Shown here piece after piece: positions 1 through 29,653 of a DNA stretch of 29,653 nucleotides. The notes beneath the pieces were generated by a model. That model was not told the origin of the DNA. It worked only from the letters and a program-made list of their open reading frames with translations, and did no database searches. Position numbers and translations under genes: made by a program. Source of the stretch: a virus; the IMG/VR virus record IMGVR_UViG_3300046482_000135, positions 1 to 29,653 of that record. One strand, given 5' to 3'. Positions within the stretch are counted from its first letter, which is position 1. Every line of letters starts with the position of its first letter.

Positions 1-607
1 ACGATAGTCGGGTGACGCAACCAGTCGGCTCGTACCCGTTCTTGGCCAGCAGCTCGACGTAGGCCTTCAGGTTCTTCAGCGATGACTGCGGCACCCTGAG
101 CATCAGCGTGCGCGGCGTAGGGTCGGCGAGGTAGTGCGGCAGCGACACCGCGATGCGGCGCGCGTCCGAGCAGGCCTTCGCTGCCTTGCCGGCCGGCGTG
201 ATGCGCGAGCCGAAGGCGTTCTTCGGGCAGTCCTGACAGGTCGGGTTGACCTTGTTGACCACGCTCGGGTCGGGCCGGACGCTATCGAGCGACCAGCAGT
301 CGGGCGGCGCGTTCATGTCGTTCTCGTCGAAGCCCGTGCTGTAGTAGCTCTTGGCCAGCGTGCGGCTGCCGTTGACCAGCACCACGTCGAGGAACGGCAG
401 CGGCATCTTCGACGCCGGGTCGACGTAGGCCTCCTCCTTCTGCTCGGCCCTGATCCTGAACACCTTGCCGCGGATCGACAAGATCGGGAACGCGTCGCGC
501 ACGCCCTCGGCGAAGTTGGTGTTGAGGGCGCGGCCCTCGGCGATGCGCTGGGCCATCTTCGACGGCGCCAGTGCACGTGCCTGTTCTATCGGAACCAGTT
601 TTGTCAT
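1..607 (-). CDS. Cys-cluster phage protein (3' end outside window)
   Basis: The reading frame is open from the ATG at 607 to the window edge, giving 202 codons with no stop. The start has a good Shine-Dalgarno (AAGGAG) that overlaps the end of the upstream gene at 613. A cysteine cluster lies near residues 122-143: NPTCQDCPKNAFGS, then KAACSD-like residues (KACSDARR), so C-x2-C-P followed by another Cys, which could bind zinc. The same kind of cluster occurs in uncharacterised proteins of other phages, but I cannot name the function. It is the last visible gene of the leftward replication module, so a role in DNA metabolism is plausible by position only. Confidence 0.8.
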   Translation of the reverse strand, partial: MTKLVPIEQARALAPSKMAQRIAEGRALNTNFAEGVRDAFPILSIRGKVFRIRAEQKEEAYVDPASKMPLPFLDVVLVNGSRTLAKSYYSTGFDENDMNAPPDCWSLDSVRPDPSVVNKVNPTCQDCPKNAFGSRITPAGKAAKACSDARRIAVSLPHYLADPTPRTLMLRVPQSSLKNLKAYVELLAKNGYEPTGCVTRLS

Positions 608-612
608 GGGTT

Positions 613-1017
613 CTACTCCTTCCCCTTCAGGACACTGATTGTGTAGGTCTGCGTCCGGTTCACTCCGGGCGGCAGCGGGTCACCGGCCTCGATCAGGTCG
701 TTGATCGCGGTCTTGTTCGGCTTCCAGTCGACTAGGTCCCACGCCTCCGCCCCGATGATATGGCGGCGGAACTCGGCACCGTCGGCTGTGGTGACGGACG
801 TGTGTAGCTTCTTCGACGCGGTGCCGGACTTCGACCGGATCGACTCGACACCGGCCTTGTTGAGGATGTCGAGAAGCTGCTTCTCGATCTTGTCCATCGG
901 CTCGTCGTACTCGTCCTTGCGGAACGAGGCGAAGCGGGCGTCGGCAGTCTTGCGCTCGTCGCGCAATCGTATGAACTCGGCGATGAGTTCGGCTGGCTTT
1001 GGTATTGGTGTCGTCAT
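613..1017 (-). CDS. Conserved phage protein of unknown function, 134 aa
   Basis: The start at 1017 is chosen because AGGAGGAA stands 5 bases upstream; an in-frame GTG at 1041 would extend into the helicase end. The N-terminal half is helical and charged (a likely coiled coil around residues 8-55). The C-terminal half has WDLVDWKPNKTAINDL and LPPGVNRT. This overall pattern (variable helix, then a 'W-D-x-x-x-x-x-x-N-K-x-A ... PPGV' end) is common in small phage early proteins, but no function is known to me. It lies between the helicase and the Cys-cluster gene with gaps of 5 and 20 bases, so it is cotranscribed. Confidence 0.75.
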   Translation of the reverse strand: MTTPIPKPAELIAEFIRLRDERKTADARFASFRKDEYDEPMDKIEKQLLDILNKAGVESIRSKSGTASKKLHTSVTTADGAEFRRHIIGAEAWDLVDWKPNKTAINDLIEAGDPLPPGVNRTQTYTISVLKGKE

Positions 1018-1037
1018 TCGACTTCCTCCTGTTTGGT

Positions 1038-2618
1038 TCACTCGTCGGCTCCTGTCAGCTCCGCGATGAGATCGAGGACGTTGTCCTGCAGGTCTGCGCG
1101 CTGGGCGAGCCGGCGATATGCCAGCCGCTCAGCCTCCGAGCCGAGCATCCTGATGACCTGCTGCTTCCTCGTCTGGCCGACCCGGCGGATGCGGGCGTTG
1201 GCCTGCTCGAATACTTCAAGCTTGGTGACCGGGCCGAACCAGATGATGGTGTCGGCCGCAGTCAGCGTGAGCCCGTGGCTCATGCATTCGGGGTGCGCGT
1301 TGAGCACCTTGTAGCGTGGGCTGTTCTGGAACTCGGTGAAGATCTGCGCCCGTTTGCCGGCGGGGGTCGATCCGTTCACCGACGCGTAGTCGATCTTCTC
1401 CTTGGCCAGCACCCGCTCGATGCCCTGCATCGACGATATGAAAGGCGAGAACACGATCACCTTGCGGCGTTCGTCGGTGGCGTCGATGACGCTGTCGATG
1501 ATGTCGAGCAGGGCAGTGATGCGGTTGCCGTTGTCGAGCTCAAACACCTTGCCGTCGTCGCCGTAGACCCAGCCGATCGACGTCTGCAGCAGCTTCGAAT
1601 AGACGACGCCGCCGTTGGCCGCCGTGATGGTGCCCTCCTTGAGCATCACCCCGGCATGGTCCTTGAGCATGCGGTAGGTCGCCTGCTGTCGCGGCCCCAT
1701 CTCGACCCGGAGATCGCGTTCGTAGAGCGCCGGCAGTTCGACGATGTCGTCGAGCTGGAAGCGGACCGACGGCTGCAGCGTCGCTGCCACCACCTTGGCG
1801 GCATCGCGCTTCGGCACCCACTTGAACTGGTTGACCATCGTCATAGTCTCGTGGCGAAAGCCGGTCCACGACCACGGCGCCGTGTCTGGCGTGATCAGCT
1901 TGGCCAGCCCATAGGCGTCAGTTGGTGCCGTAGGCGTCGGCGAGCCGGTCATGCCCCATACGTACTTCCTGCCTTTAGACAGGAAACGCGCCAGCTTGGA
2001 GCGTTCTGCTCGCGCGTTGCGGTAAGCCGCCACCTCGTCGAAGCAGAAGACGTCGATGTCTGTGCGCCGGTCGAGCTCCTTGCGCACCACCTGCAGGCCA
2101 TCGTGGTTGATGATGTAGATGTCGCAGTCGCTGGCCAGCAGCCGCTTGCGCCGGTCGGCAGTGCCGGTCAGCACCGCCACCTTGAAGCCGGGTATGGTGT
2201 TGAGTATCTCGCGCTGCCACGTGAATGCCAGCGTCGACAGCGGCGCCACCACCAGCATGCGGCCGACGGCACCGATCGACCTGAGGTAGTGGAACGACCA
2301 TATCGCCGCCTTGGTCTTGCCGGTGCCCATCGAGTTGAGCACGTAGCAGCGCCCGGCCATGGTCATCAGCTCGCAGGTGATCACCTGCTTGGCGAACGGC
2401 CGCGTGCCGTCGGCGGACGGGAAGTCGTAATGCTCCTCGATCGGCGAGGGGCATGGTAGCTGCAGGTTGCGCAGCAGGCGCGTCTCGTCTATCCCGTGCG
2501 GGATGACGAGCATCTTGACGCCTTCGAACTCGATGATGGTCCCGTGCGGGAAGAGTTGCCCGTAGCGTGCCTCAAATGGCAACACGACGGACTTGGTCAG
2601 GTGTGAAATATGGAGCAT
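1038..2618 (-). CDS. SNF2/DEAD-like superfamily 2 helicase
   Basis: This is a 526-residue ATP-dependent DNA translocase or helicase of the SNF2-like superfamily 2. Visible motifs are: Walker A NSMGTGKT (95-102), motif Ia APLSTL (125-130), Walker B DEVA (194-197), motif III MTGSP (223-227), the motif V region HGLTLTAADTIIWFGP (late C-terminal domain) and motif VI QANARIRR (472-479, followed by VGQT). Both RecA-like lobes are complete. Its start overlaps the end of the VRR-NUC gene by 47 bases. Phage SNF2 helicases often sit beside a standalone VRR-NUC nuclease, and the two are thought to act on branched or replicating DNA. The SD is weak (GGTGG), so translation may be coupled to the upstream gene. 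Confidence 0.93.
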   Translation of the reverse strand: MLHISHLTKSVVLPFEARYGQLFPHGTIIEFEGVKMLVIPHGIDETRLLRNLQLPCPSPIEEHYDFPSADGTRPFAKQVITCELMTMAGRCYVLNSMGTGKTKAAIWSFHYLRSIGAVGRMLVVAPLSTLAFTWQREILNTIPGFKVAVLTGTADRRKRLLASDCDIYIINHDGLQVVRKELDRRTDIDVFCFDEVAAYRNARAERSKLARFLSKGRKYVWGMTGSPTPTAPTDAYGLAKLITPDTAPWSWTGFRHETMTMVNQFKWVPKRDAAKVVAATLQPSVRFQLDDIVELPALYERDLRVEMGPRQQATYRMLKDHAGVMLKEGTITAANGGVVYSKLLQTSIGWVYGDDGKVFELDNGNRITALLDIIDSVIDATDERRKVIVFSPFISSMQGIERVLAKEKIDYASVNGSTPAGKRAQIFTEFQNSPRYKVLNAHPECMSHGLTLTAADTIIWFGPVTKLEVFEQANARIRRVGQTRKQQVIRMLGSEAERLAYRRLAQRADLQDNVLDLIAELTGADE

Positions 2619-2928
2619 ATGCCACCGCTTCTGTTATCTCGTCCAGCCACCGGGTGATCTCGTCGAAGACCGGGCTGTCCACGCCGATCACGACGAAGGT
2701 CTTGCCCATCGCCAGCTCAATGTTCTCGATCTGCGTGGTCTGCCTGAGCGTGGGCTTCTTGCCCGGCGCCTTCGTCTCGACCGCGAAGAACCGTCCTCTG
2801 TAGCACCCCAGTACATCGAGGGTCGTGCTGCCGTATCCCGATGGCACTGGCCAGTACGTGTAGATACCGGTGTAGCCGCTCAGGATACGCTTTAGCTTGC
2901 CCTTGGTGCGTCCTTCTGGTGTCGCCAT
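2572..2928 (-). CDS. VRR-NUC domain nuclease
   Basis: This 118-residue protein is a standalone VRR-NUC nuclease of the PD-(D/E)XK superfamily. The core reads TLDVLG (D38) then FFAVETKAPG (E51-x-K53), followed by a helix with LRQTTQIENIELAM and a VVIGVD strand, as expected for this fold. The start at 2928 has an AGGAG 10 bases upstream. A degenerate copy of the window's 13-bp palindrome (2932-2944) overlaps that SD. In other phages these nucleases pair with SNF2 helicases and are suggested to cut junctions or flaps during replication. The helicase gene follows immediately and overlaps it. Confidence 0.88.
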   Translation of the reverse strand: MATPEGRTKGKLKRILSGYTGIYTYWPVPSGYGSTTLDVLGCYRGRFFAVETKAPGKKPTLRQTTQIENIELAMGKTFVVIGVDSPVFDEITRWLDEITEAVAYAPYFTPDQVRRVAI

Positions 2929-2931
2929 GAT

Positions 2932-2944
2932 TAGTGTACTCCTA
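2932..2944. promoter_or_regulatory. Degenerate copy of the 13-bp palindrome
   Basis: TAGTGTACTCCTA matches TAGTGTCACACTA at 9 of 13 positions, with an intact left half and the last three bases. It overlaps the ribosome-binding site of the VRR-NUC gene. It may be a decayed operator or chance. Confidence 0.25.
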
Positions 2945-2960
2945 TGCGTTACATTTGCAA

Positions 2961-2991
2961 GCGAAAAGAGCCCGCGTTTTGAGGCGCGGGC
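2961..2991 (-). terminator. Rho-independent terminator after the 81-aa gene
   Basis: A 7-bp GC stem (2970-2976 with 2985-2991, loop TTTTGAG) is followed in the leftward direction by TCTTTTCGC. It lies between the stop of the 81-aa gene (3009) and the VRR-NUC gene start (2928), so the nuclease-helicase pair probably has its own promoter. Confidence 0.75.
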
Positions 2992-3008
2992 CCTTGGTAT
3001 GCTTGGGT

Positions 3009-3254
3009 TTAGAGCCTGCCTTTGACTGCCGCCAGCTGCTTGTCGAAGTCGTCGGCCGCCCGCTCCAAGGCGATGGTGATCTGCTCGATGCGGTGCAGCG
3101 CCTCGGCCGCGCGCACCAGCACCGCCTGCTTCGGCGAGATATAGACGGGCTTTACCCCCTCCTGCCGCTCGACGCTGCGCATCGCCTGCCGCAGCCCGGC
3201 ATCCTTCTCGAGCTTGCTCTGCAGGTCGGTGGCGAGTGTGTTTTCGATGCTCAT
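3009..3254 (-). CDS. Small helical protein, 81 aa
   Basis: The function is not recognised. The protein is predicted all-helical and charged, with two amphipathic segments (about residues 10-30 and 43-78) that could form a coiled coil. The start at 3254 overlaps the stop of the PD-(D/E)XK nuclease gene as ATGA, with AGGAA as SD, which indicates coupled translation with the nuclease. A strong terminator follows. The tight coupling suggests a partner or accessory role for the nuclease; this is inference from position alone. Confidence 0.75.
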   Translation of the reverse strand: MSIENTLATDLQSKLEKDAGLRQAMRSVERQEGVKPVYISPKQAVLVRAAEALHRIEQITIALERAADDFDKQLAAVKGRL

Positions 3255-3946
3255 GTTCGGGTTCCTTTCCCATGATGCGGGCAACTGGTGACCGGGCACC
3301 ACGATATGCACAGGCCGCTCGGCCGCGGCGGGTACGTCATGGTGCGGGCTGCTTCCTCCATTGCCCTGATTTCAGGCAGCAGCTTCTCCCACAGGGGCGC
3401 CATGTCGGCACGCCTGTACGTTCGAATGTCATGCTCGACGTCGAGGAACGACGACCAGTGATAGGTCGTATTGACGATCTCGATCTCGGGGTGGTGGACG
3501 AACAGGACCTGCGCGTTGAGCGCCAGCTGCTCCATCTCCGGCTTGATCGAGTTGCCGGTCTTCCAGTCGATCGCCAGTGCCTTCTTCAAGTGTGGCGCCA
3601 GCCCGAGCACGTCGATGACGGCGCGGAACCACGTCTTGGGATCGAACCACTCCGTCGGCTGGAAGTCCTCCGACATCGCCAGCTTCAGCTCGACCCTGAT
3701 GTCGGCATCCTGCAGCTTGAGCGCATGCATGAGGCCGGGCCACTTGGCGTGCGGCTCCATGCCTTTCGGCAGGGGCAGGCCGCGCTCGATCGCCTTGGCC
3801 ATCAGCTCGTGGTAGCGATTGCCCCACAGCAGCGCCTCGCCTTCCACCTCCTTGAAGTCTTTCGCGAGGTCAACGTGATAGTGCCGTTTCTGGCACGCCC
3901 GGAAGTTCTTGAGCCTCGACCACGACCACGAAAATGATTTTGCCAT
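3251..3946 (-). CDS. Cas4/RecB-like PD-(D/E)XK exonuclease with probable Fe-S cluster
   Basis: This 231-residue nuclease shows the RecB/Cas4 pattern in order: SWSRLKNFRAC (Cys18), GNRYHE (His46), FRAVIDVLGL (Asp112), AIDWKTG (Asp127-x-Lys129) and EMEQLALNAQ (Gln140). One N-terminal cysteine (18) and three C-terminal ones (213, 217, 222 in CISWCPVTSC) have the spacing that in Cas4 and AddB holds a 4Fe-4S cluster clamping the nuclease domain. It probably processes DNA ends during phage recombination or replication. The start has GGGAG upstream. There is no CRISPR array or cas1/cas2 nearby, so a CRISPR adaptation role has no support here. Confidence 0.88.
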   Translation of the reverse strand: MAKSFSWSWSRLKNFRACQKRHYHVDLAKDFKEVEGEALLWGNRYHELMAKAIERGLPLPKGMEPHAKWPGLMHALKLQDADIRVELKLAMSEDFQPTEWFDPKTWFRAVIDVLGLAPHLKKALAIDWKTGNSIKPEMEQLALNAQVLFVHHPEIEIVNTTYHWSSFLDVEHDIRTYRRADMAPLWEKLLPEIRAMEEAARTMTYPPRPSGLCISWCPVTSCPHHGKGTRT

Positions 3947-4008
3947 AGCCGGTCACTCCCTTCTGAAAATTTTGGATTTTCCCAAAAACCATCGTAACAC
4001 AGTGAGTG

Positions 4009-4647
4009 CTATTTTCGCACCTTCGTCTCTGCGAATTTCTGGATTTTGTCTGCGAGCTCACGACGTGCGTCCTTGGGCATCGCATTGATCATGTGGCGCA
4101 TTTCCGCTGCGGCCCGCATCAGCTCCTGCCAGCGCGGGCTCCAGTAGACCGTGAAGAACTTCTTGAGCCCTTCCTTGACACCGCCGGGCATGCCGCCGTC
4201 GAACACCGCCATCTTGGCGGCGATCGCCATGTCCATGTCCTCGCTGGTCGGCATCGCCAGCGGCGCCCACCCGCGCAGTGCTTCCTCCATTGCCGGGTCG
4301 TCCTCGCTGATCATGCCGATGATCAGGTGGAAGCGGCAATCGTAGACGCGGCAGGCCCGCGGCCGCCGATCGTAGATGGTGCACTTGCCGTCGACGAGCT
4401 TCGTGCAGGTGCCGTCCTCGTGCTTCGGCAGCACCATGCCGTCGATGCTGGCCTCGTACACCGCTTCGGGGAAACGCTCGAGTTCCGCCTTGTCGAGGTT
4501 GGCGAACATCCGCTTCGACTTGCAGCACCCGGTGCAGCCGCCGCACGGCACCTCTGCCGGATCAGGGCGCGCGGCCATCTTACGGATCAGTCTGGACACT
4601 GACCCCGGCGGTCGGGTGCCCGGTTTGAAAGCTGCCCAATTCGTCAT
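4009..4647 (-). CDS. YkgJ-family Cys-rich metal-cluster protein
   Basis: This 212-residue protein matches the YkgJ-type 'zinc- or iron-chelating' domain: C35-x2-C38-x2-C41-C42 (CGGCTGCC), then C81, C89, C99 and C104 within GTCTKLVDGKCTIYDRRPRACRVYDC. The family is thought to bind an Fe-S or zinc centre; its biochemical role is poorly known. It lies between DNA polymerase and the Fe-S nuclease. One copy of the palindrome (4661-4673) stands just upstream of its RBS (AGGAG), so its expression may be controlled separately from the polymerase. A role in supplying or sensing the metal cluster of the nuclease is speculation. Confidence 0.85.
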   Translation of the reverse strand: MTNWAAFKPGTRPPGSVSRLIRKMAARPDPAEVPCGGCTGCCKSKRMFANLDKAELERFPEAVYEASIDGMVLPKHEDGTCTKLVDGKCTIYDRRPRACRVYDCRFHLIIGMISEDDPAMEEALRGWAPLAMPTSEDMDMAIAAKMAVFDGGMPGGVKEGLKKFFTVYWSPRWQELMRAAAEMRHMINAMPKDARRELADKIQKFAETKVRK

Positions 4648-4660
4648 GACGTTCTCCTGT

Positions 4661-4673
4661 TAGTGTCACACTA
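4661..4673. promoter_or_regulatory. 13-bp palindromic site, copy 1
   Basis: TAGTGTCACACTA, an exact copy. Its right-hand CTA (4671-4673) is the TAG stop codon of the DNA polymerase gene on the leftward strand. The YkgJ-like gene starts 14 bases further on, with its SD between. Confidence 0.85.
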
Positions 4674-6569
4674 GGTATCGCCGTACGTGTCCCCGATATG
4701 GCTTTCAGCCGCCAGAGCGATGTCCGGCAGCCACTCGGGTGAAGTCGACATCTCGGTTTCGACGAGCGTGGCCACCTGTTCGGCCAGATGCTCGTCGACG
4801 ACGTAAAGCAGCTCGTCGTGCACCTGATGCGCCGGCCATAGCAGGCCTTCGGTCATCTTCCAGACGCGGATGGCCACCTCGGCGATATGGACGAAGGCGA
4901 GGCTCTGGCATTCATTCTCGACCAGCTTGGCGCCGTAGAGCTTGTGCTGGCGCGGCCGCGTACGCCGCTTGCCGTCCTCGGAGACGATCTCCGTGCCGCG
5001 GTCGTAGACCCAGCCGAACTGTGCGCCGCCCGGCAGTAGCTCATGCCTGAGGTTGGCGTAGTTGAGCTTGTTGCCGTTGGGCAACAGCAGGTGCTGCGGG
5101 CCGACCTTCAGCGGACCCCAGTAAGTTTCCACGCCCTGCGCGATCTGCGGGATGACCTGCCGGTCGGCCTCGCGCCAGTGCTCGACGATCTTGGCGCATT
5201 TCGAGCGATACATGTTGACCACGAGCAGCGCCATGTTCTCGTTTATCGAAAAGCCGCCGGTCGACTTGTTGCGGACCATGTTCTGGAACACCGGCGCGCT
5301 GGAGCCGTAGCCCAGCGACAGGATGCCGGTCTTGCCGACGAAGCGCTCGTTCGGGTGGTCCTTCTTGTTGATGGCCTTGCCGTAGATGTCGACAGCGAAC
5401 TCTGCATAGACGTCACGGCCATGCCTGAACGCCTGCTGCAGCCACGTCTCGCCCGACACTTCGGCATTGATGCGCGCCTCGATCTGGCTGGCGTCGACCG
5501 ACACCACGACCTTGCCCTTCGGCGCTCTGAAGCTCTTGCGCAGCTTGGACCCGTTGGCGAGGTTCTGGACGTTGATCTTCCAGTCGCCACTGAGCCGGCC
5601 GGTGTGCGCGCCATAGTATTTGAGCGGCACTGGGGCTGCCAGCGTGCAGCGGGCGATCGCCAGCAGGCGCTCCGAGCGCGTCTCTTCCAGTGTCGACTTG
5701 TGGCCCAGCCGGGCCGCCACCACGGCCTGCACGGTGGGGTCGGGGTGCTCCAGCAGGTCGGTGAACTCCTTGTCGGTCTTGGCGAAGGCCGGCACGTCCT
5801 TCTTGGTCTTGGCCGACCACTTCATCGGCGGCTCGACGCCCAGCATGATCAGGATCGCTTGCAGCTTGGTGTCGCTCATCAGATTGGTGCGGTCGTCCAT
5901 GCCGGCGCTCGCCAGCAGCTGCGCCTTGTGGGCGCGCACTTCGGCGAGGTGCTCGACGATCATCGCCGGGTCGAACTCGAACTGCGGCACCGCCGCCATG
6001 CGGATGACCCAGTCGACGACCTCCAGCTCGCCTTCCGGAAAACCTTCCTTGAGCATCAGCTGCCACAGCGACCGGCATGTCTCGACGTCACGACGGCAAT
6101 ACTCCACTTCCTCGGCATAGAGCGCCGGGTCGGCGCGCAGCATGCGGTAGTTGACGCCGACCATTTTGCCGATGGTGTCGCCTTTCGGCGGCAGCCCGTA
6201 GCGCTTGGCGCAGGAGCCGAGATCGACCCTGCCGGCACCGGTCTGGTGCGAGATCCAGTTCCGCGCCATCGACAGCGTGCAGCCGTACGCCGCCGGGAAC
6301 ACCCGGTAGCGCAGGCTCAAAACCAGCATGTCGAACAAGGCGTTGTGGGAAATTGCTCGCGTGGTTTCCCAGTCGATCGTCTTGAAATACGCAGCGAGGT
6401 CCGGACCGTCCACCCACCAGCTCTTGCCGGTGTCGTAGGCGAAGGCGCAGCCCAGCATCTCGAACTGCTGGCCGAGGATGTATTCGGGCTGGGTTATCCT
6501 CTTGAGCGAGAACTCGGCGTCGAAGTACGACTCGACGTCGACAAACAGGTTGGTCAATGGCTTGGCCAT
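4671..6569 (-). CDS. Family A DNA polymerase with 3'-5' exonuclease
   Basis: This is a 632-residue replicative polymerase of the phage PolA type. The N-terminal DnaQ-like proofreading domain has Exo I DVE (D11, E13), Exo II NALFD (N76, D80) and Exo III YCRRD (Y157, D161). The polymerase domain has TGRLS (323-327), motif A VDASQIEAR (D359), motif B from R409 to GYG (K413, LGYG at 419-422) and motif C HDE (584-586). There is no 5'-3' exonuclease domain, as in T7-like phage polymerases. The start at 6569 follows GAGGGAG. The stop codon is embedded in palindrome copy 1, and the upstream region overlaps the candidate small RNA promoter. Confidence 0.95.
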   Translation of the reverse strand: MAKPLTNLFVDVESYFDAEFSLKRITQPEYILGQQFEMLGCAFAYDTGKSWWVDGPDLAAYFKTIDWETTRAISHNALFDMLVLSLRYRVFPAAYGCTLSMARNWISHQTGAGRVDLGSCAKRYGLPPKGDTIGKMVGVNYRMLRADPALYAEEVEYCRRDVETCRSLWQLMLKEGFPEGELEVVDWVIRMAAVPQFEFDPAMIVEHLAEVRAHKAQLLASAGMDDRTNLMSDTKLQAILIMLGVEPPMKWSAKTKKDVPAFAKTDKEFTDLLEHPDPTVQAVVAARLGHKSTLEETRSERLLAIARCTLAAPVPLKYYGAHTGRLSGDWKINVQNLANGSKLRKSFRAPKGKVVVSVDASQIEARINAEVSGETWLQQAFRHGRDVYAEFAVDIYGKAINKKDHPNERFVGKTGILSLGYGSSAPVFQNMVRNKSTGGFSINENMALLVVNMYRSKCAKIVEHWREADRQVIPQIAQGVETYWGPLKVGPQHLLLPNGNKLNYANLRHELLPGGAQFGWVYDRGTEIVSEDGKRRTRPRQHKLYGAKLVENECQSLAFVHIAEVAIRVWKMTEGLLWPAHQVHDELLYVVDEHLAEQVATLVETEMSTSPEWLPDIALAAESHIGDTYGDT

Positions 6570-6586
6570 GGTTCTTACACTCCCTC

Positions 6587-6614
6587 TTGACGAATTTGCG
6601 TTTCTGACTATGTT
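6587..6614 (+). promoter_or_regulatory. Candidate rightward promoter for the small RNA
   Basis: TTGACG (6587-6592), a 16-base spacer and TATGTT (6609-6614) point rightwards, with a start site expected near 6621. The same bases contain, on the other strand, GTAACATAGT (6616-6607), a -10-like motif recurring elsewhere in this phage, so a leftward promoter for the polymerase may overlap it. Which of the two is used cannot be told from the sequence. Confidence 0.45.
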
Positions 6615-6620
6615 ACGCCC

Positions 6621-6743
6621 CGGAGCCGGCAGGGGCTAACCCTCTTTGTTCTCCGGTGACACGATGGGCATCAAGGCTTGCCGCTGCCGGCTCCAGCTTC
6701 TGTTTGGACTTGGCCCCCGGCCTCACCGGGGGTCTTTCTTTTC
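6621..6743 (+). ncRNA. Candidate small regulatory RNA, about 120 nt
   Basis: This gap between two leftward genes holds a compact rightward transcription unit. A sigma70-like promoter precedes it. The RNA would begin with an 11-bp perfect closing stem (6622-6632 with 6684-6694), enclosing a small hairpin AGGG/CCCU (6631-6643) and a GGCA/UGCC hairpin (about 6667-6682). It ends with a rho-independent terminator (6714-6743). The stretch left unpaired, about 6644-6666, contains UCUCCGGUGACAC, the exact complement of the RBS region of the ClpP-like gene (7610-7622). I know of no named RNA family that fits. A tRNA was considered because of the 74-nt stem length and rejected. Confidence 0.5.
6714..6743 (+). 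terminator. Rightward rho-independent terminator
   Basis: The stem CCCCCGG/CCGGGGG (6714-6720 with 6726-6732, loop CCTCA) is followed in the rightward direction by TCTTTCTTTTC. The pyrimidine tail exists only rightwards, although all neighbouring genes are leftward, which is why a rightward RNA is proposed. The tail runs into the stop codon of the 90-aa gene. Confidence 0.7.
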
Positions 6744-7014
6744 AGTCCGTGTGCATGTGCCGATGCCGTAGCAGCACCTCGTGCCCCAGCTTCGTCAGGC
6801 GTTCGCCTTCTATGCGGACATGATCCCAGTAGCGGTCGCCATAGCGTTCCTTGGCTTCGGCGGCCGTCATGTGTTCGCCCTTGGCGTTGACGTAGTTCCA
6901 CTCGGTCAAGCCGGCGGCCATGCAGTCGTAGCCGGTACGGGTCTTGCGGGGGTTGCTGGGCTTCACGTCCAGCAATCGCAACCACTGCAGGCGTTTCAGG
7001 GTCATGTTCAACAT
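6742..7014 (-). CDS. Hypothetical protein, 90 aa
   Basis: The function is not recognised. The protein is basic and has a conserved-looking centre RTGYDCMAAGLTEWNYVN and AKERYGDRYWDHVRIEGERLTKLGHEVL, which suggests a small folded domain. The ATG at 7014 overlaps the stop of the ClpP-like gene (TGATG), so it is translationally coupled to it; a second ATG at 7005 is possible. It ends directly on the rightward terminator of the candidate small RNA. Confidence 0.65.
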   Translation of the reverse strand: MLNMTLKRLQWLRLLDVKPSNPRKTRTGYDCMAAGLTEWNYVNAKGEHMTAAEAKERYGDRYWDHVRIEGERLTKLGHEVLLRHRHMHTD

Positions 7015-7604
7015 CACCACCACCCCAATGTAAACGGCTGCTCCATCACCTGCGCGCCGAGCGCCGCCAGCCATGCTGGCTCCAGCCTCGCCATGCCGCT
7101 CGGCGGCTGCGCGCACATGACCTCGAGCGGCGTGCGCGGCGCGCCGTAGCGGACCAGCCGCTCCGCGGCGCGGCGCGTCCACCTGACGTCCGGCAGCCCG
7201 CTGGCGTCGTCGGTTACCTGATGCACGCTGATGTCGGCGTCGGCAGTAATCAGCAGCCGGCCGCGGCCGAGCGCCACCAGCGCGGCAAAGGCACAGGCCG
7301 ATACGCACTCGTCGTCGACGAACACGTCGAACCTGTTCCTCGCCACCAGATCGGCGAGCAGCATGCCGGTGTCGCCGTCGCCGCCCCACGAGTCGAGCCA
7401 CAGCGTGGTCACCACCTTGCCGTCCTGCTTGGCCTCGTCCAGCGCCCGCCAGATGCGTCGTATGTCGCCTTTCCTGACGCCGCCTTCATAGTAGAGAGCC
7501 ACCTCGCGGCCGCCATCGTTCGGCTGCCAGTATATCCGCGCAACGCTGACGTCGGCGGCCTGCGCTGCCGTGCACAGTGCCAGATACGCTAACAATGTCT
7601 TCAT
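7014..7604 (-). CDS. Secreted ClpP-fold (COG3904-like) protein
   Basis: This 196-residue protein begins with a short signal peptide (MKTLLAYLALCTAAQA, cleavage after Ala16), so it should act in the periplasm. The body matches the ClpP/crotonase-like fold of COG3904-type predicted periplasmic proteins: LWLDSWGGDGDTG (68-80, the usual 'LDSxGG' oxyanion loop), VDDECVSAC with the candidate nucleophile Ser102, and ADADISVHQV (His128). The substrate is unknown. The family is known mostly from bacteria and its presence in a phage is unusual; roles in lysis, envelope modification or superinfection exclusion are all guesses. SD GGAG lies within 7610-7622, the segment complementary to the candidate small RNA. 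Confidence 0.8.
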   Translation of the reverse strand: MKTLLAYLALCTAAQAADVSVARIYWQPNDGGREVALYYEGGVRKGDIRRIWRALDEAKQDGKVVTTLWLDSWGGDGDTGMLLADLVARNRFDVFVDDECVSACAFAALVALGRGRLLITADADISVHQVTDDASGLPDVRWTRRAAERLVRYGAPRTPLEVMCAQPPSGMARLEPAWLAALGAQVMEQPFTLGWW

Positions 7605-7606
7605 GA

Positions 7607-7622
7607 TTGTCTCCGGTGACAC
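7607..7622 (-). promoter_or_regulatory. RBS of the ClpP-like gene, complementary to the candidate small RNA
   Basis: On the leftward strand this reads GTGTCACCGGAGACAA just before the ATG. The plus-strand 13-mer TCTCCGGTGACAC at 7610-7622 is repeated exactly at 6650-6662 inside the candidate small RNA, so that RNA could pair with and block this RBS. Confidence 0.5.
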
Positions 7623-7632
7623 AGTATGTAAC
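7623..7632 (-). promoter_or_regulatory. -10-like motif GTTACATACT
   Basis: This is a one-base variant of the recurring GTAACATAGT element, 19 bases before the ClpP-like start codon. TTGTTT in the tail of the preceding terminator (7658-7653) lies 16 bases from TTAAGT and could act as a -35. The assignment is tentative. Confidence 0.35.
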
Positions 7633-7643
7633 TTAACATGGGG

Positions 7644-7678
7644 GGCAACGAGAAACAAGGAGGGTATCGCCGTCCTTG
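7644..7678 (-). terminator. Terminator with conserved TTTCTCGTTGCC tail, copy 1
   Basis: An imperfect stem CAAGGA/TCCTTG (7656-7661 with 7673-7678, with two further GC pairs inside) is followed leftwards by TTTCTCGTTGCC. The same tail follows three other leftward hairpins. It lies after palindrome copy 2 and before the ClpP-like gene. Confidence 0.55.
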
Positions 7679-7685
7679 GTCCGGT

Positions 7686-7698
7686 TAGTGTGACACTA
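7686..7698. promoter_or_regulatory. 13-bp palindromic site, copy 2
   Basis: TAGTGTGACACTA, exact with a central G. Its last three bases (7696-7698) are the TAG stop codon of the 206-aa gene on the leftward strand. The terminator and ClpP-like gene follow. Confidence 0.85.
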
Positions 7699-8316
7699 GT
7701 CCCCGAGCAGAGCTTGCCGTGCCAGCTTGCGGGCGGCCGCACGCTCGCGCTTGGCCACCTGCTTGGGGTCCATGTACTGCCAGTAGCGCTTCATCCGCTC
7801 GTAGCGGACATGCTCCAGCCGCCCCTCTATGCCCGGCGGCTCGCTATCTATGCCCGCCAGCGTGACATAGTCGACGATGCGCTTGTGCTCGGCTCGCAGC
7901 CGCCCCTCCTGAAAATTCGACAGCTTGCCTTCGTATTCCCTGAAGCCACCGATGCATCGGTCCTCCAGCCTGCTGAAATCGGCGTACATGTGCAGCAGGT
8001 TGGCCTCGTGGACGGCCATGCGGTTGTCGATATTGATGTGGGGGACCGTGAAACTCTGGCAGCTCGTATGCCTGACTGCCATGTTGATGGGATCTACCCA
8101 ACGCCAGCCGTGCTTGTAGCGCACTGGCATGCTAGTAATTAACAAATATTGGCGGCCTATCGGGCTGACATGATAACATAGGATTGGCGTATCCCTGCTA
8201 TATAAAACCGGTCCTAGGAATTTCATGCTGCCGTTATCCAAGGAACACTTATTACGGCCCTGCTCATTATGAGCCACCCACACTAGCACTACTGTTTCAT
8301 TCTTTGTGTATGCCAT
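7696..8316 (-). CDS. Hypothetical protein, 206 aa, AT-rich 5' half
   Basis: I do not recognise the family. The N-terminal half (to about residue 75) is hydrophobic and strand-rich (VVLVWVAHNEQG, ILCYHVSPIGRQYLLI); the C-terminal half is helical and strongly basic, ending in KQVAKRERAAARKLARQAL. The first 180 bases are clearly more AT-rich than the surrounding genes, which points to recent acquisition of that part or constraint for another reason. SD AGGAG lies 7 bases before the ATG. The stop codon belongs to palindrome copy 2. Confidence 0.7.
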   Translation of the reverse strand: MAYTKNETVVLVWVAHNEQGRNKCSLDNGSMKFLGPVLYSRDTPILCYHVSPIGRQYLLITSMPVRYKHGWRWVDPINMAVRHTSCQSFTVPHINIDNRMAVHEANLLHMYADFSRLEDRCIGGFREYEGKLSNFQEGRLRAEHKRIVDYVTLAGIDSEPPGIEGRLEHVRYERMKRYWQYMDPKQVAKRERAAARKLARQALLGD

Positions 8317-8335
8317 ATCCTTGCTCCTGTTTTTC

Positions 8336-8737
8336 TCACCATCGCCCGAAAGGATCGCCCATCTGCAGCCTGTCGTAGATGTTCTGGAGCCAGCGCAGTT
8401 GCTTCGCCGACGGCGTCCATCTGACGTCCTTGACGGTCCACTGGTCCATGAGCGACTCGATGAACTCGGCCTCGCGCTCGCGCAGCTTCTCCAGATTGCC
8501 GATGCAGAACTCGAGCTGCAGCCACCAGAGGCCTGATTGTGCTGTTCTTCTCACATGCCCCGGCACGTGCTTGGTGACGGCCGGGGCATCGACGATCTTC
8601 GACAGCTGGTCGGCCAACCAATGTATGTCACGGCCCGCCTTGTCCAACTGCTTGCGCAGCGCCGCTATGGCTGCTGCGACTTCACCGGGCTGGTCCGAGC
8701 TGAGCACGACCAGCAGCAGCTGGCCGAGCTTGCTCAT
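8336..8737 (-). CDS. Hypothetical helical protein, 133 aa
   Basis: The function is not recognised. The sequence is almost entirely helical, with a hydrophobic N-terminus (LGQLLLVVLSS) and an internal WWLQLEFCIGNLEKLREREAEF stretch likely to form a coiled coil. The start overlaps the stop of the next upstream gene as ATGA, so it belongs to the operon read from about 10460 leftwards. Confidence 0.65.
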   Translation of the reverse strand: MSKLGQLLLVVLSSDQPGEVAAAIAALRKQLDKAGRDIHWLADQLSKIVDAPAVTKHVPGHVRRTAQSGLWWLQLEFCIGNLEKLREREAEFIESLMDQWTVKDVRWTPSAKQLRWLQNIYDRLQMGDPFGRW

Positions 8738-9057
8738 CCCCCGCCCTCCGCCGGCACGACTGCCTTCAGCCAGTCGGGATCGAACGGCCGGTCCTTGAGC
8801 AGGTTGGCGACGTGGCTGGCACCTTTATCGCTGCCTACTGCTACCGGCTTGCCCGTCGATGTCAGCCACCAGCACAGTTGGTAGGCGACGTTGCTCTCGC
8901 TCCACGCGAAGATGGTGCCGTCCTGCCAGATGTAGTCCGGGTTATCCCCGCCCAGCTTGACATACGGCTTACCCATGGCGGCGCAGTCGCTCAGGTTGTG
9001 CATGGAGTAGACGGCGGCTGCGACCAGCCACGCCTCTTCTCGATCGGTCAGGCTCAT
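8734..9057 (-). CDS. Hypothetical protein, 107 aa
   Basis: The start at 9057 is fixed by an ATGA overlap with the 468-aa gene, and the end by an ATGA overlap with the next gene. Sequence patches such as WQDGTIFAWSESNVAYQLCWWL and the acidic end PFDPDWLKAVV look like a small globular domain rich in Trp. I cannot assign a family. Confidence 0.65.
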   Translation of the reverse strand: MSLTDREEAWLVAAAVYSMHNLSDCAAMGKPYVKLGGDNPDYIWQDGTIFAWSESNVAYQLCWWLTSTGKPVAVGSDKGASHVANLLKDRPFDPDWLKAVVPAEGGG

Positions 9058-10460
9058 TGCGTCACCTCGTAGACCTTCGAAACCGTGCCCAGCCTGATGT
9101 CGCCACGCTTGTGCGGCTTCTTCCACCAGATCTTGGCACCACAGCCGTGCACGCACTCGCCGTGCTTGGGGTCGGTGAGCACGAACTTGTGCGTGCAGCC
9201 GGCACCCTTCTTGCGAGACTGGCACCAGTGCTCGCGAACGTCGTGCTCCTTGCGGTGGGCGCCGGTGATATGCTCCGACATCCGCCGCAGCGCGTCCTTC
9301 TGCTCGAGGTGGACGGTGACCTTGTTGTAGGCTACCGCCGCCACCTGCCTTGCCCCCAGCCACACGCGCCGTGCCGGCCGCGGCTCGTCCGAGAAGTAGA
9401 CGTGCTTGTTCGGCCTCGTCAGGATGATCAGCATGATCAGCGCCTGCTTCATCATGCCCGCACAGGACGCCAGCATTTTCTGCTTGGCCACGACGGAGAC
9501 GTCGCTCTTCTCCAGCATGGCCATGAAGCCGGGATCGAACTCGAACATGTGGCTGCGCACAATCGCCGTCACCTCCGGCCCCATCAGGTACTCGCGTTGC
9601 GTCATCTCTTCCTTCCGCGGCCCGTAGCGGCCCATCACGTAGGCCCGGTAGGTCGGCACGTCGAAGTGAAAGAACTGCGCCATGCGCAGCTCCTCTTCCT
9701 GCGATACAGGCGTGTTCAGGCGGACGCGGTAAGGCAGGAAGGATGCCGACTTCGGCGTCGACCCCATCGACGCCGTCCAGATGAAGCCGTGGTCGTAGAG
9801 GTAGCCGACCTTGGTGTCTTCCTCCGGGCCTCTGGTCGATGCGACGATCGCCGCATAGGCGAGACTGTCGTACTCGATCCAGCACAGCTCGTACGGCGCC
9901 CGCGCCATCTCGTGCTGGGCCAGCACCTGATCGCCGAAGTCCATCGTCACGTGGCCGAAGAACTCCGACGCCATGCTGTCCAGCATGAAACGCTGCGCCT
10001 GCAGCAGCTTGAGCCGCGGTGGCGTGGCCATGTACCTGTCCGTGTAGTCGTTGCGCAGCAGGACGTCGATCAGGTTGGGCTCGTCCGCTTTCTTGGGGAA
10101 CACCCATCGCCCCTTCGAGTAGTCGAGCTTCTCCTCACCGCTCATCAGCTTGTCGAGATCGTGGCTTTCCGGCGACACCCACGCCGCTTCCACGTTGCTC
10201 TTCTTCCGCGTCATGGGGTTGTCCCGTCCGGCTCTCCTCATGCCGTGCGGCCCGGTCTTGTGCTTGCTCATGCCATCCTCCTTCTGCATCACTGCCTCGG
10301 CGATCGCTGTGGTCGACAGCCGGTTTTCCGGCCGGTCTTCCGGATGGGTCGGTCGCTTGTCTTCCCTCATGATCAGCAGCGGCTCACGTTCGACAGCGCC
10401 GCGCTCTTTGTTCTCCAGTTCCTTCTTGCTGTACTTGAGGCCTCGGCGTCTCCTGCCCAT
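9054..10460 (-). CDS. Large phage protein of unknown function with C-terminal Cys/His region, 468 aa
   Basis: This is one of the largest unassigned genes of the window. The N-terminus is very basic (GRRRRGLKYSKKEL) and polar to about residue 110. The middle is helical with hydrophobic stretches (MLASCAGMMKQALIMLIILT). The C-terminal 90 residues contain HDVREHWCQSRKKGAGC, CTHKF and HGECVHGCGAKIWW, a likely zinc-binding end, followed by HKRGDIRLGTVSKVY. Similar 'H-x-R-G-D-x-x-x-G-x-V' endings occur in unassigned phage proteins. SD GGAG lies 8 bases before the ATG. It is directly downstream of the VWA gene. Confidence 0.7.
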   Translation of the reverse strand: MGRRRRGLKYSKKELENKERGAVEREPLLIMREDKRPTHPEDRPENRLSTTAIAEAVMQKEDGMSKHKTGPHGMRRAGRDNPMTRKKSNVEAAWVSPESHDLDKLMSGEEKLDYSKGRWVFPKKADEPNLIDVLLRNDYTDRYMATPPRLKLLQAQRFMLDSMASEFFGHVTMDFGDQVLAQHEMARAPYELCWIEYDSLAYAAIVASTRGPEEDTKVGYLYDHGFIWTASMGSTPKSASFLPYRVRLNTPVSQEEELRMAQFFHFDVPTYRAYVMGRYGPRKEEMTQREYLMGPEVTAIVRSHMFEFDPGFMAMLEKSDVSVVAKQKMLASCAGMMKQALIMLIILTRPNKHVYFSDEPRPARRVWLGARQVAAVAYNKVTVHLEQKDALRRMSEHITGAHRKEHDVREHWCQSRKKGAGCTHKFVLTDPKHGECVHGCGAKIWWKKPHKRGDIRLGTVSKVYEVTQ

Positions 10461-10462
10461 GA

Positions 10463-11800
10463 TCAGAGCTCCACGTGGATCACTTCACCAAACGGCACCT
10501 TTGTCCTGCCGCCGATCGAGCACCAGATCACTGGATAGGACGGCGACTTGTCGGGAAACGTGCCTTGCGTATCGGTGAGGTAGACAAGGCAGTCGGGCTG
10601 CAGGTGATGCACGGCCACGTAGTCGAACACCGGCTTGAAGCTGGTGCCGCCTCCACCGGGTGCGCCTCCGGCGCGGTTGATTTCATTGCGCAGGGCGATG
10701 AGGTCGGTCGGCTCTGACAGGTCGTCGACGCGCTGCACCGCGGCGTCGCACCAGACGATCACCAGTCGCTCCGGGTTGAGGTCGGCGACGATGCCGCCGG
10801 CTTCGGCGAAGAAGCGCTGCTGCACGGTCGATGATACGCACGAGCCCGACGTGTCGTAGCCGATGACGATGAGGCCCGCACCCTTGTGCCCCATCTTGGC
10901 ATAGTACAGCGGGTCGGGCTCGCGTCCGGCCAGTCGCCTGTTGCGATAGCGCCAGTCGAGCTTGGGCTCGCCGGCGCGCCGCGTCATCGAGCTCCTGAGG
11001 TGCTGCTGCCACGGCACCTTCGGGTTGATGATGTCGTCGAGCAGCAGCTTCAGCGCTCCCGGCATCGTGCCGGCCATGGTGCGCCGCGCAATCTCGGCCG
11101 CGGCGACGATGGCATGCTCGCGCCTGACCTTCTCCCGGTCGACGACGCGCTGTGCCGGCTCGATATGCTGGTCGAAGCCGGAGCCGGGCACGCGCAGGAT
11201 GCCGGGGACGTAGCGCGTACCGCCGGCCTTCTGCTTCGCCTTCTCCTCCCTGTAGATCTTCTCGTAGATTTCGACGCAGCTCTCCATCCCCTTGGCCGAG
11301 ATGTCCTTGTTGAACAGCCCGATCTCCGGCATGCGCCCGAGCTTGGCGTCGACGAGCATGGCGTTGATGCGGTAGTCCATCGCCTTGTTCATGATGTCGT
11401 GGTCGTAGGGCAGGACGCGGCCGCCGCCGAGCGACACCTGCCCGGTCTGCCGCCAGATGATCCCCATCAGCAGGTCGCCGAGCACCCGGTGGCTGACCTC
11501 GTGCGCCAGCACGAAGACGCGCTGCATGATGTCGTCGATGCCGAACAGCTCGAGACTCTCGTGATTGATGAAGATGTGGACGCTGTCGGTGGCGGCGAGA
11601 GGTATGTCGTGCGTGTAGACGATCTCCATGCCGTCGTAGATCATCTGTGCGAAGAATGGCCACTTGAACACGAGGTAGGCCATCGCCTCGCGCCAGTGCT
11701 TCTCGATGCTCTTCGGCGGATCGTAGGACCGGAACCCGTAGAGCAGTTCAGGTTTCTCGCGCTCGATGTCGATCGTGTGCTTGACCAGCTTGTCAGCCAT
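10463..11800 (-). CDS. DUF2201-like metallopeptidase-fold plus VWA domain protein
   Basis: This 445-residue protein has two parts. The N-terminal domain contains VFVLAHEVSH (HExxH, residues 100-104) and DHDIMNKAMDYRINAML about 33 residues on, the arrangement of the DUF2201 putative metallopeptidase. The C-terminal domain is a von Willebrand A fold with the MIDAS motif D316-T-S318-G-S320. The combination is known from VWA partners of MoxR/CobS-type ATPases, and such an ATPase is encoded just upstream (12102-13211). A start at 11800 follows AGGAG. A -10-like motif and palindrome copy 3 lie in its leader, so it can be transcribed separately from the ATPase. Confidence 0.85.
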   Translation of the reverse strand: MADKLVKHTIDIEREKPELLYGFRSYDPPKSIEKHWREAMAYLVFKWPFFAQMIYDGMEIVYTHDIPLAATDSVHIFINHESLELFGIDDIMQRVFVLAHEVSHRVLGDLLMGIIWRQTGQVSLGGGRVLPYDHDIMNKAMDYRINAMLVDAKLGRMPEIGLFNKDISAKGMESCVEIYEKIYREEKAKQKAGGTRYVPGILRVPGSGFDQHIEPAQRVVDREKVRREHAIVAAAEIARRTMAGTMPGALKLLLDDIINPKVPWQQHLRSSMTRRAGEPKLDWRYRNRRLAGREPDPLYYAKMGHKGAGLIVIGYDTSGSCVSSTVQQRFFAEAGGIVADLNPERLVIVWCDAAVQRVDDLSEPTDLIALRNEINRAGGAPGGGGTSFKPVFDYVAVHHLQPDCLVYLTDTQGTFPDKSPSYPVIWCSIGGRTKVPFGEVIHVEL

Positions 11801-11821
11801 TGCAGTCTCTCCTGTTCGGGT

Positions 11822-11834
11822 TAGTGTCACACTA
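11822..11834. promoter_or_regulatory. 13-bp palindromic site, copy 3
   Basis: TAGTGTCACACTA, exact, 21 bases before the ATG of the VWA gene. Its right arm overlaps the -10-like motif GTAACATAGT (11840-11831), so a bound protein would cover the start site. Confidence 0.85.
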
Positions 11835-11840
11835 TGTTAC
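11831..11840 (-). promoter_or_regulatory. -10-like motif GTAACATAGT
   Basis: This is an exact copy of the element that serves as -10 in the 14257-14288 promoter. No good -35 is present because the expected place is taken by the hairpin at 11843-11872. It may be an extended -10 or activator-dependent promoter. Confidence 0.4.
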
Positions 11841-11842
11841 AC

Positions 11843-11872
11843 AGGCCCCGCACGCGGGTACGTGCGGAGCCT
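11843..11872 (-). terminator. GC-rich hairpin between ATPase and VWA genes
   Basis: A 12-bp stem with one mismatch (11843-11854 with 11861-11872, loop CGGGTA) follows the 73-aa gene. It lacks a U-tract, so it may attenuate rather than end transcription. Confidence 0.5.
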
Positions 11873-11880
11873 GCTTCATC

Positions 11881-12102
11881 TCAGGTGTACCAGTGCCTGC
11901 CGTTGCGGCGGATCACATGGACCATGCCGCCACGTCGGCTCAGCTGGTGGTGCAGCTCGCCGTAGTCGCAGCCGGCCATCTTGGCTGCCGTCGACATCGT
12001 GGTGTTCGCGGCGAAGCCGATGCTGTTTACGCGCACCAGCTCGTCGCTCTCCTTGCCGCCGAACGGCATCAGCTTGATCGTGTAGATGCGGCTCTGTTCC
12101 AT
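11881..12102 (-). CDS. Hypothetical protein, 73 aa
   Basis: The ATG at 12102 overlaps the stop of the AAA+ ATPase gene (TGATG), so it is coupled to it. The protein is short and basic at the end (HQLSRRGGMVHVIRRNGRHWYT), with STAAKMAGCDYGELHHQL, which could be a small helix-turn-helix-like segment, but this is not convincing. The family is not recognised. Confidence 0.65.
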   Translation of the reverse strand: MEQSRIYTIKLMPFGGKESDELVRVNSIGFAANTTMSTAAKMAGCDYGELHHQLSRRGGMVHVIRRNGRHWYT

Positions 12103-13211
12103 CAGAACCTCGACGACACGATGGCGAGCAGCTGCTTGTTTGCGACTGCCCAGTCGCCGAAGGCCTTGCAGCTCATGAGCGACTTGTCGCGGGTCAGTGC
12201 GTTGCGGTAGAACGACACGCCTAGGTCGGTCTGCAGGCGTCCCATGTAGGTGACGAGCTGGTCGATGTTCTTCTTGTCGGCGGCATCGGCCATGTTGAAG
12301 ACGATGAACATCTGCTTGTCCATCTCCTTGGGCACCGGCGTTCCCGTCGGGTCGGCGATGATCTGCGACACCGTCGGTATCTTGTCGCGCAGCCCGGCAA
12401 AGGCGGTGTACTGCTGCGCCGAACCGGAGCCGACCAGCCCGCCGGCAGTGACGATCACGCCCGGGTCGTCGAGCGGGATCTTCCTTCTCACCACTTCCTG
12501 CATGTAGCGGTCGAGCAGCTCCAGCGACCGCGGTGTCAGCCACGGGCCCTGATCCTTGGGCACGTTGCCGGCGAACACCTCATGCGCCGGCATCGAGGCG
12601 AACGCCATGGTCATGTTCATCAGCCCCTTGCCGACCGCCCACACCAGCCAACTGTCGATGTCGAGCGCCATGTGGAGCTCGGCGCGGCGGTTGATCAGGA
12701 AGTCGAAGTCACGGGTGACGGCGTCGCGGCCGCCTTCGTAGTTGGACAGGCCGATGATGTTGAAGTCCTGCGGCAGCGGGTGCTGGCCGACGCGCTTCTC
12801 AAGGAAGGTCTGGCCGAGCGCCCGCTTGAGGTCGAGGTCGGTCTGCCCATACTCCTCGAAGACGATGACGCCGCGCCTGAACTGGAAGGCCGGACGCCCT
12901 GACCGCTTGTCGAAGAGGAAGTAGGGGTAGGAGTAGCGCCCCGCCTCGATCGTCACCTCGTTGCCGTCGGCGTCGGTGTAGTGCTCGGTGTTCTTGTAGA
13001 ACCAGCCGGCATAGTCCGGCTGGTTGGACAGCGAGCCGTTGATCTCGAACAGCCCGTAGTCCGGGCCCTGATCGTCGGCATACTGCTGGATCATCGAGGT
13101 CTTGCCCTGACCGGGCTTCGACTTCAGCACCACGGCGACATTGGCGGCGAACAGCAGCTCGATCTGCCGCCGCGTCTCCGCAAAATCGAGTTCCACGATA
13201 GGCCTGCTCAT
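12102..13211 (-). CDS. MoxR/CobS-like AAA+ ATPase
   Basis: This 369-residue AAA+ protein has Walker A SKPGQGKT (31-38), Walker B VIVFEE (115-120), sensor 1 asparagine in IIGLSN (N157) and an NRRAELHM segment (174-181) typical of MoxR-class ATPases. Such ATPases act as hexameric chaperones together with a VWA protein, as in RavA-ViaA or CobS-CobT. The VWA protein (10463-11800) is two genes downstream and a helical protein upstream may be the third component. AAGGA precedes the start. Phage versions exist, but their targets are unknown. Confidence 0.88.
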   Translation of the reverse strand: MSRPIVELDFAETRRQIELLFAANVAVVLKSKPGQGKTSMIQQYADDQGPDYGLFEINGSLSNQPDYAGWFYKNTEHYTDADGNEVTIEAGRYSYPYFLFDKRSGRPAFQFRRGVIVFEEYGQTDLDLKRALGQTFLEKRVGQHPLPQDFNIIGLSNYEGGRDAVTRDFDFLINRRAELHMALDIDSWLVWAVGKGLMNMTMAFASMPAHEVFAGNVPKDQGPWLTPRSLELLDRYMQEVVRRKIPLDDPGVIVTAGGLVGSGSAQQYTAFAGLRDKIPTVSQIIADPTGTPVPKEMDKQMFIVFNMADAADKKNIDQLVTYMGRLQTDLGVSFYRNALTRDKSLMSCKAFGDWAVANKQLLAIVSSRF

Positions 13212-13257
13212 GATATCAATCCTTCCGTTTGGGAGTTCTTTTCTGTTGGCTGTGCCA

Positions 13258-13292
13258 GAGGCCGGGGCGTCCTACCCCGGCCTCCATATTTT
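13258..13292. terminator. Hairpin between helical partner and ATPase
   Basis: A perfect 10-bp GC stem (13258-13267 with 13275-13284, loop CGTCCTA). In the rightward direction it is followed by CATATTTTTA, which overlaps the stop codon of the leftward gene. No U-tract follows leftwards, so it might attenuate leftward transcription and stop rightward antisense transcription. Confidence 0.5.
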
Positions 13293-14230
13293 TACATCAA
13301 TCCGTCCAGCGTCTTCAAAATCTCCTTCGCGCGCTGGCTGACGTCCTGCCGGATCGCCTTGTGCTTCTTGAGATCCTCGCTGTCGACGTGGTCGAAGCCC
13401 TCCAGCTCGGTCGCTATCTGCTCGAGGAACTTGTCACCGACCAGATTGAACGAGCGGAACACCTTGGCGACGTCGTGGATGTTTTCGATGATGGTGGTCT
13501 TGAACGTACCCTCCTTTCCCACCGTCTCGCCCTTGGCTTTCAGCTTCTCGCGTTCGTCGTAGGCCGCCATCCGCTCGATGACGTTGCGCAGCGGCAGCGC
13601 CAGCTTGCGGAGTGCGTCCTTGGTCGCCTCCTCATAGGCGGCGCCGATGTCGGCCTCGAACTTCTCGCGCATCTGCTGCTCGAACGCCTTGCCGCCCGTC
13701 GTGGTCGTGTACGAGGCCACGTCCGGCACCGGCTGGATGTCGAACACCATCGAGAACGACGCCTTGATCTCGTCGACAGTCGGCGGCGTCACCTTGTACT
13801 TGCCGAGATTGCCCTTGGCCGCGTTGATATGCAGGGCGGCATCCTTGCCGAACTGCGCTACCAGCGTGTCGTGCTCCTTCTGCAGGTCCCCGTACTCGGT
13901 CAGGAACTCCTGCAGGTTGACGTTCGGCATCAGCCGCCGGTCCGGCCCCCACGCCGTGGTGCGGTCGCGCAGCAGCTCGCGAGCCCGACGCTGCACGGAT
14001 TTTATTTTGGCCACCGCCTTCTCGGCACCGGGCAGGCGGTTGACCACCGTCTTGGCGGTGCCGATCTTGGCGGCATGGGCCTTGTCGCTATCCTCGCTGG
14101 CATCGCGGTCGAGTCGCTGCATGCCGAGCACCGAGGCTTGGATGACGGCAACGACCGCCACTTCACCTATCATCTTCGACAAGGGTTTCGACTTCACCGG
14201 CACGGCCGGTGTCTTCTGTGATGTAAGCAT
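13292..14230 (-). CDS. Helical partner protein of the AAA/VWA block (DUF3150-like)
   Basis: This 312-residue protein is mostly helical and charged, with KSVQRRARELLRDRTTAWGPDRRLMP (about 75-100) followed by NLQEFLTEYGDL and a long helical C-terminus. In other phages, proteins of this size and pattern (DUF3150 type) are encoded beside a CobS-like ATPase and a VWA protein; I base the assignment on this pattern, not on a search. The ATG at 14230 is chosen over an in-frame GTG at 14254 because GAGGTGA lies before it. It is first after the best promoter of the window, which has a palindromic operator in its spacer. Confidence 0.75.
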   Translation of the reverse strand: MLTSQKTPAVPVKSKPLSKMIGEVAVVAVIQASVLGMQRLDRDASEDSDKAHAAKIGTAKTVVNRLPGAEKAVAKIKSVQRRARELLRDRTTAWGPDRRLMPNVNLQEFLTEYGDLQKEHDTLVAQFGKDAALHINAAKGNLGKYKVTPPTVDEIKASFSMVFDIQPVPDVASYTTTTGGKAFEQQMREKFEADIGAAYEEATKDALRKLALPLRNVIERMAAYDEREKLKAKGETVGKEGTFKTTIIENIHDVAKVFRSFNLVGDKFLEQIATELEGFDHVDSEDLKKHKAIRQDVSQRAKEILKTLDGLM

Positions 14231-14256
14231 GTCAATCACCTCTGTTTGGTACACGC

Positions 14257-14288
14257 ACTATGTTACCCTAGTGTCACACTAATGTCAA
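14257..14288 (-). promoter_or_regulatory. Strong sigma70-like promoter with operator in the spacer
   Basis: Read leftwards: TTGACA (14288-14283), exactly 17 bases, TAACAT (14265-14260). The 13-bp palindrome (14269-14281) fills the spacer, a classical repression position. Start site expected near 14253, giving a short leader to the ATG at 14230. It should drive the helical-partner/AAA genes. Confidence 0.75.
14269..14281. promoter_or_regulatory. 13-bp palindromic site, copy 4 (promoter spacer)
   Basis: TAGTGTCACACTA, exact, placed between the -35 and -10 of the leftward promoter at 14257-14288. Bound protein would exclude RNA polymerase. This copy is the best evidence that the repeat is an operator. 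Confidence 0.88.
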
Positions 14289-14315
14289 TGTTCTTGGCCG
14301 TGGATACCTCCTTTC

Positions 14316-14492
14316 TCACTGCCGCCCCTGTATGCGCCTGATCTCCAGTTCGAGCAGCAGGCGAGGCAGATATTCCCTGCGCCAGCTCCTCTTGCGCCCG
14401 ATCATGCGGATGCAATTCATTAGGTGCTGGTACTCCATCTGCGAAACCAGCACCTGCCTGCCGTCACGGCAGGTCCATATTGTGTCCTTCAT
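14316..14492 (-). CDS. Small basic protein, 58 aa
   Basis: The reading frame runs from an ATG at 14492 that overlaps the stop of the upstream 171-aa gene as ATGA, to TGA at 14316. The product starts MKDTIWTCRDGRQVLVSQM and ends with a basic helix (LLLELEIRRIQGRQ). Similar short 'TWxxxDGxxxxVxxMxxxHLxNxIxxL'-type proteins are frequent in phage early regions, with no known function. The coupling and the lack of any alternative gene in this gap support it. Confidence 0.65.
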   Translation of the reverse strand: MKDTIWTCRDGRQVLVSQMEYQHLMNCIRMIGRKRSWRREYLPRLLLELEIRRIQGRQ

Positions 14493-15004
14493 TCCTTCAC
14501 CCCCAGTGCCGCGGCCGCGACCTTGGTCGCCACGAAACGCGTGACCTCCGGCGCCATCGAGAAAACAGGGAAGTTGTTGCCGTTCGCCCTGTCGTGGATC
14601 TTGAGCAGCCGGCGCAGCTGGTCCTTGGTGCGGCGGTGCGCCACGGCGACACGCAGCAGGCCGACGTCGATCACCCCGTCACCACTCTCCGCGTAACCCC
14701 ACGCCGGGTGCCACGAGCGGTTGCCGGCCTGATACTCACCACCGGCACCGTGGCTGACCTGCCATGCCACACGGCATGTTTGCAGCACCAGCTCGAGATC
14801 GTCGATGTTGGCGTAGTTGCATTCCTGCATTTCGAAGGTCGGGTTGGGATATTGGCCGCCGACTGCGGCGAAGTCCGCGTAAATCCCATCCACCGACGTC
14901 TCGTCGAAGCCTTCTCGGACGATCGCCTCGACGATCTTCTGAACGTCAGCCACCGTCCTGATGCGGCCGTGCAGTGTCAGCTGCAGGTATGTTCTGTCAC
15001 CCAT
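14489..15004 (-). CDS. Hypothetical protein, 171 aa
   Basis: Start at 15004 is chosen because AGGAGGA stands 6 bases upstream. The sequence shows QLTLHGRIRTVADVQKIVEAIVREGF, an alpha/beta start, then a Trp/Gly-rich middle (SWHPAWGYAESGDGVID) and a helical end. No family recognised. It is divergent from the rightward gene at 15061; the 56-base gap must contain both RBSs and any promoters, of which none is convincing. Confidence 0.7.
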   Translation of the reverse strand: MGDRTYLQLTLHGRIRTVADVQKIVEAIVREGFDETSVDGIYADFAAVGGQYPNPTFEMQECNYANIDDLELVLQTCRVAWQVSHGAGGEYQAGNRSWHPAWGYAESGDGVIDVGLLRVAVAHRRTKDQLRRLLKIHDRANGNNFPVFSMAPEVTRFVATKVAAAALGVKE

Positions 15005-15060
15005 GCAAGTCCTCCTGTTTTGAGATAGAGTGCGGTCCTCGTCCAATGGGGAGAACCACG

Positions 15061-15456
15061 ATGGCCAAGACCGCAGCGACCACCGCAGAGCAAGCCGACC
15101 CGCCGCATGCCGCCCACTCGGTCTATTTCAACCCGCCGGCGCAGGACGAGGAGTTCGTGTTCACGGACGTCGCCTCGCTGCCATTATGGGCCGACAAGAA
15201 CTGGGCCGGCGTCGACGACTCCAGCGGCGAGCCGGTGCTGCACGTGCCCGGCATGACCTACCCCGTGGCGCAGCCGTACCACACCAACATCGCCAGCGTC
15301 GGCGACACGGTGAAGTGGGACAGCGCATCGGGCAGGCTGGTGATCGTGCCGGGCGAGAGCGTGCCGGAAGGTGCCGCCAAGCCGGCAGCCGAAGCCGAGG
15401 ATGCCGAGGAGCCGGCGTCGGCAAAGGGGAAGAAGGGCCGCTCCAAGGGCGACTAG
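15061..15456 (+). CDS. Isolated rightward gene, 131 aa, low-complexity tail
   Basis: This is the only convincing rightward gene left of 22.8 kb. The ATG follows GGGGAGAA at 6 bases. Residues 20-100 are strand-rich (HSVYFNPPAQDEEFVFTD, GDTVKWDSASGRLVIVPG), compatible with a small beta domain; the last 30 residues are Ala/Glu then Lys/Gly rich (EDAEEPASAKGKKGRSKGD), so probably disordered. Its TAG stop shares the bases CTAG (15453-15456) with the TAG stop of the converging gene. Function unknown; by orientation it may be expressed with late genes. Confidence 0.7.
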   Translation: MAKTAATTAEQADPPHAAHSVYFNPPAQDEEFVFTDVASLPLWADKNWAGVDDSSGEPVLHVPGMTYPVAQPYHTNIASVGDTVKWDSASGRLVIVPGESVPEGAAKPAAEAEDAEEPASAKGKKGRSKGD

Positions 15457-15740
15457 TCTTCCATATCGTCCGGGCAGATTTCGGTGTCGAGGAGCAAATC
15501 CTCGACGCCATCGGCGGTCGCCAAGTGGCCGCAGTTCGGGCATGTGTCGTCGACCATGCACGACCAGTCGACCAACCAGTGGAACCCGCCCGAGCAGTCG
15601 CAGGTATAGGACATTCTCCAGCGACATGGTTGTCCGACACTGTCGCGCTCGCCGTTCCACACCCATACGCCCAGCTGGTCGGCGGCGAAGTTCCTCCACG
15701 AGCCCCATGGCCCGATGATGTACTCGTCGAGCTCCTTCAT
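15453..15740 (-). CDS. Zinc-ribbon-like protein, 95 aa
   Basis: Cysteines in YTCDCSGGFHW, WSCMVDD and TCPNCGHL (C-x-C ... C ... C-x2-C) suggest one zinc-binding site. Several Trp residues in the N-terminal third suggest a compact fold. The ATG at 15740 overlaps the preceding stop (ATGA). Stop codon shared, antiparallel, with the rightward gene ending at 15456. No specific family recognised. Confidence 0.65.
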   Translation of the reverse strand: MKELDEYIIGPWGSWRNFAADQLGVWVWNGERDSVGQPCRWRMSYTCDCSGGFHWLVDWSCMVDDTCPNCGHLATADGVEDLLLDTEICPDDMED

Positions 15741-15982
15741 GCGCGCGGCTCCGGCTCGAGGCCGAACGCCACCAGCGCCATGTGCCTGACCCGCTCGTCG
15801 CGCCACTCGTAATATTTCGCCTCCGCCAGAGGCAGCGACGAGAAGAACAGTCCACGCGTCCACGACGGCTCGCCGATGCAGCTCAGGTGGACGACGTACC
15901 GTCCGCCGGCGGTGACCATCAGCTTCACTCGCCATTGGCCCATGCTTTCCTGCTTGTAGATCATCGGCAGTCTGGTCTTCAT
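15737..15982 (-). CDS. Hypothetical protein, 81 aa
   Basis: Bounded by ATGA overlaps on both sides, so it is part of a tightly coupled set (15453-16293). The sequence MGQWRVKLMVTAGGRYVVHLSCIG is strand-rich, followed by LPLAEAKYYEWRDERVRHMAL, a helix. This beta-then-helix order is common in small phage proteins of unknown role. Confidence 0.65.
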   Translation of the reverse strand: MKTRLPMIYKQESMGQWRVKLMVTAGGRYVVHLSCIGEPSWTRGLFFSSLPLAEAKYYEWRDERVRHMALVAFGLEPEPRA

Positions 15983-16293
15983 TCCTTCTTCCCCCAGATC
16001 AGCGCGTCGAAGGTGGCCTGTCCTTCCGGGCTGTCGATCCATGCATCGGCTTCGTCGTCCGATGCATCGAACTCGCCTTCCATCAGGCGCCTGCGCAACA
16101 GCCGCGCGTTGCTGCGCTGCTCAGGCACCGACGTGTTCGCATAGTCGGTCAGGATCTTGGCCAGCAGCATTTGAGGGAAGGCATGCGGCGACAGGAAATC
16201 GTGGAACTCGTCTGCTTCTGCACGCTCGGCAACATCGTCGAAGCCGGCGGCGCGCAGTGCGTCGGCGAGCTTCTGGCTGGTTTGGGTTGTCAT
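15979..16293 (-). CDS. Conserved phage hypothetical protein, 104 aa
   Basis: The start at 16293 follows AAGGAGAT. Contains ALRAAGFDDVAERAEADEFHDFLSPHAFPQMLL, a pattern I have seen in many small phage early proteins, and an acidic C-terminal half (DASDDEADAWIDSPEGQATFD). All-helical prediction. No function is known to me. Confidence 0.75.
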   Translation of the reverse strand: MTTQTSQKLADALRAAGFDDVAERAEADEFHDFLSPHAFPQMLLAKILTDYANTSVPEQRSNARLLRRRLMEGEFDASDDEADAWIDSPEGQATFDALIWGKKE

Positions 16294-16310
16294 GGTTACG
16301 ATCTCCTTTC

Positions 16311-16658
16311 TCAGAGCACGCCAAGCGCCTTGGCGGCGATATGTATGATGTTCTCGCGCTCGATGCGGTCGAAGAACTCGTCGGCATCCTCGAGCTTGTC
16401 GAACCATTTGACGCCGGAGCCGCTGACGCCAGCCCCGTGCCACTCGACGACGAACACCGGCCGCGGCACCGGCATGCCGTGTCTCTGCGGACCGCTGTCG
16501 TCGGCGCGCACCTCCCAGCCGAGCTGGATGTAGCCGCCGCGCCATCGGGTTTCCTCGACGCCGCCGTGCCTCAGCCGCTTCTCGCGCTTGCGGCCGGTAA
16601 GCCGCGGGTCGCGGAACGGCATCCTCAGCGGCAGGCCCATGAGCATGATCTCCGCCAT
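16311..16658 (-). CDS. Hypothetical basic protein, 115 aa
   Basis: ATG at 16658 follows GAGGAGGA. The N-terminal 35 residues are strongly basic (MPFRDPRLTGRKREKRLRHGG), then a strand-rich part (GYIQLGWEVRADD, RPVFVVEWHGAGVS) and a helix (EDADEFFDRIERENIIHIA). It is first after a terminator that carries the shared tail, whose end merges with its leader. Confidence 0.65.
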   Translation of the reverse strand: MAEIMLMGLPLRMPFRDPRLTGRKREKRLRHGGVEETRWRGGYIQLGWEVRADDSGPQRHGMPVPRPVFVVEWHGAGVSGSGVKWFDKLEDADEFFDRIERENIIHIAAKALGVL

Positions 16659-16676
16659 GATGTCCTCCTCAAGGGA

Positions 16677-16712
16677 GCAACGAGAAACGAAAGGCGGGGC
16701 CGAAGCCCCACC
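16677..16712 (-). terminator. Terminator with conserved TTTCTCGTTGC tail, copy 2
   Basis: The stem GGCGGGGC/GCCCCACC (16693-16700 with 16705-16712) has one mismatch and a UUCG loop on the leftward transcript, followed by TTTCGTTTCTCGTTGC. It stands directly after the stop of the helix-turn-helix gene. Confidence 0.8.
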
Positions 16713-16719
16713 CGATCGT

Positions 16720-16929
16720 TTACTTGCTCTGCGGCCTGTAGCCGTCGTCGAAGGCCCGCATGAGCAGGCCGAGCGGCACCGATATCGGGCGCCTGTTTGC
16801 CTCTATGTGGGCTATCGACATCCCCGTCTGGTAGCCGACCAGCGCCGCCAGCCGGGACTGCGACAGCCCCAGTTTCTGCCGGATCGCCTTGAACTCGGCA
16901 GGGGTCATGTCGCTGTTGCGCATGTGCAT
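16720..16929 (-). CDS. Small Xre/Cro-like helix-turn-helix regulator
   Basis: This 69-residue protein is little more than one HTH domain: MTPAEFKAIRQKLGLSQSRL-AALVGYQTGMSIAHIEANRR, with the typical 'LGLSQ' turn and recognition helix. This is the size of Cro-type repressors and of DNA-binding transcription factors of the Xre family. It is a candidate binder of the nine palindromes; a dimer would suit a 13-bp twofold site, but nothing in the sequence proves it. GGAGG lies 9 bases before the ATG; a second ATG at 16923 is possible. A strong terminator follows. Confidence 0.82.
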   Translation of the reverse strand: MHMRNSDMTPAEFKAIRQKLGLSQSRLAALVGYQTGMSIAHIEANRRPISVPLGLLMRAFDDGYRPQSK

Positions 16930-16932
16930 GGC

Positions 16933-17271
16933 TTACGGCCTCCGCTGCTCGGCGATCGACTGCGCCAAGATCTCGAGCTCGGTGGTCATCTCGTCGATGA
17001 TCATGCGCCGCTGCAGCCACGCAGCCCGGGCAATGCCGGCCAGCTGGTCGCCGCCGGTCACCTGCCAGTCGCGGCCGTGCGGCATCGCCCGCGCCATCGC
17101 CTTGTCGACCTCCTGCAGAGCGCTGCGCACGGCGAGCACCTGCTCGACCAGCTCGTCGCACGAGGTGCCGTTGATGTTGACCTCCGGCTGGATCAGCGGC
17201 GGCAGGTCGTGGAATACGTAGGAAAGCCGATGGGCCTGCTCGTAAAGTTTGTATTGATTGATCGTGTTCAT
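16933..17271 (-). CDS. Hypothetical helical protein, 112 aa
   Basis: Starts at 17271 after AAGGA. Predicted helical throughout, with a polar centre VNINGTSCDELVEQVLAVRSALQEVDKAMARAM and a C-terminal helix RRMIIDEMTTELEILAQSIAEQ. It ends 3 bases before the HTH gene, so the two are cotranscribed. Family not recognised. Confidence 0.65.
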   Translation of the reverse strand: MNTINQYKLYEQAHRLSYVFHDLPPLIQPEVNINGTSCDELVEQVLAVRSALQEVDKAMARAMPHGRDWQVTGGDQLAGIARAAWLQRRMIIDEMTTELEILAQSIAEQRRP

Positions 17272-17303
17272 GCTGTCGTCCTTCTGTCTGGATTGGTTGA
17301 ATA

Positions 17304-17336
17304 GCTGCCGCCACCGAGGGGTATGGTGGCGGCAGC
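17304..17336 (-). terminator. Hairpin after the 69-aa gene
   Basis: A perfect 12-bp stem (17304-17315 with 17325-17336, 9-base loop) between two leftward genes. There is no U-tract (CTATTCAACC follows), so termination would be weak or factor-assisted. Confidence 0.5.
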
Positions 17337-17376
17337 CCTTCCAGCGATCGGCGGTCAAGCTTCTCGCTAGGTTCTG

Positions 17377-17586
17377 TCACGCAGATGTCGAGTGCCCGCG
17401 AAGTGCAGATTTCACGGCATCGACACGCGTGGTGAGGCCGGGCCACCTGACGGTCATGCACGTGATTGAGCGATCGTTATCCTCCTCCTCAAACTCGCTG
17501 AACGGCCCGAACCAGTCAGGTCGAAACTTCATCGCCTCGATGCTCGAGAGCAGCGCCTTCACGGCCTTGATCAGATCGTTATCCAT
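17377..17586 (-). CDS. Hypothetical protein, 69 aa
   Basis: The ATG at 17586 follows GGAGACGAG; an in-frame GTG at 17601 has no better SD. Sequence DLIKAVKALLSSIEAMKF then acidic SEFEEEDNDRSITCMTVRWPGL. No family recognised. It follows the 66-aa Cys protein by one base. Confidence 0.6.
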   Translation of the reverse strand: MDNDLIKAVKALLSSIEAMKFRPDWFGPFSEFEEEDNDRSITCMTVRWPGLTTRVDAVKSALRGHSTSA

Positions 17587-17587
17587 T

Positions 17588-17788
17588 TCACTCGTCTCCA
17601 CCCATGGGTTCGTCGTCGCCGAGATCGTCGGCCTCGTAGTTCGGGTCGGCCAGCACTTCTGGCCGATACCCCTTCATCCTGTCAGTGTGGCAGCGCACAC
17701 AGGTGCGGCAGAGCTCGATGCCGCGGGCGTCGTGCTGCCAGCGAGACGGCAGGCCCGAGCCACATGGGCATGGTCTGGTGTCGCTCAT
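17588..17788 (-). CDS. Small Cys-rich protein, probable zinc binding, 66 aa
   Basis: Contains CPCGSG near the N-terminus and CRTCVRCH in the middle, four to five cysteines plus histidines that could form one zinc site, then an acidic tail (NYEADDLGDDEPMGGDE). The N-terminal CPCGSG resembles the SEC-C motif, but the order differs. ATG overlaps the previous stop (ATGA). Confidence 0.62.
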   Translation of the reverse strand: MSDTRPCPCGSGLPSRWQHDARGIELCRTCVRCHTDRMKGYRPEVLADPNYEADDLGDDEPMGGDE

Positions 17789-17982
17789 GGATTTAATTCC
17801 CTATTGATCATATCCAGACGCCAACGGAGAGCATCTATTTCATTGGCGAAATAGGCGACTATTCCATCAGTATTGGAAACTGCACACCAGTCTTTTGGTC
17901 CACTTTTGTTTTCCCACATACCCGGCAGGTGCACCGTCCAGTTTTCCAATTCTTGATCAAGAGATCTTTTCAACTCGGCCAT
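17785..17982 (-). CDS. Hypothetical protein, 65 aa, AT-rich
   Basis: Start at 17982 overlaps the preceding stop (TGATG) with GGAGG upstream. The gene is noticeably more AT-rich than its neighbours, pointing to a different origin. Sequence WTVHLPGMWENKSGPKDWCAVSN then YFANEIDALRWRLDMINREL, a small domain with a terminal helix. No family recognised. Confidence 0.62.
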   Translation of the reverse strand: MAELKRSLDQELENWTVHLPGMWENKSGPKDWCAVSNTDGIVAYFANEIDALRWRLDMINRELNP

Positions 17983-18242
17983 CACTCCACCTCCGGCATC
18001 AGCGTCACCTGCCAGTCGACGTCCGGCCGCGCGTCGGCGAGCCGGGCCTTGAGCATGTCGAGGTCGAGCTCGTCGCCGACCTCGAAGTCGAGGTCGCGCC
18101 ACACTCCTTCCTGCGCACCGGAGAAGGTGAACGGCCAGCTGCCGACGCCGGAGCCGCACTTGTTGGTGCCGACGACGTCCTGCACCATCTCGTCGAGATC
18201 GAACAGGCCGCGGTAGGGGTAGCTCACGTTGATCTGTTTCAT
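17982..18242 (-). CDS. Hypothetical protein, 86 aa
   Basis: Start at 18242 overlaps the stop of the upstream gene (TGATG). The sequence MKQINVSYPYRGLFDLDEMVQDVVG followed by GSWPFTFSGAQEGVWRDLDFEV and RPDVDWQVTLMPEVE suggests a mixed alpha/beta fold, acidic overall. Family not recognised. Confidence 0.62.
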   Translation of the reverse strand: MKQINVSYPYRGLFDLDEMVQDVVGTNKCGSGVGSWPFTFSGAQEGVWRDLDFEVGDELDLDMLKARLADARPDVDWQVTLMPEVE

Positions 18243-18580
18243 CAGTTGTCGCTCCTTGTCTGGGACTTGCTGCGCTCGACCAGCGCCACCAGCTGCTCGG
18301 CCTGCTCGTGGTCCGGGCAGGCGATGGCATTGATGGACACTCTCGTGTCCGGCTTGTTTTTGTGCAGGCCGAAGCGGTCGGACACCGGCATCAGCCCGAT
18401 GCCGGAGGGATGATCGTCGTCCGGCCATATCGCCCACACGATGTCGTGGCCGTCGATGACCGCCACGAGGTGCAGCCCCGCCTCCTCGTCTGTCATGGTA
18501 CTCATCATCAGCGTATTGGCGTTGGCCAGCCCGATCAGATCGTCGATGAACTGCTCGTAGTAGTCGTCGTTCTCCGTCAT
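18242..18580 (-). CDS. Hypothetical acidic protein, 112 aa
   Basis: ATG at 18580 follows AGAGGAC. Contains GLHLVAVIDGHDIVWAIWPDDD, two strands, and a C-terminal CPDHEQAEQLVALVERSK helix. First gene of a coupled set (18580 to 17377) with palindrome copy 5 in its leader, so this is probably an operator-controlled unit. Confidence 0.65.
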   Translation of the reverse strand: MTENDDYYEQFIDDLIGLANANTLMMSTMTDEEAGLHLVAVIDGHDIVWAIWPDDDHPSGIGLMPVSDRFGLHKNKPDTRVSINAIACPDHEQAEQLVALVERSKSQTRSDN

Positions 18581-18604
18581 ATCATTGTCCTCTGTTTGGA
18601 TAAC

Positions 18605-18617
18605 TAGTGTCACACTA
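18605..18617. promoter_or_regulatory. 13-bp palindromic site, copy 5
   Basis: TAGTGTCACACTA, exact. CTA at 18615-18617 is the TAG stop of the 91-aa gene. As at 14269, the site could sit between a -35 (TTACGC) and a -10 (TTATCC) with 16 bases between them, though both boxes are weak here. Confidence 0.85.
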
Positions 18618-18890
18618 ATGCGTAACGGCAAGCTGGTCCACCAGCCAGCGCAGCCGGCCGATCAGCACGCTGTTCTCCTCCCTGACCGACTGCTCCTCGC
18701 CGTCCCACGCGACGAGATTGTCGACGAGCATGGAGCGCATCTCGTCGTGCTTCCTCTCGTGCTGCACGACGAACTCGGCGAGCTCGTCGTCGTGCCAGCA
18801 GCGCTCGAAGATGCCGGCCGGGATGCGCTGCTCGATGAGCAGCTCGGCAAGCTTCCTGCGGATGTAGTCCCTGCGGTCGTGTTCAGTCAT
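18615..18890 (-). CDS. Hypothetical helical protein, 91 aa
   Basis: ATG at 18890 follows AGGAGAA. Very charged and helical: DYIRRKLAELLIEQRIPAGIF, then FVVQHERKHDEMRSMLVDNL, then EENSVLIGRLRWLVDQL. Its TAG stop lies inside palindrome copy 5. Family not recognised. Confidence 0.65.
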   Translation of the reverse strand: MTEHDRRDYIRRKLAELLIEQRIPAGIFERCWHDDELAEFVVQHERKHDEMRSMLVDNLVAWDGEEQSVREENSVLIGRLRWLVDQLAVTH

Positions 18891-18927
18891 TGGCTTCTCC
18901 TGTGTGCTTGTATCCCGTGGTACAGCT

Positions 18928-19131
18928 TCATTCCCGTCCCTCCCGGATCACCGTCAGGGCGAGAAAGTCGAGGGTGTCCAGACCGGGCCGGCGATCTACC
19001 GTCCAGCGGTTGCCAAGATTGCGTCGCCACGCCTTGCGGTACTCCTGCGCAATGGTGCCGGTCGCGCATTCATGCAGCACGATCACCTGTTCCGGGTGGT
19101 TCAGGTTCTTGAGGATCACCTTGAAGCTCAT
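18928..19131 (-). CDS. Hypothetical protein, 67 aa
   Basis: Starts MSFKVILKNLNHPEQVIVLHECATG, strands followed by a helix (TIAQEYRKAWRRNLGN) and a C-terminal DTLDFLALTVIREGRE. The RBS (AGGGAAA, 12 bases away) is weak, and the leader contains the tetranucleotide repeat at 19151-19172. Family not recognised. Confidence 0.6.
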   Translation of the reverse strand: MSFKVILKNLNHPEQVIVLHECATGTIAQEYRKAWRRNLGNRWTVDRRPGLDTLDFLALTVIREGRE

Positions 19132-19150
19132 GTCGGTGGTCTTTCCCTGT

Positions 19151-19172
19151 GGTTGGTTGGTTGGTTGGTTGG
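19151..19172. repeat. Tandem tetranucleotide repeat (GGTT)5GG
   Basis: Five and a half copies of GGTT on the plus strand (CCAA on the transcribed leftward RNA) lie in the leader of the 67-aa gene, just after a terminator tail. Such repeats change length by slippage; the G-rich strand could also form a two-tier quadruplex. Confidence 0.85.
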
Positions 19173-19173
19173 T

Positions 19174-19223
19174 GGCAACGAGAAACAAAACGCGACAAGG
19201 GGACGGGGCCGAAGCCCCGTCCC
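19174..19223 (-). terminator. Terminator with conserved TTTCTCGTTGCC tail, copy 3
   Basis: A perfect 10-bp stem (19200-19209 with 19214-19223) with a UUCG loop on the leftward RNA, then a short spacer with TTTTG and the tail TTGTTTCTCGTTGCC (19188-19174). It follows the 65-aa gene. Confidence 0.82.
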
Positions 19224-19230
19224 TATCCAG

Positions 19231-19428
19231 TCATGTCAGCTCACTTGCATCGACATGGCCTGTCCAGCCATCGTCCGCTCGCACCAAGTACATGGGCTGG
19301 CACTCCGGCTCGCATTCCTCGTCGGTCAGTTGGCGAACGACGGTGACCAGCTGGCCGCTATGCGCCCGGTAGTCCGGGTACATCAGGAACGCTGCCGGGT
19401 AGGTGAACAGCTTCTTCTCGCCGATCAT
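19231..19428 (-). CDS. Small conserved phage protein, 65 aa
   Basis: The ATG at 19428 overlaps the stop of the upstream gene (TGATG). It contains YPDYRAHSGQLVTVVRQLTDEE, CQPMYLVRADDGWTGHVDASEL; this 'AHSGQ-V-V-R-QL ... MYLVRADDGW-GH--ASEL' pattern recurs in small phage proteins and looks like an SH3-like beta barrel. Function unknown. It is last before a strong terminator. Confidence 0.7.
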   Translation of the reverse strand: MIGEKKLFTYPAAFLMYPDYRAHSGQLVTVVRQLTDEECEPECQPMYLVRADDGWTGHVDASELT

Positions 19429-19883
19429 CACGCAGCACCGGGCTCGGCGCCGCGGACGTAGTAGCGCTTCTCCACCCTGACGATCTCGCCGTTCCTGCAC
19501 ATGGCGGAGAGCGCGCCATAGAGCCTGTTCCGGCGCTGGTCGACGGACTCGGCGCCGATGGTGACCAGCTTCGACAGGTCGAACGACATCATGCCGGGCT
19601 TGTCACGTATCAGCTTGTAGAGCTCGGCGCGCAGCATGCCCGGCGGCACGGGGAACCCACCAACGGCAGCCTGCTTGGCCGTGTCGTGCGGCATGGTCTT
19701 CACCGCCTTGCGCTTGGCGACTGCCATCCGGGGCAGGCCCTCGACCTCGTCGAGCACCTCCTTCAAGGCGCTGCGCGTCTGCTCGAGCCGGACGAGCCGG
19801 TCCTTGAGCAGCCCGATCTGCGTGTCCAGCCATGCCAGCGTGACGGCAGCGCCGGCCGGGGTGATCTCGAGTATCTTCGACAT
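19428..19883 (-). CDS. Coiled-coil and winged-helix-like protein, 151 aa
   Basis: Start at 19883 follows AAGGAGAA. Residues 15-50 form a clear coiled coil (WLDTQIGLLKDRLVRLEQTRSALKEVLDEVEG). The C-terminal 60 residues (LRAELYKLIRDKPGMMSFDL, RRNRLYGALSAMCRNGEIVRVEKRYYV) look like a winged helix with a final beta wing. It may be a DNA-binding regulator. It is directly downstream of an HTH gene. Family not recognised beyond this. Confidence 0.65.
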   Translation of the reverse strand: MSKILEITPAGAAVTLAWLDTQIGLLKDRLVRLEQTRSALKEVLDEVEGLPRMAVAKRKAVKTMPHDTAKQAAVGGFPVPPGMLRAELYKLIRDKPGMMSFDLSKLVTIGAESVDQRRNRLYGALSAMCRNGEIVRVEKRYYVRGAEPGAA

Positions 19884-19884
19884 T

Positions 19885-20124
19885 TCATTCTCCTTGTGAT
19901 TGACGGCGGGCGGTTATCTCCCAGCCGAGTGCGGAAAGTATGCGGATGATCGTCTCCAGCCGTGGCCAGCGAGTGGTGCCCGAGGCGATGTTGGAGACGG
20001 TCGATGAAGCGACGACCGCCCTCGTGGCGATCGCGCGGTAGGTGTCTTTCGATGCGAGCAGCTCGCGCTGCAGCAGCGAAATGGCGGCAGGCGAGTCGAC
20101 GAGATGGACGAGGGGCCGGCTCAT
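19885..20124 (-). CDS. Helix-turn-helix regulator, 79 aa
   Basis: An Xre-type HTH is visible at about residues 28-70: TYRAIATRAVVASSTVSNIASGTTRWPRL followed by a third-helix pattern ETIIRILSALGWEI. The 'S-x-S-T-V-S-N-I-x-x-G' core is the DNA-recognition part. This is the second small HTH in the early region and another candidate binder of the palindromes. ATG overlaps the upstream stop (ATGA), so it is expressed with 20121-20812. Confidence 0.8.
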   Translation of the reverse strand: MSRPLVHLVDSPAAISLLQRELLASKDTYRAIATRAVVASSTVSNIASGTTRWPRLETIIRILSALGWEITARRQSQGE

Positions 20125-20477
20125 GACCTGACCCCGCGCTTACCGAAACGTCCCGCGTTGGTCTTGCGGACACGCGCCGCGTGCCGCTCGGCCGAGACGC
20201 GGGCCGATGAGGCCCGGTCGTAGTCCCAGATCTCGGGCAGCAGCGCCATCGCGGTCAGCGCGATCGCCATCTCCCTCGATGACATGAACGCCGTCAGCCT
20301 GACCGTCTCCCGCCCCAGCCTGACGGCAAGGGCGGAGCGGTCGGAGATGCCGTCGTCGAGCTCGAGTATCAGACGCTCGACCGCCAGCAGCCTTTCGGCC
20401 TTGGCGAGCAGGGCGTCGAGCTCGCTGACGGTGTAGTGGCGCCTGAACGGCTCGAACTCCATGTGCAGCGGGCTCAT
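20121..20477 (-). CDS. Hypothetical helical protein, 118 aa
   Basis: The ATG at 20477 overlaps the upstream stop as ATGA with GAGGAA as SD. Helical with LDALLAKAERLLAVERLILELDDG and SSREMAIALTAMALLPEIWDY, ending in a basic stretch (AERHAARVRKTNAGRFGKRG). No family recognised. Confidence 0.62.
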   Translation of the reverse strand: MSPLHMEFEPFRRHYTVSELDALLAKAERLLAVERLILELDDGISDRSALAVRLGRETVRLTAFMSSREMAIALTAMALLPEIWDYDRASSARVSAERHAARVRKTNAGRFGKRGVRS

Positions 20478-20812
20478 TTCAGGTTCCTCCACTTCATCGA
20501 CGCGCCGCGCCCGCGGAAGGCAACGAGCTCGGTGTTCTCCGGCAGCGCCCGCTTCTTCGAGCGCACTGAAGCGGACATGCGCAGGCTGGAGCCGAGCTTG
20601 CCGATCGCCTTGGCCACCGTGAGAGCCGTCTCGTGGTCGAGCCAGTCGGTCAGCATGACGGGCATCGCCGTGCCGTTCATGTGGACCAACCTGACCATCG
20701 GCCGGTCGCCGGCGTGGAAAGGCACCAGCTCGATATGCTGGCGCCGCCCGACAGGCGCGTGCGCAAGGGCATCGCGGATCGCGGGCTTGTAGTCGGTTTC
20801 ATTCTTTTTCAT
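20474..20812 (-). CDS. Hypothetical protein, 112 aa
   Basis: ATG at 20812 with AGGAG 6 bases upstream. Contains QHIELVPFHAGDRPMVRLVHMNGTAMPVMLTDWLDHETALTVAKAIGKL: strands then a helix, a small alpha/beta domain; the ends are basic. It is the first gene of a coupled four-gene unit that includes the HTH gene. Confidence 0.62.
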   Translation of the reverse strand: MKKNETDYKPAIRDALAHAPVGRRQHIELVPFHAGDRPMVRLVHMNGTAMPVMLTDWLDHETALTVAKAIGKLGSSLRMSASVRSKKRALPENTELVAFRGRGASMKWRNLK

Positions 20813-20847
20813 TTCATACTCCTGTCTGTCGAGCCGCTGTTGAATGA

Positions 20848-20876
20848 CCGGCGAGGGTGCGGCATGCCCTCGCCGG
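20848..20876 (-). terminator. Hairpin after the 30-aa membrane peptide gene
   Basis: A perfect 10-bp stem (20848-20857 with 20867-20876, 9-base loop) downstream of 20902. No U-tract follows leftwards (TCATTCAACA), so it may be only a partial terminator. Confidence 0.5.
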
Positions 20877-20901
20877 GGGTAAAACTATTTCTCCCTGTCG
20901 A

Positions 20902-20994
20902 TCACCAGTGTCCTCCGTTGAGCAGCCAGACGATCGCGCCGAAGACGAGCGGTGTGACGAACATCGCCATCGGGTCGGTTATCGCGCCCTCCAT
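20902..20994 (-). CDS. Small single-span membrane peptide, 30 aa
   Basis: ATG at 20994 follows GGAGG at 5 bases; the SD is within the last codons of the 102-aa gene. The product is MEGAITDP followed by a hydrophobic span (MAMFVTPLVFGAIVWLL) and a short polar end NGGHW. It has the size of phage membrane mini-proteins (inhibitors, spanin- or holin-like accessories), but nothing more can be said. Confidence 0.55.
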   Translation of the reverse strand: MEGAITDPMAMFVTPLVFGAIVWLLNGGHW

Positions 20995-21303
20995 CTATTC
21001 CTCCCACCAGCGCTTGTCTGCTTTCGAGTCCACGACAAGCTGCGCTTGTCGGGGGTGCAGTATCTCGCCGAGGACGGGATCGCGGGTATCGAGCCACATG
21101 CCGACGATCATGCGAGTCTGGTCCTGCGCCTCGCCTTCGCTCCGCTGCGGTGCAGGGGCTTCGCCCTGCGTACTTAGTGTCACACTAACTTCGGCGTGCG
21201 GCGCGGGCCGTTTGTTTCGCGTTGCAGCCGTCCGGGGAGGCCGTAACGGCATGGTTTTGTTCCGGGACTTGTTCCCGGTACTGCTTTTCACAGGCTTTTT
21301 CAT
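20995..21303 (-). CDS. Hypothetical basic protein, 102 aa, with palindrome inside
   Basis: ATG at 21303 follows AGGAGCTGAAA. The N-terminal half is basic and low in complexity (KKPVKSSTGNKSRNKT, RPPRTAATRNKR); the C-terminal part (TRMIVGMWLDTRDPVLGEILHPRQAQLVV) looks folded. Palindrome copy 6 (21175-21187) falls within codons for SVTLS. An overlapping frame at 21185-21394 also has an SD-like start, but its product is less protein-like. Confidence 0.6.
   Translation of the reverse strand: MKKPVKSSTGNKSRNKTMPLRPPRTAATRNKRPAPHAEVSVTLSTQGEAPAPQRSEGEAQDQTRMIVGMWLDTRDPVLGEILHPRQAQLVVDSKADKRWWEE
21175..21187. promoter_or_regulatory. 13-bp palindromic site, copy 6 (inside a gene)
   Basis: TAGTGTCACACTA, exact, about 115 bases inside the 102-aa coding region. 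A bound protein here could act as a roadblock to transcription rather than block initiation. Confidence 0.82.
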
Positions 21304-21775
21304 TTTCAGCTCCTGTCCATGCGGCGTTGTCGCATCCCCGTTCGCCGCGTTGACGGGGACGATTTCGGTGCGGACCTCCTATTATCCGCTTCATTATCTT
21401 CTAACTAGCTCGCGATATGGATATTTTAACACACTGATATTGTTGAGTTTTTCGGTTATTATCTTAAATATCCAGTTTTAAAAGGGTAAGACGACTATTT
21501 TGAGCCTCACGCGCTACATGTAGCGCGTACGCGCGAGGGCAAAACAGAGCATGTACCCTTAAATAATTACCTAATAAGAATAATAAGATAGATAGAAGGT
21601 TAAGCCCTTGATTTCCCTGCCGTTTCGCCTTTTGTTATTAGTCATATCAGGACCTTTGCCGTCCATTTTGCTAATGTTATCAAGGTCTTAACGCAGATAA
21701 TAGGTACGCAGGGCCTGTGCCCCACGTACCATCGCATCGTACCAGCGCGCTAGGCCCAGCCACAGCCACAGCCAT
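21304..21775. other. AT-rich non-coding region, possible origin
   Basis: No convincing gene is present. The part from about 21375 to 21715 is far more AT-rich than the rest. It holds a 20-bp perfect palindrome (21509-21528), an inverted repeat TGGATATTT (21418-21426 with 21466-21474) and a run of TAATAAGA-type repeats near 21570-21600. A leftward -10-like TAAAAT near 21425 may serve the 102-aa gene. Strand of transcription changes a little further right. These are features of a replication origin or regulatory hub, but none is diagnostic. Confidence 0.45.
21509..21528. repeat. 20-bp perfect palindrome
   Basis: ACGCGCTACATGTAGCGCGT is exactly self-complementary and is GC-rich in an AT-rich setting. 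It differs from the 13-bp site and occurs once. It could bind a dimeric protein or extrude as a cruciform. Confidence 0.8.
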
Positions 21776-21826
21776 GGCAACGAGAAACAAGGCGCGACGA
21801 AAGCGCCCGGCCGAGGCCGGGCGCTT
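21776..21826 (-). terminator. Terminator with conserved TTTCTCGTTGCC tail, copy 4
   Basis: An 11-12-bp GC stem (21801-21811 with 21816-21826) follows the 210-aa gene leftwards, ending in CTTTCG, a short spacer and TTGTTTCTCGTTGCC (21790-21776). Its outermost base is shared with palindrome copy 7. Confidence 0.8.
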
Positions 21827-21838
21827 AGTGTCACACTA
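21826..21838. promoter_or_regulatory. 13-bp palindromic site, copy 7
   Basis: TAGTGTCACACTA, exact. It is wedged between the 210-aa gene, whose TAG stop is 21836-21838, and the terminator stem. No gene start is near, so a role in stopping transcription is more likely than in initiation. Confidence 0.85.
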
Positions 21839-22468
21839 GGACAGGTCGGCGATGAGGGCGACGAGCGCCTTCTTCTGCTTCGGGCTGAACTTGAGCTTGG
21901 CCTTGATCAGCCGCTGCGCGTCTTTCAGGATCGCGGCAATCTCATCGGCTGCCGACTTCACCTTCTTGACCTTGAGCAGGCGCTCGGTAATATCGGCCTT
22001 GTCGATCACGCCCTCCTTCTTGGTGAGCGAACGGTTCACTTCCAAGCGTTGCTGATACTGATCAAGCTTGGCTTGTGTCGAGTCCTTGCCCTTGACGATG
22101 TCGGCTATTAGCTTGTAGCCGTCGGCGGCCTTGCTGATGACCTCGTCACGGATGAACGAACCGAATTCGGTACGCAGCCCTTCCAGCGTGGTCGACAGCA
22201 TGGCCGATCCCGTGACGTGAGCCTGTCCGGCATCGTAACCGTTCGCGGCATCAGCGATCGCGGCCTTGCGCAGTTCATCGGTCGAAACGTCGATCAGTTC
22301 CTTCGCTACCATGTCTTGGAACTTGAGCGCGGCCTTTAGCTTCGCTTGTGTTCCCTGCCCGTAAGTCTCACCAAAACCGAACATGATGTCAAACAGTTCG
22401 GAATGGTTTGACGGCGCCTTCGCTGCGCTGCTCTTGAGCGCGGCCTTCTTTGCTCTTAACGTTGCCAT
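21836..22468 (-). CDS. Hypothetical basic helical protein, 210 aa
   Basis: ATG at 22468 follows AAAGGGA. Both ends are lysine-rich (RAKKAALKSSAAKAPSN; AQRLIKAKLKFSPKQKKALVALI) and the middle is helical. It stands alone: a palindrome upstream (22505), one at its stop codon (21826) and a terminator directly after. As the first leftward gene after the divergent region it could be an early DNA-binding or regulatory protein. No family recognised. Confidence 0.7.
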   Translation of the reverse strand: MATLRAKKAALKSSAAKAPSNHSELFDIMFGFGETYGQGTQAKLKAALKFQDMVAKELIDVSTDELRKAAIADAANGYDAGQAHVTGSAMLSTTLEGLRTEFGSFIRDEVISKAADGYKLIADIVKGKDSTQAKLDQYQQRLEVNRSLTKKEGVIDKADITERLLKVKKVKSAADEIAAILKDAQRLIKAKLKFSPKQKKALVALIADLS

Positions 22469-22504
22469 TGGATTTCCCTTTCCATGTTGCTGGCATTGAC
22501 GGGT

Positions 22505-22517
22505 TAGTGTGACACTA
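22505..22517. promoter_or_regulatory. 13-bp palindromic site, copy 8
   Basis: TAGTGTGACACTA, exact, 37 bases before the ATG of the 210-aa gene, in its leader or promoter. Confidence 0.85.
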
Positions 22518-22579
22518 GGTTAGCGCCACCCTATCCCTATCATTAGTTGTCGAAAGCTAGTGTCATGAACTATTTGGGT

Positions 22580-22592
22580 TAGTGTCACACTA
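22580..22592. promoter_or_regulatory. 13-bp palindromic site, copy 9
   Basis: TAGTGTCACACTA, exact, in the centre of the divergent region, 75 bases from copy 8 (about seven helical turns). A half-site lies between them. This is the last copy before the late genes. Confidence 0.85.
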
Positions 22593-22685
22593 ACTTCACC
22601 CTACCCGGCGGGTATCTGGCCAACGGGGACCCGCCCCCCGCCCTCTTAATACCTGCCGACAAAATACCCAGCCCCCAAAACCACT

Positions 22686-22695
22686 GTAACATACT
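22686..22695 (+). promoter_or_regulatory. Rightward -10-like motif GTAACATACT
   Basis: One base different from the GTAACATAGT element seen on the leftward strand, here pointing at the late genes 120 bases away. No good -35 is seen. Confidence 0.35.
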
Positions 22696-22814
22696 TACAA
22701 AATACTTCGTATCTCCGGCCCGCCCCCGGAACACCTCCCTCCCCACACGAGCAGGAGGCGTGGGAAACAGGAAGGCTTGACCGCACTGCCGTTACGCACT
22801 AGCTTTCGCGCCCC

Positions 22815-23129
22815 ATGGACCAGACCGCACCTTCCGCCCGCATGCCCAAGACCACCCCCGCCAACGTGCCGTCCAACCGGCAGGAGATGAAACCCCTGCC
22901 GCTGCGCGTGGCGCGCTCGCAGTATGCCCGCCTCGTCGCCGCCCGATCGCGGACCGGGATCTCCATACAGGAGCACGTGCGGCGCGCCATCGACGCCTAC
23001 CTCGTGGCCACCGAGCGCGAGGCCATCGAGCTCGGCCACATGTTCGTTGCTAGAGCGACCCCTGCGAGCGGGACGAGAGCGATGCCCGGGCGCGCACGCC
23101 CCGCCGTTGCCAAGGTGACCAAGCGATGA
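22815..23129 (+). CDS. Ribbon-helix-helix-like protein, 104 aa
   Basis: Residues 28-70 read LPLRVARSQYARLVAARSRTGISIQEHVRRAIDAYL: a beta strand and two helices as in the CopG/Arc ribbon-helix-helix fold. The C-terminus is basic and disordered. It is the first gene of the late block and might regulate it, or bind one of the palindromes. A stop codon 15 bases upstream fixes the frame, but the RBS is poor; an internal ATG at 22842 is possible. Next gene overlaps by ATGA. Confidence 0.68.
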   Translation: MDQTAPSARMPKTTPANVPSNRQEMKPLPLRVARSQYARLVAARSRTGISIQEHVRRAIDAYLVATEREAIELGHMFVARATPASGTRAMPGRARPAVAKVTKR

Positions 23130-23728
23130 CCGCTCCCGCTAGGCCTCGCCGCCCGCGCGCCGCCCCCCTGCATGCGGCCGACGACGGCCCGTTCACCGCC
23201 GGGGTGCCGGACGACGAGCCCATCGCAGGCGCCGGTCCGGACAAGGGGAATACCGTCGTCATGTCCGACGACGAGGCGGTGCCGCAGCAGTTTCTGCGCC
23301 GCCCCGTGGAACCGAAACCCGCTCCGCTGCCCGCCGCGACGAAAGCACCCCTTTCCCCTGCCGCTGACGCACCCCTTTCCCCTGCTGCCGCCCACAGCAG
23401 GTACATCTACCGGATACGCGTGCTCGAGGCCTTCCACTACATGGGCTCGGTGCAGCACGCCCCGCCTTGGGTCGACAGGGGCTGGGTCGCCTACGGCGAC
23501 TACGACGAGCGCCGCCGGCTGCCGGCCGGGCCGGCGCTGCTGGTGCCGACGCCGCGCACCCCGTCGGGCGTCACGCTCGCCCGCTCCGGCGACTACGTCG
23601 TCCGTCAGGAGATCGTGCTCGCCCACGGGCTGGCGCCGGTCGAGGCCGTCGAGGTGTGGGAGCGCGACGAGTTCGAGCGGCTGTTCGTGCCGTTGCCCGG
23701 CGGGGAGGAGGCCGATGGACTTTCCTAG
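23126..23728 (+). CDS. Hypothetical protein with Pro/Ala-rich N-terminal half, 200 aa
   Basis: The first 90 residues are proline- and alanine-rich with a short internal repeat (APLSPAAD-APLSPAA), probably disordered. The second half (YIYRIRVLEAFHYMGSVQHAPPWVDRGWVAYGDYDERRRL ... YVVRQEIVLAHG) looks like a small folded domain. It overlaps the upstream gene by ATGA and the next one by 14 bases. Family not recognised. Confidence 0.65.
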   Translation: MTAPARPRRPRAAPLHAADDGPFTAGVPDDEPIAGAGPDKGNTVVMSDDEAVPQQFLRRPVEPKPAPLPAATKAPLSPAADAPLSPAAAHSRYIYRIRVLEAFHYMGSVQHAPPWVDRGWVAYGDYDERRRLPAGPALLVPTPRTPSGVTLARSGDYVVRQEIVLAHGLAPVEAVEVWERDEFERLFVPLPGGEEADGLS

Positions 23729-24077
23729 CGGCGTGCCCGATCTCATCGAGGCCAAGGCGCGCATGGCCCACGCCTACGCGGCGATGGAGGCGCACCTGCT
23801 CAGGCAGGTCGACATCCTCGCCAAGTCGGGGCTGGCGGACGCCCGCCTGCTGGCCATCGCGCGGACAGACGTCGAGAAGGCGTTCATGGCCATCGCCAAG
23901 GCGCTGATGACCGGCGGCCCGAGCGGACGGGAGTACGGCAAGATCCCCATGCCGGAGCCGATGCCGCAGGCGTTCACCCCGCCTGCCGGCGACGAGCGCC
24001 GTTTCGACGCCGGCGCAAAAGACGCTACCGGCGAGCCTCGCCGGCTGCCACACGCCTCGGACTTCGACCATGGCTGA
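23715..24077 (+). CDS. Helical-hairpin protein, possibly Acb2/Tad1-hairpin-like, 120 aa
   Basis: ATG at 23715 follows GGGGAGGAGG. Residues 10-65 form two helices, the second reading LLAIARTDVEKAFMAIAKALM. The pattern 'x-x-A-R-T-x-x-E-x-A-F-M-x-x-x-K-A-L' resembles the helical hairpin of the Acb2/Tad1 family, whose Acb2 members bind cyclic oligonucleotides and block CBASS immunity, and which often lie just before terminase genes. The match is by eye. The C-terminal half is proline-rich and disordered. If not Acb2-like, it is an unassigned late protein. Confidence 0.6.
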   Translation: MDFPSGVPDLIEAKARMAHAYAAMEAHLLRQVDILAKSGLADARLLAIARTDVEKAFMAIAKALMTGGPSGREYGKIPMPEPMPQAFTPPAGDERRFDAGAKDATGEPRRLPHASDFDHG

Positions 24078-24549
24078 TGCCGGCCTCCAGTTCGCGGCCG
24101 TCGACTTTGCAACACTGGCCCGCGAAATTGCGCAGGACATTTTCGAGGTCGGCGACATCATCGCCCTGCATCGCCTCTCCGACGAGGAGTGGCAGCGGAT
24201 ACAGGCCCATCCGCGCTTCATCGCCATGCTCGGCGAGATGCAGCGCTCGTGGTCGTCGGCCGAGAACACCCGCGAGCGCATACGCATCAAGGCGCAGACC
24301 GGGCTGGAGACGCAGCTGGAAACTTTAATTCGCGACGTCGGCGACCCCGACATCCCGCTGGCGCAGCGGGTCGAGGCTGGGAAATTCCTAGCGAGGCTGG
24401 GCGAGCTCGACGGTCAGGGCCGGCTCGCCGGCGGCGACGGCGGTGCATTCCACATCACGCTCAACATCGGCGCGCTGCCGCAGGTCAGCATCGAGGCTAC
24501 CGCCAAGCCGGTCATCGACGTCACCCCCGGGGCGATACCGGACGGATGA
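24070..24549 (+). CDS. Candidate terminase small subunit, 159 aa
   Basis: Helical N-terminal two thirds (FATLAREIAQDIFEVGDII, DEEWQRIQAHPRFIAML, RIRIKAQTGLETQLETLIRDVGD) and a strand-rich end (GAFHITLNIGALPQVSIEATAKPVIDVTP). Length, position two genes before TerL and the 'IxLAQRVEAGKFLARLGEL' segment fit small terminase subunits, which recognise phage DNA for packaging. A clear N-terminal HTH is not visible, so the assignment rests largely on context. Overlaps the previous gene by 8 bases. Confidence 0.65.
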   Translation: MADAGLQFAAVDFATLAREIAQDIFEVGDIIALHRLSDEEWQRIQAHPRFIAMLGEMQRSWSSAENTRERIRIKAQTGLETQLETLIRDVGDPDIPLAQRVEAGKFLARLGELDGQGRLAGGDGGAFHITLNIGALPQVSIEATAKPVIDVTPGAIPDG

Positions 24550-24767
24550 CCAAGCCTGCCCCCGACGACCGCGATGCGCCCGGCGTCGTCCATGCCTTTG
24601 CCGTCGGCATGGTCGGCTGCGAGGGGTGCGGCGGCGTCCATATCGACTTCGTCGACGAGGGCATGCACGTGGTCGCCACGGGTTTCCTCAGCTATGCGCA
24701 GTTCATGATGGTGACCGACGAGGTGGTCGACCATATCGACCTGCTGCAGCGCGGGGTGGCCGGGTGA
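24546..24767 (+). CDS. Hypothetical protein, 73 aa
   Basis: Lies between the candidate TerS and TerL genes with ATGA and GTGA overlaps. Contains VGCEGCGGVHIDFVD and two further hydrophobic stretches (MHVVATGFLSYAQFMMV). Possibly one small beta-rich domain. Function unknown; a part in packaging is possible from position. Confidence 0.62.
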   Translation: MTKPAPDDRDAPGVVHAFAVGMVGCEGCGGVHIDFVDEGMHVVATGFLSYAQFMMVTDEVVDHIDLLQRGVAG

Positions 24768-26158
24768 GCATATCCTACACCGCACCGGCGACGGTCGGCC
24801 GGTTCATGACGTCGGCGGCATTCATCCGCTTCATCATCGGGCCCATCGGCTCGGGGAAAACGACAGGCGTGCTGATGGAAATCCTGCGCCGCGCCATCGA
24901 GCAGGCCAAAAGCCCGACCGACGGCATCAGGCGCACCCGCTGGGCGATCGTCAGGCAGACGCTGTCGCAGCTGCGCATGACCATCCTCTTGGACCTGCTC
25001 AGCTGGTTCAGGCTGTTCGCCACCTACCGCGTCTCCGAGCAGCTGGTCATCCTCGAGTTCAACGACGTCCGCTGCGAGATCTACTTCATCCCGCTCGAGG
25101 AGGAAGAGGACCAGAAGCGGCTGCTGTCCATGCAGCTCACCGGCGCTGCCGTCAACGAGTTCACCGAGATCTCGCCTGACCTCGTCGGCGCCATTGCCGG
25201 CCGCTGCGGCCGCTTCCCCTCCAAGGCCGAGGGCGGGCCGACGTGGTTCGGGGTCATCGGCGACTCCAACGCGCCGGTCGAGAACAGCGACTGGTGGAAC
25301 ATGTTCGAGAACGTCAGGCCTGCCGACTGGGCGGTGTTCTGGCAGCCGTCCGGCCTGTCACCGGAGGCCGAGAACGTCGACAACCTGCCGCCCAACTACT
25401 ACCCGCGCCTCGCCGAGAACCCGAACGAGAACTGGGTCAACCGCTACGTCCGCGCGCTCTACGGCGAGGACCCGTCCGGCGCTGCCGTCTTCCGCGGCGC
25501 CTACAAGCGCTCCTTCCACGTCCGCCGCGGACTCGACCCCGTCGCCGGCTACCCGCTGATCATCGGGCAGGATTTCGGCCGCGCCCCGTGCTCGCTGATC
25601 TGCCAGCCGAACCACAAGGGCCAGCTGATGGTGCTGGAGGAGGTCGTCGCCGAGGACATCGGACTGGAGCTGCACGTGACGCGCAACCTGAAGCCGGTGC
25701 TGTTCCGCGACCGCTATGCCGGGCTGCGCTTCGCCGTGGTCGGCGACCCCTCTGGCAAGGCCAAGGACTCGCTCTACGAGGAGAACCACTTCGACGTGCT
25801 CAAGCGCCTCGGCCTGCCGGCCTTCGCGGCGCCTACCAACAACCTCGACCCGCGTATCTCGGCGGTCGAGATGCTGCTCCTGCAGCAGCGCGACGGCGAG
25901 GGTGCCGTGCTGTTCGACGAGGAACGCTGCCCGGTCACCATCCGGGCGATGGCCGGCGCCTACCGCTACTCCAAGACGCAGGCCGGCGTGACAAAACCGA
26001 CGCCCGACAAGCGCCACCCGATCTCCGACGTGATGGACGACCTGCAGTACGTGGCCTTGGTCATGAACTCCGGCATGGTGCACGCCATCGCCCAGCGTAT
26101 CAGGCCCAAGCGGGCGCGCCCCGCGCAGTCGCGGGTGAGTGCGGCGGGCTGGACATGA
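24764..26158 (+). CDS. terL: Terminase large subunit (TerL)
   Basis: This 464-residue packaging motor has an ATPase domain with Walker A GPIGSGKT (26-33) and a Walker B region AAVNEFTE with catalytic Glu132, and a C-terminal RNase H-like nuclease with acidic residues at IIGQDFGR (D270), VVGDPSG (D328) and SDVMDDLQ (D422/D425). The start is a GTG at 24764 overlapping the previous stop (GTGA), with GGGGTGG before it. The short N-terminus resembles TerL proteins of podovirus-like phages. Bases 25356-25366 are complementary over 11 nt to the candidate small RNA. Confidence 0.93.
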   Translation: MSISYTAPATVGRFMTSAAFIRFIIGPIGSGKTTGVLMEILRRAIEQAKSPTDGIRRTRWAIVRQTLSQLRMTILLDLLSWFRLFATYRVSEQLVILEFNDVRCEIYFIPLEEEEDQKRLLSMQLTGAAVNEFTEISPDLVGAIAGRCGRFPSKAEGGPTWFGVIGDSNAPVENSDWWNMFENVRPADWAVFWQPSGLSPEAENVDNLPPNYYPRLAENPNENWVNRYVRALYGEDPSGAAVFRGAYKRSFHVRRGLDPVAGYPLIIGQDFGRAPCSLICQPNHKGQLMVLEEVVAEDIGLELHVTRNLKPVLFRDRYAGLRFAVVGDPSGKAKDSLYEENHFDVLKRLGLPAFAAPTNNLDPRISAVEMLLLQQRDGEGAVLFDEERCPVTIRAMAGAYRYSKTQAGVTKPTPDKRHPISDVMDDLQYVALVMNSGMVHAIAQRIRPKRARPAQSRVSAAGWT

Positions 26159-26247
26159 TGAGGTTCGACATGGAGGTTGGTGCCGGGTTCGTGCTCGGGG
26201 TAAGCCTGACGATCGCCGCGCTGCTGGTGCTCGACCTGCTCTGCTGA
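26155..26247 (+). CDS. Small single-span membrane peptide, 30 aa
   Basis: ATG overlaps the TerL stop (ATGA). Product: MMRFDMEVG then a hydrophobic span of about 20 residues ending LLVLDLLC. It is translated from the TerL message by coupling. Function unknown; its position in the late operon between TerL and portal is unusual for a membrane peptide. Confidence 0.58.
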   Translation: MMRFDMEVGAGFVLGVSLTIAALLVLDLLC

Positions 26248-26290
26248 GGTATCTGGACGTTACGCACCGTGAGGCGTATGAATTTGCGGC

Positions 26291-28375
26291 ATGGCAGGTC
26301 TGAGGCTGGTGTCGCCGGAGGGATTGCTTGCGCAGGAGGCGCAGGCCGATCAGGAAGCCGTTGCCGTCGACGCCGTTGCCGCCGATAACCAGAACATCCA
26401 GCTCAGCCTCGGCGCTTTCATCGACAACCAGTTCTCGATCATGAGCCGTCACCGTGACGGCGCCTCGGGCTGGTCGGACCGCCTCGTCACCGCCATGCGG
26501 GTGTTCAACGGCCAGTACGACAGCCAGAAGCTGATGGAAATCCGCAAGTTCGGCGGCTCGCAGATCTACGCCCGGCTGATCGCCACCAAGTGCCGCGGCG
26601 CCACTTCGCTGCTCCGCGACATCTACCTCAACACTGACAAGCCGTGGGGGCTCGAGCCGACGCCCGACCCGGTGCTGCCGGACGACATCACCATGGCTAT
26701 CGGCCAGCTGGTCGAGGCCGAGGTCGGCAACGCCATGCGCGGCATGCAGGAGCCGCCGTCGCCGGAGATGATCCGCGACCGCGTCAAGCAGCTGTTCAGC
26801 GCGGCCAAGAAGGCGGCGACCAAGAAGGCCCGCGAGGAGGCCGAGGTCGCCTTCCAGAAGCTCGACGACATCCTCGTCGAGGGCGAGTTCTACGAGGCGC
26901 TGTCGGCGATGCTTACCGACATCCCGCTGTTCCCGTTCTGCTGCCTCAAGGGACCGGTGGTGCGCGTCACGCCGCAGGTGACGTGGCGCGAGGGCACGGC
27001 GACCGTCATCAACAAGCCGCAGATGTTCTGGAACCGGGTGTCTCCCTTCGACATCTGGTGGACGCCCGGCGTCTCCAACATCAAGGACGCTGCCGTCATC
27101 GAGCGCTCGCGGCTGACGCGCTCCGACCTGAACGAGCTCATCGGCCTGCCCGGCTACGACCAGCAGGCGATCAGCGAGGTGCTGCGCTGGTACGGCAGGT
27201 CGGGCTACGTCGAGGCCAGCGCGTCGACCGTCGACACGCCGCGCGCCGTCATGGAGTCCCGCGAGGACCCGCGGATGAACGAGTCGGGCCTCATCGACAT
27301 GCTCGAGTACCACGGCTACGTGCAGGGCACGATGCTGGCCGACTACGGCATGGCGGTCGACGATCCGCTCAAGGACTACTTCGTCGACGCCTTCAAGATC
27401 GGCCGCTACATCATCAAGGTGCAGCTGTCGCCGTCGCTGAGGAAGCGGCCGTACTACTACGTTACGTCCTTCGAGAAGGTCCCCGGCACTGTCGTCGGCA
27501 ACGCCCTGCCGGACATCCTCTCGGACGTCGGAGATGCCGCCAATGCGGCTCTCCGATCGCTCATCAACAACATGTCGATCGCCAGCGGTCCACAGGTCGT
27601 CATCAACGACGACCGCGTCTCCGACAATCAGGACGGCGACGAGCTCTACCCGTGGAAGCGCTGGCACGTCACCACCGACCCGCTCGGCTCCAACAACGGC
27701 CAGCAGCCGGTGGTGTTCTTCAATGCCGACTCCCACGCCACGGAGCTGCTCGGCGTCTACGAGAAGTTCTCTCAGATCGCTGATGAACTTAGTGCCATCC
27801 CTAGGTACATCACCGGTTCCGAGAGGCTTGGCGGGGCCGGTCGGACAGCATCCGGCCTCGCCATGCTGATGGGCAACGCCGCCAAGATCCTGCAGACGGT
27901 GGCGTCCAACATCGACAAGGACATCATCGAGCCGTCGATCATGGAGCTCTACGACCTCGTCATGCTGACCGACAAGACCGGCATGCTGAGGGGCGACGAG
28001 GCGATAAAGGTGCTCGGCGTCAACGTCGCCATGCAGCGCGAGACGCAGCGCCAGCGGCAGCTCGAGTTCCTGCAGATCACGGCCAACCCCATCGACTCGC
28101 AGATCACCGGGGTGCGCGGTCGTGCCACGGTGCTGCGCGAGGTGTCGCGCGGCATCGGGCTCCCGGGGGAGGACATCGTCCCGCCGGACGATGAGATCAA
28201 GGCCCAGATGCAGGGAGCAGCGCCGGGACCGGGGGGCCAGCCTCCGGTTGGAGACGGAGGTGTTCCTCCGGGCGCACCACCGGGCGCTCCTGCTCCGCCA
28301 AACACCAACGTGGTCGGCGCTACGCCGGGCGCCGCTCCCGGGACCCCACCCAATCCGGCACAGGGGCCAGCATAG
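26291..28375 (+). CDS. Portal protein
   Basis: This 694-residue protein directly after TerL has the size and texture of podovirus-type portal (head-tail connector) proteins, which form the dodecameric DNA gate. Supporting segments are SRHRDGASGWSDRLVTAMRV near the start, the helical EAEVAFQKLDDILVEGEFYEAL, MFWNRVSPFDIWWTPGVSN, and the late TASGLAMLMGNAAKILQTVA followed by DKDIIEPSIMELYDLVM, typical of this portal group. The last 50 residues are Gly/Pro-rich and disordered. RBS is weak. A small basic set of late genes follows. Confidence 0.87.
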   Translation: MAGLRLVSPEGLLAQEAQADQEAVAVDAVAADNQNIQLSLGAFIDNQFSIMSRHRDGASGWSDRLVTAMRVFNGQYDSQKLMEIRKFGGSQIYARLIATKCRGATSLLRDIYLNTDKPWGLEPTPDPVLPDDITMAIGQLVEAEVGNAMRGMQEPPSPEMIRDRVKQLFSAAKKAATKKAREEAEVAFQKLDDILVEGEFYEALSAMLTDIPLFPFCCLKGPVVRVTPQVTWREGTATVINKPQMFWNRVSPFDIWWTPGVSNIKDAAVIERSRLTRSDLNELIGLPGYDQQAISEVLRWYGRSGYVEASASTVDTPRAVMESREDPRMNESGLIDMLEYHGYVQGTMLADYGMAVDDPLKDYFVDAFKIGRYIIKVQLSPSLRKRPYYYVTSFEKVPGTVVGNALPDILSDVGDAANAALRSLINNMSIASGPQVVINDDRVSDNQDGDELYPWKRWHVTTDPLGSNNGQQPVVFFNADSHATELLGVYEKFSQIADELSAIPRYITGSERLGGAGRTASGLAMLMGNAAKILQTVASNIDKDIIEPSIMELYDLVMLTDKTGMLRGDEAIKVLGVNVAMQRETQRQRQLEFLQITANPIDSQITGVRGRATVLREVSRGIGLPGEDIVPPDDEIKAQMQGAAPGPGGQPPVGDGGVPPGAPPGAPAPPNTNVVGATPGAAPGTPPNPAQGPA

Positions 28376-28384
28376 GAGGCCGAC

Positions 28385-28567
28385 ATGGCTGTGACCAAAG
28401 AGGAATACAATCGCAAGCTTCAGGAAGAGCTTGCACGCGTAAACAACGACAGGGACGAGGCAGTCCGCGCCACCAACATCGCGCTCGGCTACGGCAACAG
28501 CACCGCGCTCCAGTTCGATGTCCCCGATCACGAAGTGCCGACGGCGCAGCCCAAGGATGCAGGCTGA
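28385..28567 (+). CDS. Hypothetical late protein, 60 aa
   Basis: ATG after AGGAGG at 5 bases, 9 bases downstream of the portal stop. N-terminal half is a charged helix (EEYNRKLQEELARVNNDRDEAVRAT), probably a coiled coil; the rest is polar. Late-operon position suggests a virion or assembly role, not shown by sequence. Confidence 0.65.
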   Translation: MAVTKEEYNRKLQEELARVNNDRDEAVRATNIALGYGNSTALQFDVPDHEVPTAQPKDAG

Positions 28568-28770
28568 TGCCAGTCTCCGACATGGACAAGCGCGATATCG
28601 AGTCCATACAGGATGCGATACAGCGAGCGACGGGCAAGTGGCGGACTCCCGAAAGCGATTTCGAGGTCGCGTCGAAGTACCTGAGGACTCATCCCGGCAA
28701 CACGACGAGGCACGCCAAGGGCGGCAAGGTCGGCCACATCGCCAACAAGGGCTACAAGCGATTGAGGTAG
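28567..28770 (+). CDS. Hypothetical late protein, 67 aa
   Basis: Start overlaps the previous stop (TGATG). Sequence MDKRDIESIQDAIQRATGKW, then a basic end (HAKGGKVGHIANKGYKRLR). Part of a run of small, basic proteins after the portal. No family recognised. Confidence 0.62.
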   Translation: MPVSDMDKRDIESIQDAIQRATGKWRTPESDFEVASKYLRTHPGNTTRHAKGGKVGHIANKGYKRLR

Positions 28771-28780
28771 GAGAAGGAAC

Positions 28781-29056
28781 ATGGCCAAGTCTGTCAACGC
28801 AGGAAAGCAGTTCAAGTCGAAGCCGGCCGGTGCGCAGAAGGCGCAGGCCGGGCCATCCGGCAAGATGAAGAAATTCGGCGGTGCGCCGGCGCAGACGCCG
28901 GGGCAGAGCGCCCAGCTCGGGATGACGGGCAAGGGTCCCGACTTCCTGCAGGGCGGGCCGTCCGGCAAGATGGCCGGCGCCTCGAAGGTGTCGCCGCAGA
29001 AGGCCGGCGTGACGCACCGCACCAACGCGTCGAGCCGGTCGAGCTACGCGAAGTAG
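28781..29056 (+). CDS. Low-complexity basic late protein, 91 aa
   Basis: Good SD (AGGAGAAGG). Nearly all Lys, Gly, Ala, Pro, Gln and Ser, with a duplicated GPSGKM motif (about residues 24-30 and 59-65). Likely disordered and DNA- or protein-binding in the virion. Function unknown. Confidence 0.65.
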   Translation: MAKSVNAGKQFKSKPAGAQKAQAGPSGKMKKFGGAPAQTPGQSAQLGMTGKGPDFLQGGPSGKMAGASKVSPQKAGVTHRTNASSRSSYAK

Positions 29057-29060
29057 GACC

Positions 29061-29420
29061 ATGGCCCGGGCACCTCGAGCGAAGGTGCCGAAGACGTCGG
29101 GGGCCGGCGTCTCGCGCCTGTCGTACCAGCAGGGCTACGCCAAGGGGAACCGCGGCACGTCCGCAGCCGGCGGTGCCGTACCCGGCGTCGACAAGGCAGC
29201 GATGGACGAGGTCAAGCTGTCGCGCGGTCGGGCCAAGGGCGGCGGTGGCCGCAACATCAACGTCAGCTACGGCGAGACGCTGCCGGTCGGCGACCTGAAG
29301 GACATCAAGGCGCTCGGCGAGCTCAAGGCGCCGGCGCGGGACAACTACGTGAAGGACAGGAGCCGGACCAGCCCTGTCGCGGTGAAGGACAAGGGTCGGT
29401 CGGCCTATGCCAAGAAGTAA
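29061..29420 (+). CDS. Low-complexity basic late protein, 119 aa
   Basis: Starts 5 bases after the previous gene. Basic, Gly/Ala/Lys-rich, similar in texture to its neighbour (both end in S-x-Y-A-K), which suggests the two may be related by duplication. A short strand-rich stretch (RNINVSYGETLPVGDLKDI) is the only folded-looking part. Confidence 0.65.
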   Translation: MARAPRAKVPKTSGAGVSRLSYQQGYAKGNRGTSAAGGAVPGVDKAAMDEVKLSRGRAKGGGGRNINVSYGETLPVGDLKDIKALGELKAPARDNYVKDRSRTSPVAVKDKGRSAYAKK

Positions 29421-29577
29421 CGCAGACGTCTACTCGAAGAAGCTGCCGGCGCGCTCCGCGCTGCGGGCACTCGACAGGACCAAGCGCACGATCAACGACT
29501 ACGCGAAAGCGACGCCCATCGTTTCTAAGACGACGCAGTCGCCGATCGCCGAGATGCTCAAGCAGCCTAGGAGGTAG
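29407..29577 (+). CDS. Small basic late protein, 56 aa
   Basis: ATG at 29407 lies inside the end of the previous gene (14-base overlap); the stop is at 29575-29577. Basic and polar (VYSKKLPARSALRALDRTKRTINDYAKA). It continues the run of small basic proteins. SD is not clear, so coupling is likely. Confidence 0.58.
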   Translation: MPRSNADVYSKKLPARSALRALDRTKRTINDYAKATPIVSKTTQSPIAEMLKQPRR

Positions 29578-29579
29578 CG

Positions 29580-29653
29580 ATGCCCGGATATGATTGGTTC
29601 CAATCCAAGCAGGCGACGCCTGTGCAGAACTTCGGCCAAAGTCGCGGGTTTGG
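29580..29653 (+). CDS. Late protein, only the first 24 codons in window
   Basis: ATG at 29580 has AGGAGG 5 bases upstream. The frame MPGYDWFQSKQATPVQNFGQ continues to the edge. Too short to identify. Confidence 0.6.
   Translation, partial: MPGYDWFQSKQATPVQNFGQSRGF

Follow-up and report, generated by a model that had tools for sequence, protein, structure and literature searches.

A candidate small RNA gene beside a phage DNA polymerase gene, with predicted pairing to several ribosome-binding sites of its own phage

The locus and its candidate RNA gene

The window analyzed in this study is the whole stretch of 29,653 bases of an IMG/VR virus record. All the genes around the element described here run leftward, namely the polymerase gene (6569-4671), a gene at 7014-6742 and the ClpP-like gene (7604-7014). 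The candidate small RNA gene is divergent and located upstream of the DNA polymerase gene (Table 1). Its predicted +1 (around 6622) is the first base of a long hairpin and the RNA ends with a U-rich tail. As far as the sequence tells, its promoter, its intrinsic terminator and its intergenic location are those of an independent transcription unit.

Two segments of this RNA could act as seeds. The segment 6650-6662, previously described as single-stranded, is only partly so: in the MFE structure, 6647-6651 and 6654-6655 are paired in weak internal helices of the big hairpin, so that opening this seed costs energy. The fully unpaired part of the MFE structure is the linker, which was overlooked in the initial annotation. 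A search with 4227 Rfam models gave no match above the gathering threshold in the window. With 23 bits (E about 0.05), the resemblance of the 3′ terminator module to mmgR/suhB and to the Betaproteobacteria toxic sRNA families is weak and far under their gathering scores of 41 and 50.

Table 1. Coordinates of the features of the window discussed in this work (TIR, translation-initiation region)
Feature	Position	Strand	Basis or remark
Predicted target site CCAAACAG before gene 613-1017	1029..1036	-	8-nt linker-seed match
Family-A DNA polymerase, syntenic anchor of the small RNA	4671..6569	-	phrog_17, E=1e-63
Sigma70-like promoter TTGACG-N16-TATGTT for the small RNA	6587..6614	+	Consensus scan, 9/12 positions; relatives with like layout
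Candidate small RNA gene, about 121 nt	6622..6742	+	Spacing from promoter, terminator, fold z-score of -3.3; 11 phages with positional counterparts
Long hairpin, base stem GGAGCCGGCAG / CUGCCGGCUCC, presenting the loop seed	6622..6694	+	MFE and centroid structure
Loop seed UCUCCGGUGACAC, complementary to the RBS before gene 7014-7604	6650..6662	+	Exact match; net energy rank 2/42 TIRs
Linker seed AGCUUCUGUUUGGACUU, unpaired, complementary to RBSs of the CCAAACAG type in several genes of the window	6695..6711	+	Unpaired in MFE; TIR matches
Intrinsic terminator, GC-rich stem and UCUUUCUUUU	6712..6742	+	U-run ends at stop codon of next leftward gene
Putative secreted ClpP/SppA-fold protease-like protein, 196 aa, predicted target gene	7014..7604	-	PHROG 26024, NfeD1b_N, N-terminus
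Shine-Dalgarno region GUGUCACCGGAGA before the ClpP-like gene, predicted target site	7610..7622	-	Exact match and duplex energy; just 5′ of ATG at 7604
ATPase (phrog_1297), conserved predicted target	12102..13211	-	PHROG E=5e-50
Predicted target site CCCAAACGGAAGG, initiation region of the ATPase gene	13221..13233	-	Rank 3/42 TIRs; pairs with linker seed
Predicted target site CCAAACAGA before gene 13292-14230	14241..14249	-	Rank 1/42 TIRs
Predicted target site UCCAAACAGA before gene 18242-18580	18591..18600	-	10-nt linker-seed match

Predicted pairing with initiation regions of the window

The exact identity between 6650-6662 and 7610-7622 that was initially reported stands: TCTCCGGTGACAC is found on the + strand at these two positions, with no third copy in the window. 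The second copy reads GTGTCACCGGAGA-CAATC-ATG on the minus strand and overlies the Shine-Dalgarno (SD) sequence of the leftward ORF 7014-7604, to which the RNA is therefore antisense. The suggestion that pairing extends past one bulge agrees with the duplex prediction, which gains UUG and reaches a hybrid energy of -28.9 kcal/mol, the net energy after opening costs being modest (-10.3 kcal/mol). Calling the encoded protein "ClpP-like" and "secreted" relies on a weak PHROG 26024 protease match (E=3e-5), a weak NfeD1b_N match under the Pfam cut-off and an N-terminus judged by eye to be signal-peptide-like.

A 13-nt match to any TIR was reached by 30 of 20000 dinucleotide shuffles of the RNA (0.15%) and by 27 of 6000 random window segments devoid of the palindromic repeat (0.45%). 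The 13-nt antisense on the SD exceeds chance (p about 0.002-0.005) but is not overwhelming on its own. The words GTGTCAC/GTGACAC are frequent in this phage, their source being nine copies of the palindrome TAGTGTSACACTA, and the identity is therefore slightly less surprising. In a cross test, the TIR of the ClpP-like gene ranks 2/42 for net duplex energy with its own RNA and 13 to 29 with eleven other RNAs.

Two other observations concern these sequences. The nine exact copies of TAGTGTSACACTA (13 bases each, at 4661, 7686, 11822, 14269, 18605, 21175, 21826, 22505 and 22580) all apparently lie in intergenic leaders, with 0.1 copy expected by chance; they are not repeated in related phages and resemble a set of operators or stoperators for a phage regulator. 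Another perfect 13-nt antisense match links 6640-6652 of the RNA to 10404-10416, i.e. about codons 15-19 of gene 9054-10460, and may be due to chance.

The linker seed CUUCUGUUUGG is complementary to the CCAAACAG-type RBSs preceding the genes with starts at 14230, 18580 and 1017, and to CCCAAACGGAAGG of the ATPase gene, i.e. four RBSs besides the one of the ClpP-like gene. Among the 42 TIRs of the window (all TIRs used in this work were derived with a simple ORF caller), three contain linker 8-mers, a result equalled by 155 of 20000 shuffles. CCAAACAG is found in 3/42 window TIRs versus 2/1091 TIRs of other genomes. Beyond chance, the RNA is thus partly complementary to the initiation regions of unlinked mRNAs. 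Since the predicted sites (7610, 13221, 14241 and others) are located about 1-12 kb from the RNA gene, it does not correspond to a cis-antisense RNA of the OOP or sar type.

Related phages with an RNA in the same position

Searches with the polymerase, the ClpP-like gene and the DNA gave no close relative suitable for direct seed/RBS covariation. A profile search with the polymerase retrieved 80 loci encoding proteins with 35-41% identity; in the distant relatives considered below, the identity of the polymerase is about 36-41%. Four of them (L007-L010) harbor, in the divergent slot upstream of the polymerase gene, a TTGAC/TATATG promoter, a short RNA and a terminator. Scanning for the shared loop added seven members (L107, L113, L117, L126, L170, L187 and L188), each with homologs of the window polymerase or of its neighbours close by, leading to a set of 11. 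The L170 contig (IMGVR_UViG_2906643746) is about 65% similar in DNA to Rhizobium phage RHph_TM29 along part of the region. When the whole viral collection was scanned for the promoter plus the motif, 14 matches appeared, nine of them in member phages and five due to chance; the latter (L231-L235) were rejected as members because they are devoid of the polymerase. The only viral contig matching the 19-nt seed (L002) was also rejected, the match being unrelated and inside a coding gene, and so were L110, L125, L138, L143 and other 14-mer matches, which are coding coincidences: they fall within a long ORF (about 680 aa) of the opposite strand.

The 11 carriers encode an RNA of about 75-95 nt including a hairpin CUCC-UGUGGGUG-GGAG and a terminator, with the same position and orientation as in the window and a similarly placed promoter (TTGAC-N17-18-(C)ATATG). 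The loop UCCUGUGGGUGG is invariant in all members (11/11) whereas the 5′ stem and the terminator vary in sequence yet keep their pairing; in L007, the seed stem is changed by compensation to UUCC/GGAA. None of the seven member loci compared to Rfam exceeded a gathering threshold. Compared to L007-L010 and the others, the window RNA likewise lies divergently and directly upstream of the family-A polymerase gene. However, the covariance model of the relatives (R1) gave no match at 6622-6742, so that the window RNA is a positional analogue of these RNAs, by position, architecture and function, not by sequence homology.

The nearest annotated relative is the Rhizobium phage RHph_TM3_14A. It carries a stable divergent hairpin pair (L003:5638-5722, minus strand, z -5.1) upstream of a small gene preceding the polymerase gene, which is possibly a diverged form of the RNA; no convincing targets of this candidate were found in its genome.

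The enrichment of antisense words was examined in the 11 carrier genomes and in six non-carriers, the window being counted as a non-carrier of the UGUGGGUG seed. Relative to CDS, the TIRs of carriers are 13-fold enriched in 8-mers antisense to the loop and those of non-carriers 2.6-fold; in carriers, the control words reach 4-fold (reversed) and 0.7-fold (complement). A word set devoid of the SD part is found in 22 of 826 carrier TIRs and in one of 307 other TIRs, and none of 1000 permutations reaches 22. Perfect RNA/RBS matches extend over 11-17 nt in carriers. In the L009 phage, ACCCACAGGAGU, the exact complement of the loop (12 nt), is the RBS of the ATPase gene, of the gene directly upstream of the polymerase gene and of a small gene. 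In the L188 phage, four RBSs match the RNA over 17, 13, 12 and 12 nt. No RBS match longer than 9 nt was found by the perfect-match test in L007, L113, L170 and L187. Carriers of the UGUGGGUG seed have ACCCAC(AGGAG) initiation regions; the window has neither this seed nor these regions but has its own matched pairs. Independent variation of seed and RBS, the outcome that the initial annotation took as speaking against a regulatory RNA, is thus the opposite of what we found.

On the L188 contig (L215:1516-1737), the RBS with the 17-nt perfect antisense precedes a gene encoding a 73-aa HTH-like protein, possibly a regulator under the control of the RNA.

Each RNA was also compared to all the TIRs of its own genome by an accessibility-corrected duplex scan. 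The TIR of the AAA-type ATPase gene (phrog_1297) ranks 1, 1, 1, 1, 2, 2, 3, 5, 9 and 17 in ten carriers (for example 1/92, 3/44, 1/59, 5/83, 2/98, 1/93 and 1/87), and the corresponding window TIR ranks third of 42 with the window RNA, although the window seed is unrelated in sequence to that of the carriers. The combined ATPase score is -35.5, compared to -22.2 at best over 15 rounds of shuffled RNAs. The TIRs of the polymerase and helicase genes of the same genomes mostly rank low, and the ATPases of the carriers rank lower on the whole when paired with the window RNA. These scans suggest that the conserved target is probably the ATPase mRNA and that the ClpP-like gene is probably one among several targets. 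The ATPase gene and the gene of a VWA-like metallopeptidase (DUF2201, 10463-11800) are a pair conserved in these phages, close to the replication genes.

Proposed role, alternatives and significance

Considering the anatomy, synteny, antisense enrichment and seed/RBS matching of this RNA, we propose, with a probability of about two thirds, that the + strand of 6622-6742 encodes a small RNA acting in trans on several phage RBSs, a local version of the polymerase-linked RNA of the relatives whose seed would have evolved with the RBSs of its own genome. We infer its transcription, which would start at its own sigma70-type promoter and stop at its intrinsic terminator. The loop seed and the linker would then pair in trans with the SD regions of several leftward genes, the proposed targets being the ClpP-like gene (7604), the ATPase gene (13211) and three genes with starts at 14230, 18580 and 1017. 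Occlusion of the SD is an established mechanism of small RNAs. Since such pairing should block 30S binding, repression is the likeliest effect. Of the initial proposal that a phage small RNA silences a phage-encoded secreted protein, the pairing with phage RBSs is supported by the anatomy and strongly by the relatives, silencing would follow if SD pairing acts in this way, and the nature of the protein is as tentative as the matches given above.

Several other explanations have to be weighed. In the window alone, the 13-nt identity could be a coincidence favoured by the palindrome TAGTGTSACACTA, which enriches GTGTCAC words, the linker being the true seed: the matched word is partly half of this palindrome, the leader at 7604 contains a palindrome copy followed by a similar CCGGA, and the linker is unpaired and matches more TIRs. 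However, this appears unlikely, as so few palindrome-free segments (27/6000) reach 13 nt and the match falls exactly on the SD. It is more doubtful that the small RNA is real but mainly addresses host mRNAs, host RNAs or a titrated host factor, its matches to phage RBSs merely reflecting a generic anti-SD CUCC in the loop. Indeed CUCC can pair with any SD, and known phage small RNAs such as PreS act on host mRNA (PMC12197685), but the enrichment persists without the SD part and is absent in non-carriers, and the cross test is phage-specific.

The element could also act on the leftward mRNA, as a leader hairpin upstream of the polymerase gene in which an RBS-like sequence happens to be duplicated; it would then be either a plain duplicated leader or a translational attenuator. 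In favour of this, the fold of the minus strand (z -4.5) is no less stable than that of the + strand, and its sequence is RBS-like. However, as noted initially, no start codon follows the minus-strand copy at 6650-6662 in the window, and of four relatives inspected for this point three (L007, L008 and L010) likewise have none. In all members, or nearly all, it is the + strand that bears the sigma70-like promoter and the U-run of the terminator, and a leader would not predict the enrichment of antisense words in the TIRs of other genes. This makes such a leader quite improbable. That the divergent transcript serves replication, as a primer or an origin RNA, with incidental pairing, is hardly plausible: its position beside the DNA polymerase gene is conserved but the conserved part is the loop complementary to RBSs.

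The proposed trans-acting RNA resembles small RNAs that occlude SDs in trans (FnrS, and VpdS of phage VP882) by its own promoter, intrinsic terminator and short seed on several RBSs. It differs from them by its location in a phage genome beside a DNA polymerase gene, by its predicted targets, which are genes of its own replication module and accessory genes, and by a seed that varies between lineages along with the RBSs. OOP (lambda), sar (P22) and c4 (P1/P7) are also phage RNAs that block phage gene expression through pairing and OOP, like the window RNA, adjoins replication genes. However, they involve overlapping or linked transcripts with long complementarity, or pairing within one transcript, whereas the targets predicted here are distant and multiple and the seed is short. 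The protein RegA of T4 is a translational repressor that down-regulates many phage mRNAs at their initiation regions; the role proposed here can be likened to that of RegA, although RegA is a protein. A 2025 review of phage small RNAs (PMC12197685) describes OOP, sar and c4 as acting on linked phage transcripts, PreS on host dnaN and VpdS in trans. The literature searched, whose coverage is incomplete, contained no description of a conserved polymerase-linked small RNA addressing several RBSs of its own phage. Since the window RNA is antisense to RBSs of its own genome, and the RNA of eleven distant relatives has another seed suited to the genes of those phages, it seems to be a hitherto undescribed switch directed by phages at their own genes.

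A broader reading, to which we give even odds, is that this polymerase-A phage lineage carries a dedicated small RNA as post-transcriptional master regulator of its own genes, with a seed and an RBS set coevolving as a private code that differs between phages, and with the ATPase/VWA-metallopeptidase module as conserved core target. Known phage small RNAs mostly target one linked phage transcript or the host. If the proposal is true, a conserved small RNA acting on many RBSs of the phage that encodes it, its seed and its targets being matched genome by genome, would play, as an RNA, the part of a phage-wide translational repressor. Such a system would also offer a clean natural series on the joint change of a small RNA and its regulon, and would make it easier to predict gene functions in uncultured phages.
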